Shown in pieces: positions 1 through 64,000 of a DNA stretch of 64,000 nt. Position numbers and translations under genes: made by a program. Position 1 is the stretch's first letter. Each line of letters opens with the position of its first letter. The DNA is from Arthrobacter sp. Marseille-P9274 (GTDB lineage Bacteria > Actinomycetota > Actinomycetes > Actinomycetales > Micrococcaceae). The stretch lies in the NCBI RefSeq assembly GCF_946892675.1, contig NZ_CAMPOV010000001.1, forward strand, positions 2,578,033-2,642,032. The letters run 5' to 3'. The notes below the pieces were generated by a model. The model saw only the letters and a list, made by a program, of their open reading frames with translations, ran no database searches and was not told the DNA's origin.

Positions 1-185
1 AGATGATCGGCGCCTTGGTCCTCGTCCACGCACCGAACGGCTTCTTCGTCAACGAAAACGGCTACGAGCTGGTGCTGATCCTGGCGGCCGCCGCCCTGAC
101 AATCGCGCTGGCCGGCCCGGGACGCTGGTCCTTGGACTACGCCGTGTTCGGCCGCAGGAAGACGAGGCTGAGCGCCCTGGCCTGA
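1..185 (+). CDS. DoxX family membrane protein, C-terminal part
   Basis: The window opens inside this gene; only about the last 60 codons are visible, ending at a TGA at 183-185. The visible part has an HAPNGFFVNENGYE stretch, one hydrophobic helix (LVLILAAAALTIALAG) and a PGRWSLD tail. That combination is typical of the C-terminal half of DoxX proteins, small four-helix membrane proteins of uncertain function, some of them linked to thiol stress. An internal ATG at position 3 could be mistaken for a start, but the conserved core needs more sequence upstream. The next gene lies on the other strand and converges on it. Confidence 0.75.
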   Translation, partial: MIGALVLVHAPNGFFVNENGYELVLILAAAALTIALAGPGRWSLDYAVFGRRKTRLSALA

Positions 186-269
186 CGCTCGCCGGCGGCG
201 GCCGCGATCCCCGGGCCTCCCGCCAGCGCCCACGCCGCCCGCCCGGAAAGGCAACCGACCGGCGTCGTA

Positions 270-509
270 CTACCTACGCACGGGCTGGAGAGCGGTGGCC
301 CGGCGCAGGATCTTCACCGGACGGTCATGCGGAACCGAGACGGCCTCGGGAATGTCCTGCAGGTGGATGTCCACGGTTTTCTTGGTGCGGCGGACGATGT
401 AGCCGGCGAGCACCCCGGCGTGTTCGTCATCGTTAAAGCCAACTATGCTCACCGGACGGCCCAGATCCTCCAGCCTGAGATCCGCCGCAAGCCTCTTGAT
501 GGTGGCCAT
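270..509 (-). CDS. Conserved small hypothetical protein (79 aa)
   Basis: I do not recognise a named family. The protein starts MATIKRLAADLRLEDLG and has alternating short hydrophobic and charged segments (SIVGF, AGVLAGYIV, TVDIHLQDI), which suggests a small soluble beta-rich fold, with a basic C-terminus. The open frame continues upstream to 602, but the ATG at 509 is preceded by an AGAGGAG ribosome site, so I use that start. It diverges from the small gene at 593, leaving about 80 bases for both promoters. Function unknown. Confidence 0.6.
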   Translation of the reverse strand: MATIKRLAADLRLEDLGRPVSIVGFNDDEHAGVLAGYIVRRTKKTVDIHLQDIPEAVSVPHDRPVKILRRATALQPVRR

Positions 510-592
510 CCTGGCTCCTCTAGGAGTTTTTATCGGTAGGGGAAGTCTATGCCCGGCAGTAGGCTGGGAGTACCTGCGACCAAGGAGAACAG

Positions 593-895
593 ATGAGTTC
601 ACTGCTGACCCCGCTGATCACAAGCGCGGGGCTGATCGGCGGATTCCAGACCGCGCGCGCCACGAAGAACCGGCCGCTGGGCGGGGCCGTCCTCGCCGCC
701 GCCGGAGCCGCCGCCTTCACCCTGTGGAAGCGCGACGCCGGAACCGCCACCGCCTCGGCGCTGACCGCCGCGTATCTGGCCGCCTTCGGGCTGTCCCATC
801 CGCTGGCCAAGAAGATCGGCGCGTGGCCGTCCGTCTACACCGTCACGGGAGCGACGGCGGTGCTCGCCGCGATCTTCGGCGGCCGCCGCGCGTAG
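593..895 (+). CDS. Small hydrophobic hypothetical protein (100 aa)
   Basis: Starts at ATG 593 behind an AAGGAG site. The sequence has three hydrophobic stretches, at roughly residues 4-20, 30-45 and 78-94, broken by short basic loops, so it is probably a small membrane protein. No catalytic motif is visible and I do not recognise the family. It stands alone, diverging from the gene ending at 270 and converging on the glycosyltransferase ending at 986. A GC-rich palindrome (GGCCGGGCCCGGCC) lies between the two convergent genes, at about 922-935. Confidence 0.55.
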   Translation: MSSLLTPLITSAGLIGGFQTARATKNRPLGGAVLAAAGAAAFTLWKRDAGTATASALTAAYLAAFGLSHPLAKKIGAWPSVYTVTGATAVLAAIFGGRRA

Positions 896-985
896 CAGCA
901 GGCAGGACTGAAACGCGGGAGGGCCGGGCCCGGCCTTCGCGCGCAGCCTGCCCTGGTGCCGAAGAGCCGGTGACGCGGCCAGCGC

Positions 986-1912
986 TTACAGGCCGGCCAA
1001 GTAGCCGGCGAAGCCCGCCGGGGTGCGGCCCTGAAGCCGCCCCGAGGTGACCGTCGTCAGCCCCGGGCAACTGCGCACGGCGGCGCCAGCGGCCCGCAGC
1101 CTGGCCACCAGCCGGACGTCCTCGTGCTCGGACACGCTCTCGAAGCCGCCGGCGGCGAGGTAGGCCGAGGCCCGGACGCCCAGGTTGGCTCCGTGGATGC
1201 GGCTGTGCCGGTCCTGCTGGGTGTACCGCCGGCGCCAGCTGCCCAGCCGGACCGCATCCAACTCGTCCGGATCAGGTTCCACGGTGCCCAGGACGGCGTC
1301 GGCTCCCGCGTCCGCCAGCGTCGCCTGGACGCTGAGCCAGTGCCCGGGGACGCGGGTGTCCGCGTCGGTGCAGGCAATCCACGCTGCCTCGGGAGCCGTG
1401 GTTCCTCCGCCGAGGACGGCAGGCTCTCCCCCGAGGGCGACGGGTCCTCCCCCGAGGGCGCTGTCCAGCACGGGTCCTCCCCCGAGCGCGGTGTCCAGCA
1501 CGGGTCCTCCCCCGAGCGCGGTGTCCAGCACGGGTCCTCCCCCGAGCGCGGTGTCCAGGGCGGCGGCGGCTCCGGCAGCCCGGGCCGCGCCGACCGACCC
1601 GAACTGCGCATCGAGGATCCGAATGCGCGGGTCCCGCGCTGCCGCCGCGGCGGCTATCCTGCCGGACGTGTCGGTGCAGCTGTCCAGCACGAGGGTCAGC
1701 GCGGCGGAGCAACCGGGGCGGGCTTCCGCCAGCCGGTCCATCGCCGCCCGAATGTAATCGATGCAGGCTCCGAGGAGTGCCTCCTCGTTCCGGACCGGGA
1801 CCACCACGAGGACCTGCCCGACCGGCACCGGCCCGAAAGGCTCGGGTGACGCGATGCGCCCGGGCCAGGATTCCGGCGTCGTTCCCGGCAGGACGCCGGC
1901 GAGCTCAGCCAT
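986..1912 (-). CDS. Family 2 glycosyltransferase with internal tandem repeat
   Basis: Predicted to transfer a sugar from an activated donor. The N-terminal half has the GT-A pattern: VLVVVPVRNEE near residue 37, then LDSCTDTSG, and the metal-binding-like CTDADTRVPG. Downstream are HGANLGVRASAYLAAGGF and SEHEDVRLVARL, typical of acceptor and catalytic segments. The start ATG at 1912 overlaps the stop of the upstream deacetylase-methyltransferase gene by 8 bases, so the two are translationally coupled. Residues about 118-157 are four near-identical 10-residue units (LDTALGGGPV type) lying between the nucleotide-binding half and the DAD motif. That is unusual for the fold and is described separately. 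Substrate unknown. Confidence 0.8.
   Translation of the reverse strand: MAELAGVLPGTTPESWPGRIASPEPFGPVPVGQVLVVVPVRNEEALLGACIDYIRAAMDRLAEARPGCSAALTLVLDSCTDTSGRIAAAAAARDPRIRILDAQFGSVGAARAAGAAAALDTALGGGPVLDTALGGGPVLDTALGGGPVLDSALGGGPVALGGEPAVLGGGTTAPEAAWIACTDADTRVPGHWLSVQATLADAGADAVLGTVEPDPDELDAVRLGSWRRRYTQQDRHSRIHGANLGVRASAYLAAGGFESVSEHEDVRLVARLRAAGAAVRSCPGLTTVTSGRLQGRTPAGFAGYLAGL
1441..1560. repeat. Four tandem 30-bp units inside the glycosyltransferase gene
   Basis: Four head-to-tail copies of exactly 30 bases occupy 1441-1470, 1471-1500, 1501-1530 and 1531-1560. Units 2 and 3 are identical; units 1 and 4 differ at a few positions. Because the period is a multiple of three, the reading frame is kept and the protein gains ten residues per copy. 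A partial degenerate unit precedes the array near 1415-1440. Confidence 0.95.
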
Positions 1913-3368
1913 TGGCCTGCTCCGGCGCCTGCAGGACTTCCAGCAGGAAGTCGCGTTCCCGGTGCTCGACCACCACGTCCCAGCCGGTCGTGGCGCGGGC
2001 CATGGCATGGACCGTCTCGCCGTCGAGTTCCCAGCCCATGATGGGGTTCAGCCAGTGGCAGAGCACCAGGTGGCCGCCCGGCACCAGCGCCCGTTTGGCG
2101 CGTTCCAGGAGCCCACGCAGTTCGGCGGCTTGGAGGAAGTAGCCGATCTCCGAGACCACCACGAGGTCCAGGTCCCTGGCGGCGCCCGGCCACCCGTCCG
2201 GAAGGTCGGCACGCAGCAGCTCCACCTGCGTGCTGCCGGCGAGTCGTTCACTGGCGCGCTGCAGGGCGACCTCGCTGGCGTCCACGGCGGTCACCCGGCC
2301 GCAGCGGGCGGCCAGCTCCTCGGTGAGCAGGCCCAGCGAGCAGCCGGCTTCGAAGGCGTGCCGGTAGCGTTCGCGGGGCAGGGCGGCCATGGTCACCGCC
2401 CGCTTGCGCTGCTCATACCAGCTGGAGAGGTACGACCACGGGTCCGCCTTGCGGCGGTAGAGCGAATCGAAGTCCTTGGCGGCCGTGCCGGCCCCGCGCG
2501 GCGGCGGTGTCCAGCGGAAGACCTCGACGCCGCGGTCAAAGTAGGAAAGGAAGCCGGGGCTCAACAGGGCTTCGTCGCCCGGCTGCGGTGACAGCGGTCC
2601 GGTCTGGGACTCGTGCGCGGCGAGGGCCTGCTGCTTGGCATCCAGCGCGGCGGAGTCCAGCGGAACGGCGGACCAGTTGCGCCACTCCTCGTGCCCGGGC
2701 TCGGACCAGTGCCAGTACCAGATGGGGAATTCCAGCAGCCCGGCTCCGGCTTTGCGGGCCGCGCGGGCAGCCGCGCGGCCGACGGCCTCGTGGTCCGTGT
2801 GCCCGTCGTCGCGGTAGGTGGAAACGATGACGGCGTGGCGGCCGACGGCGAGGAGCTCCGCCAAGGCGTCGTCCAGGTCCGCGGTCCGCTGGGCGATGCC
2901 GCTGTCCGGCAGGCCCAGGTACCGCCAGGTCAGGGTCCCCGGACCGGCGGCGTTCCCGGCGGAGGCGTTCCCGGCGGCGTTCCCTGTGGAAGCGTTCCCC
3001 GCGGAGGCGTTGGAGATAGCAGCCGTGCCGGCGGTGTTCCGGGCTGCCGCCGACAGTGTGTCCATGGCCCGCCCGAATTCGGCGAGCCGCAGCGCCGCCA
3101 GCTGGTCGGGGGTGGTCGACGGGGATTCAGGGTGGGATGCCTCGCCGGCCGTGCACAGGAGGACGGCCACGTCCGCGCCGGCACGCAGGGCTCGATGCAC
3201 GAGACCCGCGGCCCCGAGGGATTCGTCATCCGGATGCGCGGCGACGACGACCAGCAGGCCGCCGCGGCCCGGGAGCGCGTGCGGATCCAACGCGGGCAGG
3301 GCCTCGACGCCGGCATCCCGCCAGCTCTGCTCGGGCGTACCGGCGTCCAGATGCGAAAAGGTCACCAT
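1905..3368 (-). CDS. Fused PIG-L deacetylase and SAM-dependent methyltransferase
   Basis: A 487-residue two-domain enzyme. Residues about 38-290 are a PIG-L/LmbE-type zinc deacetylase, with AHPDDE at 44-49 and the second metal site DDGHTDH at about 187-193. Residues about 296-487 are a class I methyltransferase with motif I AFEAGCSLGLLT (338-349), VTAVDAS following, and a VVVSEIGYFL segment. The N-terminal part of the NodS-like domain (FDSLYRRKADPWSYLSSWYE) is intact. The gene lies between an acyl-CoA dehydrogenase-like gene (7-base overlap) and a glycosyltransferase (8-base overlap), so the operon probably makes or modifies one N-acetylated glycan or small molecule. Residues about 117-142 are a low-complexity Asn/Ala/Gly/Ser repeat inserted in the deacetylase domain. 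Confidence 0.85.
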   Translation of the reverse strand: MVTFSHLDAGTPEQSWRDAGVEALPALDPHALPGRGGLLVVVAAHPDDESLGAAGLVHRALRAGADVAVLLCTAGEASHPESPSTTPDQLAALRLAEFGRAMDTLSAAARNTAGTAAISNASAGNASTGNAAGNASAGNAAGPGTLTWRYLGLPDSGIAQRTADLDDALAELLAVGRHAVIVSTYRDDGHTDHEAVGRAAARAARKAGAGLLEFPIWYWHWSEPGHEEWRNWSAVPLDSAALDAKQQALAAHESQTGPLSPQPGDEALLSPGFLSYFDRGVEVFRWTPPPRGAGTAAKDFDSLYRRKADPWSYLSSWYEQRKRAVTMAALPRERYRHAFEAGCSLGLLTEELAARCGRVTAVDASEVALQRASERLAGSTQVELLRADLPDGWPGAARDLDLVVVSEIGYFLQAAELRGLLERAKRALVPGGHLVLCHWLNPIMGWELDGETVHAMARATTGWDVVVEHRERDFLLEVLQAPEQANG

Positions 3369-4387
3369 GGGGATCCGTCCTCCGCCAGGACCAGGCGGCC
3401 CAGGGCGGCGTCGTCGCGGGCGGCGTGATGCTGGCGGATGTAGAGCGTGAGGTCGGCGACGCGGCGGGCGTGGTCCTCGTCAAAGGCGAGCGGGCCGGGG
3501 CCGAGGGCCTGTCCGCAGATGCCGATCATGCGGGTGCAGAGCCCGGCGATCTGCCCCCGGACGCGGTGGGCTTCGGCGGCCCCGGCGCGGTCCCGGTCCA
3601 CGAGGCCTGCGGCGGCCTCGAGCGCCGCGGCTCCGGCGGCCAGCAGCCGGTCGGCCTCACCCAGCCACGCGAGCGCCAGCTGGTCAGGTTCGCGGCGGCG
3701 GGAGGCGGCTTCGAGGGTCCGGAACAGCCCGACGGCGCCGCCGAACCAGCAGGCGGCCACGCCGATCCCGCCCCAGGCAAAGCCCGGCCTTGTGAGGTAC
3801 CAGTCGGTGCCGCCGACCGGTCGGGCCGCGGCCCGCTCGAACCGCACGGGGCCGCTGGGGAGTTGCTGCAGGCCAGGGCTGGTCCACGCGGTTTCGACCG
3901 GCCGCACGCCCTCCTGCCGCAGGTCCACGGCGAAGGCGCGGCGACCGCCGGGCACGTGGGCGGTGACGACGGCGGCGTCCAGCTCCCCCGCAAGGGAGCA
4001 CCACGGTTTTGTGCCGGTCAGCACCCAACCCTGCGCCCCGCCGTCGTTCGTTGCCTCCAGCCGTTCAGTGGCCGACTCCGCGGCGAATACGCCCCACGTC
4101 GTTCCGGACGGCAGGGTCTCGCCGGCCTGGTCGAGGATGGCGGCGGCGTCCAGGTGCGGCTCAAGGGCCCTGGCGGCCGCGAGGTCCACGGCCCCCAGCG
4201 CTGCCAACAGCTCCCACAGTGCCAGGGTCTCTCCGGTTCCCGGCAGCGGCACCGGCAGTCGATTGCCGCGCAGCACTTCGAGCACAGGCTTCGGGTCGCC
4301 GGAGCATTCGGCGGCGGCAGCGAGCAGGGGCCCGGCCGCGCCCCAGGCATGCTGGGCGGCGGGCCGGGCCCCGAAGGCGTGTTGCAC
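3362..4387 (-). CDS. Acyl-CoA dehydrogenase-like flavoprotein
   Basis: At 341 residues this is shorter than ordinary acyl-CoA dehydrogenases (about 380). Recognisable pieces are the middle beta domain (WGVFAAESATERLEA, then GWVLTGTKPWCSLAGELDAAVVTA) and a C-terminal helical bundle (ALAWLGEADRLLAAGAAALEAAAGL and a final YIRQHHAARDDAALG). The N-terminal helical domain looks reduced. I cannot place the usual catalytic glutamate with confidence. It is the first gene of the operon with the deacetylase-methyltransferase and glycosyltransferase genes, and its stop overlaps the next start by 7 bases. Homologues in such clusters are usually labelled acyl-CoA dehydrogenase; the true substrate is unknown and may not be a CoA ester. 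Confidence 0.7.
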   Translation of the reverse strand: MQHAFGARPAAQHAWGAAGPLLAAAAECSGDPKPVLEVLRGNRLPVPLPGTGETLALWELLAALGAVDLAAARALEPHLDAAAILDQAGETLPSGTTWGVFAAESATERLEATNDGGAQGWVLTGTKPWCSLAGELDAAVVTAHVPGGRRAFAVDLRQEGVRPVETAWTSPGLQQLPSGPVRFERAAARPVGGTDWYLTRPGFAWGGIGVAACWFGGAVGLFRTLEAASRRREPDQLALAWLGEADRLLAAGAAALEAAAGLVDRDRAGAAEAHRVRGQIAGLCTRMIGICGQALGPGPLAFDEDHARRVADLTLYIRQHHAARDDAALGRLVLAEDGSPW

Positions 4388-4415
4388 TTGTCCCTCCGAG
4401 GACTTCAGGACAGTA

Positions 4416-5012
4416 CTACTTGGACTTGCCGGACTTATCGGACTTGCTGCCCTTCTCCGTCTTGCCGGCGGCGTCCTTTTCCGTCCTGGCGCCTTCCGAC
4501 TCCAGCCGGCCCTCGGCGTTTTCGAGGTGCGCGCGGATGAACCACTGGAACAGCTCCAGTTCGGCGGTCTGGCCGATCAGCAGGTCTTCGGTGATCGGAT
4601 CGATGTCCCCGACTTCCTCGATCGCCTTGCGGTGGTCCTCGACGACGCCGTTGTAGACCAGGTTCAGCGCGGCCAGGTGCTCGGCAGTGCCGGCGCGACC
4701 GATCGAGTAGTCGTCCCAAGTGCGCTCGCTGACTAGTGCGCCGGGGAGGCCGTTGGGCGAGACGCCCATGGTGGCCATGCGCTCGGCCACCGCATCGATC
4801 ATGGCGCGGACCTGCTCGATCTGGGGGTCCAACATCTCGTGGACGCCGATGAAGTCCCGGCCCACGACGTTCCAGTGGGCGTGCTTGAGGGTCAACTGCA
4901 GATCGTTCAGGGCATGCAGCCGCATTTGCAGCGTCTCACCGACCTTGTAGCCGTCCTCCAGCTTCAGACCCGGTACCGTAAAGCCTGCCTTCGATCCGTT
5001 CTTCCCGGCCAT
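4416..5012 (-). CDS. dps: Dps family DNA-binding ferritin-like protein
   Basis: Dps proteins form dodecamers that oxidise and store iron and bind DNA in starvation and oxidative stress. The ferroxidase-site residues are visible in LKHAHWNVVGRDFIGVHEML, with the partner acidic residues nearby. The four-helix pattern continues through AMIDAVAERMATMG and ELFQWFIRAHLENAEGRL. The C-terminal tail, about 30 residues, is rich in Lys, Glu and Ser and may contact DNA. The open frame allows a TTG at 5015, but the ATG at 5012 sits six bases after a GGAGG site and is preferred. It is a single-gene unit upstream of the acyl-CoA dehydrogenase-like gene, with a 28-base gap. Confidence 0.92.
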   Translation of the reverse strand: MAGKNGSKAGFTVPGLKLEDGYKVGETLQMRLHALNDLQLTLKHAHWNVVGRDFIGVHEMLDPQIEQVRAMIDAVAERMATMGVSPNGLPGALVSERTWDDYSIGRAGTAEHLAALNLVYNGVVEDHRKAIEEVGDIDPITEDLLIGQTAELELFQWFIRAHLENAEGRLESEGARTEKDAAGKTEKGSKSDKSGKSK

Positions 5013-5190
5013 CAAAAACCTCCTTACTTGGCGCTGCCGCTTCTCGGCGCGTTATGTTCCCCAACGTAATCAGCATGCTTAGGGAAGTCCATTCGAACCT
5101 CAGACAGTCCGCTCAGCGCGAAACCTACGCCGCCGTCGGATCGCCACGGTTTCCCTCCGTACCGGCCCACCCGATGCTAGATTGCGGAGC

Positions 5191-5688
5191 ATGACGGATG
5201 GATTACCCGACGGGCCTGACGCGGCGCACCAGCGGCCGGCCGGACTGGACGACGCGACCGTGGAAGCGCTCGGCAAACTGTCCGAGGCGCTCGAGGTCGT
5301 CGAGCACGCGCGCGGTTACCTGTATGGCTTCCACCGGCTGACCGGCAAGGCGGACCTCGACCTGGGCGAGGCCGCCGAACTGCTCCGGAAGGCGGGACAT
5401 TCGGACCTGGCCGACCGGATCGAGACGGAGCTTGTGGGGCGCAACGTGATCGAGGGCCGGTGGACCTTCCAGATCGTGGAGGATTACGACGACGGCTACT
5501 ACGCCGCCTTCAAGGAGCTGGAATCGCTCGCGCGGGATGAGCTGGCCGGGGGCCGCCGCCACCTGTTCGAGGCGGAGATGAAAGAAGCGCGCCGGACCCA
5601 CGGGCGCCGCCACCACGAGGCGAGGCCGCAGCACGAACCGGGGCAGGAAGACGAGGCGGCGCCCCGGAAAGGCCCGCGCGACGGCTGA
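5191..5688 (+). CDS. Conserved hypothetical soluble protein (165 aa)
   Basis: I do not recognise a named family. The protein is acidic and helical in its first 130 residues, with KLSEALEVVEHARGYLYGFHRLTG and AAELLRKAGHSDLADRIETELVGRNVI. It then has a conserved-looking aromatic patch (RWTFQIVEDYDDGYYAAF), and it ends in a basic His/Arg/Glu tail. The ATG at 5191 is chosen; a TTG nine bases earlier is possible, and the ribosome site is weak for both. It diverges from dps. No membrane segment or signal peptide is visible. Function unknown. Confidence 0.6.
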   Translation: MTDGLPDGPDAAHQRPAGLDDATVEALGKLSEALEVVEHARGYLYGFHRLTGKADLDLGEAAELLRKAGHSDLADRIETELVGRNVIEGRWTFQIVEDYDDGYYAAFKELESLARDELAGGRRHLFEAEMKEARRTHGRRHHEARPQHEPGQEDEAAPRKGPRDG

Positions 5689-5755
5689 GCCCGCTGCGCC
5701 CGTGGACGAAGCAACGCCACGGCGGGAACCGGGTCCATGTGACAGCTGAGGTCCG

Positions 5756-6559
5756 CTACGCCGGCAGGGTCCGCCGCCCGCGGAGCAGCCTGAGGACAAC
5801 CCCCGCAATGAGGACCACGGCGGCGCAGATTCCGGCGGCCACCGCGGTCCCGGGCGAGACCAGTCCGCCGTCCAGCCGGCCCACGCTGATCCAGGCCAGC
5901 CCCCAGGACAGGGCCAGCACGGGAGCCAGCCGTCCGCCGCTGCGCCAGGCCGTGGCCACGCCGACGACGGCGGCGGCCACCAGCACTGCGGTCGCAAGAG
6001 CCACCGGCATGCCGAAGCCGTCGAAGCCCGCGGCCCCCAGGACGGCGGAGGTGTTGGCGACGATGGCAATGGTGACCCAGCCGAAGTAGAGCCCGAAGGT
6101 TCCATCGGTAATGATCGCGTCCGCCGTTCCCTCCGGGCGGACGCGGACCAGCAGCACGAAAATCCGGGCCAGCACCGCCAGCAGCACCACGATCACCGCC
6201 AGGCTCAACCCCAGCCAGCCGGCCTGCACCACCCAGATCCACGCGGCGTTCAGCAACATGGCCGCGGCTGCCCACGGCCGCAGGCCCTGCTGCCGCGCGG
6301 ACCGGCGCTGGGCGGGCAGCAACTGCCAGACCGAGTAGGCCAGCAGGCCCAGATAGATGAGCGACCAGATCCGGAAGGCGCCCTTGGCCGGCGCGAGCGG
6401 GGTGGAATCCTCGTTCAGCCAGCCGCCGGCGGCGAACTGGATCGGCGTCCCGCCCAGCGCCCCGCTGCCCAGGAAGGCGCCGATGGTCGCAACGATCCCG
6501 CTGACCAGCACCAGCACCGGGATCGCCAACCCGGTCCCGCCCCGTGTTGTGGTCTCCAT
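5756..6559 (-). CDS. TspO/MBR-related tryptophan-rich sensory membrane protein
   Basis: A 267-residue polytopic membrane protein with seven or eight hydrophobic helices. The central part (FRIWSLIYLGLLAYSVWQLLP, LLNAAWIWVVQAGWL, FGLYFGWVTIAIVANTSAVLG) matches the Trp-rich pattern of TspO/CrtK proteins, but the protein is longer than the classic 155-residue TspO and has extra helices at the C-terminus. TspO proteins are outer- or cytoplasmic-membrane stress sensors tied to tetrapyrrole and carotenoid regulation in other bacteria. The ATG at 6559 follows a GAGGAACC ribosome site. The gene diverges from photolyase, and the shared region holds an operator that matches the one at the carotenoid operon, so joint control is likely. 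Confidence 0.7.
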   Translation of the reverse strand: METTTRGGTGLAIPVLVLVSGIVATIGAFLGSGALGGTPIQFAAGGWLNEDSTPLAPAKGAFRIWSLIYLGLLAYSVWQLLPAQRRSARQQGLRPWAAAAMLLNAAWIWVVQAGWLGLSLAVIVVLLAVLARIFVLLVRVRPEGTADAIITDGTFGLYFGWVTIAIVANTSAVLGAAGFDGFGMPVALATAVLVAAAVVGVATAWRSGGRLAPVLALSWGLAWISVGRLDGGLVSPGTAVAAGICAAVVLIAGVVLRLLRGRRTLPA

Positions 6560-6596
6560 GGTTCCTCCTCGGTTGGCGGCCCGTTGCCCGGTGTGC

Positions 6597-6632
6597 TTGA
6601 CTCGATCATAACCATTTCGATAATCGAGAGAT
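6597..6632 (+). promoter_or_regulatory. Photolyase promoter with MarR-type operator
   Basis: A promoter-like pair reads TTGACT at 6597-6602 and GATAAT at 6619-6624, with a 16-base spacer. Overlapping the -10 is an imperfect inverted repeat at 6612-6632: left half CCATTTCGA, spacer TAA, right half TCGAGAGAT. The right half and spacer are nearly identical to the site at 15694-15714 between crtE and idi. On the other strand a TATGAT at 6605-6610 could serve the TspO-like gene, so one operator could control both directions. Confidence 0.6.
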
Positions 6633-6697
6633 AAGGCCACTGTTCTTCCCGCGGCCAGGCACGGCCGGATCTGCGGGACACCAGGAAGGGGCATCCC

Positions 6698-8191
6698 ATG
6701 GCGACGTCGCTGGTGTGGTTCCGCGACGACCTGCGGGTCCGGGACAATCCGGCGCTGCTGGCCGCGGTCGCGGACTCCGCCGCGGTGGCGCTGTACGTCC
6801 TGGACGAGGAGAGCGACGGGGTCCGCCCGCTCGGCGGCGCCGCCCGCTGGTGGCTGCACCACGCGCTGGAAGACCTGCGCGGCGAACTGGACGCCCTCGG
6901 CATCCCGCTGCTGCTGCGCCGCGGCGCCGCCGCCGGCATCGTGGCCGAGGTCGCGGACGCCTTGGACGCGGAGGCCGTGTACTGGAACCGGCGCTACGGT
7001 GGGCCAGAGCGCCAGGTCGATGCCGAGATCAAGGCGAAGGCGGAGGAGGCCGGCCGCCACGCGGAGAGTTTCCAGGCCTCGCTGCTGCACGAACCTTGGC
7101 GGATCCAGACCGGCCAAAGCACGCCGTATAAGGTGTTCACGCCGTTCTGGAAGACCGTTTCGGAGCTGGACTTCCGCAGTCCGCTGGATGCGCCGGAACC
7201 AACGCAGCGCTTCCGCGGCCGGCTCCCGGAGTCCGAGGAGCTGGACGGCTGGGAGCTGCTGCCACACCGTCCGGACTGGGCCGGCGGCCTGCAGGAGGCC
7301 TGGACCCCGGGCGCCGCGGCCGGCCACGAACTGCTGGAGGACTTCGTCGACGGGGCGCTGGCGGACTACCCGCAGGGCCGCGACCGCCCGGCCGTGCGCG
7401 GCACGAGCCGCCTCTCCCCCTACCTCCGCTGGGGCCATCTGAGCCCGTTCCAGGTCGGGCACGCGGTCGCCGCCCGGCGCGGCGCCAGGCGTGGCGAGGC
7501 CGTCCGTACCTACCTCGGCGAGCTCGGCTGGCGGGAGTTCTGCTGGCACCAGCTCTACCACCAGCCGCTGCTGGCGGAGCGGAACCTGCGTCCGGAATTC
7601 GATGCCTTTCCGTGGGAGCGTCCGGGCCGCAGGCGGACCGGGAACGACGGCGGTCCCTCGCCTAGCGCCCGGGATGCGAACGACGGCGGTCCCTCGCCTG
7701 CCGCACGGGTCCGCGCCTGGCAGCGGGGCAGGACCGGTGTGCCGCTGGTGGACGCCGGCCAGCGTGAGCTCTGGACTACCGGCTGGATGCACAACCGGGT
7801 GCGGATGGTCTCGGCCAGTTTCCTGGTCAAGAACCTCGGCATCGACTGGCGGGTCGGCGAGCAGTGGTTCTGGGACACCCTCGTGGACGCCGACGCGGCG
7901 AACAACCCGGCGAGCTGGCAGTGGGTGGCGGGCTCGGGGGCAGACGCGGCGCCGTTCTTCCGGATCTTCAACCCGCTGACCCAGCAGGCCAAATTTGATC
8001 CCGAGGCCCGCTACGTCTCGCGCTGGGTGCCGGAGTATGCGAGCCCGGAGTACCCGGAGCCGATCGTGGACGTGAAGGAATCCCGGCAGGCGGCGCTCGA
8101 GGCGTACCAGGCGCTGCGCGAGGACAAGTCCCCGGCCCACGACAAGGTCGGGCGTCCGGGCACGGCAGGGCGTCGCGGCAGGGCCGGCTGA
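6698..8191 (+). CDS. phrB: Deoxyribodipyrimidine photolyase
   Basis: Uses blue light and FAD to split cyclobutane pyrimidine dimers. The N-terminal alpha/beta antenna domain begins LVWFRDDLRVRDNPAL. The FAD domain shows SRLSPYLRWGHLSP, LGWREFCWHQLYH, TTGWMHNRVRMVSASFLVKN and the signature WFWDTLVDADAANNPASWQW. The ATG at 6698 follows GGAAGGGG. Just before the conserved block GVPLVDAGQRELWTTG there is a 24-residue low-complexity insert carrying a direct repeat (about 7642-7699). The C-terminal tail, about 15 residues, is Gly/Arg-rich. The stop shares a base with the start of the next gene, so photolyase heads a coupled operon. Its promoter carries the operator also found at the carotenoid genes, which fits a light-protection regulon. 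Confidence 0.95.
   Translation: MATSLVWFRDDLRVRDNPALLAAVADSAAVALYVLDEESDGVRPLGGAARWWLHHALEDLRGELDALGIPLLLRRGAAAGIVAEVADALDAEAVYWNRRYGGPERQVDAEIKAKAEEAGRHAESFQASLLHEPWRIQTGQSTPYKVFTPFWKTVSELDFRSPLDAPEPTQRFRGRLPESEELDGWELLPHRPDWAGGLQEAWTPGAAAGHELLEDFVDGALADYPQGRDRPAVRGTSRLSPYLRWGHLSPFQVGHAVAARRGARRGEAVRTYLGELGWREFCWHQLYHQPLLAERNLRPEFDAFPWERPGRRRTGNDGGPSPSARDANDGGPSPAARVRAWQRGRTGVPLVDAGQRELWTTGWMHNRVRMVSASFLVKNLGIDWRVGEQWFWDTLVDADAANNPASWQWVAGSGADAAPFFRIFNPLTQQAKFDPEARYVSRWVPEYASPEYPEPIVDVKESRQAALEAYQALREDKSPAHDKVGRPGTAGRRGRAG
7642..7699. repeat. 22-bp direct repeat, 36-bp period, inside phrB
   Basis: The same 22 bases occur at 7642-7663 and 7678-7699, in frame and 36 bases apart. Both copies encode a NDGGPSP heptapeptide. 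The repeat unit begins with the nonamer AACGACGGC, which recurs elsewhere in the window. Confidence 0.95.
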
Positions 8192-8958
8192 TGGGCTTCG
8201 GCGTCTCCGTGGTGATCCCGTGCCTTAACGACGCGGGACCGCTGGAGGCCTGCCTGCGCTCACTCGCCGACCAGCTGGAGCCGCCGGACGAGGTCATCGT
8301 GGTGGACAACGGCTGCACGGACAACAGCGCCGAGGTCGCCCGCAGGTTCGGCGCCCGCGTGGTCGCCGAGCCCGCCCCCGGCATTCCGGCCGCGGCGTCG
8401 GCCGGCTACGACGCCGCGGCAGGCCACATCATCGCGCGCTGCGATGCAGACTCCGTCCTGCCGCCGGACTGGACCCGCCGGATCGCCGCCGCGTTCTCCC
8501 GCGAGCCCGGCCTCGCGGCCGTGACCGGGAACGGACGCTTCTACGCACTCCCCCGGCCCGCCGCCGTCGTGCTTTCCGCCTTGTACCTGGGCTCCTACTA
8601 CCTCGCCGCCGGGGCGGCGCTGGGCCACGCGCCGCTGTTCGGTTCCAACATGGCGCTGCGGCGCTCGTGCTGGCTGGAGGTGCGGGACGAGGTGCACCGC
8701 TCGGACGCCGGGCTGCATGACGATCTGTGCCTGAGCTTCCACCTCGGGCCGCTGCGGCGGATCCGGCTCGACCCACGGCTGGCGGCCAGCATGTCGCCGC
8801 GGGCCATCGCCAGCCGGTCCAGCCTGGTGCTGCGCTTCCGGCGTGCCTTCCACACGTTGTCCGTACACTGGCCGGAGCAGGCGCCGGCGCGGCGCTGGCA
8901 GGCCCGCCTTGCCGCCGGCCGCACACTTCCCGCCAATCGAAGGAGACAGTCCGCATGA
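8191..8958 (+). CDS. Family 2 glycosyltransferase
   Basis: A 255-residue GT-A enzyme. It starts VSVVIPCLNDAGPLEACLRSL, has EVIVVDNGCTDNSAEVARR for nucleotide binding, and the metal site RCDADSVLPPDW. One hydrophobic stretch (VVLSALYLGSYYLAAGAAL) near residue 130 may lie in or on the membrane. The start shares one base with the photolyase stop (TGATG), and the stop overlaps the SDR start by four bases. A role in glycosylating a carotenoid or lipid is possible, because mature decaprenoxanthin is often glucosylated and the carotenoid operon is adjacent. That is inference from position only. Confidence 0.8.
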   Translation: MGFGVSVVIPCLNDAGPLEACLRSLADQLEPPDEVIVVDNGCTDNSAEVARRFGARVVAEPAPGIPAAASAGYDAAAGHIIARCDADSVLPPDWTRRIAAAFSREPGLAAVTGNGRFYALPRPAAVVLSALYLGSYYLAAGAALGHAPLFGSNMALRRSCWLEVRDEVHRSDAGLHDDLCLSFHLGPLRRIRLDPRLAASMSPRAIASRSSLVLRFRRAFHTLSVHWPEQAPARRWQARLAAGRTLPANRRRQSA

Positions 8959-10457
8959 CACAACGGGTACTGGTCACGGGGGCCACCGGCTACATCGGCG
9001 GGCGGCTCGTCCCGCGGCTGCTCGAGGCGGGCTACACCGTCCGCGTGCTGGTGCGGTCGCCATCGAAACTCAAGGCCGTTCCCTGGCACGACGACGTGGA
9101 AATCGCTGAGGGGGACCTGGGCGATGCGGAGGCCGCGGCGAAGGCCTGCGAGGGCGTGGAGACCGTCTTTTACCTGGTGCACTCGATGGGCTCGGGCGCC
9201 GGGTTCGAGCAGAAGGAACTCGCGATGGCCCGGACCGTGGCCGACGCCACCGCGCGCTCCGGGGTGAAGCGGATCGTCTACCTCGGCGGACTGCATCCGG
9301 AGGGGGTGGAACTCTCCCGGCACATGCGCTCGCGGACCGCCGTCGGACGCGTGCTGCTGGAAGGCGAGGTGCCCGCGGTGGTGTTCCAGGCCGGCGTCGT
9401 GATCGGCTCGGGCTCCGCGTCCTTCGAGATGATCCGGCACCTGACCGAAAACCTGCCGGTGATGCCGGCGCCGAGCTGGGTGCGGCGGAAGATCGAGCCG
9501 ATCGCCATCAGGGACGTGCTGCACTACCTGGTGCACGCGCCGGCACTGCCGGAGGGGCTGAACCGGACGTTCGACATCGGTTCGCGCGAGGTGCTGACCT
9601 ACGCCGGCATCATGTACGGCTACGGGCACCAGGCCGGGCTGACGCGGCGCAAGGTCTTTTCGCTGCCGGTCCCGGCGCCCAAGCTGGCGGGCTGGTGGGT
9701 GGCGCTGACCACGCCGATCCCGCACTCGATGGCGGTGCCGCTGGTGGAGTCGCTGCAGCATGATGCGGTGGCCGCCGAACACGACATCGACGGCTACATC
9801 CCGCAGCCGGACGGCGGGCTCACCGGCTACCGCAAGGCGGTGGAGCTGGCGCTGGGCAAGATGGCCACGGGCGAGGTCGAGACCAGCTGGACCAATGCGT
9901 CGCAGGCGCCGCCGTCCGACCCGCTCCCCAGCGACCCGGACTGGGCCGGCCGCACGGTGTTCGTGGACGAGCGCACGCGCAGCACCGACGTGGCTCCTGA
10001 ACAAGTCTGGCGGGTGATCGAAGGGATCGGCGGGGCCAACGGCTGGTACTCCTGGCCGGCCGCGTGGGCGATCCGCGGCGTGCTGGACAAGCTGGTCGGC
10101 GGGGCCGGGCACAACCGCGGCCGCCGGCACGGGGACCGGCTCAGTGTCGGCGAGGCGGTGGACTGGTGGAGGGTGGAGTCCGTGGAAGACTCGCCGGAAG
10201 GCAAGGTGCTGCGGCTGCACGCGGAGATGAAGGTTCCCGGCCAGGCCTGGCTGGAGCTCTCGGCGCTGCCCGATGGCACCGGCACCACCTACCGGCAGCG
10301 GGCCATCTACTTCCCCACCGGGCTCTCCGGCAAGCTGTACTGGTGGATCGTGCTGCCGTTCCACGGACTGATCTTCCCGTCCATGGCACGCAACATCATT
10401 CAGCGTGCGGCCGCGTACCAGAGCAGCAGCATGGTGACGAAGAACCCGGTCACGTAG
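8955..10457 (+). CDS. SDR-type oxidoreductase with C-terminal DUF2867 domain
   Basis: About 500 residues in two parts. The N-terminal part is an extended or atypical short-chain dehydrogenase with the dinucleotide motif VTGATGYIGGRL at residues 6-17 and RVLVRSPSKL after it; a YLVHSMG segment follows, and the catalytic YxxxK is not obvious. The C-terminal part, from about residue 330 (VFVDERTRSTDVAPEQVWRVIEGIGG), looks like DUF2867, a START-like fold. The ATG at 8955 follows AGGAGACAG and overlaps the glycosyltransferase stop (ATGA). The last 58 bases overlap the end of crtEb on the other strand, an unusually long convergent overlap. The substrate is unknown; such proteins are often annotated NAD(P)H-binding. 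Confidence 0.8.
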   Translation: MTQRVLVTGATGYIGGRLVPRLLEAGYTVRVLVRSPSKLKAVPWHDDVEIAEGDLGDAEAAAKACEGVETVFYLVHSMGSGAGFEQKELAMARTVADATARSGVKRIVYLGGLHPEGVELSRHMRSRTAVGRVLLEGEVPAVVFQAGVVIGSGSASFEMIRHLTENLPVMPAPSWVRRKIEPIAIRDVLHYLVHAPALPEGLNRTFDIGSREVLTYAGIMYGYGHQAGLTRRKVFSLPVPAPKLAGWWVALTTPIPHSMAVPLVESLQHDAVAAEHDIDGYIPQPDGGLTGYRKAVELALGKMATGEVETSWTNASQAPPSDPLPSDPDWAGRTVFVDERTRSTDVAPEQVWRVIEGIGGANGWYSWPAAWAIRGVLDKLVGGAGHNRGRRHGDRLSVGEAVDWWRVESVEDSPEGKVLRLHAEMKVPGQAWLELSALPDGTGTTYRQRAIYFPTGLSGKLYWWIVLPFHGLIFPSMARNIIQRAAAYQSSSMVTKNPVT

Positions 10458-11284
10458 TTCAGCCAGAGGAACCGCTTCCAGCCGGCATTGCTGGCCTCCG
10501 CGCCCGCGTCGGGCACCGACCGGAACGGCCAGATGTTCGCGAGGTACGGCAGCGCCAGCAGGGCGCCCAGCGCGCCCGGCCAGCCGCTGAAGAGCATCAG
10601 GACGCCGGCCAGCGCGTAGGCGGCGAGCGCGTACTTGACCGTTGCGGCGGCGCCCAGCACGGTGGCCACGGACCCGACCCCGCCCTGCCGGTCCGCGTTG
10701 ATGTCCTGCACTGCGCCGAACGCCTGGCTGGCCATGCCCCAGAGGAAGAACGCCCCGAGCACCGCCCACAGCGCGCCGCTGAAGTCCGCGCCGGCGAGCA
10801 CCAGCCCGAACAGTGCCGGGCTGACGAAGTGGAAGCTCGAGGTCATCGAGTCCACGAATGGCCGCTCCTTGAACCGGAGCCCGGGCGCGCTGTAGGCGAC
10901 CACGGCGAACAGGCTCAACGCCAGCACCGCCGCGGACAGCCAGGTCCCGGCCGCCAGCAGGTACGCCACGAACGGCAGCGGCACGAGCACGGCGGCCAGC
11001 AGCGTGGTCCGGTGCAGCGAGCGGTCCAGCACGGCGCCCTCGGCCCCGCCCTTGCGCGGGTTGAGCACGTCCGACTCGTAGTCGAACACATCGTTGATGC
11101 CGTACATCGCGAGGTTGTACGGGATCAGGAAGAACAGCGTGCCGATGATGAGCGGCAGGTCCACCGCGCCGGCGGCGAGCAGGTAGGCGGCCGCAAACGG
11201 GTAGGCGGTGTTGACCCACGAGACCGGCCGCGAGGAGACCAGCAGGTTCCGCAGTGTCGAACGGGGTTTGAGGTCACTCTCCAT
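10400..11284 (-). CDS. crtEb: Lycopene elongase (UbiA-type prenyltransferase)
   Basis: Adds C5 units to lycopene to give C50 carotenoids such as flavuxanthin, the step that separates decaprenoxanthin producers from ordinary C40 producers. The 294-residue protein has eight or so hydrophobic helices and the two UbiA aspartate motifs: NDVFDYESD near residue 70 and the later DINADRQGG. The ATG at 11284 overlaps the end of crtYf by 11 bases. It is the last gene of the six-gene carotenoid operon. The order crtYe-crtYf-crtEb is that known from Corynebacterium and Arthrobacter. Confidence 0.9.
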   Translation of the reverse strand: MESDLKPRSTLRNLLVSSRPVSWVNTAYPFAAAYLLAAGAVDLPLIIGTLFFLIPYNLAMYGINDVFDYESDVLNPRKGGAEGAVLDRSLHRTTLLAAVLVPLPFVAYLLAAGTWLSAAVLALSLFAVVAYSAPGLRFKERPFVDSMTSSFHFVSPALFGLVLAGADFSGALWAVLGAFFLWGMASQAFGAVQDINADRQGGVGSVATVLGAAATVKYALAAYALAGVLMLFSGWPGALGALLALPYLANIWPFRSVPDAGAEASNAGWKRFLWLNYVTGFFVTMLLLWYAAAR

Positions 11285-11627
11285 GGGCGTCCTTCCTCCC
11301 GGCGGTTGGCCGTCCGGCGGTTGCCCGTCCGGCCGGCAGCAGCGTCCACAGCGCCGGCAGCAGCAGCGCCGCGGCCAGCACGTAGGCAAAGTCCTCCAGC
11401 GGCGCGAGCCCGATCCGCCAGCCCGACGTGTGCTCCGCACTGTACGCGAAGAGCCCCGCGGCGATCATGATGTTGTCGAACACCGCCGTCAGCACGCACA
11501 GCGCCAGCAGGGTGAGTACGACGGCGGCGCCCGCCTTCCGCGGCCGGCGTGCCTTGACGAGGGCGGCGGCCAGCGCCGCGGCCGCGGCGGCGGCGAGGAA
11601 GACGGCGTTGAGCAGCCAGTACGTCAT
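11274..11627 (-). CDS. crtYf: C50 carotenoid epsilon-cyclase subunit CrtYf
   Basis: A 117-residue membrane protein with three helices, belonging to the small heterodimeric lycopene cyclase family. The diagnostic stretch is FDNIMIAAGLFAYS followed by the conserved APLEDFAYVLAA; the Pro-Leu-Glu-Asp segment is shared with CrtYe. With CrtYe it closes the epsilon rings of decaprenoxanthin. The ATG at 11627 overlaps the CrtYe stop by four bases. The C-terminal tail is polar and basic. Confidence 0.88.
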   Translation of the reverse strand: MTYWLLNAVFLAAAAAAALAAALVKARRPRKAGAAVVLTLLALCVLTAVFDNIMIAAGLFAYSAEHTSGWRIGLAPLEDFAYVLAAALLLPALWTLLPAGRATAGRPTAGRKDAHGE

Positions 11628-11989
11628 GGGCGCGCCCCCTCGTGCGTCCGTTCCCCGGCGGCATCCGGCAGGAAGGAGCCGGTGGCCAGCCGGCGGGTGA
11701 AGAGCAGGTACAGGTTCATGGTCAGGTAGCAGAGGAAGGTCAGGAAGACGGCTTCCTCGAGGGGAAGCTCCGGGGCCAGCAGGAGGCCGGTCATGATGTC
11801 CGTCTGCCCGCGGTAGAAGATGCCGAGCGCAATGCCGGACAGGTCCCACGCCAGGAAGAACGCCAGGCCGGCCAGCAGCACCAGGCCCGCACGCAGCGGC
11901 GCCGCGCGGAAGAACAGGCGCAGCCGCCAGTCCAGGATGGCCATGCCCGCCAGCGACACGAGCAGCGCGGCCAGGTAGATCAAGCCCAT
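11624..11989 (-). CDS. crtYe: C50 carotenoid epsilon-cyclase subunit CrtYe
   Basis: A 121-residue partner of CrtYf with three hydrophobic helices. It carries WDLSGIALGIFYRGQ and APELPLEEAVFLTFLCYL, the Pro-Leu-Glu-Glu version of the cyclase motif. The start ATG at 11989 shares one base with the crtI stop (TGATG), so the operon is tightly coupled here. The frame is open far upstream, but that region is crtI read in another frame. Confidence 0.88.
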   Translation of the reverse strand: MGLIYLAALLVSLAGMAILDWRLRLFFRAAPLRAGLVLLAGLAFFLAWDLSGIALGIFYRGQTDIMTGLLLAPELPLEEAVFLTFLCYLTMNLYLLFTRRLATGSFLPDAAGERTHEGARP

Positions 11990-13638
11990 CACCGCAGCCC
12001 CGTGCCCGAGGAGGCCGGCAGCGGTTCGGGCAGCGCCGCCGTCGTTATGTCCCCGCGCACGCGCTTGAGCAGGATCTCCGCGCTGATCAGGCACATGGGC
12101 AGGCCGATGCCGGGAATGGTGCTGCCGCCGGCATAGAAGAGGCCGTCGACCTTGCGGCTCCTGTTGCTGCCGCGCAGGAAGGCGCTTTGCCGCAGGGTGT
12201 GCGCGGGGCCGAGGACGCCGCCCCGCCAGGAGTTGAAGTCGCGGGCGAAGTCGGCCGGGCCGACGGTCCGCCGCACGCGGATCCTGCCGGCGAGGTCCGG
12301 GATGCCGGCCCACCGGGAGATCTGGGCGATGACGCGGTCGGCGACTTCCTCGACGTGCCGGTCGCCGCCGCCGTCGATACCGCCGCCGCCCAGCCCGGGG
12401 TCGGCAGGGACCGGGACGAGCACGAAGAGGTTTTCCTGGCCCGCGGGGGCCACGGTCGGGTCGGTGGCGCTGGGCCGGCAGATGTAGACGGAGGCGGGGT
12501 CCGGAACCCGGGCCTGCTTGCCGAAAATTGCGGCGAAGTTGGCGTCCCAGTCCGAGGTGAACATCAGCGAATGGTGGGCCAGCTCGGGCAGCCGGCCGTC
12601 GACGCCGAGCATCAGGAGCACGGCGCCCGGGCCGGGCACGCGGCGGCGCCAGTAACGTTCGGGATAGCTCTGCAGCCCGCGCGGCAGCAGTGTCGTTTCG
12701 GTATGGTGCAGGTCCGCCGCTGAGACCACGGCGTCGGCGGCCAGCACGTGCGCCTCGCCGCGGCCGTCCCGGTAGCTGACGCCGAAAGCCCGGGTCCTGG
12801 TGCCGGCGCGCTCGGTCAGGATCCGGTCAACCTCGGCGCCGGTGATGATGCGGACGCCGTGGTCCTCGGCGAGCGCGCGGATGGTCCCGATGATCCGGGT
12901 GAAGCCGCCCTGCGGGTAGAGCACGCCGTCGTCCAGGTCCAAGTGGCTCATCAGGTGGTACATGCTGGGCGCGAGCTTGGGCGCGGAGCCGAGGAACACC
13001 GCCGGGTAGCCGAGGATCTGGCGCAGCCGCGGGTCGGTGACGAAGCGGCCGGCCCAGGCGTCCAGGGACTCGAGCAGCAGCCGGCCCAGCTTCGGCGCGC
13101 CGCGCAGCACCTCCTGCGTGAGCAGCGGCCGGAAGGAGGCGAAGGATGTGTAGAGGAAGTACTTCTTGGCCAGGCCGTAGGTCTCCTCGGCGGAATCGAG
13201 GTACGCGGACAGCCGGGCCCCGGCGCCGGGTTCCAGCCGCTCGAACAGCTCCTCGTTCAGCCGGCGTTCCCGGCGCAGGTCCACGGCGGGGCTGCCGTCT
13301 TCGAAGAACACCCGGTAGCCCGGATCCAGCACGCTCAGGTCCAGCTGCTCGGCGGCGGAGGTGCCCAGCAGGCTGAAGAAATGGTCGAAGACCTCCGGCA
13401 TCAGGTACCAGGACGGGCCGGTATCGAAGCGGAACCCGTCGCGCTCCCAGCTGCCGGCGCGGCCGCCCACGTCGGCCTGCTTCTCCAGGACGGTGACCCG
13501 GTAGCCGTCGCGGGCCAGCAGCGCCGCCGAGGCCAGGCCGGCGATGCCGCCGCCGATGACGGTGATCCGCCCGCCCGGTTCCACGGCCGCGCCGCCGCTG
13601 GCCGACCTGCCGAACCGCGGCGCCGCGGGAGGCCTCAC
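11989..13638 (-). CDS. crtI: Phytoene desaturase
   Basis: Converts phytoene to lycopene by four desaturations, using FAD. The N-terminal dinucleotide motif is ITVIGGGIAGLASAALLARD near residue 22, followed by EKQADVGGRAGSWE. The C-terminus has the family pattern GLFYAGGSTIPGIGLPMCLISAE. I choose the GTG at 13638: it lies six or seven bases after a GGAG site and overlaps the crtB stop as GTGA, giving 549 residues, normal for CrtI. The open frame upstream to 14139 is the shadow of crtB. Fourth-from-last gene of the carotenoid operon. Confidence 0.93.
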   Translation of the reverse strand: MRPPAAPRFGRSASGGAAVEPGGRITVIGGGIAGLASAALLARDGYRVTVLEKQADVGGRAGSWERDGFRFDTGPSWYLMPEVFDHFFSLLGTSAAEQLDLSVLDPGYRVFFEDGSPAVDLRRERRLNEELFERLEPGAGARLSAYLDSAEETYGLAKKYFLYTSFASFRPLLTQEVLRGAPKLGRLLLESLDAWAGRFVTDPRLRQILGYPAVFLGSAPKLAPSMYHLMSHLDLDDGVLYPQGGFTRIIGTIRALAEDHGVRIITGAEVDRILTERAGTRTRAFGVSYRDGRGEAHVLAADAVVSAADLHHTETTLLPRGLQSYPERYWRRRVPGPGAVLLMLGVDGRLPELAHHSLMFTSDWDANFAAIFGKQARVPDPASVYICRPSATDPTVAPAGQENLFVLVPVPADPGLGGGGIDGGGDRHVEEVADRVIAQISRWAGIPDLAGRIRVRRTVGPADFARDFNSWRGGVLGPAHTLRQSAFLRGSNRSRKVDGLFYAGGSTIPGIGLPMCLISAEILLKRVRGDITTAALPEPLPASSGTGLR

Positions 13639-14585
13639 CGGTGGCTCCGGAACAGGGCGGCGGCGGGCAAGTGCCGGAGCCGTGCGGCCGGAAGGTGCAC
13701 GGGTAGCCGCGCCGCCGGGATCTGCTGCTGGTACCAGGCCTTGGCGATCAGCCGCAGCTTGACCTGGTTCGGCACGCGGACCCGCTGGAGCAGCAGGTCC
13801 CCGGCCGGGGTGCGCCGCAGCCGCGCGGAGAGCTCGGCGAACAGCGCGTGGACGGCGGCGACGGCGGTGCGGCTGCCCGCGGGCAGCTCCGGCACCACCG
13901 CGCGGGCGGCGGCGAGGTCGGCGTCGATCCCGTCCAGCACGGCGTGCTTGTCTGCTTCGGTGAACCCGTCGACGGACACCCCGGGAAAGTAGCTGCGGCC
14001 CAGGTCGCGGTAGTCGTCCGCCAGGTCGCGCAGGAAGTTGACCTTCTGGAACGCCGCCCCGAGCCGCCGGGCCCCGGCATCCAGCCTGGCCAGGCGGTCC
14101 ACGTCCGCCGGCTTGCCCTGCAGGAAGGCGCGCACGCACATCAGCCCGACCACCTCAGCGGAGCCATACACGTACTCGTCGAAGCTGTCGGCGCTGTGCG
14201 CGGCGCGCTCCAGGTCCGCCCGCATGGAGGCGAAGAACGGCCTGATCAGGTCCGCGCCGATCCCGGTCCTCTTCGCCGTGATCCCGAAGGCGTGCACCAC
14301 CAGGTTCGAGCTGTACGCGCCGGCCGCCGCCTCCAGCGCCTCCCGTTCCAGCTTGTCGAGGCACGCGCGGATGGCCTCCGGCGCCGATCCGCAGCCGGCG
14401 CTGGCGCCGTCGACGATTTCATCGGCGATCCGCACCAGCGCGTAGATGCTCTCCACGTCCCGCCGGACCGGCTTTTCCAGCAACCGGGTGGCCAGCGAGA
14501 AAGAACTCGAGTAGCGGCGGATAACGACGGCGGACGCCTCCTGGGCGACCGCGGCGTATAGTTCCGCTTGGGTCCGGTTATCCAT
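13635..14585 (-). CDS. crtB: Phytoene synthase
   Basis: Joins two geranylgeranyl diphosphates head to head to give phytoene. The 316-residue protein has YSSSFSLATRLL near the N-terminus, the first Asp motif IADEIVDGA, and the second block FQKVNFLRDLADDYRDLGRSY with its DxxxD. The ATG at 14585 follows AGGAGGCGGTA and shares a base with the crtE stop (TAATG). The C-terminus, about 25 residues, is basic and Leu/Ala-rich. Confidence 0.94.
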   Translation of the reverse strand: MDNRTQAELYAAVAQEASAVVIRRYSSSFSLATRLLEKPVRRDVESIYALVRIADEIVDGASAGCGSAPEAIRACLDKLEREALEAAAGAYSSNLVVHAFGITAKRTGIGADLIRPFFASMRADLERAAHSADSFDEYVYGSAEVVGLMCVRAFLQGKPADVDRLARLDAGARRLGAAFQKVNFLRDLADDYRDLGRSYFPGVSVDGFTEADKHAVLDGIDADLAAARAVVPELPAGSRTAVAAVHALFAELSARLRRTPAGDLLLQRVRVPNQVKLRLIAKAWYQQQIPAARLPVHLPAARLRHLPAAALFRSHR

Positions 14586-15673
14586 TACCGCCTCCTTTGG
14601 ACAGCACGTTCGAGCACGCCCTCGAGTTCGGCCACCAGCGCCGCCGGCAGGACGGATTCCGCCAGGGCGGCCCGGGCCCGGGCCGCATAGCACTCGGCCA
14701 GGTCCTCGACGTAGTCCCGCGCGCCGCACTGCTCCAGCAGGCGGCGGGCCCGGGCGGCGTCCTGCCGGCTGGGCGTGCCGCCGAGCAGCTCGGCCAGCTG
14801 CTCCCATTCCGGGCAGAGCCGCGCGTAGGCGATCAGCGGGGTGCATTTGCCCTCGGCCAGGTCACCGGTGCTCGACTTTCCGGTCACGGCCTCGTCCCCG
14901 AACATGCCCAGCAGGTCGTCCACCAGCTGGTAGGCCGTGCCGATGCAGCGCCCCGCGGTCGCCACGGTCCTGAGCGCGTCCGCGGAGGCGCCCGCCATCA
15001 GCGCCCCGGCCCGCAGCGGCGCCTCGAAGGAATAGACCGCGGTCTTCAGCCGCGACATCCGCAGGACCTCCTGCAGGGAGGGCTGCTCGCGCGAGCCGGA
15101 GAACTCCACGTCCAGCAGCTCGCCGCCGGCCGAGGCGAACACCGCCGAGTCCAGTTCGTCCAGCAGCGTGAGCCGCAGGTCGGCGGCGAGGTCGGCGCCG
15201 GCGATGAGCCGATAGGCGCCGGTCAGGGCCAGGTCGCCCGCGATGATGGCGGCGGACTGGCCGCGGTGGGCCGCTTCCTCGAGGCTGGTGCCCTGCCCGG
15301 CGGCCCGGGCACGATAGACCCCGGCCAGGTTCGGGACGCCGCGGCGCTTGAAGTCGTGGTCGATCACGTCGTCGTGGAGGACCAGCGCGGTATGCAGCAG
15401 CTCGAAGGCGGCCGCGACCGGGGCAGCGGCGGCGGGATCCGGCCCGCCGAGCCCGGTGTAGGCAGCCAGGACAAGGGCGGGCCGCACGCGCTTGCCGCCC
15501 TGAGCGGCCGCGTGCAGGGCCCGCCACAGCCCGGCATAGCCGGCCCCCATGCGGGCGGCGCGGTCCTTGCCGTCGCTGAAGAAACGGTCCAGCGTCTCGT
15601 CTACGAGCCCGAGCCCATCAAACTCGATTCCTCCGGCTGCCGGAGGGTACTGTCGGGCGATGGGAATCGTCAT
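14585..15673 (-). CDS. crtE: Geranylgeranyl diphosphate synthase
   Basis: Supplies the C20 precursor for the carotenoid pathway. The 362-residue trans-prenyltransferase shows GGKRVRPALVLA, the first Asp-rich motif LHDDVIDHD (Asp101, Asp102, Asp105) and a second, YQLVDDLLGMFGDE, in the form common in actinobacteria. It is the first gene of the operon, and the other five follow with overlaps or one-base junctions. Upstream on its strand a TACTAT box ends only five bases before the ATG, and no ribosome site is visible, so the mRNA may be leaderless. The operator at 15694-15714 lies just upstream of that box. Confidence 0.93.
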   Translation of the reverse strand: MTIPIARQYPPAAGGIEFDGLGLVDETLDRFFSDGKDRAARMGAGYAGLWRALHAAAQGGKRVRPALVLAAYTGLGGPDPAAAAPVAAAFELLHTALVLHDDVIDHDFKRRGVPNLAGVYRARAAGQGTSLEEAAHRGQSAAIIAGDLALTGAYRLIAGADLAADLRLTLLDELDSAVFASAGGELLDVEFSGSREQPSLQEVLRMSRLKTAVYSFEAPLRAGALMAGASADALRTVATAGRCIGTAYQLVDDLLGMFGDEAVTGKSSTGDLAEGKCTPLIAYARLCPEWEQLAELLGGTPSRQDAARARRLLEQCGARDYVEDLAECYAARARAALAESVLPAALVAELEGVLERAVQRRR

Positions 15674-15675
15674 GG

Positions 15676-15714
15676 TTCATAGTAAACATGATTATTTCTC
15701 GACAATCGAGAGAT
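15676..15714. promoter_or_regulatory. crtE-idi divergent promoter and operator
   Basis: An inverted repeat at 15694-15714 has left half ATTTCTCGA, spacer CAA and right half TCGAGAGAT; eight of nine positions pair. On the idi side a GACAAT at 15701-15706 sits in the same place relative to the operator as GATAAT does at photolyase. On the crtE side a TACTAT box is at about 15678-15683. A regulator bound here would cover the idi -10 and the crtE -35 region. The MarR gene at 16243-16851 is the obvious candidate. Confidence 0.65.
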
Positions 15715-15727
15715 GGGGGAGGATGAC

Positions 15728-16291
15728 GTGGTGCGAAACGACAGCAGCCTGGAGAGCGTAGAAGAAGTGGTCCTGGTCGACGAGGCCGGCCGGCCGGTCG
15801 GGACGGCAGACAAGGCGACCGTGCACGGACCGGCCACTCCCCTGCATCTGGCCTTCTCCTGCCACCTCTTCAACGAGCGCGGCGAATACCTCGCGACCCG
15901 GCGGGCGCTGTCCAAGAAGACCTGGCCGGGTGTGTGGACCAACTCCTTCTGCGGCCACCCCGGGCCCGGCGAAGACACCGCGGACGCCGTGCTGCGCCGC
16001 GCCCCGCAGGAGCTGGGCGTCGAGGTGGCGGAACTGCGGCTCGCGCTTCCAGACTTCCGCTACCGCGCCACCGACGCCGCCGGGACCGTGGAGAACGAAA
16101 TCTGCCCGGTCTACGTGGCCCGCCTGCACGGCGACCCGGCCCCGGACCCGGCGGAAGTCGCCGAGTGGAAGTGGGCATCGCCGTCGTTATTGCTGCACGC
16201 GGTCAACGCCACCCCGTGGGCCTTCAGCCCGTGGCTGGCGCTTCAGCTGCCGCTGCTGGCCGAGGCCTCGCCCGCACTGTTCTCCGACTGA
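15728..16291 (+). CDS. idi: Isopentenyl-diphosphate isomerase, type I
   Basis: Interconverts isopentenyl and dimethylallyl diphosphate, feeding crtE. The Nudix-like fold shows VVLVDEAGRPVGTADKATVHG, HLAFSCHLFNERGEYLATRRAL, the metal and active-site block TWPGVWTNSFCGHPGPGE, and NEICPVYVARLHG. The Cys of NSFCGHP and the Glu of ENEICPV are the catalytic pair in the family. The GTG at 15728 (or 15731) lies five to eight bases after GGGGGAGG; an ATG at 15713 is also in frame but lies in the operator and would need a leaderless transcript. The last 49 bases overlap the MarR gene on the other strand. Confidence 0.92.
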   Translation: MVRNDSSLESVEEVVLVDEAGRPVGTADKATVHGPATPLHLAFSCHLFNERGEYLATRRALSKKTWPGVWTNSFCGHPGPGEDTADAVLRRAPQELGVEVAELRLALPDFRYRATDAAGTVENEICPVYVARLHGDPAPDPAEVAEWKWASPSLLLHAVNATPWAFSPWLALQLPLLAEASPALFSD

Positions 16292-16851
16292 TCCAGTGCG
16301 CGCTCCCGCGCCGTGACCATCGCGTCGCGCAGCTCCTCCATGAAGCCCGAGAGCAGCGCCACCTCTTCGGGCGTGTGCCGGGCGACCACCTTCAGCAGCT
16401 CATCGACCATCGGCGAGAAAATCTCCGAACCGCGCGACCTCGCGCTGTCCGTCACGTCCAAATGGACCCGACGCCGGTCCTCGCCGCTGCGGGTGCGCAC
16501 CATGTGCCCAACCTTGCTCAGCCGGTCCACCAGGGCGGTCGTGGCGGCCGAACTGAGCGACAGCTTCTCCCCCAGCACACCGGGCGTGATCGGCAGGCCG
16601 GCGCGCCGAGCATCGATCACTGCGGTGAGCGCGTTCAGGTCCGTTCGGTGCATGCCGAATTTGTGGCCCTGCGCCTCGATGTAGCGGTCCGTCTCGGTGG
16701 TGAAACTCTGCAGCAGCAGCATCAGCTCGCGGCCACGGTAGTCCACGCCGGGACGGATCTCGCCGGCTTTGAACTCGGCCTGCGGCCCAGCGTGCCGGCC
16801 GACGCCGGGGGCAGCCGCGGAGGTACTGGATGAGCTAGGCATAGTGACCAT
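16243..16851 (-). CDS. MarR family transcriptional regulator, probable carotenoid regulator
   Basis: A 202-residue winged-helix protein. The DNA-binding part runs through LNALTAVIDARRAGLPITPG, LSLSSAATTALVDRLSKVGHMVR and the wing RSGEDRRRVHLDVT, about residues 70-145, with helical dimer segments on each side. The ATG at 16851 follows CGGAGG with good spacing. It converges on idi with a 49-base overlap. In Corynebacterium glutamicum a MarR-type repressor, CrtR, controls the crt operon and responds to geranylgeranyl diphosphate. This protein is the best candidate in the window to bind the shared operators at 6612 and 15694, though that is not shown by the sequence alone. Confidence 0.85.
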   Translation of the reverse strand: MVTMPSSSSTSAAAPGVGRHAGPQAEFKAGEIRPGVDYRGRELMLLLQSFTTETDRYIEAQGHKFGMHRTDLNALTAVIDARRAGLPITPGVLGEKLSLSSAATTALVDRLSKVGHMVRTRSGEDRRRVHLDVTDSARSRGSEIFSPMVDELLKVVARHTPEEVALLSGFMEELRDAMVTARERALDQSENSAGEASASSGS

Positions 16852-16896
16852 GTTAAGCCTCCGTCTGGCCTTACCGCCCGCCGCAAGCCGACGGGC

Positions 16897-17370
16897 CTAG
16901 TCGACGGCGAAGAACTCCAGCCGTACGGAGTCCGGCGTGCGGACCCCGCTTCCGATAAAGAGCCGGGAATTGACCCAGGCGAACGCGCTGTCCATCGCGG
17001 CCGTGATCCGCGGCGCGCAGCGGAAATAGACCAGCGAAGGGTCAACGGTGCCGCCGCTGACCATCCGCGCCAGGTCCTCGGGACGCCCTGCCCGGAGCGC
17101 CTTGTTGTCGACGAAGAGCCGCGTGCCGTCCCCGGTTTCGATCACATATGTGGCCGTGAGGTAGGCCGTGTCTGCCGAGGGATACAGCTGGAAATCGGCG
17201 CCGGCGTCCAGCACCCGGCCCGACCAGCCGTTTCCGGCAACGCTTCCCCCGCGGATCGGAACCACGCGGCGCCGGCCGTCGATGGTCTGGCCGAGGTCCA
17301 GGGCCTCGCCCACCTCCACGGTCACGGACGCGAAGTGGGTCAGGGTCGGCTGGGGCACGGCGCCGGCCAT
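16897..17370 (-). CDS. DUF3237 family protein
   Basis: A 157-residue protein with the DUF3237 pattern: LTHFASVTVEVGEALDLGQTIDGRRRVVPI, GGSVAGNGWSGRVLDAGADFQ, and the end segment FAWVNSRLFIGSGVR with VRLEFFAVD. The fold is a beta barrel of unknown function. An ATG at 17385 is also in frame, but the one at 17370 has the ribosome site GGGAGACCAG, so I use it. It precedes the MarR gene by 45 bases on the same strand. A degenerate TGCTGTC-rich stretch lies upstream at 17386-17440. Confidence 0.8.
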   Translation of the reverse strand: MAGAVPQPTLTHFASVTVEVGEALDLGQTIDGRRRVVPIRGGSVAGNGWSGRVLDAGADFQLYPSADTAYLTATYVIETGDGTRLFVDNKALRAGRPEDLARMVSGGTVDPSLVYFRCAPRITAAMDSAFAWVNSRLFIGSGVRTPDSVRLEFFAVD

Positions 17371-17448
17371 CTGGTCTCCCGTCATTGCGGTGGCTGCTGT
17401 CTTTGCTGTCGCTGTCGCCTCTGCTGTCGATCGTGCCGGCGCCGACGG

Positions 17449-18150
17449 CTACTTGAGCAGGGCAACATCTGAAACCAGTTCGATGTGGGCCTGCATGGCG
17501 CGGGCCGCCACGTCCGCCTCGCCGGCACGAATGGCGTCGGCGATCCGGCGGTGCGACGCCAGGGACTGCTCCGGCCGGCCCGGCTGCCCGAGCGATTCCA
17601 GCCGGGTCTCGAGCACCATCTCGGCGATGAACGTCATCATCTGGGCCAGCACCGGCGAATGGGCCGCCTCCGTGACCGCCCGGTGGAACAGCTCATCGCC
17701 GTGCGCGCCGCGGTCTCCCGCCGAAATTTCCTGTTCCATGGCGGACAGGGCGCCATCGATCGCGTCAAGGTCCGCCGGTGTCCGGCGCGACGCGGCCAGC
17801 TCGGCCAGCTTGACCTCCAGGGCGCTGCGGGCCTCCACGATCTCCGGCAGCCGGTTCCGGTGCTCCTGCAGCTCCTTGACGAGCTTGGCCACGCTGGGCC
17901 GGTAGACCAGCACGGCACCTGTCCCGTGCTGGACGTCGATCACGCCGAGCACTTCGAGGGCCACCAGCGCCTGCGCCAGCGTCGCGCGGGAAACGCCGAG
18001 GCTGTCCGCGAGCTCCCGCTCAGGCGGCAGGTGGTCACCCGGACCGAGCTGGGCGTCCTCGACGTACTCCAGGATCTGCTTCATGAGCTGTTCATAGAGC
18101 CGCTGGCGCGAAACCCGCGCCAGCGGTCGTGCCGCTTTCTTCTCCGCCAC
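17449..18150 (-). CDS. GntR family regulator, FadR subfamily
   Basis: The N-terminal winged helix spans about residues 13-80 (YEQLMKQILEYVEDAQLGPG, then LPPERELADSLGVSRATLAQAL and GVIDVQHGTGAVLV). The C-terminal FCD ligand domain has the all-helical pattern VEARSALEVKLAELAA, ELFHRAVTEAAHSPVL and SHRRIADAIRAGEADVAARAM with its metal-binding His residues. It diverges from the MatC-type carrier operon, the usual arrangement for a regulator of its neighbour; the malonate regulator MatR is also a GntR protein. Candidate operators are described in the intergenic region. Confidence 0.88.
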   Translation of the reverse strand: MAEKKAARPLARVSRQRLYEQLMKQILEYVEDAQLGPGDHLPPERELADSLGVSRATLAQALVALEVLGVIDVQHGTGAVLVYRPSVAKLVKELQEHRNRLPEIVEARSALEVKLAELAASRRTPADLDAIDGALSAMEQEISAGDRGAHGDELFHRAVTEAAHSPVLAQMMTFIAEMVLETRLESLGQPGRPEQSLASHRRIADAIRAGEADVAARAMQAHIELVSDVALLK

Positions 18151-18202
18151 GCTGCAGTTCCTTTCGGGTCAAAGGCCTTCTGACGAACTTTACCCGGCGC
18201 TC

Positions 18203-18256
18203 TTGACAAGAACGGCGAGTCTCCTAGAGGCTAGGCCACTGAGACAGTGATTCACT
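18203..18256 (+). promoter_or_regulatory. Candidate promoter and palindromes before the carrier operon
   Basis: A perfect TTGACA lies at 18203-18208, with only a weak -10 after it. Two palindromes follow: CTAG-N3-CTAG at about 18224-18234 and AGTGATTCACT (five-base arms) at 18246-18256. Both lie between the divergent GntR gene and the carrier gene and could be GntR operators. This is pattern-based only. Confidence 0.35.
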
Positions 18257-18287
18257 TCACAACTATCCTAATCCACGGAGGAGTGCG

Positions 18288-19652
18288 ATGTCCGCGCCAA
18301 TTCTCTCCATCATCGTCCTCGCGGCGATGTTCCTGTTGGCCACGGTGCTGCCCATCAACATGGGTGCCCTGGCCTTCGTCGGGGCTTTCCTGCTGGGAGC
18401 GGTCTTCCTGGGTATGGACCCGGATGCCATCCTGGACAACTTCCCCGGCGGCCTGTTCCTGACGCTGGTCGGCGTGACCTACCTGTTCGCGATCGCGCAG
18501 AACAACGGCACCATCAACCTGCTGATCAGCAAGGCGGTCAAGCTGGTCGACAACCGTGTGGCCCTGATCCCGTGGGTCATGTTCATCATCACCGCCGCAA
18601 TCACCGCCGTTGGCGCACTTGGCCCCGCCGCCGTGGCCATCATGGCACCGATCGCGCTGAGTTTCGCCGCAAAATACAAGATCAATCCGCTGATGATGGG
18701 CATGCTCGTGGTCCACGGCGCCCAGGCCGGCAGCTTCTCCCCCATCGCGGTCTACGGCGTGATCGTCAACGACCTGGTCAGCGGCGCGGGATTCCCGGGC
18801 AGCCCGATGGCCCTGTTCCTGACCAGCCTCGTCTTCAACCTTGCCATCGCCGTCGTCCTCTTCTTTGTCCTCGGCGGGCGCAAGCTGTCCTCCTCCCGGG
18901 TGGGGCAGTTCGTTGAACAGGTCGCCGAAGCCCGCATGGCGGTCAGCGTGGGTTCGCACGCCGCCGACGTGAGCTACAAGGGCTCCGGCTCCGGCACCTA
19001 CGGCCCGCGCGACCCGGCCGGCGAGGGCATGCCTGCCATGAACACTCCGGCCGAGAAGTTCCCGCAGATCATGACCATCCTCGGGCTGATCGCCCTGGCC
19101 GTCGTGGCCCTGGGCTTCAAGGTCGACGTCGGTTTCGTCTCCATCACGATCGCCGTCCTCCTCGCCCTGGTCTCGCCGAAGGCGCAGAAGGGTGCGGTCA
19201 ACAAGATCAGCTGGTCCACGGTGCTGCTGATCTGCGGCATGCTGACCTTCGTCGGCGTCCTGCAGGAGGCAGGCACCATCGAGTACGTGTCCGACGGCGT
19301 GGCGAACCTGGGTGCCCCGCTGCTCGCTGCCCTGCTGATCTGCTACATCGGCGCCGTGGTGTCGGCTTTCGCCTCCTCCACCGCCATCCTGGCCGCCCTC
19401 ATTCCGCTGGCCATCCCGTTCCTGGATTCGGGCGCCATCAGCGCCGTCGGCGTGGTGTGCGCCCTGGCGATCGCCTCCACGATCGTCGACGTCTCGCCGT
19501 TCTCCACCAACGGCGCGCTCGTGCTGGCCAATGCACCCGAGGGCACCGACAAGGACCGGTTCTACAAGCAGATCCTGGCCTACGGCGGCGTCGTCGTGGT
19601 CGCCGGACCGCCGCTGGCGTGGGCCACGCTGGTCCTTCCCGGCCTGCTGTAG
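18288..19652 (+). CDS. SLC13-type permease of the MatC family
   Basis: A 454-residue inner-membrane carrier with about eleven hydrophobic helices. The N-terminal half (PINMGALAFVGAFLLG, LDNFPGGLFLTLVGVTYLFA, VVHGAQAGSFSPIAVYGVIV) matches the MatC N-terminal domain, named for a malonate and dicarboxylate carrier of Rhizobium. A hydrophilic loop of about 50 residues near 205-255 separates the two halves. The ATG at 18288 follows GGAGGAGTGCG. It begins an operon with a CoA-transferase and a fused carboxyltransferase, so the likely substrate is a small dicarboxylate that is then activated to its CoA ester. Confidence 0.85.
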   Translation: MSAPILSIIVLAAMFLLATVLPINMGALAFVGAFLLGAVFLGMDPDAILDNFPGGLFLTLVGVTYLFAIAQNNGTINLLISKAVKLVDNRVALIPWVMFIITAAITAVGALGPAAVAIMAPIALSFAAKYKINPLMMGMLVVHGAQAGSFSPIAVYGVIVNDLVSGAGFPGSPMALFLTSLVFNLAIAVVLFFVLGGRKLSSSRVGQFVEQVAEARMAVSVGSHAADVSYKGSGSGTYGPRDPAGEGMPAMNTPAEKFPQIMTILGLIALAVVALGFKVDVGFVSITIAVLLALVSPKAQKGAVNKISWSTVLLICGMLTFVGVLQEAGTIEYVSDGVANLGAPLLAALLICYIGAVVSAFASSTAILAALIPLAIPFLDSGAISAVGVVCALAIASTIVDVSPFSTNGALVLANAPEGTDKDRFYKQILAYGGVVVVAGPPLAWATLVLPGLL

Positions 19653-19695
19653 CCAGCCCGCACGCTTCCCATTCATCGAACCCGAAGGAGCCGTT

Positions 19696-20934
19696 TTGAG
19701 CACTGAAACGATGCCAGAGACTGAAGCCCCGGCCGTCCCGGCCGCCGCCGGACCGCTGACCGGTTACACCGTCGTCGACCTGAGCCGCGCGCTGGCCGGC
19801 CCGCACGCCGGAATGATGATGGCCGACCTCGGGGCCCGCGTGATCAAGGTCGAAAATCCGGGCCAGGGCGACGACACCCGCGGCTGGGGGCCGCCGTTCG
19901 TCGGCCCCGCGGAGGATCCGATCGCCACGTATTTCCTCTCCTGCAACCGGAACAAGGAATCCATCGCGCTGGACCTGAAGTCGGATGAGGGCAAACGGCT
20001 CCTGTCGGCACTCATCGAGCGCGCCGACGTCGTCCTGGAAAATTTCCGCCCCGGGGTGCTGGACCGGCTGGGATTCAGCACCGAGCGCATGCACGAACTG
20101 AATCCGGGACTGGTGATCCTTTCCATCACCGGCTTCGGCCATGACGGTCCGGAGTCGCAGCGCAGCGGCTACGACCAGATCCTCCAGGGCGAGGCCGGCC
20201 TGATGTCGCTGACCGGTTCGGGTCCCGACGACCCGCAGCGCGTCGGCGTCCCGATCGCCGACCTGCTGTCCGGCATGTACGGGGCGTACGGCGCCCTGGC
20301 CGCGCTGCTTGAGCGCGAGCGCACGGGACGCGGCCAGGTGGTCCGAACCTCGCTCCTGGCAGCATTGGTCGGCGTGCATGCCTTCCAGGGCACCCGGCAC
20401 ACCGTCGCCGGCGAGACCCCGCGGGCCCAGGGCAACCAGCACCCGTCTATCGCCCCGTACGGCCTGTTTAAGTGCGGCGACGGGCACGTCCAGATCAGCG
20501 TGGGCAGCGAGAAGCTCTGGACGGCCTTCGCGCAGGCCTTCGGGATCGACCCGACCCGCGAGGACTTCGCCACCAACGCGCGCCGCGTGGCCCACCGGTC
20601 CGCACTGATCGCAGAGGTCGAGAAGGCGTTCAGCGCCTACGGCGCCGAGGAACTGCTGGCCAAGCTCAACGAGGCAGGTGTTCCCGCCGGCAAGGTCCGC
20701 ACCCTGGATGAGGTCTATGCCTGGGACCAGGTGAGGTCCCAGGGCCTGACTGTCGACGTCGAGCATCCCGTCCTCGGCAAGGTCACCTTGCCCGGGCCGC
20801 CCCTGCGGTTCTTCGCTCCCGACGCGAGCGAAACAACCAAGGCCGCGCACCAGGCGCCGCCGCTGCTGGACGCCGACGGCGAGGCCATCCGCCGCTGGGT
20901 TTCCGGGGCCGAGTCCGAGGGCGAGGCCGCCTGA
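19696..20934 (+). CDS. Family III (CaiB/BaiF) CoA-transferase
   Basis: Moves CoA between carboxylic acids through an aspartyl anhydride. The sequence has TVVDLSRALAGPHAGMMMADLG, the adenine-binding-like VENPGQGDDTRGWGPP, and SGYDQILQGEAGLMS followed by GVPIADLLSGMYGA, where Asp189 is the likely nucleophile. I choose the TTG at 19696 because it lies five bases after AAGGAG; an ATG at 19711 is the alternative. The stop is one base before the next start. Between a dicarboxylate carrier and a carboxyltransferase, it plausibly activates the imported acid to its CoA ester. Confidence 0.88.
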   Translation: MSTETMPETEAPAVPAAAGPLTGYTVVDLSRALAGPHAGMMMADLGARVIKVENPGQGDDTRGWGPPFVGPAEDPIATYFLSCNRNKESIALDLKSDEGKRLLSALIERADVVLENFRPGVLDRLGFSTERMHELNPGLVILSITGFGHDGPESQRSGYDQILQGEAGLMSLTGSGPDDPQRVGVPIADLLSGMYGAYGALAALLERERTGRGQVVRTSLLAALVGVHAFQGTRHTVAGETPRAQGNQHPSIAPYGLFKCGDGHVQISVGSEKLWTAFAQAFGIDPTREDFATNARRVAHRSALIAEVEKAFSAYGAEELLAKLNEAGVPAGKVRTLDEVYAWDQVRSQGLTVDVEHPVLGKVTLPGPPLRFFAPDASETTKAAHQAPPLLDADGEAIRRWVSGAESEGEAA

Positions 20935-20935
20935 C

Positions 20936-22435
20936 ATGCCCACTCTGGACAAGACCCGCCGCCTGGACGCACTGGAACTCATCGGCGCCGTCCTCGATGC
21001 GGACTCGTTCCGCTCATGGGACGTCCCCGCCGCCGCGCGGGAGGTGGATGCCGGCTACCTCGACGATCTGGCCAAGGCCCGCGCCAGGTCCGGCACCGAC
21101 GAGTCCGTCATCACGGGCGAAGGGCTGATCCGCGGCCGCCGCGTCGCCGTCATTGCGTCGGAGTTCAATTTCCTCGCGGGCTCGATCGGCCAGGACGCGG
21201 CCGAACGCATCACCGCCGCCGTCGAGCGGGCAACCGCGCAGGCCCTGCCCCTGCTGGCCGGGCCTGCCTCCGGCGGGACGCGCATGCAGGAAGGCACCCC
21301 GGCGTTCCTGGCGATGGTCAAGATCACCGCCGCCGTGCGCAGGCACCGCCAGGCCGGGCTGCCTTACCTTGTCTACCTGCGCCACCCGACTACCGGCGGC
21401 GTGATGGCATCGTGGGGCTCGCTGGGACATATGAGCGTCGCCGAACCGGGCGCGCTGCTCGGATTCCTCGGCCCGCGCGTCTACTCGGCCCTGCACGGAG
21501 AGCCCTTCCCGCCGGGCGTCCAGGTCGCCGAGAACCTCTTCGACAAGGGACTGGTCGACGCGGTGGTACCGCCCGAGGAGCTGGCGGGCATCCTCGACCG
21601 GGCGTTGCGCATCCTGATGCCGGAGCAGGCCGAAGCCGTCCCGGCCCCCGCCACGGTCGACGTCGAGCCCTCGCCCGTGGATGCCTGGACCTCCATTCAA
21701 CTCTCCCGCAATCCCCGCCGGCCGGACCTGCGCTGGCTGCTCGCGGCGGGAGCCGACGACGCGTTGCCGCTGAACGGCACCGGCCAGGGCGAAAACGACC
21801 CCGGCCTGCTGCTGGCGCTGGCGCGGTTCGGCAGCCAGTCCTGCGTGGTCCTCGGACACGACCGGCCGCGGCATGCCGGCGGACCCGCCATGGGCCCCGG
21901 TTCGCTGCGTGAAGCCAGGCGGGGAATGCGGCTGGCCGAGGAACTCAAGCTGCCCCTCCTGACGGTCATCGACACCCCGGGTGCCGACCTGTCGAAGGAA
22001 GCCGAGGAGGGCGGGCTGGCCAGCGAGATCGCCCGCTCGCTGTTCGACCTGATCGCGCTCGAGTCCCCCAGCGTCTCGGTGCTGCTGGGCCAGGGCGGCG
22101 GCGGCGGGGCCTTGGCCCTCCTCCCGGCGGACCGGACCATCGCGGCGCAGCATGCCTGGCTTTCCCCGCTGCCACCCGAAGGGGCGAGCGCCATCCTGCA
22201 CCGCAGCACGGAGTTCGCGCCCTCAATCGCCGCGGCCCAGGAGGTCAACGTCGCCGGCCTGCGGCGGGTCGGCCTGGTGGACCATATCGTGGACGAGCAC
22301 CCGGACGACAAGCCCCGGGATTTCTGCCGCCGGATGGCCACCGCCATCGAGTACGAGTTGTCCCGCACGGCGGCTGCTCCCACGGACGAGCGGCTCCAGC
22401 GCCGGTGGGAGAAGTTCCGCTACCTCGGCGGCTGA
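20936..22435 (+). CDS. Fused AccD-AccA-type carboxyltransferase
   Basis: A 499-residue protein in which two crotonase-like halves are joined. The N-terminal half resembles the carboxyltransferase beta subunit (VAVIASEFNFLAGSIG, ASGGTRMQEGTPAFLAMVKI). The C-terminal half resembles the alpha subunit (GPGSLREARRGMRLAEEL, LTVIDTPGADLSKEAEEGG, GQGGGGGALALLPADR, PPEGASAILHR). The AccD zinc-finger cysteines are absent. No biotin carboxylase or biotin carrier gene is nearby, so it may decarboxylate a malonyl-type CoA ester without a biotin partner, or work with carboxylase subunits encoded elsewhere. One base separates it from the CoA-transferase. It ends at a strong hairpin. Confidence 0.85.
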   Translation: MPTLDKTRRLDALELIGAVLDADSFRSWDVPAAAREVDAGYLDDLAKARARSGTDESVITGEGLIRGRRVAVIASEFNFLAGSIGQDAAERITAAVERATAQALPLLAGPASGGTRMQEGTPAFLAMVKITAAVRRHRQAGLPYLVYLRHPTTGGVMASWGSLGHMSVAEPGALLGFLGPRVYSALHGEPFPPGVQVAENLFDKGLVDAVVPPEELAGILDRALRILMPEQAEAVPAPATVDVEPSPVDAWTSIQLSRNPRRPDLRWLLAAGADDALPLNGTGQGENDPGLLLALARFGSQSCVVLGHDRPRHAGGPAMGPGSLREARRGMRLAEELKLPLLTVIDTPGADLSKEAEEGGLASEIARSLFDLIALESPSVSVLLGQGGGGGALALLPADRTIAAQHAWLSPLPPEGASAILHRSTEFAPSIAAAQEVNVAGLRRVGLVDHIVDEHPDDKPRDFCRRMATAIEYELSRTAAAPTDERLQRRWEKFRYLGG

Positions 22436-22440
22436 ACCCC

Positions 22441-22479
22441 GGTCCGTCCTCCGGCCGCGCCGCGGTCCGAGGACGGACC
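22441..22479. terminator. Hairpin between convergent genes
   Basis: A perfect 11-base inverted repeat (GGTCCGTCCTC at 22441-22451, GAGGACGGACC at 22469-22479) follows the carboxyltransferase stop and precedes the stop of the convergent acetyltransferase. No U-tract is present, so termination could be weak or factor-assisted, but the position fits a two-way terminator. Confidence 0.6.
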
Positions 22480-22501
22480 CGCCGCGCGCCCGGGGCCCGT
22501 C

Positions 22502-23062
22502 TCAACCCGTCGGACGCACGGCGGCGAAAAGCAGCACGTCTTTGCGCTCGCCGCCGATCTCCTGGTGGCTGCGGAGCAAGCCCTCGCGCTCGTAGCCGGC
22601 AGCAAGGGCGGTGCGGATGGAGGCCTCGTTCCACGGCTCGATGTACAGCTCGACGCGGTAGAGGACGGGCAGCGTCCAGGCGAACCTGGTCAGTGCGGTC
22701 AGGGCCGCGGCGGCCACGCCCTGGCCGCGGGCCGACGGCGCCACGATATACCCGGCCTTCGCCCGGCCCGTATCAACCGCCTTCAGCCACAGCCCGATCT
22801 GGCCGAGCGCCTGGTCGGAGGCAGCGTCGGCGATGGCGAACGAATAGCCCATCCCCTGCGTGAAGCGGCCGTTCTGGCGCAGGATCCACTCCGTGCCCTC
22901 TTCCTCCGAGGCATCCGCAGGGACCGTGCTGATCAAGGGAACGTACGGGTCGCGCGACAGCTCGGTCACCACGGCGGAGTCCGCTTCCCGGAACGGACGC
23001 AGCACCACCGAACCGTGCGATGGCGGGGTCCGGGGCCATTCCAGCGGCAACTGCACGTCCAT
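22502..23062 (-). CDS. GNAT family acetyltransferase, RimJ/RimL type
   Basis: A 186-residue acetyl-CoA-dependent N-acetyltransferase. The fold is visible as VVLRPFREADSAVVTELS, a central IGLWLKAVDTGRAKAGYIV strand pair, the acetyl-CoA loop PSARGQGVAAAALTALTRFA, and the C-terminal VELYIEPWNEASIRTALAAGYEREGLLR. These features match the RimJ/RimL subgroup, which acetylates protein N-termini or small amines. Substrate unknown. It converges on the carboxyltransferase operon. Confidence 0.85.
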   Translation of the reverse strand: MDVQLPLEWPRTPPSHGSVVLRPFREADSAVVTELSRDPYVPLISTVPADASEEEGTEWILRQNGRFTQGMGYSFAIADAASDQALGQIGLWLKAVDTGRAKAGYIVAPSARGQGVAAAALTALTRFAWTLPVLYRVELYIEPWNEASIRTALAAGYEREGLLRSHQEIGGERKDVLLFAAVRPTG

Positions 23063-23122
23063 GGCAGCGATTCTGCCACGGCCCCGGGCCGGGCGACGGA
23101 ATCCGACGACTTCGGCGCCGCC

Positions 23123-23503
23123 CTATTTCTTGTTCTCCCAGAGGCCCATCACGTTGCCCTCTGTGTCGCGGAAGTAGGCTGCGAAACCCATGTCCATCAC
23201 GGCCTGCTTGGCGAGCACGGTGGAGCCGCCCAGGCTGCCGATCTTCTCCAGCGTGGCGTCGATGTCGTCCACCTCGACCGTGATGACGGGCGTGGCCAGG
23301 TCCCCCTCGCGGGCGAACATGCCGCCGTTGATGGAGCCCGCTTCGGCCGGCATACCCTGGTCATTGACCGGCGAAGTCATGACCATGTGGTAGTTGATGT
23401 CCGGTACCTCGCTGATGTTCCAGTCGAACGCCGACTGGTAAAAGTCCCGCGCCCGGTTCTGGTCATCGGCGGGAATCTCAAAGTGCACTACTCGTCCGGC
23501 CAT
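23123..23503 (-). CDS. VOC family protein (glyoxalase/bleomycin-resistance fold)
   Basis: A 126-residue single-domain protein. It starts VVHFEIPADDQNRARDFYQSAFDW, has GSINGGMFAREGDLATPVITVEVDDIDATLEKI in the middle and FRDTEGNVMGLWENK at the end, the paired beta-alpha-beta-beta-beta pattern of the VOC superfamily. The metal-ligand positions His8 and the C-terminal Glu are present. The ATG at 23503 follows AGGTGAG; a start six codons earlier lacks a ribosome site. Substrate unknown. Confidence 0.85.
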   Translation of the reverse strand: MAGRVVHFEIPADDQNRARDFYQSAFDWNISEVPDINYHMVMTSPVNDQGMPAEAGSINGGMFAREGDLATPVITVEVDDIDATLEKIGSLGGSTVLAKQAVMDMGFAAYFRDTEGNVMGLWENKK

Positions 23504-23611
23504 TGTGCTCACCTGCTCCATCGAAGGCCGGCGCGGGCGGTCCGCGCCGCAGGTCCAAGTGTAGGGCCCGGCGCCCCTGACCGCGCGGGAAATTCATGGA
23601 AATATCAAGGC

Positions 23612-23790
23612 ATGATGGCGCTTCCCTGGGACGCCGCGCTCCGCCGCCGAATGGCAGGACTGGCTGGCGCGGGGGCACGACTTCGGCGTGCTCCGGGTCG
23701 ACGGGTCCGACGGCGGGTATCCGGTGGCGGTGCCCCGCGCTTTTTCTTCGGGTCGTCGGGGCGGCCGGTGAGGGGCCGGATGCGGCGGAT
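23612..23790 (+). pseudogene. Remnant of a PaiB-like FMN-binding protein gene
   Basis: Two reading frames together give the start of a protein of the FMN-binding PaiB type. From ATG 23612 or 23615 it reads MALPWDA; then, one frame over, from 23646, AEWQDWLARGHDFGVLRVDG and GYPVAVP. A further shift near 23730 would restore RFFFGSSGRP. The homology as I remember the family runs through all three pieces, so at least two frameshifts have occurred and the remaining two thirds of the gene is missing. No intact frame can make the protein. The assignment rests on recalled family sequence. Confidence 0.45.
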
Positions 23791-23913
23791 TGCTCCTCGG
23801 CCGCCGACGCGACTCCTGCGGGCTCGACGCGGGAACAATGATCCGCGTCACTGTTGGTTCTGCCGCCATGATGAACGGCAGGTAAACAGCTGCGAGTCGC
23901 GCCTGCTCAAAGC

Positions 23914-24960
23914 TTGGTGAAACAATACGCTTCCCCGAGTACTCGCCCGGGTTCCGCTCAGGCTGGTCCCCTACACTGGGCTGACAAGTATGACTCGTCA
24001 ACCACCGAAAGGCGGCAGAATCTGACACAGCTAGACTCTGATCCCCTTTCCGCGGGCGCCTCCTGCATCTCCCCCTTGGAAGGCCCGCGCGCCTCCGTAG
24101 AAGCATGCCCGCCTGCCGACCCCGAAGGACCCTTGCTCCCCTCCGCCGAAGATCCAGCTCGTTCCGGTAATCCCGGGACCGTCACGATCCGTCCGGCCAC
24201 GCCGGCGGATCTGGCAGTCATGGCCGCCTGGCAGTGCCGCTACGTTCCCGACGGCCTCTTCCCGCAGATGGGCGAGAGGTTCGTGCGGCGCTGGCACGGC
24301 AGTTTCCTGGACAGCCCCTACGGCGTCGCGCTCGTGGCCGAACGCCACGGAGCGGCCGGCACAACCGACACCGCTGCCAACGTGTCCGCTGGCAAGGGGT
24401 CCGCGACCAACGGGACCACAGCCGACGGCGCTGCTGCCCGTCGCGATGCTGCCGAGCCGATCGGCTTCCTGGTCGGCTCCACGGACCAGGTCCGCCACGT
24501 GGAGGAAGTGGTACGCAGCCACCGCACCAGGCTGGCCTCCGCCGGACTGGTCGCCCTGGCGGCACGTCCTCGCCTGGCCGCGCACTTCATCCGCACCCGC
24601 GCCCGCGCCTACCTGAACCGGATCCTCGGCAACGCCAGCGCAGGCGGGCCGCAGCCTGCGGATTCCACTGATTCCGGAGCGTCTGCGGCGGAAACAATAA
24701 CGACGGCGTCCGACCAGGTCGCGGTCATTACCGCGGTGGCCGTGGACACCGCCGCCCGCGGTTCCGGGGCCGGGCAGCTGCTGGTGGAGAGGTTCCTCGA
24801 GGAAGCCCGGGCCGCCGGCGCCCCGCGGGCGGAGCTGGTCGCGATGCTCAGCGAGAGCAGCGCCGCCCCGTTCTATGACCGCCTGGGGTGGATCCCCGTG
24901 GGCGAGCATTCCTCGCGGGACGGCAGCCTCGCCCGGACCTACCGCTACGACCTCTCCTAG
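23914..24960 (+). CDS. GNAT family acetyltransferase with low-complexity insert
   Basis: Up to 348 residues. The acetyltransferase domain begins around residue 90 (VTIRPATPADLAVMAAWQ), continues with AEPIGFLVGSTDQ, and ends with VAVDTAARGSGAGQLLVERF, which is the acetyl-CoA loop, and SAAPFYDRLGWIPVGEH. Between the first strands and the second part sits an Ala/Thr/Asn/Gly-rich stretch of about 35 residues (near 24358-24460). The true start is unclear: TTG 23914 and GTG 23917 are in frame but lack a good ribosome site, and the first 85 residues look disordered. Substrate unknown. Confidence 0.7.
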   Translation: MVKQYASPSTRPGSAQAGPLHWADKYDSSTTERRQNLTQLDSDPLSAGASCISPLEGPRASVEACPPADPEGPLLPSAEDPARSGNPGTVTIRPATPADLAVMAAWQCRYVPDGLFPQMGERFVRRWHGSFLDSPYGVALVAERHGAAGTTDTAANVSAGKGSATNGTTADGAAARRDAAEPIGFLVGSTDQVRHVEEVVRSHRTRLASAGLVALAARPRLAAHFIRTRARAYLNRILGNASAGGPQPADSTDSGASAAETITTASDQVAVITAVAVDTAARGSGAGQLLVERFLEEARAAGAPRAELVAMLSESSAAPFYDRLGWIPVGEHSSRDGSLARTYRYDLS

Positions 24961-25132
24961 CCGGGCCCGCAAGCCGCCCCGTCCCACGCAAACCGCCGCC
25001 AGCCCGCTACCAGCAATGTGGCGCCCGCTGAACGGCGGCTCGTCCGCGGGCGCGGCATGAAGATGCCAGTCCTGCGACACCCGGGCTAGAGTTGGTTCCA
25101 GGCAGGCAAGCAGCTCCGAGGCCGGTGGCACC

Positions 25133-26242
25133 GTGGATTCCGACTCGATCTCGATCTTCCTCGCCGGCGACGTGATGACGGGCCGAGGCATCGACCAGTT
25201 GCTGCCCACCCCGAATCCGCCGGAACTCCGGGAATCCTTCATCCATGACGCCCGGGACTACATCGCCCTGGCCGAAGCGGCCAACGGCCCGATCCCCCAC
25301 CCGGTCGCGCCCGAGTGGCCGTGGGGCGAGGCACTGGCGCTCCTCGACGAGGCCGCCCCGGACCTGCGGATCATCAACCTTGAAACCAGCGTGACCACCA
25401 GCGGCCGCTTCGCTCCGGGCAAGGGCATCCATTACCGCATGCATCCCGGCAACATCGGTTGCCTCACCGCCGCAGGGATCGACGCCTGCGTCCTGGCCAA
25501 CAACCACGTGCTGGACTTCGGCGTGCGCGGCCTCGAGGAGACGCTGGACGTCCTGCGGGCCGCTGGCCTGCGGACCTCCGGCGCCGGCCGGAGCGCCGCC
25601 GACGCGTGGGCACCGGCCGAGCTCGGCACGCCCGGCGGCCGGGTCCTGCTCTTCTCCGCCGCGCATTCCTCCAGCGGCGCCACCCGCGGCAACAGCGCCC
25701 AGGGGGAACGGCCGGGCCTGGCCTTCCTGCCCGGCCTCTCCGACGCCGCGGCGGATTCGCTGCTGGAGCGGATCCATGCCGCGCGCCGGGCCGACGACGT
25801 CGTTATCGTGTCGCTTCATTGGGGCTCGAACTGGGGCTACGGCATCCCGCCCGAGCAGACCCGCTTCGCGCACCGCCTCATCGACGGCGGGGCCGACATC
25901 ATCCACGGCCACTCCTCGCACCACCCCCGCCCGCTGGAGATCTACCGCGGCCGGCCGGTGCTGTACGGCTGCGGCGACCTCATCAACGATTACGAGGGCA
26001 TCCGCGGCTACGAGGAGTTCCGCGACGACCTGCGCCTGCTGGTCTTGGTGACGCTCGACGCAAGCTCGCACGAGCTCCGCGGGCTGCGGCTGGTCCCCGT
26101 ACGCGCGCTGCGGCTGCGCTTGGAACGCGCTGGCCGGGAGGAAGCGGAGTGGCTGCGGCGCACCCTCGCACACGCCTGCCGCCCCTTCCGCACACAGGTG
26201 GAGGACGACAGCGGGGGCGGTTTCCGCTGCCGGGTGCCCTGA
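25133..26242 (+). CDS. CapA family protein (PGA_cap metallophosphatase fold)
   Basis: A 369-residue protein of the family named after CapA of Bacillus poly-gamma-glutamate synthesis. The calcineurin-like metal motifs are all visible: LAGDVMTGRG near residue 10, IINLETSVT, ACVLANNHVLDFG, VIVSLHWGSNWGYG and IIHGHSSHHPRPLE. I see no signal peptide or N-terminal membrane anchor, unlike classic CapA, so it is probably cytoplasmic. The start is GTG 25133. No capB or capC genes are nearby; many actinobacterial members stand alone with unknown function. Confidence 0.85.
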   Translation: MDSDSISIFLAGDVMTGRGIDQLLPTPNPPELRESFIHDARDYIALAEAANGPIPHPVAPEWPWGEALALLDEAAPDLRIINLETSVTTSGRFAPGKGIHYRMHPGNIGCLTAAGIDACVLANNHVLDFGVRGLEETLDVLRAAGLRTSGAGRSAADAWAPAELGTPGGRVLLFSAAHSSSGATRGNSAQGERPGLAFLPGLSDAAADSLLERIHAARRADDVVIVSLHWGSNWGYGIPPEQTRFAHRLIDGGADIIHGHSSHHPRPLEIYRGRPVLYGCGDLINDYEGIRGYEEFRDDLRLLVLVTLDASSHELRGLRLVPVRALRLRLERAGREEAEWLRRTLAHACRPFRTQVEDDSGGGFRCRVP

Positions 26243-26336
26243 GCGGGGGTGGAGCGGGTGCCGGCGCCAGCGCGTGCCGGCGGCGGGCCGGCCGTGCTCC
26301 GTCGGGCGCCAGATGGCCGGTAAGCCTCATTCATAA

Positions 26337-26374
26337 GTAAAACCGGTGAACTTGGGCAGTTATTACAGTTTTAC
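26337..26374. promoter_or_regulatory. Inverted repeat before the MBL-MFS operon
   Basis: GTAAAAC at 26337-26343 and GTTTTAC at 26368-26374 form a perfect seven-base inverted repeat with a 24-base gap, in an AT-rich island about 80 bases before the MBL gene. The spacing puts the two arms on the same helical face, which suits an operator, but nothing shows which protein binds. Confidence 0.3.
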
Positions 26375-26455
26375 ATGGGTGGGTGTGACTCGGATCATGG
26401 AATACAGAACAGCCGGCCGAAGCCGGCAAAGCTCATCCTAAGGACTTCCCATTCC

Positions 26456-27532
26456 ATGAAGACTTCCCTGAATCCGCATGTGGTCACGCTCGGCACCGCC
26501 GGCGGGCCGCGCTGGTGGACCGGCGAGAGTGCCGGCCGTCGGACCGGCATCGCCACCGCCGTCGTCGTGGGCGATGCCGTGTACCTGGTGGACGCGGGCA
26601 GCGGCGTCGGCCGCCAGCTGATGAAGGCCGACCTGCCGATCTCCTCGCTCCGCGGCATCTTCCTCACCCACCTGCACTCGGACCATACGATCGATCTGGC
26701 GAGCCTGGCCATCTTCGGCATGTTCACGCTCAAGCAGGAGCAGCACACCATCCGGATCATCGGCCCCGGCAACCGCGGCAAACTACCGCCGGCCTCGCCG
26801 CGCGCCGCGACGCCGCCGTCGCCGGTGTTCCCGGACCTGCCCACCCCCGGCACCCGCGAGATGTTCCACCACCTGATGCAGGCCTACGGCACGGACCTCA
26901 ACGACAGGGTCATCGACGCGCTGCGGCCCTCGCCGCTGGACTACTTCGCCGCGGAGGACATCGCCATCCCGGCATCCTCGGGCTACCACCCCAACGGCAA
27001 CCCCTCCCCGGCCGGGATGGAGCCGTTCGAGATCTACCGGGACGAGCTGGTCACGGTCACCGCCACGCTGGTGGAGCACCCGCCGATCGCCCCGGCGTTC
27101 GCCTTCCGTTTCGACACGTCCGAGGGCTCGGTCACCATCTCCGGCGACACCGCGCCGTGCGAGAACCTGGTCCGGCTCGCCCGCGGCACCGACCTGCTGC
27201 TGCACGAGGCCATCGACTTTGAGTGGGTAGAGCGCGCCTACGGCAGCATCGACACCGACGAGGCCCGCGCCTCCATCGACCACCACCGCCGGTCGCATAC
27301 CTCTCCCCAGGACGCGATCCGCATCGCCCAACGCGCCGGCGCCGCCAGTCTGGCACTGCACCATCTGGTGCCGGGCACGACGCCGGACGCGGTGTGGCGA
27401 GCCCACGGCTCCTCGTTCGAGGGCGGCTTCCACATCCCCGACGACCTCGACATCATCCCGTTCTCTTCCCGACATTCCGGGGCCGGCTTGACGGCCCCGT
27501 CAGACAACCACGAAATGGCGGTTGCACGATGA
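26456..27532 (+). CDS. MBL-fold metallo-hydrolase (RNase Z/arylsulfatase-like)
   Basis: A 358-residue enzyme with the metallo-beta-lactamase metal site FLTHLHSDHTIDL near residue 71 and the later SGDTAPCENLVRLARG and LLLHEAI. The final His region is ALHHLVPG. The overall layout with GTAGGPRWW and GIATAVVVGDAVYLVDAGSG resembles RNase Z-like arylsulfatases rather than true tRNA-processing RNase Z. The ATG at 26456 is chosen after AAGGAC; an upstream ATG at 26375 is less likely. The stop overlaps the MFS start (ATGA), so hydrolase and transporter are made together, probably for uptake and cleavage of an ester or lactone. Confidence 0.82.
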   Translation: MKTSLNPHVVTLGTAGGPRWWTGESAGRRTGIATAVVVGDAVYLVDAGSGVGRQLMKADLPISSLRGIFLTHLHSDHTIDLASLAIFGMFTLKQEQHTIRIIGPGNRGKLPPASPRAATPPSPVFPDLPTPGTREMFHHLMQAYGTDLNDRVIDALRPSPLDYFAAEDIAIPASSGYHPNGNPSPAGMEPFEIYRDELVTVTATLVEHPPIAPAFAFRFDTSEGSVTISGDTAPCENLVRLARGTDLLLHEAIDFEWVERAYGSIDTDEARASIDHHRRSHTSPQDAIRIAQRAGAASLALHHLVPGTTPDAVWRAHGSSFEGGFHIPDDLDIIPFSSRHSGAGLTAPSDNHEMAVAR

Positions 27533-28899
27533 GCACACGCACGACGGCGAAGTCGGCTTCGCTACCCCAGCCTCCTGCCGAGGGCCAGGGCGCACCGCTG
27601 AAGATTCCCAGCCTCAACACCCCGCAGATGCGGCGCATCCTGGCCTCCAGCTTCATGGGCAGCGCGATCGAGTTCTACGACTTCATCCTGTACGCGACGG
27701 CGGCCTCGCTGGTGTTCAACAAGGTGTTCTTCGTGAACATGGACCCGGCCGTGGGGATCTTCGCGTCCTTCGCCACTCTCGCCGTCGGGTACATCGCGCG
27801 GCCGCTGGGCGGCATTGTGTTCGGCCACTTCGGCGACCGGCTCGGCCGCAAGGGCGTGCTGATCACGTCGATGCTGCTCATGGGCGTGGCCACCACGCTG
27901 ATCGGCCTGCTGCCCACCACAGCGCAGATCGGCATGCTCGCCCCGCTGGCACTGATCACCCTGCGCATCATCCAGGGCCTGGCGGTCGGCGGCGAGTGGG
28001 GCGGCGCCATGCTAATGGCGCTTGAGCACGCGCCGAAGGAACGCCGCGGCTTCGCCGCCAGCTTCGCCAATATGGGCGGCCCCGCCGGCGCCGTCATGGC
28101 GACGCTCGCCGTTTCGGCCGTCTCAACCCTGCCGGACGAAGCCTTCCTCAGCTGGGGCTGGCGCATACCGTTCCTGCTGAGCGTAGTGCTGGTGGGCATC
28201 GGCCTCGTCATCCGGCTCAAGGTTGCCGAGTCCCCGCTCTTCCTCGCGCTCGAGCACAAGGCCGAGGAGCGGAAAATCCCGATCCTCGAGGTGCTGACCA
28301 AGTACCCGAAGAACGTCATCATGGGCACCCTCGTGGGCATGAGCTCCTACACCGTGCAGGGCCTGATGACCGTCTGGGCCATCTCCTACGTGGTGGACGA
28401 AGTCGGCCTGGACCGCACCGGAGTCCTCAACATCAAGGCGATCGGCGCCGCACTGACGGTGGTCGCCATCTGGTTCGCCGCCCGCTACTCGGATCGGATC
28501 GGCCGCCGCCCGGTCATGCTGATCGGTATCCTGGCCGGCGCCGTCCTGGCCTTTCCGATCATGTGGATGCTCGAACTCGGCGCCCTGTGGCTGTTCGCCA
28601 TCGGACTGTTCCTGGCCAATGGCGTTATCCAGGGCACCATCTTCGGCCCCTTCGGCGCCTTCACGGCCGAGCTCTTCCCCACCCGGGTGCGCTACACCGG
28701 CGCCTCGCTGGTCTACCAGCTCTCCTCGACCTTGGGCGCAGGCTTCACCCCGATGATCGCCAGCGGCCTGGTCCTCGCTGCCGGCGGGGAACTCTGGATG
28801 GTCGCCGCGGCCTGGGCGGGCGCATTCGTGCTCGCCGCGGTCTGCCTGCTTGGCGTCAAGGAAGGCCGGGACCAGGACCTGACCGCCGAGAAGATGTAG
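27529..28899 (+). CDS. MFS transporter, metabolite:H+ symporter (MHS) family
   Basis: A 456-residue inner-membrane carrier with twelve helices. The signature loop HFGDRLGRKGVLITSMLLMG lies between helices 2 and 3, and LRIIQGLAVGGEWGGAMLM, typical of the MHS subgroup (ProP, ShiA, citrate carriers), follows. The N-terminus, about 45 residues, is hydrophilic. It is translationally coupled to the MBL hydrolase. Two strong hairpins follow the stop. Substrate unknown; the neighbours suggest an organic acid or its ester. Confidence 0.88.
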   Translation: MSTRTTAKSASLPQPPAEGQGAPLKIPSLNTPQMRRILASSFMGSAIEFYDFILYATAASLVFNKVFFVNMDPAVGIFASFATLAVGYIARPLGGIVFGHFGDRLGRKGVLITSMLLMGVATTLIGLLPTTAQIGMLAPLALITLRIIQGLAVGGEWGGAMLMALEHAPKERRGFAASFANMGGPAGAVMATLAVSAVSTLPDEAFLSWGWRIPFLLSVVLVGIGLVIRLKVAESPLFLALEHKAEERKIPILEVLTKYPKNVIMGTLVGMSSYTVQGLMTVWAISYVVDEVGLDRTGVLNIKAIGAALTVVAIWFAARYSDRIGRRPVMLIGILAGAVLAFPIMWMLELGALWLFAIGLFLANGVIQGTIFGPFGAFTAELFPTRVRYTGASLVYQLSSTLGAGFTPMIASGLVLAAGGELWMVAAAWAGAFVLAAVCLLGVKEGRDQDLTAEKM

Positions 28900-28912
28900 C
28901 CGGTCGTGCGGT

Positions 28913-29011
28913 GCCGCCGGGGAGGATGCAGCACTGTCCTCCCTGGCGGCCCCGTACCGGCGCCCCTCCCCGCGAAGGCGGCCGCTGCCAGGCGCAGCGG
29001 CCGCCTTCGCG
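28913..29011. terminator. Two hairpins between convergent MFS and LysR genes
   Basis: The first hairpin, 28913-28950, has arms GCCGCC-g-GGGAGGA and TCCTCCC-t-GGCGGC around a ten-base loop. The second, 28971-29011, has perfect 17-base arms around a seven-base loop. Neither has a clear U-tract. Their place between two converging stops fits two-way termination. Confidence 0.7.
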
Positions 29012-29045
29012 TGCCACCTTCGGCGCGTCGACCGGGGAAGGCACG

Positions 29046-29975
29046 CTACGCCGTCGTCCGCGTTGCGGGCCCGCCCGCCGCGCCGCCGGCCTCCGCGCAG
29101 AAGTCGAGGAACGCCCGCAGGCGCAGGCTCGGGCGTGCCGTGGACGAGTAGGCCACGCAGACGTCGCTGTGGCCGACCGGCCCGTCTATCTCCACCGTGG
29201 CCAGGGGCAAGCCGTCGTAGCTCGTGTTGACCGGCGGGCGCTGGACCAGCACGGTGTAGCCGAGACCCCGCGCAACCATCCCGCGGACGGCTTCGAAACT
29301 GGAGGAGCGCCAAGCGATCTTGGGGTCCAGGCCCGACAGCCGGAGGTTGACCAGCTGGTTGTCGCGGACCGTCGGGATGTCCAGCGAGACGAAGTCTTCC
29401 TCAGCGAGTTCGGCCAGCCGCAGGCTCTTGCGCCCGGCCAGCGGATGGTCCGCAGCAAGCAGCACGTAGGGCCTTCCTTCCTTGACCGTCCGGGCCTCCA
29501 CGCCGGGCAGCAGATGGCGGGTGTGGGTCAGCACCGCGTCCAGGTAGCCGTCCAGCATCTTCTGCTGCAGCTCCCGTCCTTCGCCCTCCTCCAGGCTGAC
29601 CTCGAGCCGGCGGTTGGGCTTGATGAACTTCTCGCTGATCACCGGGACCCAGAACGCCGCCAGCGTGGTGTAGCAGCCGATGGCCAGCGGACCCACCAGC
29701 CCCTGCTGCCGCTCCACGATGGTGTCCTGGACATCATCCGCATGGCGCACCAGCGAGCGGGCGTCCCGCAGGAACTGCTGTCCGACGCCGGTCAGCGAAA
29801 TGCCGCGGGAACGCTGGCGGACCACCAGCTGCGAGCCGACGGACCGCTCCAGATCGGTTAGCGCCTGCGACATCGCCGCCTGCGAGATGTGGCTGGCGGC
29901 GGCCGCCGCCGAGATGGATCCATGGTCTGCGACGGCCACGAAGTACTGCAGCTGCTTCAGCGTGAAATTGACCAC
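29046..29975 (-). CDS. LysR family transcriptional regulator
   Basis: A 309-residue regulator. The N-terminal helix-turn-helix is FTLKQLQYFVAVADHGSISA with SHISQAAMSQALTDLERSVG and LVVRQRSRGISLTGVGQQFL. The effector domain then shows LAIGCYTTLAAFWVP and GLGYTVLVQRPP, the usual two-lobed periplasmic-binding-like fold. It converges on the MFS transporter rather than diverging from a target, so its regulon is unclear; the upstream neighbour on the other strand is a ParA-like ATPase. The C-terminal tail, about 15 residues, is Ala/Gly-rich. Confidence 0.88.
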   Translation of the reverse strand: MVNFTLKQLQYFVAVADHGSISAAAAASHISQAAMSQALTDLERSVGSQLVVRQRSRGISLTGVGQQFLRDARSLVRHADDVQDTIVERQQGLVGPLAIGCYTTLAAFWVPVISEKFIKPNRRLEVSLEEGEGRELQQKMLDGYLDAVLTHTRHLLPGVEARTVKEGRPYVLLAADHPLAGRKSLRLAELAEEDFVSLDIPTVRDNQLVNLRLSGLDPKIAWRSSSFEAVRGMVARGLGYTVLVQRPPVNTSYDGLPLATVEIDGPVGHSDVCVAYSSTARPSLRLRAFLDFCAEAGGAAGGPATRTTA

Positions 29976-30129
29976 CGGCCCAGCCTACGCGGCACGCTCC
30001 CGGCCCGCGGCACGACTGTCAAGGGCCCGCCATTAGCGGCGGCGCGGCGGGAGGCGTATTTGTTGTTCCGGCGGGCCCGCGGGGATGATAAACAATGAAC
30101 CCTTTCACCTTCGGAGGTTGGCAGCGACT

Positions 30130-31311
30130 ATGACGAAGCACGTTCCCGAGTCCCCGACGGCTGAAGCCGTGGAGCAGCCAGCCAGCCGGCGCGCGCTGCG
30201 GCAGTCCCAGTCCGGCAACCCGCCCGCGCAGCCGGTCCAGCCGCCGCGGCCGATCTCGGCGCCCGTCCTTGCCCCGGTTTCCAAGACGCCGGCGGAGCGG
30301 TCCGAGGAAACCGGGCAGGACCGGGCGGCGGAGATCCCGTCCGCCCCTCCGGCCCGCCGCCGCGACCTGCGCGAGACGTCGTTCCTGGTGACCGGCTCCA
30401 CGCAGGAGCCTGCGACGAAGGGCTGGCGCGGGGTGCTCTCGCGGATGGGCCTGCGGATCGAGCCGTCCCGGGAGGAGCTGGCCGAGCGCGAGGATGTGCG
30501 CATGGTCAGCCAGCACTGGCCCGGGCCGAGGACGGTCGCCGTCGTCAACCGCAAGGGCGGGGCGAACAAAACCCCCACCGTCGTGATGCTGAGCGCGATC
30601 CTGGCCCGCTACGGCGGCGGTCCCGTGCTGGCCTGGGACAACAACGAGTCGCAGGGCACGCTGGGCTGGCGCACCGAACAGGGGCCGCACAATTCCAGTG
30701 TGCTGGACCTGGTGGATTCGTCCATCAAGCTCCTCTCCCCCGAGTCGAACACCGCGGACCTGGCGCACTACGTGCACCATCAGGCAGCCGACAAGTTCGA
30801 TGTGCTGCGCTCGGACGAGGACGATGAGGGCGACCACGAGGTCACGGCGGAAGAAGTCGACATCGCGCACCGGGTGGCCAGCAAGTACTACCGGCTGATC
30901 GTGATGGACTCCGGCAACACCTCGCGCTCGGCCAACTGGCGGCGGATGATCGACCACAGCAACCAGCTGGTGGTGCCGGTGACGGCCATGGAGGACCGTG
31001 CCGAGGCGGCGCGGCTGACCCTGCAGACGCTCGAGTCGCGCGGCGAGCACGAAGCGAAGCTCGCGCGCAACGCCGTCGTTGTGGTCTCCGAGTCCACGGA
31101 CGCCGGCCGCGGCATGACCGGAGAGGCACGCAAGCGCGCCAAGATCGAGGCGGAACGGATCGAGGAGGGCTTCCGCCCGTTTGTCCGCGAAGTGGTGCGG
31201 ATTCCCTACGATCCGGCGCTGGTCAACGGGCCCATCCGGTACGCCATGCTGCAGCCGGCCACGCAGCGCGCCTGGCTGCGCGCGGCGGCCGCGGTGGCGA
31301 AGGGGTTCTAG
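30130..31311 (+). CDS. Orphan ParA/MinD-like ATPase with variant P-loop
   Basis: A 393-residue protein. The first 120 residues are Pro/Ala/Arg-rich and probably disordered. The deviant Walker A is VVNRKGGANKTPTVVML near residue 138, with the signature lysine of RKGG kept but Asn and Pro in place of the usual Gly and Thr/Ser. AWDNNESQGTLGW occupies the A-prime position and LIVMDSGNTSRS the Walker B. The layout resembles MinD-like ATPases of actinobacteria, some linked to type VII secretion. No ParB or secretion gene is nearby. The ATG at 30130 has a GGAGG 12 bases upstream; an ATG at 30085 is also in frame. Confidence 0.75.
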   Translation: MTKHVPESPTAEAVEQPASRRALRQSQSGNPPAQPVQPPRPISAPVLAPVSKTPAERSEETGQDRAAEIPSAPPARRRDLRETSFLVTGSTQEPATKGWRGVLSRMGLRIEPSREELAEREDVRMVSQHWPGPRTVAVVNRKGGANKTPTVVMLSAILARYGGGPVLAWDNNESQGTLGWRTEQGPHNSSVLDLVDSSIKLLSPESNTADLAHYVHHQAADKFDVLRSDEDDEGDHEVTAEEVDIAHRVASKYYRLIVMDSGNTSRSANWRRMIDHSNQLVVPVTAMEDRAEAARLTLQTLESRGEHEAKLARNAVVVVSESTDAGRGMTGEARKRAKIEAERIEEGFRPFVREVVRIPYDPALVNGPIRYAMLQPATQRAWLRAAAAVAKGF

Positions 31312-31383
31312 GCGGCGGTTGCGCGGAACGCCAACGACGTCGGTGCTCCCGCCAAGTGCCCGGGTTCCGGTCCCCCGCTGGAT

Positions 31384-32778
31384 CTAGTGGTCCGGATCGG
31401 CGGAGCGGCCGTGCGCGGTGCCGGTGGCGAAGCCGAGCGTGACCGCTTGGGGTCCAGGCGGGCAGCATGCCGCTTCCTGTTCGGCGGCGGTAGCTGGAGT
31501 GGTGTCGCAGCTGCCGCCGAAGTCCGACGAGCAGACGCCTGTTTCGGGCAGGGCCAGCTGGACCCGGTCGGCGGAGTCGTGGTCGCCGGCGATGGCCGCG
31601 GCGATGGATCGCACCTGCTCGTATCCGGTGGCCAGCAGGAAGGTCGGCGCCCGGCCGTAGGACTTCATCCCGGCGATGTAGAAATCCTTGTCAGGGTGGG
31701 CGAGCAGTTTGGCCCCGTGCGGCGGGACGGTGCCGCAGCTGTGGAATTCCGGGTCGATCAGCGGCCCCAACGCGCGGGGCGCTTCGACGCCCGGATCCAG
31801 TTCCAGCCGGATTTCGCGCAGGGGGTCCAGGTCGGGGCGGAACCCGGTGGCCGGGATGAGCAGGTCCACGTTCAGTTCGGCATCCCCTTCGGGGGTCGAG
31901 CCGTGCACCAGCAGGTTGTCGCCGGTTTTGAAGCCGGTGATGGTGAAGGACGTGTGCAGGTCGACAATGCCGTCCTCGACCAGCCGGCGCAGCCGGGTGC
32001 CGAGCTGTCCGCGGGCGGGTAGGCCGTCCAGGTCTCCCCCGCCGTAGAGCCGGGTGACCGACGCTCCGCGGACGGCCCAGCTGATCCGGGTGCCGGGTTC
32101 GTTCTTGGCCAGTTGGCCCAACGCGAGCAGGGTGTTGGCGGCGGAGTGGCCGGCTCCGACGACAAGCACGTGCCGTCCGGCGAAGCGGGCGCGGTCGGCG
32201 CCGGTGACGTCGGGCAGGGGTGCGGTGATCAACCTGCGGGCGCGGGCGTCCACCTCGCCCGGCGCGGGCAGCCCGGCCTGTCCCAGCGGATTAGGCTGCT
32301 CCCATGTGCCGGAGGCATCGATGACGGCGCGCACACTGTGGTCGATCAGGGTTCCGTCCGCGGCTTCGACCCGGACCAGGAAGGGGCGCTCCTCGCGGCC
32401 CGTGGAGTGGGTCTTGTCCATGCCGACCCTGCTAACGGCGACCACGCGGGATGAGGTATGTAGAGCGGCGGCAACCTGCGGGAGCGCGGCCAGGGGTGCC
32501 ACGTAGCGCTCCATCAGGTCCGACCCGTAGGGCAGCGAGGTCAGCCGGGGCTCCTCCCAGCCGCTCGCTTCCAGCAGGCGGCGGGACGCGGCGTCAATGT
32601 TGAATCGCCAGGGCGAGAACAGGCGGATGTGTCCCCACGCACTGATCGCGGCGCCTGCCGCGGGGCCCGCCTCGAAGATCAGCGGAACGAGTCCGCGTTC
32701 AAGCAGGTGCGCGGCCGCCGCCAGGCCGACGGGACCGGCGCCGATCACGGCTACCGGCAGGCTGTTGTCCTCGGGCAT
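31384..32778 (-). CDS. Flavoprotein monooxygenase-like protein of the arsenic cluster (ArsO type)
   Basis: A 464-residue FAD/NAD(P)H oxidoreductase. FAD motif: VAVIGAGPVGLAAAAHLLER near residue 9. NADPH motif: VLVVGAGHSAANTLLALGQ near residue 205. An ATG-type strand, DLLIPATGFRPDL, follows. It resembles the ArsO flavoproteins encoded in many arsenic operons. The last 60 residues carry a Cys-rich tail with VCSSDFGGSCD and EAACCPPG, which could bind As(III). It diverges from arsR, and the shared region holds the candidate operator. The reaction on arsenic compounds is not settled for the family, so the role is inference from context. Confidence 0.75.
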   Translation of the reverse strand: MPEDNSLPVAVIGAGPVGLAAAAHLLERGLVPLIFEAGPAAGAAISAWGHIRLFSPWRFNIDAASRRLLEASGWEEPRLTSLPYGSDLMERYVAPLAALPQVAAALHTSSRVVAVSRVGMDKTHSTGREERPFLVRVEAADGTLIDHSVRAVIDASGTWEQPNPLGQAGLPAPGEVDARARRLITAPLPDVTGADRARFAGRHVLVVGAGHSAANTLLALGQLAKNEPGTRISWAVRGASVTRLYGGGDLDGLPARGQLGTRLRRLVEDGIVDLHTSFTITGFKTGDNLLVHGSTPEGDAELNVDLLIPATGFRPDLDPLREIRLELDPGVEAPRALGPLIDPEFHSCGTVPPHGAKLLAHPDKDFYIAGMKSYGRAPTFLLATGYEQVRSIAAAIAGDHDSADRVQLALPETGVCSSDFGGSCDTTPATAAEQEAACCPPGPQAVTLGFATGTAHGRSADPDH

Positions 32779-32829
32779 GGGGCCTCCTTCACGATTGATC
32801 CGTCAAAGGGATCACTCAGACCAGGTATC

Positions 32830-32900
32830 CATCGAAGAGTATCGATGTCTTGCTTGAGTATGGTCGCACATATCGACGCATGTCAATGTGTGGGCATAAT
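32830..32900. promoter_or_regulatory. arsR-arsO divergent operator region
   Basis: Two inverted repeats lie between the divergent genes. CATCGA-N6-TCGATG occupies 32830-32847. A longer imperfect repeat, CACATATCGA at 32867-32876 and TCAATGTGTG at 32883-32892, overlaps the arsR promoter. The -10 is CATAAT at 32895-32900, only six bases before the arsR ATG, so the arsR mRNA may be leaderless. Binding of ArsR here would block both genes. Confidence 0.55.
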
Positions 32901-32906
32901 GGGAGC

Positions 32907-33260
32907 ATGAACACCGCGCAATCGCTCCCGGTCCGCGTCCTCGACGCCTGCTCCTGCGGGCCGCTGACCGGGGAGGTTATGGGGGCCGAGGATGCACGGA
33001 AGTTCGCGCAACTGCTCAAGGCGCTGGCGGACCCGGCCCGGCTGCGGCTGATCTCCCTAATCGCCGCGCAGCCGGGTAACGAAGCGTGCGCGTGCGACCT
33101 GACCGAGCCCGTCGGGCTAGGCCAGCCGACAGTCTCCCACCACCTGAAGATCCTGGTCGAGGCCGGCATCCTGCACCGTGAGAAGCGCGGCGTCTGGGCC
33201 TACTACTCCATCATTCCCGGCGCCCTGGAACGGGCCGCCTCTGTCATCGCACCGCGGTAA
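32907..33260 (+). CDS. arsR: ArsR family arsenic-responsive repressor
   Basis: A 117-residue winged-helix metalloregulator. The recognition region is PTVSHHLKILVEAGILHREK. Two cysteine pairs are visible: DACSCGP near residue 11 and EACACDLTEP near residue 61. The second matches the classic As(III) site of ArsR in the DNA-binding helix; the first resembles the N-terminal cysteines used in other ArsR types. The ATG at 32907 is chosen because the operator and -10 lie directly upstream. It diverges from the flavoprotein gene and converges on the first arsenate reductase. Confidence 0.9.
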   Translation: MNTAQSLPVRVLDACSCGPLTGEVMGAEDARKFAQLLKALADPARLRLISLIAAQPGNEACACDLTEPVGLGQPTVSHHLKILVEAGILHREKRGVWAYYSIIPGALERAASVIAPR

Positions 33261-33333
33261 GCCTTGCACGACGGCACTCGGATCCTCCTGTGTGGCGGGC
33301 CGCTCCCGGCGGTTCCCTACGCGGCCGGGCGGG

Positions 33334-33996
33334 TCAGCGGTCGAGGATGTCGTTGAGCAGGCCCCGGATGCGCGTGTCGAGGTCGTCGCGGATGGCTCGG
33401 GCCTGTTCGACGGTTTTGCCGGCGGGGTCTTCGAGGTGCCAGTCCAGATAGCGCTTCCCGGCGTAGACGGGGCAGGAGTCCCCGCAGCCCATGGTGACGA
33501 CAACGTCCGCGGCGCGCACCACGTCATCGGTCAAGGGCTTGGGGAATTCCTCCTCCAGACCCAGCCCGATCTCCTGCATTGCGGCGACGGCCGATGGCTC
33601 CAGGTGCTCAATAGGCATCGATCCGGCGGAACGCACGTGTATCCGGCCCTGGGCATGATGGGCCAGCAGTGCCGCTGCCATTTGGGAGCGTCCGGCGTTA
33701 TGGACGCAGACGAACAGCACTTCGGGAACGTCTTTGGCCGCGAGCCCCTTGGACTGAGCCAGGGCAGTGAGCCGGTCCTTCGCGAAGCGGGACGTGATGG
33801 CCGGCAGGTGGGCCCTGATCTTCGCGCTGCGGGCCAGGCCCGTATAGGACTCGAAGACGTAGCGTTCGACGGTTTCCGGGGTGAAGACGCCCTGGAATCT
33901 GGTGGCTAGTTCCTCGCTGATCCGGTGCAAGACGTTCTGGTGCAAGACGTTATCGTCCTGCACCAGGCCCGGCAGGGGGCTGGTGGGCTCGACCAT
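33334..33996 (-). CDS. Arsenate reductase with N-terminal three-helix domain
   Basis: A 220-residue protein. Residues about 1-85 form a helical domain (LHRISEELATRFQGVFTPE and ALAQSKG) found in actinobacterial members. Residues about 90-220 are a low-molecular-weight phosphatase-type arsenate reductase: active-site loop [19 protein letters not shown], and the second redox cysteines in TMGCGDSCPVYAGKRYLDW. The CGDSC cysteines fit thioredoxin-coupled reduction, as in Staphylococcus ArsC, though some actinobacterial homologues use mycothiol. The ATG at 33996 follows AAGGAGG. Last gene of a minus-strand set with trxB and a second reductase. Confidence 0.88.
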   Translation of the reverse strand: MVEPTSPLPGLVQDDNVLHQNVLHRISEELATRFQGVFTPETVERYVFESYTGLARSAKIRAHLPAITSRFAKDRLTALAQSKGLAAKDVPEVLFVCVHNAGRSQMAAALLAHHAQGRIHVRSAGSMPIEHLEPSAVAAMQEIGLGLEEEFPKPLTDDVVRAADVVVTMGCGDSCPVYAGKRYLDWHLEDPAGKTVEQARAIRDDLDTRIRGLLNDILDR

Positions 33997-34021
33997 GGTG
34001 TTCCTCCTTAGCAGCACCTCT

Positions 34022-34996
34022 TCAGGCGTGGGTGGGTTCAGCGACGGCTGCCGCGGCGAGGCTGTCGGCGTCCTCGAGGGCGGCTAGATAGCGTTCGGCA
34101 TCCAAGGCCGCTGCGCAGCCGGTGCCCGCGGCGGTGATGGCCTGGCGGTAGCGGTGGTCCACGGCGTCGCCGCAGGCGAAGACGCCGTCGAGATTGGTGC
34201 AGGTGGTCGGGGAGTCAACCTTGATGTAGCCCTCGTCGTCGAGCTCGACCTGGCCCTTGACCAGGTCGGTGCGCGGCAGGTGGCCGATGGCCACGAAGAT
34301 GCCGGAGGCGGGCAGTTCGCGGGTGGCGCCGGTGACGGTGTCGCTGAGGGTGACGCCAGTGACCTTGGCATCGCCGTGGATGGCGGTGACTGTGCTGTTG
34401 TAGGCGAAGCGGATCTTCTCGTTGTCGCGGGCCCGCTGCGCCATGATCTTTGAGGCGCGCAGGGCGTCGCGGCGGACCACGACCGTGACGGTCTTGCCGA
34501 AGCGGGTCAGGAACAGCGCTTCTTCCATGGCGGAGTCCCCGCCGCCGACCACGATGATGTCCTGGTCCCGGAAGAAGAACCCGTCGCAGGTCGCGCACCA
34601 GGAGACGCCGTGGCCCGAGAGCATCTTCTCCTCCGGCAGGCCGAGCTCCTTGTAGGCGGAGCCGGTGGAGAGGATGACGGCCGGCGCCTCGTAGGTCTTG
34701 CCGGAACCGGTGGTGACGCGCTTGAGATGTCCGGTGAGCTCGACCTCGGTGGCGTCCTCGTATTCGATGACGGCACCGAACTTTTCGGCCTGCTTCTGCA
34801 GGCTTTCCATCAGCTCGGGGCCCTGAATGCCTTCGGGGAAGCCGGGGAAATTCTCGACTTCGGTGGTGTTCATCAGGGCACCGCCGGCGGTGACGGAACC
34901 GGCCAGGACGAGGGGTTTCAGGCCCGCGCGGGCGGCGTAGATGGCGGCAGTGTAACCGGAGGGGCCGGACCCGACGATGATGAGCTGTTCAGACAT
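34022..34996 (-). CDS. trxB: Thioredoxin reductase
   Basis: A 324-residue flavoprotein that passes electrons from NADPH to thioredoxin. FAD motif [20 protein letters not shown] near residue 5, redox-active WCATCDG near residue 134, NADPH motif [19 protein letters not shown], and C-terminal [21 protein letters not shown]. Placed between two arsenate reductase genes with gaps of about 25 bases, it probably supplies reducing power for arsenate reduction; thioredoxin reductases are known members of actinobacterial ars operons. A main housekeeping copy is likely elsewhere. Confidence 0.93.
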
Positions 34997-35022
34997 GGGA
35001 AATTCTTTCGGGAGGTAGCGGG

Positions 35023-35442
35023 TTACTTGGCGGGCAGGAGTTCGGAGATCAGGGTCTGGATGCGGCCCTTGATGTCGTCACGTATGGGGCGGACGGAGTC
35101 CACGCCCTTGCCGGCCGGGTCCTCGAGCACCCAGTCCTCGTAGCGCTTTCCCGGGAAGTACGGGCATTCGTCGCCGCAGCCCATCGTCACGACCACATCG
35201 GAGTCCTTGACCGCCTCGGTGGTCAGAACCTTGGGCAGTTCGGCGGAGATGTCGATGCCTTCTTCGCGCATGGCCTCGACGGCGGCGGGGTTGACCTGGT
35301 CCGCGGGCTGGGATCCAGCAGAGCGGACCTCGATGGCACCCTGGGCCAGGTGGGTGAGGTAGGCGGCGGCCATCTGGGAACGACCGGCGTTGTGCACGCA
35401 GACGAACAGGACGGACGGTTTCTTGACGGTCTCGGTAGTCAT
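35023..35442 (-). CDS. arsC: Arsenate reductase, thioredoxin-coupled type
   Basis: A 139-residue single-domain enzyme. The phosphatase-like loop is [19 protein letters not shown], and the redox cysteines are in [19 protein letters not shown]. It is close in sequence to the catalytic half of the longer reductase at 33334 but lacks the helical domain. It reduces arsenate to arsenite, which must then leave the cell. It lies 26 bases upstream of trxB on the same strand. Confidence 0.92.
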
Positions 35443-35492
35443 GAAGGGATCCTTGGGTAGCGGGTCAGGTGGTGGGGGTCGGTTAGTGCGGG

Positions 35493-36176
35493 TCAGTTTG
35501 CGGCGGCGGGCGCGAGCAGCGGGGCGAGGTTCTCCACGCGGCGGTCCAGCTCCTCCAGTGCCAGGTCGAAGGCTTCCGGAGTGCCGGCGCGGATAGGATC
35601 CGGGATGGACCAGTGGACGTCGGTTTTCAGGTCCAGTTCCTCGTGCGCCCGGTCGCAGACGGTGATGATCAGGTCAGCGTCGCTGCGGACTTCGGCGACC
35701 TGCCGGGGTTTGACCCGGGGCAGTGGCAGATGATGCCGTTCTGCGGCCGCGATGGCTCCGGGCGCGATGCTGGCGGCCGGGTGGGTCCCGGCCGAGGCCG
35801 CGGGCACTTCGCTCGCCCGGCGCCACAGCGCAGCGGCCAAGTGGGAACGGGCGGAATTGGCAGTACAGACGAACAGCACACGGGCAGCCGGGCGTGCAGC
35901 CCCGGGGCGGAGGGCGTCCAGGACGCCGGGAACGATCTGCAGGTAGGTCCGCCGCCGGTCCCCTTCGGACCGGCTGCGGACAACCAGCCCCACGCCCTCG
36001 AGGACCTTCAGGTGGTGCGCCATCAGGTTCGACGGCATCGACAGCAGCCCTGCCAGCTCCGACGGCGAGGCGTCCCCCACCAGCAGCAGGTCGACAATCC
36101 GCAGCCGGGCCGGGTCGGCCAGGGCGGCGTGCAGGGCCACCCGCCGCCCCAGGCCGTCATTTAGCTCAGTTTCCAT
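35493..36176 (-). CDS. ArsR-type regulator fused to a low-molecular-weight phosphatase/arsenate reductase-like domain
   Basis: A 227-residue fusion. Residues about 1-95 are an ArsR winged helix (LADPARLRIVDLLLVG, SMPSNLMAHHLKVLEGVGLV). Residues about 97-227 are a phosphatase-type domain with the loop LFVCTANSARSHLAAALW and the distal DPI segment with Asp (IPDPIRAG). The CGDSC-like redox pair of the true reductases is replaced by TVCDRAHEE. The protein could therefore sense arsenate through its enzyme-like domain. It diverges from the aquaporin gene across a region with perfect palindromes. Confidence 0.85.
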   Translation of the reverse strand: METELNDGLGRRVALHAALADPARLRIVDLLLVGDASPSELAGLLSMPSNLMAHHLKVLEGVGLVVRSRSEGDRRRTYLQIVPGVLDALRPGAARPAARVLFVCTANSARSHLAAALWRRASEVPAASAGTHPAASIAPGAIAAAERHHLPLPRVKPRQVAEVRSDADLIITVCDRAHEELDLKTDVHWSIPDPIRAGTPEAFDLALEELDRRVENLAPLLAPAAAN

Positions 36177-36178
36177 TG

Positions 36179-36218
36179 AGTCAATTTTGACTGAGGCGCC
36201 TGGTTTCTGTCAATTTTG
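36179..36218. promoter_or_regulatory. ArsR-type palindrome and repeated half site
   Basis: A perfect palindrome, AGTCAATTTTGACT, occupies 36179-36192. The ten-base element GTCAATTTTG within it (36180-36189) recurs exactly at 36209-36218, 29 bases downstream, close to three helical turns. Both lie in the 46-base gap between the divergent fusion regulator and aquaporin genes, where an autoregulatory operator is expected. Confidence 0.65.
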
Positions 36219-36222
36219 TTCC

Positions 36223-36939
36223 ATGACAACTTCTGAAGCGGCGGTCGTGCCGTCCCTGAGCCGCCGCCTGTTCGCCGAGTTCCTGGGAACGGCAATGCTC
36301 GTAGCCATCGTGGTCGGCTCCGGCATCGCAGCCCAGAGCCTCTCGCCGAATGACGTCGGGCTGCAACTGCTGGAGAACTCCATTGCCACCACACTGGGTC
36401 TCGCCGTGCTGATCGTCGTGCTGGCACCGGTATCGGGGGCCCACTTCAATCCGGTGGTCTCACTGGCAGACTGGTTCCTCGGACGGCGCCATGCCCACGG
36501 GCTGACGCTGCCGGCTGCGGGCGCATACATCGTCGCTCAGGTGGCCGGCGGCATCGCCGGAGCAGTCCTGGCCAACCTGATGTTCGACATCCCGACCGCC
36601 ATTTCCACCAAGGATCGCATCGGAACCGGGGTCTTCGTCGCCGAGATCGTCGCCACAGCCGGACTCGTTGCGGTCATCTTCGCCCTGGTGCGCACCGGGC
36701 GGGCGGCGACGCTGGCCGGTCCGGCCGTGGGGGCCTACATCGGCGCCGCGTACTGGTTCACCAGCTCCACGTCCTTTGCCAACCCGGCCGTGACGGTCGG
36801 GCGCATCTTCAGCGACACCTTCGCCGGCATCGACCCCGGCTCCGTCCTGCCGTTCGTGCTGGCCCAACTCATCGGCGGCGCGGTGGGCGCCGCCGCCGTC
36901 CTGGTGCTCTACCGGATTCCGGCTGCGCGCACCCGCTGA
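36223..36939 (+). CDS. MIP family channel (aquaporin/AqpS-like)
   Basis: A 238-residue channel with six hydrophobic helices and two pore loops. The first has NPV (SGAHFNPVVSLADW) and the second NPA (SFANPAVTVGRIFSD). Aquaglyceroporins can pass uncharged arsenite; in Sinorhizobium AqpS works with ArsC, and some actinobacteria fuse an aquaporin to a phosphatase-type ArsC. Here the two functions are separate but divergently linked. As no ArsB or Acr3 pump is in the island, this channel is the likely exit for arsenite. The ATG at 36223 is chosen; no ribosome site is visible. Confidence 0.85.
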   Translation: MTTSEAAVVPSLSRRLFAEFLGTAMLVAIVVGSGIAAQSLSPNDVGLQLLENSIATTLGLAVLIVVLAPVSGAHFNPVVSLADWFLGRRHAHGLTLPAAGAYIVAQVAGGIAGAVLANLMFDIPTAISTKDRIGTGVFVAEIVATAGLVAVIFALVRTGRAATLAGPAVGAYIGAAYWFTSSTSFANPAVTVGRIFSDTFAGIDPGSVLPFVLAQLIGGAVGAAAVLVLYRIPAARTR

Positions 36940-37041
36940 TTCGCGCCGCCCGATTCCTCGCCCGGCTACCGCCGTCGGAATAACCGGGCGGGGCCCGGCC
37001 GTTGCCGCTTAGGAAGCCATCCGCAACCAAGGGAAACCCAC

Positions 37042-38115
37042 GTGAGCCTCTTTACTCCCCTGTCCGTCGGCGCCCTCGACCTGCCGAACCGCCTCGTTAT
37101 GGCCCCGCTGACCCGCCTGCGCTCCGGCAAGGACGGTGTGCCCGGCCCGCTGGTGGCCGAGCACTACCGGCAGCGCGCCTCGCTGGGCCTGATCGTGACC
37201 GAGGGAACGTACCCGAGCTTCGCCGGCCAGGCCTACGCGCACCAGCCCGGGCTGGTCACGGAGGAACAGATCGCGGGCTGGCGGCGCGTCGCCGAGGCGG
37301 TGCACGCCGACGGCGGACGCATCGTGGCGCAGGTGATGCATTCCGGCCGGGTCAGCCACCCGGCGACCAACGGCGGCCGCGACGTGGTGGCGCCCAGCGC
37401 CATCGCGATCGACGGCGAGACCCATACCTATGAGGGCAAGAAGCCCTACCCGGTCCCCCGCGCCCTGGACACGGACGAGCTGCCCGGCATCATCGATGAG
37501 TTCGTGCGGGCCTCGAGGAACGCCATCGACGCCGGGCTCGACGGCGTGGAGCTGCACTCCGCCAACGGGTACCTGCTGCATGAATTCCTGGCGCCGTCGT
37601 CCAACCAGCGGACCGATGCCTACGGAGGTTCCCCGAAGAACCGCGCCCGCCTCGTCGCGGAAGTAGCCGCCGCCGTCGTACAGGAAATTGGTGCGGACCG
37701 CGTTGGCATCCGTATCTCGCCCGAGCACAACGTCCAGGATGTGCTGGAGGCCGACCCGGAGGAAACCCGCGCCACCTACGCCGCATTGCTGGACCGGCTG
37801 GCGCCCCTGGGCCTGGCCTACCTGAGCATCCTGCACAAGGACCCCGCAGGCCCGCTGGTCCAGGACCTGCGCGCCCGCTTCGGCGGCGCGGTGCTGGTCA
37901 ACACCGGCTTCAGCGTGGTCACTACCCGCGAGGAAGCCCTCGCCATCCTCGACGACGGGCTGGCCGACGGCGTAGTGGTCGGCCGCCCGGCCCTCGCCAA
38001 CCCGGACCTGGTGCGCCGCTGGCAGGAGGACCGGCCGCTAAACACGCCGGATCCGAAGACGTTCTACACAGAGGGACCCTCCGGCTACACGGACTACCCC
38101 GCCCTGGCCAACTAG
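37042..38115 (+). CDS. Old yellow enzyme family alkene reductase (NADH:flavin oxidoreductase)
   Basis: A 357-residue FMN-dependent TIM-barrel enzyme that reduces activated C=C bonds, nitro compounds or similar electrophiles. Visible motifs are NRLVMAPLTRLRS at the N-terminus, VAQVMHSGRVSHP, GVELHSANGYLLHEFLAPSSNQRTDAYGGS (His and Asn of the substrate site lie in HSAN) and the C-terminal FMN segment GVVVGRPALANPDLVRRW. The GTG at 37042 follows AAGGGAAA. It stands alone after the arsenic island. Natural substrate unknown; many members serve in stress defence. Confidence 0.9.
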   Translation: MSLFTPLSVGALDLPNRLVMAPLTRLRSGKDGVPGPLVAEHYRQRASLGLIVTEGTYPSFAGQAYAHQPGLVTEEQIAGWRRVAEAVHADGGRIVAQVMHSGRVSHPATNGGRDVVAPSAIAIDGETHTYEGKKPYPVPRALDTDELPGIIDEFVRASRNAIDAGLDGVELHSANGYLLHEFLAPSSNQRTDAYGGSPKNRARLVAEVAAAVVQEIGADRVGIRISPEHNVQDVLEADPEETRATYAALLDRLAPLGLAYLSILHKDPAGPLVQDLRARFGGAVLVNTGFSVVTTREEALAILDDGLADGVVVGRPALANPDLVRRWQEDRPLNTPDPKTFYTEGPSGYTDYPALAN

Positions 38116-38343
38116 GCCGCCCGGTGCGCCGCCCCCCGCGGCGCACCTAAGCTGGCGGGATGCCCTTCCCCCGCCTGGTGGCAGCCCCGGCTCCGGACCA
38201 GCACGCTCAGCGCCGCCCTGACCTTCGGCGAACTTGCCCTGGCCACCGACGACCGCCATCCGGGACGACGGGAGGTAACCGGAGTACGGTGGAAGCACAA
38301 GTCCGCCCCGTGCGGCGGACGCTTCTGTTGGAGGACAGCAGCC
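38116..38343. other. Gene-poor stretch with no assignable gene
   Basis: Between the old yellow enzyme gene and the small acidic protein there are about 230 bases. One frame on the plus strand from about 38150 reads protein-like (LSAALTFGELALATDD and further) without a start or a recognisable family, so it may be a remnant. I see no strong promoter or hairpin apart from the ribosome site at the 3' end. Confidence 0.3.
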
Positions 38344-38490
38344 ATGGCACAACCAACAATCCCGCAGGAATTCGACCGCAGGCACAGCGAAGACGCCGTG
38401 GAGGGCGAGCCGGAGCAGTCCGTGCAGATGCCGCATCCGCACTCCCAAGACGCGGCAGAGGGCCCGGATATCGAGGAAGCCCCGCGGTAG
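38344..38490 (+). CDS. Small acidic hypothetical protein (48 aa)
   Basis: A short frame from ATG 38344 to TAG 38490, preceded by GGAGGACAGCAGCC, a good ribosome site. The product begins MAQPTIPQEFDRRHSEDAV and is strongly acidic, with a PHPHSQD segment and no hydrophobic core, so it is probably disordered. I do not recognise it. The strong ribosome site and the acid-rich codon pattern argue that it is real. Confidence 0.5.
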   Translation: MAQPTIPQEFDRRHSEDAVEGEPEQSVQMPHPHSQDAAEGPDIEEAPR

Positions 38491-38628
38491 GGCCTGTCTC
38501 TCGTCCTGGCCGGGTTGAAAGGAGCGGCAACCCAACTCCGGCCCGCAGTCTATGGCGAACTCAGCCAGACGGAAGGAGTCCTGTGCGTTGCAGCCAGGAC
38601 CCAGGCAACCGTGCGGCGCCGAAGCGGC

Positions 38629-39264
38629 TCAGGATCGGCCGGCCAGACCCAGCCCCGCGAGGACAGCGTCCACCCCGAAGAGGAACGCCTCGTCGTCGTT
38701 GTTTCGCTCCGCCCCTTCCGGCAGCAGGCCGGCGGCGGCGAGGTCGGCATGCGTCTGCTCCTCCGCCACCGAGCCCAGGATGCAGTGGGTCAGCGTGCGC
38801 GCGCCCCAGGCCGCGTGCTGCGCGCTCAGCCCCCCGCGCTCGAGCAGCCGGCGCAGGGTGCTGATGGCCGGGAGCGCCTCCGGGGTCATCGCCTGCGCCA
38901 GCGAGACGACATCCGCACCGTCCCGCACGGACAGCAGGGCCGACCGGATGTCCAGGGCCAGCTGCCGGACGGGCTCACGGCCGTCGCCGGAGGACCCGGC
39001 CCCCGGAGTGCCGACGGCGCCGACGGCGCCGACGGCCTGGTCGTCGAGGCCGTCGGGACGGCCGCCGTCCGGCTCCGGCACGGCGGCCAGGATCTGCGCG
39101 GCCAGCACGCCCAGCAGTTCCTGCTTGTTCTTGACGTGCCAGTACAGCGCCCCGGGCTGCACGCCGAGGTCGCGGGCGAGCCGCCGCATCGACAGGTCTG
39201 CCAGTCCGTAGCTGCGCAGGATCTCCATCGCCGCGTCCTCGATCTGCCGGCGGGTCAGCGCCAT
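38629..39264 (-). CDS. bioQ: TetR family regulator, probable BioQ biotin-operon repressor
   Basis: A TetR protein of about 211 residues from the ATG at 39264. The helix-turn-helix is LTRRQIEDAAMEILRSYGLA, then SMRRLARDLGVQPGALYWHV and NKQELLGVLAAQI. The ligand domain is helical with a Gly/Asp-rich loop in the middle. It diverges from bioB, and the gap contains two copies of TGAAC-N3-GTTCA, close to the TGAAC-N3-GTTAC sites reported for BioQ in Corynebacterium. The ATG at 39264 follows AGGAGG by five bases; an ATG at 39327 with its own AGGAG would add 21 residues. Confidence 0.82.
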   Translation of the reverse strand: MALTRRQIEDAAMEILRSYGLADLSMRRLARDLGVQPGALYWHVKNKQELLGVLAAQILAAVPEPDGGRPDGLDDQAVGAVGAVGTPGAGSSGDGREPVRQLALDIRSALLSVRDGADVVSLAQAMTPEALPAISTLRRLLERGGLSAQHAAWGARTLTHCILGSVAEEQTHADLAAAGLLPEGAERNNDDEAFLFGVDAVLAGLGLAGRS

Positions 39265-39341
39265 CGGGTCCTCCTGTTGGGTCGTATCCGCCGCAGCGGC
39301 GGGCTCCAGTCCATCATGCCGCGTCATATTCGCCCCGCTCC

Positions 39342-39405
39342 TGAACACTGTTCAATATTGTCTTGACACGGCCGCTGGCCCTTCCAATACTTGAACGGTG
39401 TTCAA
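39342..39405. promoter_or_regulatory. bioB promoter with two BioQ-type operators
   Basis: The bioB promoter is TTGACA at 39363-39368, a 17-base spacer and AATACT at 39386-39391. Operator 1, TGAACACTGTTCA, is at 39342-39354, upstream of the -35 and near the bioQ start of transcription. Operator 2, TTGAACGGTGTTCAA, is at 39391-39405 and covers the predicted start of transcription and the GTG start codon of bioB. The start codon coincides with the predicted +1, so the bioB mRNA is probably leaderless. Confidence 0.75.
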
Positions 39406-40534
39406 TAACTTTAGCGACCTGGCCGCGAAACAGCTGGACGGCGGCACCCTGACCCGCGAGGAAGCCCTCGCCATCCTGCACTCGACGGACGACCAACTGC
39501 TCGACGTGGTGTCGGCCGCGGCCCGGCTCCGCCGCGCCCACTTCGCCAACACCGTCAAGGTGAACTACCTGGTGAACCTGAAGTCCGGCCTCTGCCCGGA
39601 GGACTGCACCTACTGTTCGCAGCGGCTGGGGTCGGCGGCCCAGATCCTCAAGTACACGTGGCTCAAGCCGGAGGAAGCGGCGGAGCAGGCGGCGACCGGC
39701 ATCCGCGCCGGCGCCTCGCGCGTCTGCCTGGTGGCCAGCGGCAAGGGGCCCACGGACCGGGACGTGGACCGGGTGGCCGGCATGGTGGAGGGCCTGAAGG
39801 ACGAGCACCCGCAGGTCGAGGTCTGCGCCTGCCTGGGCATCCTCAAGGACGGCCAGGCGGACCGGCTCAAGTCCGCCGGTGTCGACGCGTACAACCACAA
39901 CCTCAACACCAGCGAGTCCAACTACGCGGACATCTGCACCACGCATGAATACGCCGACCGGGTCCGCACCGTGGAACACGCCAAGGGCGCCGGGCTCTCC
40001 CCATGCTCCGGCCTGATCGTCGGCATGGGCGAGTCTGACGAGGAATTGATCGACGCGGTGTTCGCGCTGCGCGACCTCGACGCCGACTCCATCCCGGTCA
40101 ACTTCCTGATGCCGTTCGAGGGCACGCCGCTCGAGGGCACCTGGCTGCTCACCCCCGCGCACTGCCTGCGCATCCTCGCGCTGGTCCGCTTCGCCTGCCC
40201 GGACACGGAGCTGCGCATGGCCGGCGGCCGCGAAATGCACCTGCGCTCGCTCCAGCCGCTGGCGCTGCAGGTGGCCAACTCCCTCTTCCTCGGCGACTAC
40301 CTCACCAGCGAGGGGCAGGCCGCGAAGGCCGACCTCGAGATGATCTCGGACAACGGCTTCGTGGTGCTCGGCGCGGACAGTGCCGCGGTACCGGCGGAGG
40401 AGAAGCACGACGGCGGCGCGGCGGCTCCGGCGTCCGAGCCCGCCTCGGCAGCGGCGGACCTTGACGATCCAGCGGTCGCCCCGGTCACGATCCGCCGGCG
40501 CGGCGCCGGAACCCAGCTCGCACCGAACGCCTAG
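39398..40534 (+). CDS. bioB: Biotin synthase
   Basis: Radical-SAM enzyme that inserts sulfur into dethiobiotin. The [4Fe-4S] cysteines are in [16 protein letters not shown] (Cys66, Cys70, Cys73). Further conserved parts are [56 protein letters not shown] and [15 protein letters not shown]. The protein is 378 residues; the last 50 form an Ala/Pro/Glu-rich tail beyond the usual end. The start GTG at 39398 lies inside operator 2 and has no ribosome site, consistent with a leaderless message. First gene of the five-gene biotin operon. Confidence 0.96.
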
Positions 40535-40541
40535 GCGCGCC

Positions 40542-41921
40542 GTGGCAGTGCAGTCCCCCGCCGGCGTCGTTCCCGGCACCGTTCTTACCGCTACGCCGGC
40601 TTCCGGCGCCGAAACCATCCGGCGCGACCGCGGCCTGCTCTGGCACCCCTATGCCCCGCTGGACGGCCCGGCGCCCTACGCCGTCGAGGGCGCCGCCGGC
40701 GTCCGGCTGCGGCTGCAGGCGGACGACGGCGAGCGCTTCGAGGCCGTCGACGCGATGAGCTCGTGGTGGTCCATGATCCACGGCTACCGCAACCCGGTGC
40801 TGGACGAGGCGCTGCGGCGGCAGTCCGAGCGGTTCAGCCACGTCATGTTCGGCGGGCTGACGCACGAGCCGGCGGTGCGGCTGGCCGAGCAGCTGGTCCG
40901 GCTCGCACCGCAGCCGCTGGAGCACGTGTTCCTCGCCGACTCCGGCTCGGTCTCGGTGGAGGTGGCGCTCAAGCTCACCGTGCAGTACCAGGCGGCGACG
41001 GGGCGGCCGGAGCGGCAGCGCTTCCTCGCGCTGCGCGGCGGCTACCACGGTGACACCTTTGCGGCCATGAGCGTCTGCGATCCGGTGGACGGCATGCACT
41101 CGGCCTTTCCCGGGCTGGTGGCGCAGCAGGAGTTCCTGCCGCGTCCGCCCGCGGCGCGGTTGAATAACGACGGCGATCTGGTCGCCGATGCGGCGGAGGT
41201 GGCGGGCTGGATCGCCGCGCTCGAGGAGACCGTTGCCCGGCAGGCCGGCGGGCTCGCCGGAATCATCGTGGAGCCGGTCCTGCAGGGTGCCGGCGGCATG
41301 TTCGCCTACGCCCCGGAGTGCCTGCGTGCGGCGCGGCGGGTGGCGGACGAGCACGGCCTGCTGCTGGTCTTCGACGAGATCGCCACCGGCTTCGGCCGCA
41401 CGGGCCGGCTCTTCGCTGCGGAATGGGCCGGGGTCTCGCCGGACATCATGTGCGTGGGCAAGGCCCTGACCGGCGGCTACCTCACGCTGGCGGCCGTGCT
41501 CTGCTCCGCCCGGGTCGCCTCGGCCATCACGGACTCGGAGTTCCGGGCGCTGCTGCACGGGCCGACCTTCATGGGGAATCCGCTGGCCTGTGCGGTCGCC
41601 TCCGCATCGCTGGACCTGCTGGAGGCCAACGGGTGGCGGCAGCAGGTCCGCGGGATCGAGCAGAGCCTGGCCGCCGGGCTGGCCCCGGCCGCCGCACTGG
41701 ATTCCGTGCGCGAGGTGCGCGTGCTCGGCGCCGTCGGCGTGGTCCAGCTGGACGGGCCCGTGGACGTCTCCGCCCTCACCCGGGCCGCGCTGGAACGCGG
41801 CGTCTGGGTCCGCCCGTTCCGGGACTTGGTTTACACCATGCCGCCCTACATCTCCTCCGCGGCCGATGTCGCCGCCATCGGGGCCGGAATCACCGCCGCC
41901 ATTGCAGAGGTGCACGGCTGA
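40542..41921 (+). CDS. bioA: Adenosylmethionine-8-amino-7-oxononanoate aminotransferase
   Basis: PLP enzyme that converts KAPA to DAPA with SAM as amino donor. Motifs: [40 protein letters not shown] (a BioA hallmark), [48 protein letters not shown] and the PLP lysine in [15 protein letters not shown] choose the GTG at 40542, seven bases after the bioB stop; no clear ribosome site is seen. The stop shares a base with the bioF start. Confidence 0.95.
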
Positions 41922-43138
41922 TGGGCACCATGCAGCGGTGGCTGGAGGACCAGGCCCGGGTGCGGCGCCGGCGCGGGATCGTCCGGCAGGCGGCCGTCCG
42001 GACCGGCGCCGCGGGCCCGGCGCCCTCGGGTTCCGCCCCGCCCGAGGCCAGTCGGCCCACGGCCCGCCCGGTACTCGACCTCGCCTCCAACGACTACCTG
42101 GGCCTCTCGACGGACCCGCGGCTGAAGGCTGCGGCGATCGGGGCCATCGACCGCTACGGCACCGGCGCGCGGGCGTCTCGCGTGGTCACCGGGACCCTGC
42201 CCGTCCACGCCGAACTCGAGGCCGAACTGTGCCGGCTGACCGGGCAGCCGGCCGCCCTCGCCTTCTCCAGCGGCTACGCCGCGAACCTCGGCGTGCTGAC
42301 GGCCCTCGGCGGCCCGGGCACGCTGCTGCTCAGCGACGAGCACAGCCACGCCTCGCTGATCGATGCCGCCCGGCTCTCGCGTTCGCCGGTCGAAGTCTTC
42401 CCCCACGGGGACCTGGCCGCGCTGCGGACCATGCTGGCCGCGCGCACGCAGCCGCGCGCCGTCGTCGTTGTCGAGTCCATCTACTCGGTGCTCGGCGACG
42501 CCGCCGACCTGGCCGAAACTGCCCGGCTCTGCGCAGAGCACGACGCCCTGCTGGTGGTCGACGAGGCGCACGGGATCGGGGTTGCCGGCGGGGGCCGCGG
42601 CGCGGTGCATGCCGCAGGGCTGGCCGGAGCCGACCACGTGGTGCTCACGGCGACGCTGTCCAAGGCGCTCGGCGCCCAGGGCGGTGCCGTGCTGGGCTCC
42701 GGCGCGCTCCGCGGCCATCTGGTTAATACGGCCCGCAGCTTTATCTTCGACACCGGGCTGGCCCCGGCCTCGGCGGCCGCGGCGGCGGAGGCCTGCCGGA
42801 TCATCGCGGCCGAGCCGCAGCTGGCGGGCCGGGTCCTCTCGAACGCCGCCGTCCTGGCGCTGGGCTGCGGCGTCCCGCAGGCAGCCGGCGCGGTGCAGTC
42901 CGTCCCGGGCGGCGATCCGGAGCGCGCCGCCTCCATCGCGGCGGAGCTGGAGGCGGCCGGCGTGCTGGTGGGCTGCTTCCGGCCGCCCAGCGTGCCGGAC
43001 GGCATCTCGCGGCTGCGGCTGACCGCCCGCGCAGACTTCACCGCGGAGGAGACCAGCAGGGCCGCCGAGCTGGTCACGGCCCGGCTGGTCGCGGCCGGGC
43101 TGGCACCGGCGGTCCAGGCAGCCCAGGCGGTCCGATGA
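41921..43138 (+). CDS. bioF: 8-Amino-7-oxononanoate synthase
   Basis: PLP enzyme that condenses pimeloyl-ACP or pimeloyl-CoA with alanine to KAPA. Visible features are VLDLASNDYLGLSTDPRL, YGTGARASRVVTGTLPVHAELE, LAFSSGYAANLGVLTAL, DEHSHASLIDAARLS, VDEAHGIGVAGGGRGAV and the PLP lysine in TATLSKALGAQGGAVLG. The start shares a base with the bioA stop (TGATG), and the end overlaps the P450 start by four bases (ATGA). No bioC, bioH or bioW lies in the operon, so the pimeloyl source is not explained by these genes. Confidence 0.95.
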   Translation: MGTMQRWLEDQARVRRRRGIVRQAAVRTGAAGPAPSGSAPPEASRPTARPVLDLASNDYLGLSTDPRLKAAAIGAIDRYGTGARASRVVTGTLPVHAELEAELCRLTGQPAALAFSSGYAANLGVLTALGGPGTLLLSDEHSHASLIDAARLSRSPVEVFPHGDLAALRTMLAARTQPRAVVVVESIYSVLGDAADLAETARLCAEHDALLVVDEAHGIGVAGGGRGAVHAAGLAGADHVVLTATLSKALGAQGGAVLGSGALRGHLVNTARSFIFDTGLAPASAAAAAEACRIIAAEPQLAGRVLSNAAVLALGCGVPQAAGAVQSVPGGDPERAASIAAELEAAGVLVGCFRPPSVPDGISRLRLTARADFTAEETSRAAELVTARLVAAGLAPAVQAAQAVR

Positions 43139-44205
43139 ACTTCCACGTCGTCACCGATCCGGCGCAGGTCCGCGAGGTCATGCGCCGCACGGAAGATTTC
43201 CTCCCGACTAACGCGCTCACCGCCGTCGTTCCCTTGACCCCGGCAGCGCTGCGCATCCTCAGCCGCGCCCGCTTCGCGCTGCCGCCGGTGCTTGCCTCCG
43301 CGACCGGCGAGGCGCACCTGCGCGTGCGCCGCCTGGTCGCCGGCTTCTTCACCCCCGCGAAGGTCGCAGCGGTCACTCCCCGGGTGCGCGAGCTGGCGCA
43401 AAAGCGCTGCGCCGAGGCCGCAGCGGCGCTGCACGGCGGGCCGGTCGACCTGGCGGACGTGGTCGCCAAGCACGTCCCGCCCGTGGTGATGGCGGAGCTG
43501 ATCGGAACCGGCCTGCCGGATCTGGACACGCTGAAGCGCTGGAGCCGCGACTCGCTGGAACTGTTCTGGGGCTGGCCGGACGCCGACCGCCAGCCGGCGC
43601 TGGCCGGGAGCGCCGCGGAGTTCTACACCTGGCTCCGCGGCGAAGTCGCCGCCGCCCGGGGCACGGACACGCTGTTCGGCGTGCTGGATCGCGCGGGCCT
43701 CAAGCCCGCCGAAATCTGCTCGCTGGGCTACTTCCTGGTGATCGCCGGGCAGGAAACGACCGCCCAGCTGATCGCCACCACGCTCTACCGCACGCTGCAG
43801 CACCCGGACCGGTGGCAGCTGCTCGCGGCCGGCGGTTCCGCCCGGGACCTGGTTCGGCAGGTGCTCGCGACCGAATCATCGGTCCATACCTGGCGCCGCG
43901 CCGCCGCCCGCGCCACCGAGCTGGACGGCACCATGCTGCCCGCCGGAGCCGAGATCGTGCTGGAACTCAGCGGCCACCACGCACCCGACGCGGGTGGAAC
44001 GGCCTACTCCCTGGCGTTCGGCCACGGGCTGCACCGGTGCCTCGGCGCGAAGCTGGCCGAGCTGGAGACCACGCTGGTGCTCGAGGAGACGGCCCGCGCG
44101 CTGCCCAGGGTGCGGCTGCACGGGCGGGACCCCGCGTGGCTGCGCCTGCTGTCCTTCCAGAGCCCGCATACCGTCGTCGTCCGGCAGGAGCCCGAATCCC
44201 CATGA
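43135..44205 (+). CDS. Atypical cytochrome P450 within the biotin operon
   Basis: A 356-residue P450, shorter than the usual 400. The heme ligand is Cys302 in LAFGHGLHRCLGAKLAELE, and the I-helix has AGQETT (Glu207, Thr208). The N-terminal A-helix region is missing, and so is much of the meander before the heme loop. Where the near-universal K-helix ExxR should be, the protein reads Gln242-Val-Leu-Ala245. Its start overlaps the bioF stop and its stop overlaps the bioD start (ATGA twice), so it is co-made with the biotin enzymes. Bacillus BioI is a P450 that cleaves acyl-ACP to pimeloyl-ACP; a similar role here is a reasonable inference. No ferredoxin gene is nearby. Confidence 0.88.
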   Translation: MNFHVVTDPAQVREVMRRTEDFLPTNALTAVVPLTPAALRILSRARFALPPVLASATGEAHLRVRRLVAGFFTPAKVAAVTPRVRELAQKRCAEAAAALHGGPVDLADVVAKHVPPVVMAELIGTGLPDLDTLKRWSRDSLELFWGWPDADRQPALAGSAAEFYTWLRGEVAAARGTDTLFGVLDRAGLKPAEICSLGYFLVIAGQETTAQLIATTLYRTLQHPDRWQLLAAGGSARDLVRQVLATESSVHTWRRAAARATELDGTMLPAGAEIVLELSGHHAPDAGGTAYSLAFGHGLHRCLGAKLAELETTLVLEETARALPRVRLHGRDPAWLRLLSFQSPHTVVVRQEPESP

Positions 44206-45005
44206 CCATCCCTACACACTCCGCCGCACAGCCCCTCGACCCGGACATCGCCACCGGAATCCGGGGGCTGCCGCGCATCATCTTCGTCACGGGCACGGAC
44301 ACCGGCGTGGGCAAGACCAGGACGACGGCGGCGCTTGCCTCAGCCCTGTCCGGTTACCGGGACGGGACGGTGGCGGTCTACAAGCCGGCGCAGACGGGCG
44401 TGGCTCCGGATGAGCCCGGCGACATCGACGAGGTGCGCAGGCTCTCCGGCGTGGACCGGGTCTCGGAGGGCGTCCGGCTGCTCCACCCGATGGCCCCGCC
44501 CGCGGCCGCGCGCCGGGAAGGGGCGGTCCTGCCCGGCCTGGACGACCACGTCCGGCGCATCCGGGCCGAGGCCGAAACGGCCTCCCATGTGCTGGTCGAG
44601 GGCGCCGGCGGGCTGCTGGTCGAGCTGGACGGCGAAGGGCACACCCTGGCGGACCTGGCCGCCTGCTTCCCGGACGACTCGGCGACCATCGTCGTTGTCC
44701 GCAGCGGCCTGGGAACCCTCAACCACACGCTGCTCACGCTCGAGGCCCTGCGTACCCGAAAGCTGCCGGTGGCCGGCCTCGTGATCGGCTGCTGGCCGTC
44801 CGATCCCGAACCCGTTGAAACGGACAATCTCAAATTTTTCTACGGTCTTAATACCCCCTTCCTTGGTGCCGTACCGGCGGGAGCATCGTCCCTAGTCAAG
44901 GCCGACTTGCTCGATCAAGAACCAACTGTGGATGAACATAATGTGAATGTGACGTTGTCCACAACTGCCCGGATCCGAGTTGGTGGTTACCAAACCGTTA
45001 TGTAG
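44202..45005 (+). CDS. bioD: Dethiobiotin synthetase
   Basis: ATP-dependent enzyme that closes the ureido ring of dethiobiotin. The P-loop is FVTGTDTGVGKTRTTAALA near residue 28; VAVYKPAQTGV follows, then HVLVEGAGGLLVELDGEG and VVVRSGLGTLNHTLLTLEAL. At 267 residues it is longer than typical BioD (about 230). The last 35 codons are AT-richer and contain a DnaA-box-like motif and the promoter of the next gene, whose -10 includes the TAG stop. The C-terminal extension may thus be shaped by the DNA signals under it. Last gene of the biotin operon. Confidence 0.93.
   Translation: MTIPTHSAAQPLDPDIATGIRGLPRIIFVTGTDTGVGKTRTTAALASALSGYRDGTVAVYKPAQTGVAPDEPGDIDEVRRLSGVDRVSEGVRLLHPMAPPAAARREGAVLPGLDDHVRRIRAEAETASHVLVEGAGGLLVELDGEGHTLADLAACFPDDSATIVVVRSGLGTLNHTLLTLEALRTRKLPVAGLVIGCWPSDPEPVETDNLKFFYGLNTPFLGAVPAGASSLVKADLLDQEPTVDEHNVNVTLSTTARIRVGGYQTVM
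44927..44963. promoter_or_regulatory. DnaA-box-like pair in the bioD 3' end
   Basis: TTGTCCACA at 44955-44963 is an exact match to the actinobacterial DnaA box. In the opposite orientation, TGTGGATGA at 44927-44935 is one mismatch from the consensus. They lie just upstream of the promoter for the riboswitch-controlled gene. Two sites only, so binding is a guess. Confidence 0.35.
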
Positions 45006-45008
45006 TGT
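44980..45008 (+). promoter_or_regulatory. Promoter of the riboswitch and NlpC/P60 gene
   Basis: TTGGTG at 44980-44985, a 17-base spacer and TAGTGT at 45003-45008 form a plausible promoter. The bioD stop codon TAG (45003-45005) is part of the -10 box. Transcription from about 45015 would run through the riboswitch. Confidence 0.5.
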
Positions 45009-45081
45009 TATCGAAGCGTCGGGCCCCTACCCGGCCAGCTCGAGTGGATTGCCTAACTCTGCCACCACAATTCGAGCCCCG

Positions 45082-45232
45082 TTCAGTAACCGCTGGCAGA
45101 GGCGGGGGACCCAAGTTTTTCGGGCTTCCATGAAGCCCTTGGGGTTAAGCCGAGGAGTACGTTCCGTACTGCTCCACGGCCGGGTGACTCCCATCCGAAC
45201 CCGACAGCTCACCTCGTAGGCATTGGGAGAGG
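45082..45232 (+). promoter_or_regulatory. c-di-AMP riboswitch (ydaO-yuaA class)
   Basis: The leader carries the conserved blocks of this class in order: GGCGGGGGACCCAAG near 45111, a variable hairpin, GGGGTTAAGCCGAGG near 45141, GGCCGGGTGACTCCC near 45178, and CCGAACCCGACAGCT then CACCTCGTAGGC ending near 45221. The ribosome site GGGAGAGG at 45225-45232 follows directly, so ligand binding could hide or expose it. In actinobacteria this class is known to precede cell-wall hydrolase genes such as rpf and NlpC/P60 genes, which is what follows here. Outer boundaries are approximate. Confidence 0.9.
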
Positions 45233-45239
45233 CACAACT

Positions 45240-46109
45240 GTGTTCACGAACAATTCGGCGCGCCACCGCGCTACTCCGGCCCGCAACTTCCTCATCAGCG
45301 AGGCCACCAAGTCCGTTTCCGCCAACGCTGGCAAGGTCGGCCGCGGCGCCGCCGTTGTCACCGCCGGTGCAGGCCTGATGCTCGGTGCGGGCATGCCCGC
45401 CGCCAACGCCGCAGGCAGCGCCCCCGACCACTCCGCCGCCTACGTGGCGCCGGCCGGTGCCGCCGAAGCCGCTGCTTCCGAGGCCCCCGCCACCTCCCAC
45501 ACCGTCAAGCCGGGCGACACCCTCGGTGCCATCGCCAGCCAGCACGGCGTGGCCCTGGAAGACGTCTTCGCCGCGAACGGCCTGGGCATGGATTCCGTCA
45601 TCTACCCCGGTGACGTTATCGCCCTCTCCGGTGCCGCCGCCGACGCCGCTCCGGCTGCCCCGGCCCCCGCCGCCGAGGCCCCCGCTGCCGAGGCTCCGGC
45701 CCCGCAGGTCGAGGCCGCCCCGGCCGGGAGCATGAACGTCTCCCTGGCCAGCGCCGAGATCTCCCCGGCTTCCGCCACCTCCGGCCTGGCCGGCATCGCC
45801 AAGTCGATGGTCGGCACCCCCTACGTCTGGGGCGGTAACACCCCGGCCGGCTGGGACTGCTCCGGCTTCACCAAGTGGGTCTACGCCCAGGCCGGAATCG
45901 ACCTGCCCCGCACCAGCCAGGCCCAGGCCGCTGCCCTGACCCCGACCAGCAACCCGAAGCCGGGCGACCTGGTGTCGCAGAACGGCGGAAGCCACATCGG
46001 CATCTACCTCGGCGGCGGCAAGATGGTCAGCGCCCTGAACCCGGGCGACGGCACCCTGGTCCACCCGACCAGCTGGATGAGCGTCGACGGCTACTACACC
46101 GCCGGCTAA
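45240..46109 (+). CDS. Secreted LysM and NlpC/P60 cell-wall endopeptidase
   Basis: A 289-residue exported protein. The N-terminus has a basic region and a hydrophobic core (AAVVTAGAGLMLGAGMPAANAA), a signal peptide with likely cleavage after about residue 58. LysM spans about residues 86-130 (HTVKPGDTLGAIASQHGV). An Ala/Pro/Glu linker follows. The NlpC/P60 domain, residues about 180-289, has the catalytic Cys207 in WDCSGFTKW and His252 in GGSHIGIYLGGG. It cleaves peptide stems of peptidoglycan. The start is GTG 45240, seven bases after GGGAGAGG. Under control of the c-di-AMP riboswitch and followed by a strong terminator. Confidence 0.93.
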   Translation: MFTNNSARHRATPARNFLISEATKSVSANAGKVGRGAAVVTAGAGLMLGAGMPAANAAGSAPDHSAAYVAPAGAAEAAASEAPATSHTVKPGDTLGAIASQHGVALEDVFAANGLGMDSVIYPGDVIALSGAAADAAPAAPAPAAEAPAAEAPAPQVEAAPAGSMNVSLASAEISPASATSGLAGIAKSMVGTPYVWGGNTPAGWDCSGFTKWVYAQAGIDLPRTSQAQAAALTPTSNPKPGDLVSQNGGSHIGIYLGGGKMVSALNPGDGTLVHPTSWMSVDGYYTAG

Positions 46110-46160
46110 GGCCAAAGCTTCCCGGGCCGGCCCTTCCCCCATCGGCCGTCCCGGGATTAC

Positions 46161-46203
46161 GGAGCCGCCCCGCAGGAGTCATTCCTGCGGGGCGGCTCCT
46201 TTT
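46161..46203 (+). terminator. Rho-independent terminator after the NlpC/P60 gene
   Basis: Perfect 17-base arms (starting GGAGCCGCCCC at 46161 and ending GGGGCGGCTCC at 46199) enclose a five-base loop and are followed by four T residues. It lies 51 bases after the stop. Confidence 0.92.
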
Positions 46204-46383
46204 AACTTCGGAACCCGGGAACGGCTCATGCCTCCGCGGGCTGCTGGAAACCGGCACTCCCCCGGGGTGGCCGGAAATCGCCTCGGCGCCTGGCGGACCA
46301 GGCGTTCCGGTTCCCCCTTCCGAGGGAGCCGATCCGCCCGTCCGGGGGATCTCCGGCGGCCGGCGCGCGGCCAGACTCAAGCC

Positions 46384-47527
46384 ATGACTACTTCACCCGC
46401 ACCATCCCCTGGTCCCCTGCCGCCCTCTGGTCCGCCGACGGACGCCGGCTCCGGACGGCCCCGCCGCCTCTCCGCGCGTGCCATGCTTTCCGCCGCCCCG
46501 CTGGCCACCGCGGTAGCCGCATTCGCGTACGCCGCCGCAGCCTTCGCCGTCGTTCTCTCCGGCCAGAAGCTGCCCCTTGCCGACCCCGCCGTACCGGTGG
46601 AACTGGCCCCGCTGAACGGTCCGCTCGGCGAGGTGCTCAGGTACCTGCTGCCCGCCGCCGCCGTCCTCGGCGGCGGGCTGGCGCTGGCGGTCCACGTACG
46701 CCGGCGCCCGGGTCGGCTGCTCGCCGGTGCCGCCGCCGGGTATGCCGTCCTCTATTCCGCTGTGGTCCTGCTGCTCATCGTGGACACCCGGCTCCTGACG
46801 ATGCTGGGCTACGGTCCCGTTCCTGCTGGTCCTCGCCTTCACTGACCCGGCGGCCCTGCCGGAGGACTACGGCTGGCCGATCGTTGGGCACCAGCTCGTA
46901 CTGCTGGCCGGGATGGCCCTCTGGGGCATGACCGCCGCCGCCGGCCTCCGCACGTCCTCGGGCGCGTGCCTGCGCTGCGGCCGCAGGGACGGCGGCCTCG
47001 GCTGGTTCACCGCCGGCGCCGCCCGCCGCTGGGGTACGCCCGTGACCCTCGCCGCCGCGGCGGTTCCCGCGGCCTATGGAGCCACACGGTTCGCCTGGGC
47101 CGCCGGAATCCCGCTCGGGATCAGCCCGGAATTCCTGGCCATGATGCAGGAGACCGGCATGGTCTACGCCGGCCTCGGCCTGGCCTCGATGGCGCTGCTG
47201 GGGACGCTCCTGACGCTGGGGCTCATCCAGCGCTGGGGTTCGGTCTTTCCCCGCTGGATTCCCTGGCTGGGCGGACGCCGGGTGCCGATCCTGCTCGCGG
47301 CCATTCCGGCCGGCCTGGTCTCCGTCGTGGTTGTCCCGGCCGGCGCCACCTACCTGAGGATCTTCACCTCGGGAATCTCCACCGGCATCCCGTTCGATGC
47401 GGTCAACTGGGCCACAGGCGCGCCCACCCTGCTCTGGGTCGTGTGGGGCCCGCTGCTGGCGGCTGCCACGCTGGCCTACTACCTGAAGCGGCGCACCGGC
47501 TGCCCCCGCTGCGGGCGCGAAGGCTGA
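46384..47527 (+). pseudogene. Frameshifted polytopic membrane protein gene with two CxxC pairs
   Basis: From ATG 46384 the frame stops at 46845, after YSAVVLLLIVDTRLLTMLGY. The adjacent frame, from about 46812, continues the same protein without a start of its own: VPFLLVLAFTDPAALPEDYG, then LVLLAGMALWGMTAAAGL, and on to the stop at 47527. Joined, the product would be about 380 residues with some eight helices and two cysteine pairs (CLRCGRRDG in the middle and CPRCGREG at the end). One base too many or too few near 46812 separates the halves. This could be a real mutation or a sequencing error. No known function. It lies just before a two-component pair. Confidence 0.7.
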
Positions 47528-47573
47528 CCGGGTGCGGGAGCATCCTGTCGGCGGGATAGGCAAGAATAGGGCC

Positions 47574-48938
47574 ATGACCGAGTCGCGCCGCCCAATGGCA
47601 CGGCGGGCAGGGCTGATCTTCAGGCACTTTGTGTTCATGATGATCGGCGCCCTGCTGGCCGTGCCGTATTTCGCGGTGTTCATCTGGGCCACGCAGCTGG
47701 CGGCGGTGAGTGCCGGCCTGGCGTCGTTCGCCTTCGCGATCCTTTTCGTCCTCCTGGCCGTCCCCGCGCTGCTGTCCGTGACGCGTGAACTCGAGCGCAC
47801 GGCCGTGCGTGAGCTGCTGGCGGTGGACCTGCCCGGCCCGCCGGGCGTGTCCGCCCTGCCCGGCAGGCCCGGCTTCGGCCGGCCCTGGCGCGGCGCGGCC
47901 TGGTACCTGGCCCACCTGTTGTCCGGGTCCCTGCTGCTGCTCGCCCTGGTGGTTGCCGGCCCCGTGGTCCTTTCGATCACCTTCTCCTGGGTCGCAGGGC
48001 GGCGGCAGGCCGTCGCGGAGGTGGCCGCCGCCGTCGTCCCCTTTGCGGATACGACGGCGGCCGCCCTGTGGGCGGTCGGGCTGGGTCTGGCCGTGCTGTT
48101 GTTCACGGTGTTGACCGGCAGCGCACTGCCGCACTGGGCCCGCGGCCTGCTCGGGCCCAGCCCCAAGGAGCGGGCCGTTCTGGACGAGGAGCGCGCCCGG
48201 GACGAGGCGCGGCGGAACGGACTGGCCCGGGAACTGCACGATTCGGTCGGGCACGCGCTGACCGTGACCACGCTGCAGGCCACGGCAGCCCAGGGCCTGC
48301 TGGCACGGGATCCCGCGGCAGCGGCTCGCGCCATGCAGGCCGTCGCCGAGACCGGCCGGACGGCCCTCGCGGAACTGGACCGCGTCATCGGCATCCTCCG
48401 GTCGCCCGTCCCCGAGGAACCCGCCGCCGGCCTTGAGGAACTCCCGCTCGTGCTCGCCCGTCTCGCCGGCCAGGGCCTGGAGGTGGAGCATGATCACGAC
48501 GGCGAGGGGCTCTCCCGACTCCCCCGGGACGTCTCCGCCGCCGCGCTCCGGATCCTGCAGGAGGGCCTGACCAACGCCCTGAAATACGCGCACCCGACGC
48601 GGGCCCGGCTCCGGATCCGCGCCGACGCCGGCACCCTGCTGGTCCGGCTCAGCAACCCCGTGGCCGGGCGGCCTGTGGCTTCAACCCAAGATGCCGCTGC
48701 CGCGCCGGTACCTGCGGACGCCCCCTCCGCTGCCGGGGCTCCCCCTCCGGCCTCCGCCGGGGGCCGCGGCCTCGACGGCATCCGCGAACGCGCTCGGCTG
48801 GTCGGCGGGACCGCGCACGCCGCCATGGCTGACCGGCGGTGGATCCTCGAGGTCAGGCTTCCCGCTCCCCCGACACTTGAGCCCGCGGCCGTGAGACGGG
48901 CGGCAAACGCCGCCAACAGGAGTGACCCGCATGAGTGA
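47574..48938 (+). CDS. Sensor histidine kinase (HisKA_3 type)
   Basis: A 454-residue membrane kinase. Residues about 1-205 hold four hydrophobic helices in two pairs. The phosphoacceptor is His222 in GLARELHDSVGHALTVTTLQ, the HisKA_3 pattern of NarL-type systems. ATPase part: LRILQEGLTNALKYAHPTRA (N-box) and GGRGLDGIRERARLVGGTA (G-box). An Ala/Pro-rich insert of about 30 residues lies between them. The stop overlaps the response-regulator start. The signal sensed is unknown; the N-terminal membrane part may detect envelope or lipid state, and the frameshifted membrane gene lies directly upstream. Confidence 0.9.
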   Translation: MTESRRPMARRAGLIFRHFVFMMIGALLAVPYFAVFIWATQLAAVSAGLASFAFAILFVLLAVPALLSVTRELERTAVRELLAVDLPGPPGVSALPGRPGFGRPWRGAAWYLAHLLSGSLLLLALVVAGPVVLSITFSWVAGRRQAVAEVAAAVVPFADTTAAALWAVGLGLAVLLFTVLTGSALPHWARGLLGPSPKERAVLDEERARDEARRNGLARELHDSVGHALTVTTLQATAAQGLLARDPAAAARAMQAVAETGRTALAELDRVIGILRSPVPEEPAAGLEELPLVLARLAGQGLEVEHDHDGEGLSRLPRDVSAAALRILQEGLTNALKYAHPTRARLRIRADAGTLLVRLSNPVAGRPVASTQDAAAAPVPADAPSAAGAPPPASAGGRGLDGIRERARLVGGTAHAAMADRRWILEVRLPAPPTLEPAAVRRAANAANRSDPHE

Positions 48939-49629
48939 CCCGATCCGCATCCTTCTCGCCGACGACGAACCCCTGATCCGCTCCGGCCTGTCCGCCATCC
49001 TGTCCATGGAGGAGGACCTGGCCGTCGTCGGCGAAGCCGGCGACGGCGCGGAGGTCTGGACCCAGGTACGGCAGCTGGAACCCGACGTCGTGATGATGGA
49101 CGTCCGGATGCCGCGGATGGACGGCATCGAAGCCACTGCTCAGCTCGTGGCCAACTCAGAGCGGCTCAACCGGGTGCCGCGGATTCTGATCCTGACCACG
49201 TTCGAGAGCGACGACTATGTCTATGACGCACTCAGGGCCGGTGCCGATGGCTTCCTCCTCAAGCGTGCTCGCCCCGACGAGCTCATCCGCACCGTGCGGG
49301 CCGTGGCGGCGGGCGAGTCCATTGTCTTCCCGGCCAAGCTGCGCGAACTCGTGGCCGGCAGGCAATCCCGCGGCCAGGGCGTTGCGGCGGGCGGACCAGC
49401 CACCGGGCAGGACCTCGTGTCGCGGGCGGGGCTCAGCGCCCGCGAAGCCGAGGTCCTGCGGCACGTGGCGGAGGGCTGCAGCAACCAGGAAATTGCCGCG
49501 CTGATGTTCCTCGGCATCGAGACCGTTAAGAGCCACATCGGCTCCATCCTGGCCAAGCTCGGTGTCCGGGACCGGACGCAGGCCGTCATCGCCGCCTACG
49601 AGTCCGGGTTCATCCGTCCCGGCCAGTAG
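48931..49629 (+). CDS. NarL/FixJ family response regulator
   Basis: A 232-residue regulator. Receiver domain: ILLADDEPLIRSGLSAIL with acidic residues at the start, phospho-acceptor Asp in VVMMDVRMPRMDGIEA (about residue 55), ILILTTFESDDYVYDALRAGADGFLLKR. The C-terminal LuxR-type helix-turn-helix is LSAREAEVLRHVAEGCSNQE with IETVKSHIGSILAKLGVRDR. ATG 48931 follows AGGAG and overlaps the kinase stop by eight bases, so the two are a coupled pair. A GTG at 48922 is a less likely start. Confidence 0.92.
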   Translation: MSDPIRILLADDEPLIRSGLSAILSMEEDLAVVGEAGDGAEVWTQVRQLEPDVVMMDVRMPRMDGIEATAQLVANSERLNRVPRILILTTFESDDYVYDALRAGADGFLLKRARPDELIRTVRAVAAGESIVFPAKLRELVAGRQSRGQGVAAGGPATGQDLVSRAGLSAREAEVLRHVAEGCSNQEIAALMFLGIETVKSHIGSILAKLGVRDRTQAVIAAYESGFIRPGQ

Positions 49630-49668
49630 CAGCTCTTGGTGCAGTCAGCGGAGCCGGGCCCCGGATAG

Positions 49669-49902
49669 CTACGCTCGGTCGGCCAGATCCGTATGCCCTG
49701 ATTCGCGCGCACAGTGGGCGCAGCAGAAGATCTGCCCGCCGGCCTCCACGCCGTGGCCCAGGATCCGGCAGCTGCAGTGCGCGCAGGTCGGCGCCATCGC
49801 CTGGACCGCGCATTCGAAACTGTCGAAGGTCTTGGTCTCCGAGCCCTTCGTGATGGTGAAGGTCTTGTCGTAGGTGTTGCCGCAGGTATCGCAAGTCGCC
49901 AT
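49669..49902 (-). CDS. Small Cys-rich metallothionein-like protein (77 aa)
   Basis: Starts MATCDTCGNTYDKTF and has a second Cys-rich block, APTCAHCSCRILGHGVEAGG, with FCCAHCARESG after it. In total nine cysteines and several histidines could bind zinc or copper. The second block resembles bacterial metallothionein sequences, while the first resembles a zinc ribbon. The ATG at 49902 follows GAGGGAG. It converges on the response-regulator gene. Role inferred as metal buffering or as a zinc-binding adaptor; not certain. Confidence 0.65.
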   Translation of the reverse strand: MATCDTCGNTYDKTFTITKGSETKTFDSFECAVQAMAPTCAHCSCRILGHGVEAGGQIFCCAHCARESGHTDLADRA

Positions 49903-50036
49903 GATCAGGCTCCCTCTTCGATCGCGCCGGCCATCGGAGCCGCCGGCTGCCGTTGCCATATCCGGCACGAGCCAACTTACTCGCTGTCGCGCCAATTGCA
50001 ACGTCCTCGGCCGGCCCCGCGGGTAAGGTGAGCTCC

Positions 50037-50975
50037 GTGGACCTCGTGACCATCGCCGTCGAACTGTACGCGCTGATGCCCGATGAGTTCACTGCGGCCC
50101 GGAACGCGAAGGCGAAGGAACTTGCCGCGGCCGGCGAGAAGGAGCTGGCCAAGGAGGTCAGGACGCTTCCGAAACCGTCCGCGGCGGCCTGGCTGGTCAA
50201 CATGCTGGTGGCGCGGCGGCGCGAGGAAACGGACCAGGTGCTGGAACTGGGGGCGGCGCTGCGCGAGGCGCAGGAGGAGCTGGATCCTCGGCAGCTGAAG
50301 GAGCTCGGCCGGCAGCGTCACCAGGTGCTGGCCGCCGTCGTCAAGGAAGGTCGTTCGCTGGCCGGGGAACTCGGACATCCGGTCAGCGAGGCCATCGGTA
50401 CCGAGGCAGAGCAGACGCTCCGGGCGGCGATGACGGATGCGGACGCGGCCGCCGCCGTGGCCAGCGGGCGGCTGGTCCGGTCCCTGACCGCCAGCGGGCT
50501 GGAGCCGGTAGAGCTCGACGGCGCCGTGGCAGGGCCGCTGCCCTCCGTGCGTTCGGCGCGGACCGGCCGACCGGCGAAATCGACCCGGCCCAAGGTGGTC
50601 GAGGAGCCGGTTACCGCTGGGAAACGGCGAACCGACCGGGCCGAGCGCGCCGAGCAGCGCAAGGCCGAGGAGGCGGCGCATGCCTCGCAGCAGGCCCGCG
50701 CGGAACTGGAGCGGGCCGAAAGGCGGGTGGCCAAGGCCGAGGCGGACGTGGAGAAGGCGCAGCATCGGCTCCAGGACGTGGAAGCGCGGCGGGAAGAACT
50801 GGCCGAAGAGCTGGCGGAGCTCAAGAACCGGATGCGCGACCTGGACAAGGACATCGCTGCCGCGGACCGGGAGGCGGATATTGCCCAGGGGGTCCAGGAC
50901 GAGGCCGAGGCTGCCCTCGGCAAGCTTCAGGCCGAGGCGTACCGGGCGCGGAAGCGGCTGGACCAGCTCGGCTGA
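50037..50975 (+). CDS. Coiled-coil hypothetical protein (312 aa)
   Basis: The N-terminal 130 residues contain FTAARNAKAKELAAAGEKEL and TLPKPSAAAWLVNMLVARRR. A basic linker (SARTGRPAKSTRPKV) follows, and then about 110 residues of unbroken coiled coil rich in Glu, Ala, Lys and Arg (RRVAKAEADVEKAQHRLQDV and further). No membrane segment or signal is visible. GTG 50037 is chosen after AAGGTGA. Its stop is two bases from the stop of the convergent lipoprotein gene. Function unknown. Confidence 0.65.
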   Translation: MDLVTIAVELYALMPDEFTAARNAKAKELAAAGEKELAKEVRTLPKPSAAAWLVNMLVARRREETDQVLELGAALREAQEELDPRQLKELGRQRHQVLAAVVKEGRSLAGELGHPVSEAIGTEAEQTLRAAMTDADAAAAVASGRLVRSLTASGLEPVELDGAVAGPLPSVRSARTGRPAKSTRPKVVEEPVTAGKRRTDRAERAEQRKAEEAAHASQQARAELERAERRVAKAEADVEKAQHRLQDVEARREELAEELAELKNRMRDLDKDIAAADREADIAQGVQDEAEAALGKLQAEAYRARKRLDQLG

Positions 50976-50977
50976 CG

Positions 50978-51385
50978 CTAGTTTTCGCCGTTCTCCGGAT
51001 CTTCAGCATTCTCGGCCGGCTCGGAATCCGCAGACTCGTCCGCCTGCTGGGAGGAGCCGGAGCAGCTCTGGCTCAGCTGCCGGACGGCTTCGGCGGGAAC
51101 CTCGTCACCGGCCTGGGCAACCTGGTTGAGCGGCCCGGTGATGGACTCCGGCGCGCCGGCGGCCTCGGCCGCCGAGACCAGGCCAGCGAGGAACTGCTGC
51201 TCGGAGGCGCTGACTGCGCCGTCCTCGAGCACGCCGCAGATCTGGCCGGTCACTTCCTGGACGGCGGCGTCGGCGATGTCATTGACGGCCTGGTTCGCGG
51301 CGTCGGAGGCGGCATCCTCCACGGCGCTGCAGCCGGTGGCTAGGAGGGCGAGGGGCACAAGGATCAGGGCTGAGTAACGGCGCAT
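50978..51385 (-). CDS. Small secreted lipoprotein
   Basis: A 135-residue protein with a clear lipoprotein signal: MRRYSALILVPLALLATGC, lipobox LATGC with Cys19. The mature part is acidic and helical (VEDAASDAANQAVNDIADAA) with two cysteines, Cys50 and Cys107, that might pair. The last 30 residues are Ser/Glu/Asp/Asn-rich. I recognise no family. Expected on the outer face of the cytoplasmic membrane. Confidence 0.7.
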   Translation of the reverse strand: MRRYSALILVPLALLATGCSAVEDAASDAANQAVNDIADAAVQEVTGQICGVLEDGAVSASEQQFLAGLVSAAEAAGAPESITGPLNQVAQAGDEVPAEAVRQLSQSCSGSSQQADESADSEPAENAEDPENGEN

Positions 51386-51461
51386 CGTTGACCAAGCCTA
51401 CCCGTCCGGGCCGGGAAACCCGGAACGGTGCACCCGCAGCGCAGGAGCCGTGCCGCCCGGC

Positions 51462-52979
51462 TCAGTGGGCCGGCGCGAGTTCTTCCGCCGGTGCCGCCGC
51501 CTGCGGCTGCCGGACGAAAAGGCCCGCGACGATGCCCAGCACCGAGATCACCGCGCCGCACAGGAAGGCGGCATGGATGCCCCCGGCCAGGGCGTGCTGC
51601 TCCCCTGCGCCGGCGGCCGCGAGGGCGGCCGACTGCAGCGTCATCACGGAGATGAACAGGGCCGTGCCGGCCGCACCGGCCAGCTGCTGCACCGTGCCGA
51701 CCACCGCGGAACCGTGCGAATACAGTTCCGGCCGCAGCGACGCCAGCGCCGAGGTCAGCAGCGGCGTGAACGTCAGTCCCAGCCCCACGCTCAGGCACAC
51801 GTGCGCGACCAGCACCAGGAACACCGGCGTCGTTTCATTCATCATCGCCAGGCCCCAGAACGCCAGGCTAACCAGGATGGACCCGGGCAGCACCAGGATG
51901 CGGGCGCCGCGGGCGTCGTAGATCCGGCCGACCACGGGCCCGAGCAGGCCCATGACCAGGCCGCCGGGCAGCAGCAGCGCACCGGTGGCCAGCGGATCCA
52001 GCCCGAGTACCGACTGCAGGTAGATCGGCAGCACGATGATCATGCCGAACAGCGCCATCATGAGCACGACGACCGTCAGGATGGAGATGGTGAAGGAGCG
52101 CGAGGCGAACGTGCGCAGGTCCAGCAGCGCCCGGTCCGCGCGCTCCAGCCGGCGCTGCCGGAGCACGAACAGCAGCAGTGCCACCCCGCCCACGACGAGC
52201 GGCAGCCACGCAGGCACCGTTCCCCCGCCGTGGGTCGCTTCGCCGAGCTGGCTCAGCCCGTAGATCAGGCCGCCGAAGGCGAAGGCCGACATGATGACGG
52301 ACAGGACGTCGATCGGCTTGTGCTTGGGCTCGGTGACGTTCTGGATGCGCAGCAGGCCCATGGTCAGTGCGGCCAGGGCGATCGGCAGCACCAGCCAGAA
52401 CATCCAGCGCCAGTCAAGAATGCTAAGGATGAAACCGGAAATCGTCGGGCCGATGGCGGGCGCCACGGAAATGACGATCGAGATGTTGCCCATGACCTTT
52501 CCCCGGGACGACGGCGGCACGAGCGTCATCACCGTGGTCATCAGCAGGGGCATCATGATCGCGGTTCCGGTCGCCTGGACCACCCGGCCCGCGAGCAGGA
52601 CCTCGAACCCCGGTGCCAGCGCGGACACCAGGGTGCCCAGGCTGAACAGGCTCATCGCGGCGGCAAACACCGGCCGGGTGTTGAAGCGCTGGAGCAGGAA
52701 GCCCGTCACCGGGATCACGACCGCCATGGTCAGCATGAAGGCAGTCGTCAGCCATTGCGCCGCACCGGCCGTGATGTCCAGGTCCTCCATCAGGCGCGGC
52801 AGTGCCACACCCATGATGGTCTCGTTGAGGATCACCACGAACGCCGAAACCAGGAGCAGTGTGATCACCGTGCGGTCGCGCGGGGACAGCTTGTCCCCGA
52901 CGGCCGCGGATTCAGTGGGCCCCTGAGGCGGCTGCTGCAGTGCCTGCTCGGACGCAAGGGTCGATTTGTTTTCAGGCAC
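51462..52979 (-). CDS. DHA2 family multidrug efflux MFS transporter (EmrB/QacA type)
   Basis: A 505-residue inner-membrane exporter with fourteen hydrophobic helices. Characteristic parts are FVVILNETIMGVALPRLMED at helix 1, AQWLTTAFMLTMAVVIPVTG, and helix 5 with its motif C-like GPTISGFIL. The Asn/Glu in helix 1 replaces the usual Asp. The GTG at 52979 follows AAGGAAAAACT. No TetR or MarR regulator is adjacent; the jet genes diverge from it across 223 bases. Probably exports hydrophobic drugs or toxic metabolites. Confidence 0.9.
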   Translation of the reverse strand: MPENKSTLASEQALQQPPQGPTESAAVGDKLSPRDRTVITLLLVSAFVVILNETIMGVALPRLMEDLDITAGAAQWLTTAFMLTMAVVIPVTGFLLQRFNTRPVFAAAMSLFSLGTLVSALAPGFEVLLAGRVVQATGTAIMMPLLMTTVMTLVPPSSRGKVMGNISIVISVAPAIGPTISGFILSILDWRWMFWLVLPIALAALTMGLLRIQNVTEPKHKPIDVLSVIMSAFAFGGLIYGLSQLGEATHGGGTVPAWLPLVVGGVALLLFVLRQRRLERADRALLDLRTFASRSFTISILTVVVLMMALFGMIIVLPIYLQSVLGLDPLATGALLLPGGLVMGLLGPVVGRIYDARGARILVLPGSILVSLAFWGLAMMNETTPVFLVLVAHVCLSVGLGLTFTPLLTSALASLRPELYSHGSAVVGTVQQLAGAAGTALFISVMTLQSAALAAAGAGEQHALAGGIHAAFLCGAVISVLGIVAGLFVRQPQAAAPAEELAPAH

Positions 52980-53125
52980 AGTTTTTCCTTAAGGAACGGG
53001 AGAAGAATATAGGGCGGAATGGAAGTCTGCCGGAGTGATCGGCATCTCTCAATCAGGAACGCACAGGCAAAAGCATAAACGCCAGCCGGGACCAGGTCTA
53101 TTCCCCAATAGGAGGACCGGTGCTG

Positions 53126-53143
53126 CATCGATTAAGATCGATG
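53126..53143. promoter_or_regulatory. Inverted repeat upstream of jetA
   Basis: CATCGAT and ATCGATG flank TAAG, a perfect seven-base inverted repeat 60 bases before the jetA start in an otherwise GC-rich gap shared with the drug exporter. It could be an operator for either gene. No regulator is encoded next to it. Confidence 0.3.
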
Positions 53144-53202
53144 GTCGGGTCCCACGTTAGCCAGAGTCCCACCGCAGCCAAGCGGCTGGCAGAAAGTTCT
53201 TG

Positions 53203-54663
53203 ATGCGTTCCACTCAGCAAGCCGTCGCCAACTGGCATGCCCAGAAGGAGTTCAAGCTCTCTCCCGCGTGGAAGCTGCTGTCGGCCGCCCCCTGGACAGT
53301 CGCCTTCTTCCGGTCCGAGTTCACCGCGAACCGGCCGCGGATCGGGATGGAGGAGTTCCACGCGGCGCTGGCCGCCTTCATCGCCGAACTGCGCGAGGAA
53401 CATCTGAGCCTGAACGAACAGTGGCAGGCATCGAACTACGCGGACTCGTGGGTCCGCCAGCAGTTCCTGGCGCGCCCCATGATCGACGGCCAGTTCGTCT
53501 ACGAACCGACTGCGTCCACCCAGCGCGTGCTGAACTTCATCGACGGCCTGACCCGGGAGCGGACGAACCTGAACTCGTCGCGGCTCAATACGCTGCTGAC
53601 GAGCATCGAGTCGCTCGCCCACGAAACCGACCCCGATGCGGACGCCCGGATCCGGCAGCTCGAGGCGGAAATCGAAGAGCGCCAGGCCCAGATCCGTGCG
53701 CTGGAAGCCGGCGCGGAACCCGACGTGCTCCCGCACGACACGGCCGTGGCGGCCGCGCGGAGCATCCTGGACCTGGCCTCCAGCCTGCCGGCGGACTTCA
53801 AGCGGATGCGTGACGGCGTCGAGCGGATGCTGCACGCGATCCGGCAGGAAATCATGGAATCGAGCGTGGCCAAAGGTGTCGCCGTCGGACAGGTCCTGGA
53901 AGGTGACCGGCAGCTGCGCAGCACCGCCGAAGGCGAGACGTTCCGCGGCTTCACCGAATTCCTCAACGATCCGCAGCAGCAGGCGCGGTTCCGGCAGGCC
54001 GTGTGCGAGGTGCTGGAGCGGGAGTTCGTCGAGGAGCTGGCCGCGGACGAGCGCCACACGCTCGCGAACCTGGTCCGGGAGCTGCGCCGGCAGGCCTCCG
54101 AGGTGCACGCGATCTATGGCCGGCTGTCGGAGAGCCTGCACACCTACGTCCAGAGCGACGAGTTCCGCGAATCGATGCTGCTGCGCCGGGCGATCCGGAG
54201 CGCCGAACTCTCGGTCGCCCGTTCCCCCGCGCTGCGCACCCGCACGCCGGTAGCCCGGCTCCACCTGTTCGCCCCGGAGTTCGAGACGCTCGCCGGGATC
54301 GGCCTGTTCAACCCCGACGACCATGTTCCCCCGCCGAAGCTGGCGGACCCGCCGAGGCTGGGCGAGGCAGACATCCAGCGCACGCCGTCCACGCCGAAGG
54401 CGGATTTCGCCGCCATTGATGCGGCGGTGGCGGAGGCGACGACGGCCGCACCGGGCGGCCGGGCAACGCTGGGGGCGGTGCTGGACCGACTGCCGGCGGA
54501 CCAACGGCACATCAACACCGTCCGCGGCCTGGTGCTCACTGCGCGCAACACCGGGCAGGACATCTCAGGCGACCGCTTCGAAGCGGTCGAATTCACCGAA
54601 CTCGGCGGCGCCAGCCGCAAGGCCTACCTGCCGCTCATCACGTTCACGAAGGAATCCGCATGA
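53203..54663 (+). CDS. jetA: DUF3375 protein, kleisin-like JetA/MksF
   Basis: A 486-residue protein matching DUF3375, the kleisin-like subunit of Wadjet and MksBEF SMC systems. The N-terminal region is KLSPAWKLLSAAPWTVAFFR with FHAALAAFIAELREEHLS and FLARPMIDGQFVYEPTAS. The middle is coiled coil (ADARIRQLEAEIEERQAQIR), and the C-terminal part is winged-helix-like and ends FEAVEFTELGGASRKAYLPL. It binds the SMC ATPase JetC and JetB. ATG 53203 is chosen. Its stop overlaps the jetB start as ATGA. Confidence 0.88.
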   Translation: MRSTQQAVANWHAQKEFKLSPAWKLLSAAPWTVAFFRSEFTANRPRIGMEEFHAALAAFIAELREEHLSLNEQWQASNYADSWVRQQFLARPMIDGQFVYEPTASTQRVLNFIDGLTRERTNLNSSRLNTLLTSIESLAHETDPDADARIRQLEAEIEERQAQIRALEAGAEPDVLPHDTAVAAARSILDLASSLPADFKRMRDGVERMLHAIRQEIMESSVAKGVAVGQVLEGDRQLRSTAEGETFRGFTEFLNDPQQQARFRQAVCEVLEREFVEELAADERHTLANLVRELRRQASEVHAIYGRLSESLHTYVQSDEFRESMLLRRAIRSAELSVARSPALRTRTPVARLHLFAPEFETLAGIGLFNPDDHVPPPKLADPPRLGEADIQRTPSTPKADFAAIDAAVAEATTAAPGGRATLGAVLDRLPADQRHINTVRGLVLTARNTGQDISGDRFEAVEFTELGGASRKAYLPLITFTKESA

Positions 54664-55397
54664 CCGCCACTGACCTCAGTTCCGACGTCGAAAACGGCTA
54701 CCGCGCGGAGCGGCAGCTTTTCGACGGCGACACCGGCACCTTCGCCCTGCCGCTGCGGCAGGCGATCGTGCGGTTGCTGCGGGGGCCGTATATCGACGGC
54801 GTGGCCGAGCCGCGGCTCTGGAGCACCATCCTCGACAACCGCAGTGCCATCGCCGACTACTTCTGCGAGATCTTTCTGGTCCTGAGCCTCGACCCGGACC
54901 GCAAGATTGCCATGCTGGCCCCGGCGGAGGTGGACGCCGTGCATACCACCGCGATCCAGCCGCGCAAGCCACTGCGCCGCGAGGAGACCCTGCTGGCGCT
55001 TCGGCTGCGCCTGCTGCTGGACCGGCACGCCGGTTCCGGCACGGACGCGACGATCTCGCGTGCCGGGGCGCGCGAGATCCTCGAGGAACACCGGCAGCCC
55101 GGCTCGGCCGACGACAAGCGGCTGGAGGAACTCACCGACGCCTCGATCCACCGGCTCCTGTCCCTGCGGCTGCTCCTGCCGACGGACCTGGAGGGCGTCT
55201 ACCGGGTCAGCAACGCGCTGGCCATGGCGCTGCCGTTCGACCACATCGATGAGATCCCGCCCTATCTGGAGGCACTGGCGCGGACCGCCGGGACCATGCC
55301 CGCCGACGAGGACACCGACGATGCCGACGCGGGCGGCGGCGCGGCGGACGAGACCGACCTGGTGGCCGCGGCCGAAGAAGAGGATGACGAGCTGTGA
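54660..55397 (+). CDS. jetB: DUF4194 protein, JetB/MksE
   Basis: A 245-residue protein of the DUF4194 type, the KITE-like winged-helix partner of JetA. Visible features are LPLRQAIVRLLRGPYIDGVA, LDNRSAIADYFCEIFLVLSL and ETLLALRLRLLLDRH. The last 40 residues are very acidic, with runs of Asp and Glu. The start overlaps jetA and the stop overlaps the GTG start of jetC (GTGA), so the three are made together. Confidence 0.88.
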   Translation: MTATDLSSDVENGYRAERQLFDGDTGTFALPLRQAIVRLLRGPYIDGVAEPRLWSTILDNRSAIADYFCEIFLVLSLDPDRKIAMLAPAEVDAVHTTAIQPRKPLRREETLLALRLRLLLDRHAGSGTDATISRAGAREILEEHRQPGSADDKRLEELTDASIHRLLSLRLLLPTDLEGVYRVSNALAMALPFDHIDEIPPYLEALARTAGTMPADEDTDDADAGGGAADETDLVAAAEEEDDEL

Positions 55398-58300
55398 GCA
55401 TCGCGCAGACGCTGCCGTTGGGCGAAGAGATCAATCCGGGCCAGTACCGGCTGAGCAGCATCCAGGTGATCAACTGGGGCACGTTCCACGGGCGGCACGC
55501 CATGTACGTCGACCGGGCCGGCACCCTGCTGACCGGCCATCCCGGCGTGGGCAAGTCCACCCTGTTCGACGGCATCCAGCACATTTTCTATGCGGCACCG
55601 CGCCTGAACGAGTCCGCCAACGAGGCCAGCAACCGGCAGGACCGGCGCACCACGTACAGCTACATGCGCGGGCGCAAGGCCAAGACCGCCGCCGGGGTCA
55701 CCTACCAGCGTCCCGGCGCCACGTGGTCGGCCATCGCCCTCGTGTACGACGACGGCCTGGGCCGCCAGGTGAGCATCGCGGCTCTGTTCGACCTGCCGGC
55801 CAACGGTCTGGAAGGCCAGGTCGGCAAGCACTACGTCATCCACAACCGGCCGCTCGACACGGCCGCCCTGGAGAACCACGGCGGACGCCGCTTCTCCCCC
55901 ACCTCCCTCCAGGCGGCCCTGCCGGGCTGCGAAGCCTTCGACGTCCATAAGGCCTTCGCCGAACGGTTCCGCCGCCGGCTCGGCATCGACAATGACAAGG
56001 CCTTCAGCCTGCTCCGCACGCTGCAGAACGGCAAGGGCCTCGACAAGGGTGTGAATAGGTTCTTCCGCTACGAGGTACTGGACATCCCGTCGACCCTCGC
56101 CGCGGCGGCTGGCGCGGCGGAGGACTTCAGCCATCTGCGCGGGATCTACCGGCAACTGGAGGACGCCCGCGGCCAGCGCGACGCCCTGGCCAAGGTGCCG
56201 GAGCAGCACCGCCGGTACCGGGAACTGGCCGGCCTGCTCGGGCGCAACACCGAGCTGGCCACCGTCCAGCTGCCGCTGCTGCGGCAGCAGCAGGCCGCGG
56301 CGGTGCTGGCGGCCGGGACGAAGCAGCTGGAAGACCGGCGCGCGGACACGGCGGCGCAGATCGAGGCCGAGGCCGCCGCCAAGGAAAGCCTGGAAGAACA
56401 GGTCCGGTCGCTCGAGGAGCGCCATGCCAGCCACGGCGGCCGGGCCATTGAGTCGCTGGAGCGGGACATCCGCGCCGCCGGCGTGGAGCTGGAGCAGCGC
56501 GAACGGATCGAGTCGCAGGTCCGGCGGGAGATGGACGACGCAGGACTGGGGCTTGAGTGGTCCGAGGCGGGTCTGGCGGCGGCGCGCGAGGAGGCCGCGC
56601 GGACCGTCGATTCCCTCGCCGAGGAGGCCAAGGCTGCGCGGACGCTGGAGTACGAAGCCGTCGCCGCGAGCATCAACGCCAAGGACCGCGAGAAGAAACT
56701 GCGGGCGGAGATCGCCTCCTACCAGCGGCGCGGGAGCAACATCGACGGCGCCAGCGCGGCGGCCCGCCGGCAGATTAGCGCCGCCACCGGCATCGCCTTC
56801 GAGGACATGCCGTTTGCCGGCGAGCTCGTGGATATCGGGCCGGAGCACCTGGCCTGGCGTCCCGCGGCGGAGAAGGCGCTGCGTTCCCTGGCCACCACGC
56901 TGCTGGTCCGCGGCGAGCACCTCCGCGCCGTCACGCGCGCCATCGACGGGCTGCAGGCCCACGGCAAGCTGCGCTGGATCAACATCGCCTCGGAGCCGCG
57001 CCCGGCCACCGCCGGCCCGGCGGACCTGGTCACCAAGCTGGAATTTAAGAACTCCGACGCCGGCGCCTGGCTGCGGGGCAAAATAACCGCCGATTACGCC
57101 TTCACCTGTGTCGAATCGGACGAGGGGCTGCATGACGAGGACAAGGCCATCAGCCTGGCCGGCACCCTGAAACTCGGCCGCAGCGCCTTCGAGCGCGACA
57201 CCCGGACCGTCAACCCCGGCGACTACCTGCTCGGCTTCAACAACACGGAGAAGATCGCCCAGCTCCAGGCGGAGGCCGAGGCCATCCGGCAGGAGCAGGA
57301 GGACGCCGCGGAGCTCGCCGACGAACGCAGCAAGGCCAAGGACGCCCTCTCCGGCCGGCTGGAGGCCCTGCAGCGCGTGGCCGCGGACCGGCGGGAGTTT
57401 GCCGCCGTCGACGCCTCCCCGCTGCGCGCCGCGCTGGAGGCGCTGGAGGACCGGCTCCGCGAAACCGTGGACAGCAGCGCAACCCTCGCCGGCATCCATG
57501 CGGAACTCAAGGCGGCCAAGGCCGAATTGGAGGCCTGCGTCGGCCGGCTGGCGGTGCAGCGCAATGAGCTGCAGGGCCTGGACCGGCGGCTGGAGAAGTC
57601 CCGCGCCGCCTGGGAACAGACCGAAGCCAAGGCCGCGGCCGACGCCCCGGCCGACTGGGCCGCCGAAGCGCTCGCCGTCTATACCCCGGCACCGGAGGAC
57701 GAACGGTCCCCGTCCGACGGAGCAGCGGCGGATTCGGCCGGGCATGCCGCTCCCTCCGGACTGGACGCGCTCGAGGCCCGGTTCCACGCGGCGCACCTGA
57801 AGCTGAACGAGGAAGCCGCCGCGCTCCGCGAGGAACTGCACCGCACCGAAGCCGCGCTGACCGATACCTTCAAGTTCTTCGCCCGCGACTTCGGCGAGCA
57901 CCTGAACGCCTCCTTCGGCACCGGCGTCGAAAGCGCCGCGCAGTACGAGGCGCTCTACGAAAGCATCATCGACGAAGGCTTGCCGCAGCGCGAGGACGAG
58001 TTCCGCGAATACTTCAACAACCGCTCCTACGAACGCTTCTCCGACCTGCTGCAGCTGCTGGAAGAGGAACGCCGCGCCATCGAGGAGCGGATCCTGCCCC
58101 TGAACCAGATCCTCGCCGACGTCCCCTTCGATCACGGCAGCCGGCTCAAAATCGAAGTCAGGACCACCATTCCCCAGGAGGCGCGGACCTTCCGCACCCA
58201 GCTGAAGGAGGCGCTCGGCAACGCCTACGTGAAGCAGACGCCGGAGCAGATGTCGGCCAGCTACAGGGCGCTGGAGCGGATCGTCGAAGCGCTAAACGAC

Positions 58301-58750
58301 CCGGCCCGGCAGCACTGGCGCGACACCGTCCTCGATGTCCGCCAGCACGTCACCATCAGCTGCAACGAACATCGGCCCAACGGCGAGATCGAGACCGGCC
58401 TGGAGCCAGGCACGCTCTCCGGCGGCGAAGGCCAGCGCTTCACCTCGTTCATCATGGGCGCCGCGCTGGCCTACCAGCTCGGCATCGCCAGCCAGGGCTA
58501 CAGCAGCTACGGCACGGTCATGATCGACGAGGCCTTCATCCAGGCCAACTCTGAATATGCCGGCGCCGGCATCAACGCGCTGCAGGAATTCGGCTTCCAG
58601 CTACTGCTGGCCGCGCCCGAAGACAAGGTGGACCTGTCGCGGCACCTTGGCTCGATCACCGACATCATCAAGCACCCGGATGCGAACGTCTCCGGCTTCG
58701 TGGTCTCCGGCAAATCGCCCGCGACGGCCACCGAGATCGTGCTCCGCTGA
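55394..58750 (+). CDS. jetC: SMC-like ATPase JetC/MksB
   Basis: An 1118-residue ABC-type SMC protein. Walker A is LLTGHPGVGKSTLFDGIQHI near residue 48; long coiled coils (ALAGTKQLEDRRADTAA type sequence) run from about 300 to 900 with a break near residues 450-620. The ABC signature LSGGEGQRFTSF is near residue 1010 and the Walker B is YGTVMIDEAFIQANSEYAG. With JetA and JetB it would load on DNA and extrude loops; in Wadjet this senses small circular plasmids. No jetD nuclease gene follows within the window. Confidence 0.9.
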   Translation: MSIAQTLPLGEEINPGQYRLSSIQVINWGTFHGRHAMYVDRAGTLLTGHPGVGKSTLFDGIQHIFYAAPRLNESANEASNRQDRRTTYSYMRGRKAKTAAGVTYQRPGATWSAIALVYDDGLGRQVSIAALFDLPANGLEGQVGKHYVIHNRPLDTAALENHGGRRFSPTSLQAALPGCEAFDVHKAFAERFRRRLGIDNDKAFSLLRTLQNGKGLDKGVNRFFRYEVLDIPSTLAAAAGAAEDFSHLRGIYRQLEDARGQRDALAKVPEQHRRYRELAGLLGRNTELATVQLPLLRQQQAAAVLAAGTKQLEDRRADTAAQIEAEAAAKESLEEQVRSLEERHASHGGRAIESLERDIRAAGVELEQRERIESQVRREMDDAGLGLEWSEAGLAAAREEAARTVDSLAEEAKAARTLEYEAVAASINAKDREKKLRAEIASYQRRGSNIDGASAAARRQISAATGIAFEDMPFAGELVDIGPEHLAWRPAAEKALRSLATTLLVRGEHLRAVTRAIDGLQAHGKLRWINIASEPRPATAGPADLVTKLEFKNSDAGAWLRGKITADYAFTCVESDEGLHDEDKAISLAGTLKLGRSAFERDTRTVNPGDYLLGFNNTEKIAQLQAEAEAIRQEQEDAAELADERSKAKDALSGRLEALQRVAADRREFAAVDASPLRAALEALEDRLRETVDSSATLAGIHAELKAAKAELEACVGRLAVQRNELQGLDRRLEKSRAAWEQTEAKAAADAPADWAAEALAVYTPAPEDERSPSDGAAADSAGHAAPSGLDALEARFHAAHLKLNEEAAALREELHRTEAALTDTFKFFARDFGEHLNASFGTGVESAAQYEALYESIIDEGLPQREDEFREYFNNRSYERFSDLLQLLEEERRAIEERILPLNQILADVPFDHGSRLKIEVRTTIPQEARTFRTQLKEALGNAYVKQTPEQMSASYRALERIVEALNDPARQHWRDTVLDVRQHVTISCNEHRPNGEIETGLEPGTLSGGEGQRFTSFIMGAALAYQLGIASQGYSSYGTVMIDEAFIQANSEYAGAGINALQEFGFQLLLAAPEDKVDLSRHLGSITDIIKHPDANVSGFVVSGKSPATATEIVLR

Positions 58751-58787
58751 GGGGAAGGGCCGGGGGCCGGCCGAACTGCACCCCGGG

Positions 58788-59153
58788 TCAGGCCGCCAGC
58801 GCCAGGCCGGCCGCGCAGGCCACCGCGGTCAGCAGCAGGGTCCCGAGCGCGTTGGTGAGCGCGGACCCCCAATGTGCCTGCTGGACCAGCCGGACCGTAT
58901 CCACGCTGGCTGTGCTGAAGGTCGTGTAGCCGCCGAGGAATCCGGTCCCCAGGATGAGCTGCAGTTCCGGCCCGGCGTGGTGTGAAAATACGACGCCGGT
59001 CAGCAGTCCCAGCAGGAAGGCACCTGTGGTGTTCACCAGGAGGGTCCCCAGCGGAAACGCGGCGCGCTCCACCCACTGGTGGACGAGCCCATCAATCAGG
59101 AAGCGGGTGCCGGCACCGGCGCCTCCGGCCAGTGCCATCAGCAGCAGCGTCAT
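58788..59153 (-). CDS. crcB: CrcB/FluC fluoride channel subunit
   Basis: A 121-residue membrane protein with four helices. Signature parts are AGGAGAGTRFLIDG at the N-terminus, LGTLLVNTTGAFLLGLLTG, and GTGFLGGYTTFSTASVDTV, the Phe-box and Gly-rich turn of the fluoride channel. The start ATG at 59153 overlaps the stop of the second crcB (ATGA). Two different adjacent subunits imply a heterodimer, as in Gram-positive bacteria. It exports fluoride by facilitated diffusion. I found no fluoride riboswitch in the leader. Confidence 0.92.
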   Translation of the reverse strand: MTLLLMALAGGAGAGTRFLIDGLVHQWVERAAFPLGTLLVNTTGAFLLGLLTGVVFSHHAGPELQLILGTGFLGGYTTFSTASVDTVRLVQQAHWGSALTNALGTLLLTAVACAAGLALAA

Positions 59154-59590
59154 GCGCGGCGGCCGCCCCAGTGCGACGCCGCGGCTACTCCGGCCAGGCT
59201 CGCCAGGAAGCCGCCGACCAGAGTGAGGAGCCAGTAGGCAGCCGCTTGGCCCGGCCCGGATGCCGCCAGTAGCAGGTTGCCCTCCAGCGCGAGCGTGCTG
59301 TAGGTGGTGAAAGCCCCGATGAACCCCGTCGCCGCCACTAGCCGCAAGGCCCGGCGACCGCCGTCGTCCGGTGCCCGCAGCAGCAGGAACTCCAGCATCA
59401 GGCCCAGCGCAAAGGCGCCGCTGAGGTTGACCGCCAGCGTGCCCAGAGGCCAGCCAGCGGCCGGCGGAAGCAGTTGCGAGACGCCGAAGCGGGCGAGGGT
59501 TCCGAGCGTGCCGCCGGCCACCACGAGCAGGATCGCGCCGGGTTGCAGGTGCAGCGGACGCTGGTCTGGACCGTCGGTCGGGGTGTGCAT
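59150..59590 (-). CDS. crcB: CrcB/FluC fluoride channel subunit
   Basis: A 146-residue partner of the preceding gene, transcribed first. It has a short polar N-terminus, then VVAGGTLGTLARFGVSQLLP, LGTLAVNLSGAFALGLMLEF and VAATGFIGAFTTYSTLALEG. The Asn and Thr positions match the fluoride-binding pore. The ATG at 59590 follows AGGAGG with only three bases between. Confidence 0.92.
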   Translation of the reverse strand: MHTPTDGPDQRPLHLQPGAILLVVAGGTLGTLARFGVSQLLPPAAGWPLGTLAVNLSGAFALGLMLEFLLLRAPDDGGRRALRLVAATGFIGAFTTYSTLALEGNLLLAASGPGQAAAYWLLTLVGGFLASLAGVAAASHWGGRRA

Positions 59591-59700
59591 GCGCCTCCTG
59601 AAAATTTTCCTTGACCCATTGAACCTGATGCCTCACTCTTACGTCTAAGGAGTATCCGGCGCGTTCTCCTCGTGCCGGACTCGCCAAAGGGGGGATTCCG

Positions 59701-60015
59701 ATGCCTGCCGTCCAAGACGACCACATGAGCGCACAATTCACGATTTATTGGGATGGAGTAGTCGCCGGTTCGCTGCGCTACCGGCTCGAGGGAAATGAAA
59801 TCTGGTTCCTGCGCACCACGATCGACCGTGGCTTCAGGAACCGGGATCTCGAAACCGTGTTGGTGATGAACGCCCTCGACAGCGCCCACCGCCGGCACCT
59901 TGCGGTCCGCCCGTTCGACCGCACGGTGCGCAAGACCATGGTGGAGCATCCCGAGTACCACCACCTGCTGGCCCGTCGCCAGGCCGTGTCCGCGCATTCC
60001 CTGGCCACTCGCTAG
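59701..60015 (+). CDS. Small GNAT-like protein related to COG2388 (YjdJ)
   Basis: A 104-residue protein whose pattern (FTIYWDGVVAGSLRYRLEGN, LETVLVMNALDSAHRRHL, VRPFDRTVRKTMVEHPEYHH) follows the compact single-domain N-acetyltransferases of COG2388. The acetyl-CoA loop, normally RGRGLA, here reads FRNRDLETV and lacks the glycines, so it may not bind acetyl-CoA in the usual way. ATG 59701 follows AAGGGGGG. Function unknown. Confidence 0.6.
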   Translation: MPAVQDDHMSAQFTIYWDGVVAGSLRYRLEGNEIWFLRTTIDRGFRNRDLETVLVMNALDSAHRRHLAVRPFDRTVRKTMVEHPEYHHLLARRQAVSAHSLATR

Positions 60016-60164
60016 GTCGCCTGCTGCCGCGGGCCGCCGGCGTCACGGGTGGCAACCAACGACGACGGCGCCCGCGCCTGTCGCGCGAGGCAGCCGTCCG
60101 TGCCAGCTCACTTGTGCGGCGCGGCAGGAGCGTGCCTGTCAGTGGCGGTGACTAAGGTGTTGGC

Positions 60165-60563
60165 ATGGACCCGAATCTGCCCCCGGACGTGCACTGGCTG
60201 GGCCACCGCCGCAGCGGCTATGACGCAGCCCGCGGGCCCGCCCTGCCGGACGAGTCTGCGGTCCGGGACGCGGTGGAAGTGGCCGCCCTGTTCTGCGAGG
60301 CGCTCCTGGACCGCCGCCATTACCGGGCCACGCTGGAGAGCCTGGTGGTGCCCGAATTGCTGGCCGATTGGGGCGACTTCAGCGCGGCGGCCCGGATCGT
60401 GGAGGCCATTCCCGAGCCGGACTACCTGGCAGGCAGCACGCACCCCGAGCGAGGGGCGGTTGATGTGGCCGTCCGATCCACCTTGCCTGCCGGCACGCAG
60501 GCAACGGTGGAGATGCTCTGGCGGGAACGGATCGGTGCCTGGCTCGTGGCCGGGATCTCCTAG
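60165..60563 (+). CDS. Hypothetical protein (132 aa)
   Basis: I do not recognise the family. The first 25 residues are polar, followed by helical segments (AVEVAALFCEALLDRRHYRA, LESLVVPELLADWG) and beta-like strands at the C-terminus (ATVEMLWRERIGAWLVAGIS). The shape is that of a small soluble protein, perhaps NTF2-like. The start is ATG 60165 after AAGGTG. Its stop overlaps the end of the convergent DUF3040 gene by four bases. Confidence 0.55.
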   Translation: MDPNLPPDVHWLGHRRSGYDAARGPALPDESAVRDAVEVAALFCEALLDRRHYRATLESLVVPELLADWGDFSAAARIVEAIPEPDYLAGSTHPERGAVDVAVRSTLPAGTQATVEMLWRERIGAWLVAGIS

Positions 60564-60844
60564 CGCGCCGGCGTGACGTCGGCGGGCCCGGTCTGCTCGC
60601 CATGGGCCACGAAGAGGCCGACGGCGATTCCCACGAGGCCGATCGACGCCACCGGCACCAGCGAGGCGTACAGGCCCAGCAGGATGGCCACGGCGCCGAG
60701 GAAGGCCAGCAGCCACCCGGCGAGCAGCCGGTTCCTTCTGGAGTGGGGCGGCGGGGCCAGGAACTCATAGAGCTCCGGGGCCTCTATCCTAAGTTGCTGC
60801 TCCAGCAGCCGCAGCTGTTCGCGTTCGTCGTCAGAAAGCGGCAT
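60560..60844 (-). CDS. DUF3040 family membrane protein
   Basis: A 94-residue protein. The N-terminal MPLSDDEREQLRLLEQQLR is the DUF3040 hallmark, followed by LYEFLAPPPHSRRNRLLAGW and two hydrophobic helices (LLAFLGAVAILLGLYASLVP and ASIGLVGIAVGLFVA). Such proteins are common in actinobacteria and have no known function. The first half is cytoplasmic by the charge pattern. Confidence 0.82.
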   Translation of the reverse strand: MPLSDDEREQLRLLEQQLRIEAPELYEFLAPPPHSRRNRLLAGWLLAFLGAVAILLGLYASLVPVASIGLVGIAVGLFVAHGEQTGPADVTPAR

Positions 60845-60991
60845 CGCCGTCTCCGACTCCTGTGAAGTCGGGACGCACGCGTCCTTGCGCTGAAAGTTCC
60901 ATGGTCTTCTCCCGTGGGGCCTGCTGCCACCGTTGTGGCCTGGAACAGATTACGAGATCTCCCGCAGCCCGGCCGTGCACGGCGCGCCGGG

Positions 60992-61037
60992 AAAAATACC
61001 GGCGCGGCGGCTCGGTTGTCCGGGCCGCCGCGCCGGT
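60992..61037 (-). terminator. Rho-independent terminator after acnA
   Basis: On the minus strand, 14-base perfect arms (ACCGGCGCGGCGGC and GCCGCCGCGCCGGT) enclose a 12-base loop and are followed by ATTTTT. It lies about 20 bases after the acnA stop. Confidence 0.9.
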
Positions 61038-61054
61038 GCCTTCCCGCGGGTTCC

Positions 61055-63877
<2,823 letters not shown>

Positions 63878-63957
63878 GGTTGGATCCCTTCGAAAGACCG
63901 ATGGGTGGGGCTAGGACTAGGCTATTTCGCTGCCTGTCTTTTGTATATGGACTGCCG

Positions 63958-64000
63958 TCAGGCCAGGTGCATGCCCCCGGTCACGCCGATGACCTCGCCG
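63958..64000 (-). CDS. C-terminus of a probable SDR family protein
   Basis: On the minus strand the last 13 codons of a gene enter the window, ending in a TGA at 63960-63958. They read EVIGVTGGMHLA, much like the C-terminal GGxHxA end of short-chain dehydrogenases such as FabG. The gene runs on past the window end. Only the tail is visible, so the class is a guess. Confidence 0.5.
   Translation of the reverse strand, partial: GEVIGVTGGMHLA

Follow-up and report, generated by a model that had tools for sequence, protein, structure and literature searches.

A cytochrome P450 in the biotin operon of an Arthrobacter as a proposed source of the pimeloyl thioester used by BioF

Introduction

The source of pimelate in bacteria that lack BioC-BioH, BioW and BioZ is an open question. 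In a biotin operon of Arthrobacter sp. Marseille-P9274, a cytochrome P450 gene lies between bioF and bioD. The P450 known from biotin synthesis is BioI, which is described as converting long-chain acyl-ACP to pimeloyl-ACP and, in B. subtilis, as a dispensable route parallel to BioW; in a paper from 2025 BioI is called unique to B. subtilis (PMC12915131). Among the titles and abstract openings listed in a literature search, with subscription journals mostly uncovered, none dealt with a biotin operon of actinobacteria that contains a P450, and a single paper, PMC13336041, was related. We therefore ask what the operon P450 is, how tightly it is tied to bioF, and whether it may supply the pimeloyl thioester that BioF consumes.

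Results

Organisation of the operon

The window is the whole stretch of 64,000 nucleotides that was analysed, and its bioB, bioA, bioF, P450 and bioD genes run in one direction on the + strand, with a TetR gene divergent and upstream. This order, together with an ATGA overlap on each side of the P450 gene, had been proposed in a preliminary description of the locus and is confirmed by the frame coordinates. The features are as follows.

38629 to 39348, - strand: TetR-family regulator, BioQ-like by position and adjoining sites (PF02909 and PF00440 over cut-off)
39342 to 39354, no strand: palindrome TGAACACTGTTCA at the start of the TetR gene, fitting the predicted BioQ site TGAAC-N3-GTTCA
39392 to 39404, no strand: palindrome TGAACGGTGTTCA, second BioQ-type site, overlapping the GTG start of bioB
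39398 to 40534, + strand: bioB, biotin synthase (TIGR00433, 389 bits, cut-off 225)
40542 to 41921, + strand: bioA, DAPA aminotransferase (TIGR00508, 524.7 bits, cut-off 405)
41921 to 43138, + strand: bioF, KAPA synthase (TIGR00858 is the top family, 355.7 bits, under the cut-off of 426)
43135 to 44205, + strand: P450, proposed pimeloyl thioester source (PF00067, motif tables, model pLDDT 94.6)
44202 to 45005, + strand: bioD, dethiobiotin synthetase (TIGR00347, 113.8 bits, cut-off 83.3)

BioB, BioA and BioD thus exceed their curated NCBIfam cut-offs, while BioF stays below its own; the genome has one strong BioF match, the second match being a 36% relative. The stop codon of bioF and the start codon of the P450 gene overlap as ATGA at 43135-43138, the stop codon of the P450 gene and the start codon of bioD overlap as ATGA at 44202-44205, and bioA and bioF share one base (TGATG, 41919-41923). 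Such ATGA overlaps suggest that translation of the P450 is coupled to that of its neighbours. Unlike the mkp clusters considered below, the operon has no genes for a redox partner, an ACP or a ketosynthase.

The end of bioD, 44830-45005, looks richer in A+T and poorly conserved, and alignments of bioD to its relatives, the nearest one excepted, end near residue 231-241 of 267. Directly past bioD there is a c-di-AMP riboswitch (RF00379, 61.9 bits, 45065-45236), followed at 45240-46109 by what appears by eye to be a LysM plus NlpC/P60-like protein.

TetR homologs adjoin the bio operons of several relatives as well. When the window is searched for TGAAC-N3-GTTCA with at most one mismatch, the two palindromes are the only matches, and both are exact. 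Shuffled sequence gives a mean of 0.49 matches per shuffle and two or more in 9 of 100 shuffles, so that the argument rests on the position of the sites and not on their number. The motif is the predicted BioQ site of actinobacteria according to PMC3398298, and the arrangement suggests that a BioQ-type repressor probably controls the operon. Just ahead of and across the GTG of bioB lie a TTGACA box and the second palindrome (39363-39404), and the bioB mRNA may be leaderless.

An atypical but conserved P450

The P450 frame encodes 356 amino acids from an ATG start. A longer N-terminus was considered and rejected, as there is no in-frame ATG, GTG or TTG before the upstream stop and near relatives share the start. 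The protein passes the Pfam p450 model PF00067 with 31.7 bits against a cut-off of 22.8; when all six frames of the genome were searched with PF00067 at an E value of 0.001, the operon P450 was not among the 18 matches listed. Its I-helix sequence AGQETT fits (A/G)GxxTT and its heme loop FGHGLHRCLG fits FxxGxxxCxG, with Cys302 as heme ligand position. The AlphaFold2 model is a confident, full P450 fold (pLDDT 94.6). The identification as a P450 made in the preliminary description stands, with the qualification that the protein is atypical: the ExxR motif is gone, and both the N-terminus and the meander, i.e., the stretch before the heme loop, are short. In comparison with solved relatives about 30-45 N-terminal residues are missing, residue 3 aligning to residue 35 of CreJ and residues 1-3 to residues 46-85 in other constructs.

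The ExxR pair and an arginine of the meander form the triad of the P450 core. In the window P450, the K-helix has QVLA in place of ExxR. Across 47 aligned proteins, a hand-selected set that takes in the window P450 and a single outlier lying outside the clade (L107, which has ExxR), the motif is present in 13 and lost in 34; of these 34, 32 lack both of its residues and two still have one. All 47 keep Cys302, His61, Arg65, Trp253-Arg254-Arg255, His300, Gly205 and Thr208, of which His61, Arg65, Arg255 and His300 are what we take to be the residues that hold the heme propionates. The dN/dS ratio in the nearest pair is 0.13 for the P450 gene, 0.23 for bioF and, highest of the three, 0.48 for bioD, and for the P450 gene it lies between 0.10 and 0.26 across the pairs tried. 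A pseudogene was rejected on the low ratio and the invariant residues. Loss of ExxR is not in itself grounds to exclude a P450 either, since the ExxR of CYP157, a known P450 family of Streptomyces, is incomplete (PMC3599690). The two cases differ in that Glu is retained and Arg replaced by Trp in the CYP157 motifs quoted, whereas 32 of the 34 proteins here have neither residue, and in that the tie to biotin genes belongs to the operon P450 family.

Across the tree, ExxR is kept in each of the 18 outgroup P450s, and the segment that runs from WRR up to the heme loop has 49-51 residues; the same combination is found in Glycomyces, in Streptantibioticus, in G517 of the phylum draw below and in a further Micrococcales genome. 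In Kribbella the stretch has 33 residues and ExxR is intact in two of three proteins. In Micrococcaceae the stretch has 33-40 residues, or 41-59 with a sequence that by eye is unlike an ordinary meander, and most of the proteins have lost ExxR; the single-frame forms G117, G134, G144 and G163 described below keep it. This pattern suggests that the meander may have been lost first and ExxR later.

Linkage of the P450 gene to bioF

Of 295 genomes of the family, i.e., Micrococcaceae as judged by named relatives that nest among these genomes in the tree, 81 gave a P450 and 100 gave BioF; 80 have both, one the P450 only, 20 BioF only and 194 neither. About six candidates were scored per genome, and from this follows that the counts are possibly low. 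In 80 of the 80 genomes with both, the P450 gene lies within 815 bp of bioF, and on this linkage a chance neighbour of the bio genes was rejected; the gap is below 200 bp in 74 and 782-815 bp in six, with bioD in between in the three inspected of these six. The Fisher value for the linkage takes no account of the genomes' common ancestry and does not serve here as a probability. The one P450 without bioF (G005, 1 of 81) sits at a contig edge.

Ten of the 20 BioF-only genomes were inspected, and nine have no P450 either among the bio genes or next to them. The tenth, G064, has a P450-like stretch that is not contained in any one frame, and the bioF matches of G066, G168 and G287 from the same set look incomplete. 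At eight P450-less bio loci viewed by eye in script-made gene lists, no replacement gene was recognised locally. Behind one of the P450-less operons (G101, L169 13-3131) lie genes that by eye resemble a tripartite tricarboxylate transporter and that possibly encode a dicarboxylate (pimelate) importer; in another genome without the P450 (G124, L167 45-3466), the bio operon and its TetR gene adjoin genes that by eye are CoA-transferase-like and acyl-CoA dehydrogenase-like.

A protein search of 59 relatives placed the P450 group (E at most 5e-75) in 17 genomes, with bioF or bioD adjoining in each. A scan of named genomes gave at least 80 loci with P450 relatives. At least one bio gene is present at each of the 19 loci L085-L103, the P450s of which are 43-69% identical to that of the window and come from Arthrobacter, Paenarthrobacter, Sinomonas, Paeniglutamicibacter, Kribbella and one further Micrococcales genome; at L090, a 6.7-kb contig, bioD is the only bio gene present. 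The four Glycomyces loci are divided: at two of them bioD, bioF and bioA fall within 7 kb, and the other two, one of which ends early, show no bio genes. L142 is a contig-edge fragment with 54% identity over 68 residues, and the remaining loci of the scan, with about 34% identity or lower, are without bio genes. There are two layouts, one with the P450 gene between bioF and bioD and one with it behind bioD, and the latter is accompanied by a different type of BioB (about 32-37% identical where seen).

The linkage can go as far as one reading frame. In at least eight genomes BioF and the P450 share a single stop-free frame: in G021, and in seven of nine genomes checked by script (G117, G134, G144, G163, G187, G254 and G308), the check finding no such frame in G183 and G315. 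BioF is also joined to a maker of pimeloyl thioester in the natural BioWF fusion (PMC9544090), with the difference that BioW is an ATP-dependent ligase and not a P450. The P450 gene is also found on plasmids. In Arthrobacter sp. FW306-05-C (L082 1-9524), two IS110 transposase genes enclose a bioB-A-F-D-P450 set; the plasmid that carries it is typed as conjugative, and bioC, bioH and bioW are absent from the 13 annotated features shown. Here biotin synthesis would be mobile cargo. A Paenarthrobacter plasmid (L083) carries a lone P450 of the group with no bio genes on the locus.

A separate clade, distinct from BioI

The bio-operon P450s form one clade of 36 rows with support 100/100, in which three rows (L083, L104 and L108) have no bio genes on the locus. 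When Streptomyces sequences are added, the clade has 42 rows and support 100/99, and it then includes six Streptomyces P450s without bioF nearby. In a draw of 396 genomes across the phylum, with five candidates scored in each, three reach at least 346 bits (G000, G017 and G517); in G517 about 2 kb separate the P450 gene from bioD, and bioF and bioB come next. The S. cattleyicolor P450 has a strong relative (E at most 2.6e-118) in 38 of 343 Streptomyces-type genomes (genus inferred), and in the 20 of these that were inspected bioF is nearby in five and not nearby in 15. Two of the five (L244 and L245) are full bio clusters, with bioA-D-B-P450 and bioF, surrounded by a ketosynthase, a 4HBT thioesterase and an ADH-type reductase-like gene.

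A BioI ortholog was considered and rejected, since both the profile and the fold search of solved structures place CreJ and CYP116B ahead of BioI. Both by sequence and by fold the nearest solved structures are CreJ (5gwe, 5xjn) and the CYP116B heme domains, with fold matches of TM 0.85-0.90. In the sequence profile search, CreJ scores 260.6 bits against 148.6 for BioI, which is 28th among the matches listed, all of them solved structures; the fold match to BioI (CYP107H1) has TM 0.80-0.82, rank 14 and 20-21% identity. The window P450 shares with BioI the link to biotin synthesis and a gene inside the biotin operon, but BioI has 404 residues against 356. It differs from CreJ and CYP116B in that ExxR is intact in their aligned chains; CreJ has been solved with an alkylphenyl phosphate, according to the structure title, and full-length CYP116B chains have further domains.

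Other routes to pimelate

The preliminary description named bioC, bioH and bioW as routes to be sought genome-wide. For BioC (TIGR02072, which could miss a mycobacterial Tam-type BioC), no genome is over the cut-off in sets of 59 and 31 genomes (G024 in both), the best score in the genome of the window being 61.3 bits against 184.95; among 14 control genomes, one exceeds it. For BioW (TIGR01204), again none of the 59 and none of the 31 is over the cut-off, while B. subtilis and M. jannaschii, which served as controls, both exceed it. The search covers BioC and BioW by model, BioH-type esterases being a class that sequence does not allow one to judge. The set of 31 takes in all 20 BioF-only genomes, which means that absence of BioC and BioW is not enough on its own to point to the P450, and that a bio operon can exist that by these models lacks all three. 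KAS III-type proteins (PF08545) give five matches in the genome of the window, one of them strong (97.8 bits).

Discussion

The reading that we favour, with a probability of about three in four, is that the operon P450 supplies the pimeloyl thioester used by BioF, and that it does so as a separate actinobacterial lineage, convergent with BioI. The preliminary description had suggested an actinobacterial pimeloyl source with BioI as the model; the source remains the best reading of the linkage, the single frames, the lack of BioC and BioW over cut-off and the mkp parallel, but membership in BioI is not supported. Against the reading count the BioF-positive genomes with no P450, the 15 of 20 Streptomyces relatives with bioF not nearby, the lone P450 on the L083 plasmid, the two Glycomyces loci that show no bio genes and the lack of redox partner, ACP and ketosynthase genes in the operon; BioI, too, is dispensable in B. 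subtilis. What is new is that the lineage is a separate one, that BioF and the P450 can share a single frame and that ExxR and the meander have been lost although the enzyme is conserved; the preliminary description included neither the loss of ExxR nor the pattern across the family.

The data show the gene order, the linkage, the single frames, the motif losses, the purifying selection and the clade; the substrate, the chemistry, the contact with BioF and the regulation are proposed from them. In the proposed mechanism, the substrate would be a fatty acyl chain, most likely ACP-bound. Carbon 7 would be oxidised to the level of an acid, with the C7-C8 bond cut when the chain is longer, and the resulting pimeloyl-ACP would be passed to BioF. 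Given one operon with overlapping genes, the P450 likely acts beside BioF, with which it shares a frame in the genomes listed above. In the history of the lineage, shortening of the meander would have come first and loss of the ExxR pair, in most members, second, with the heme-holding and oxygen-activating residues kept throughout. The full claim, namely an actinobacterial P450 pimeloyl synthase of its own, of non-BioI descent and in direct contact with BioF, with the ExxR-meander triad dismantled and catalysis kept, we hold at slightly better than even odds.

The closest functional parallel found in print is MkpG of Streptomyces virginiae. According to PMC13336041, deletion of mkpC, of mkpD (BioF-like) or of mkpG (the P450) abolished alpha-methyl-KAPA, and the authors propose an oxidative cleavage as by BioI. 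Hence an actinobacterial P450 is required there, with a BioF-like enzyme, for a KAPA-type product. Two more of the five Streptomyces-type loci with bioF nearby (L248 and L250) contain an ACP, a ketosynthase, a BioF-like gene, an AMP ligase, a P450 of the present clade and a transporter-like gene, and by gene content they resemble mkp clusters; their P450s share the clade with the window P450, the tree being without the MkpG sequence itself. The P450 of L250 keeps ExxR and by eye has a thiolase-like frame ahead of it, a difference from mkp in that the gene at this place, MkpF, is called FabH-like in the paper. The mkp system further differs from the operon in that a 6-methyl-pimelate unit is made for an antimetabolite and in that ACP and ketosynthase are in the cluster.

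To see what the parallel would imply, consider the two starters of the mkp pathway as they follow from valine and isoleucine chemistry. With an isobutyryl starter, the mkp P450 would convert a terminal methyl group to an acid; with a 2-methylbutyryl starter, one terminal carbon would be lost. With both starters it would act at C7, which is the position needed by a maker of pimeloyl-ACP, and C7 oxidation of an acyl-ACP is therefore proposed for the window P450.

The same parallel can be turned around. The P450 might instead oxidise a biotin intermediate or make a methylated analogue, i.e., an antivitamin such as alpha-methyl-KAPA, with the operon as supply, and the nearest function found in print for a P450 beside a BioF-like enzyme does belong to an antimetabolite pathway (PMC13336041); some Streptomyces members of the clade lie outside bio clusters. 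The operon of the window, however, is a complete bioBAFD with BioQ-type sites ahead and no ACP or ketosynthase, the genome has one strong BioF beside the 36% relative, and a P450 without bioF occurs once among the 81 of the family, at a contig edge; an antimetabolite role is in our judgement unlikely. Nor do we give much weight to a catalytically dead P450 retained as a scaffold or regulator of BioF. The loss of ExxR in 34 of 47 proteins, an N-terminus about 30-45 residues short and at least eight single frames with BioF would fit such a helper, and P450-derived helper proteins are known (TIGR04515, for which the window P450 has 52.4 bits against a cut-off of 343). Against it, the heme cysteine, the expected propionate holders and the I-helix threonine are unchanged in all 47, dN/dS is 0.13 in the nearest pair and a full P450 fold is modelled with confidence, which makes a dead protein very improbable.

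Pimelate could, finally, come from a BioC-BioH-like or BioZ-like route that is not recognised, with the P450 as an accessory or redundant enzyme. About 19 BioF-positive genomes are by model without P450, BioC and BioW, the genome of the window has the five PF08545 matches, and the mycobacterial BioC, among 72 BioC-like genes, was only lately assigned, to a Tam protein (PMC9302846). For a redundant gene, however, the linkage, the single frames and the purifying selection would be odd, and the FW306-05-C plasmid carries the P450 with bioB-A-F-D and with no bioC, bioH or bioW among the 13 features shown; we consider this route, too, highly doubtful as the explanation of the operon.

If the P450 is the supplier of the pimeloyl thioester, many actinobacteria would have an oxygen-dependent route to pimelate, and a BioF-P450 single chain would be one enzyme leading from acyl-ACP to KAPA. 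Such single chains make the idea testable with one purified protein, and the meander and ExxR, apparently lost step by step in a conserved enzyme, offer a natural experiment on the parts that a P450 requires.
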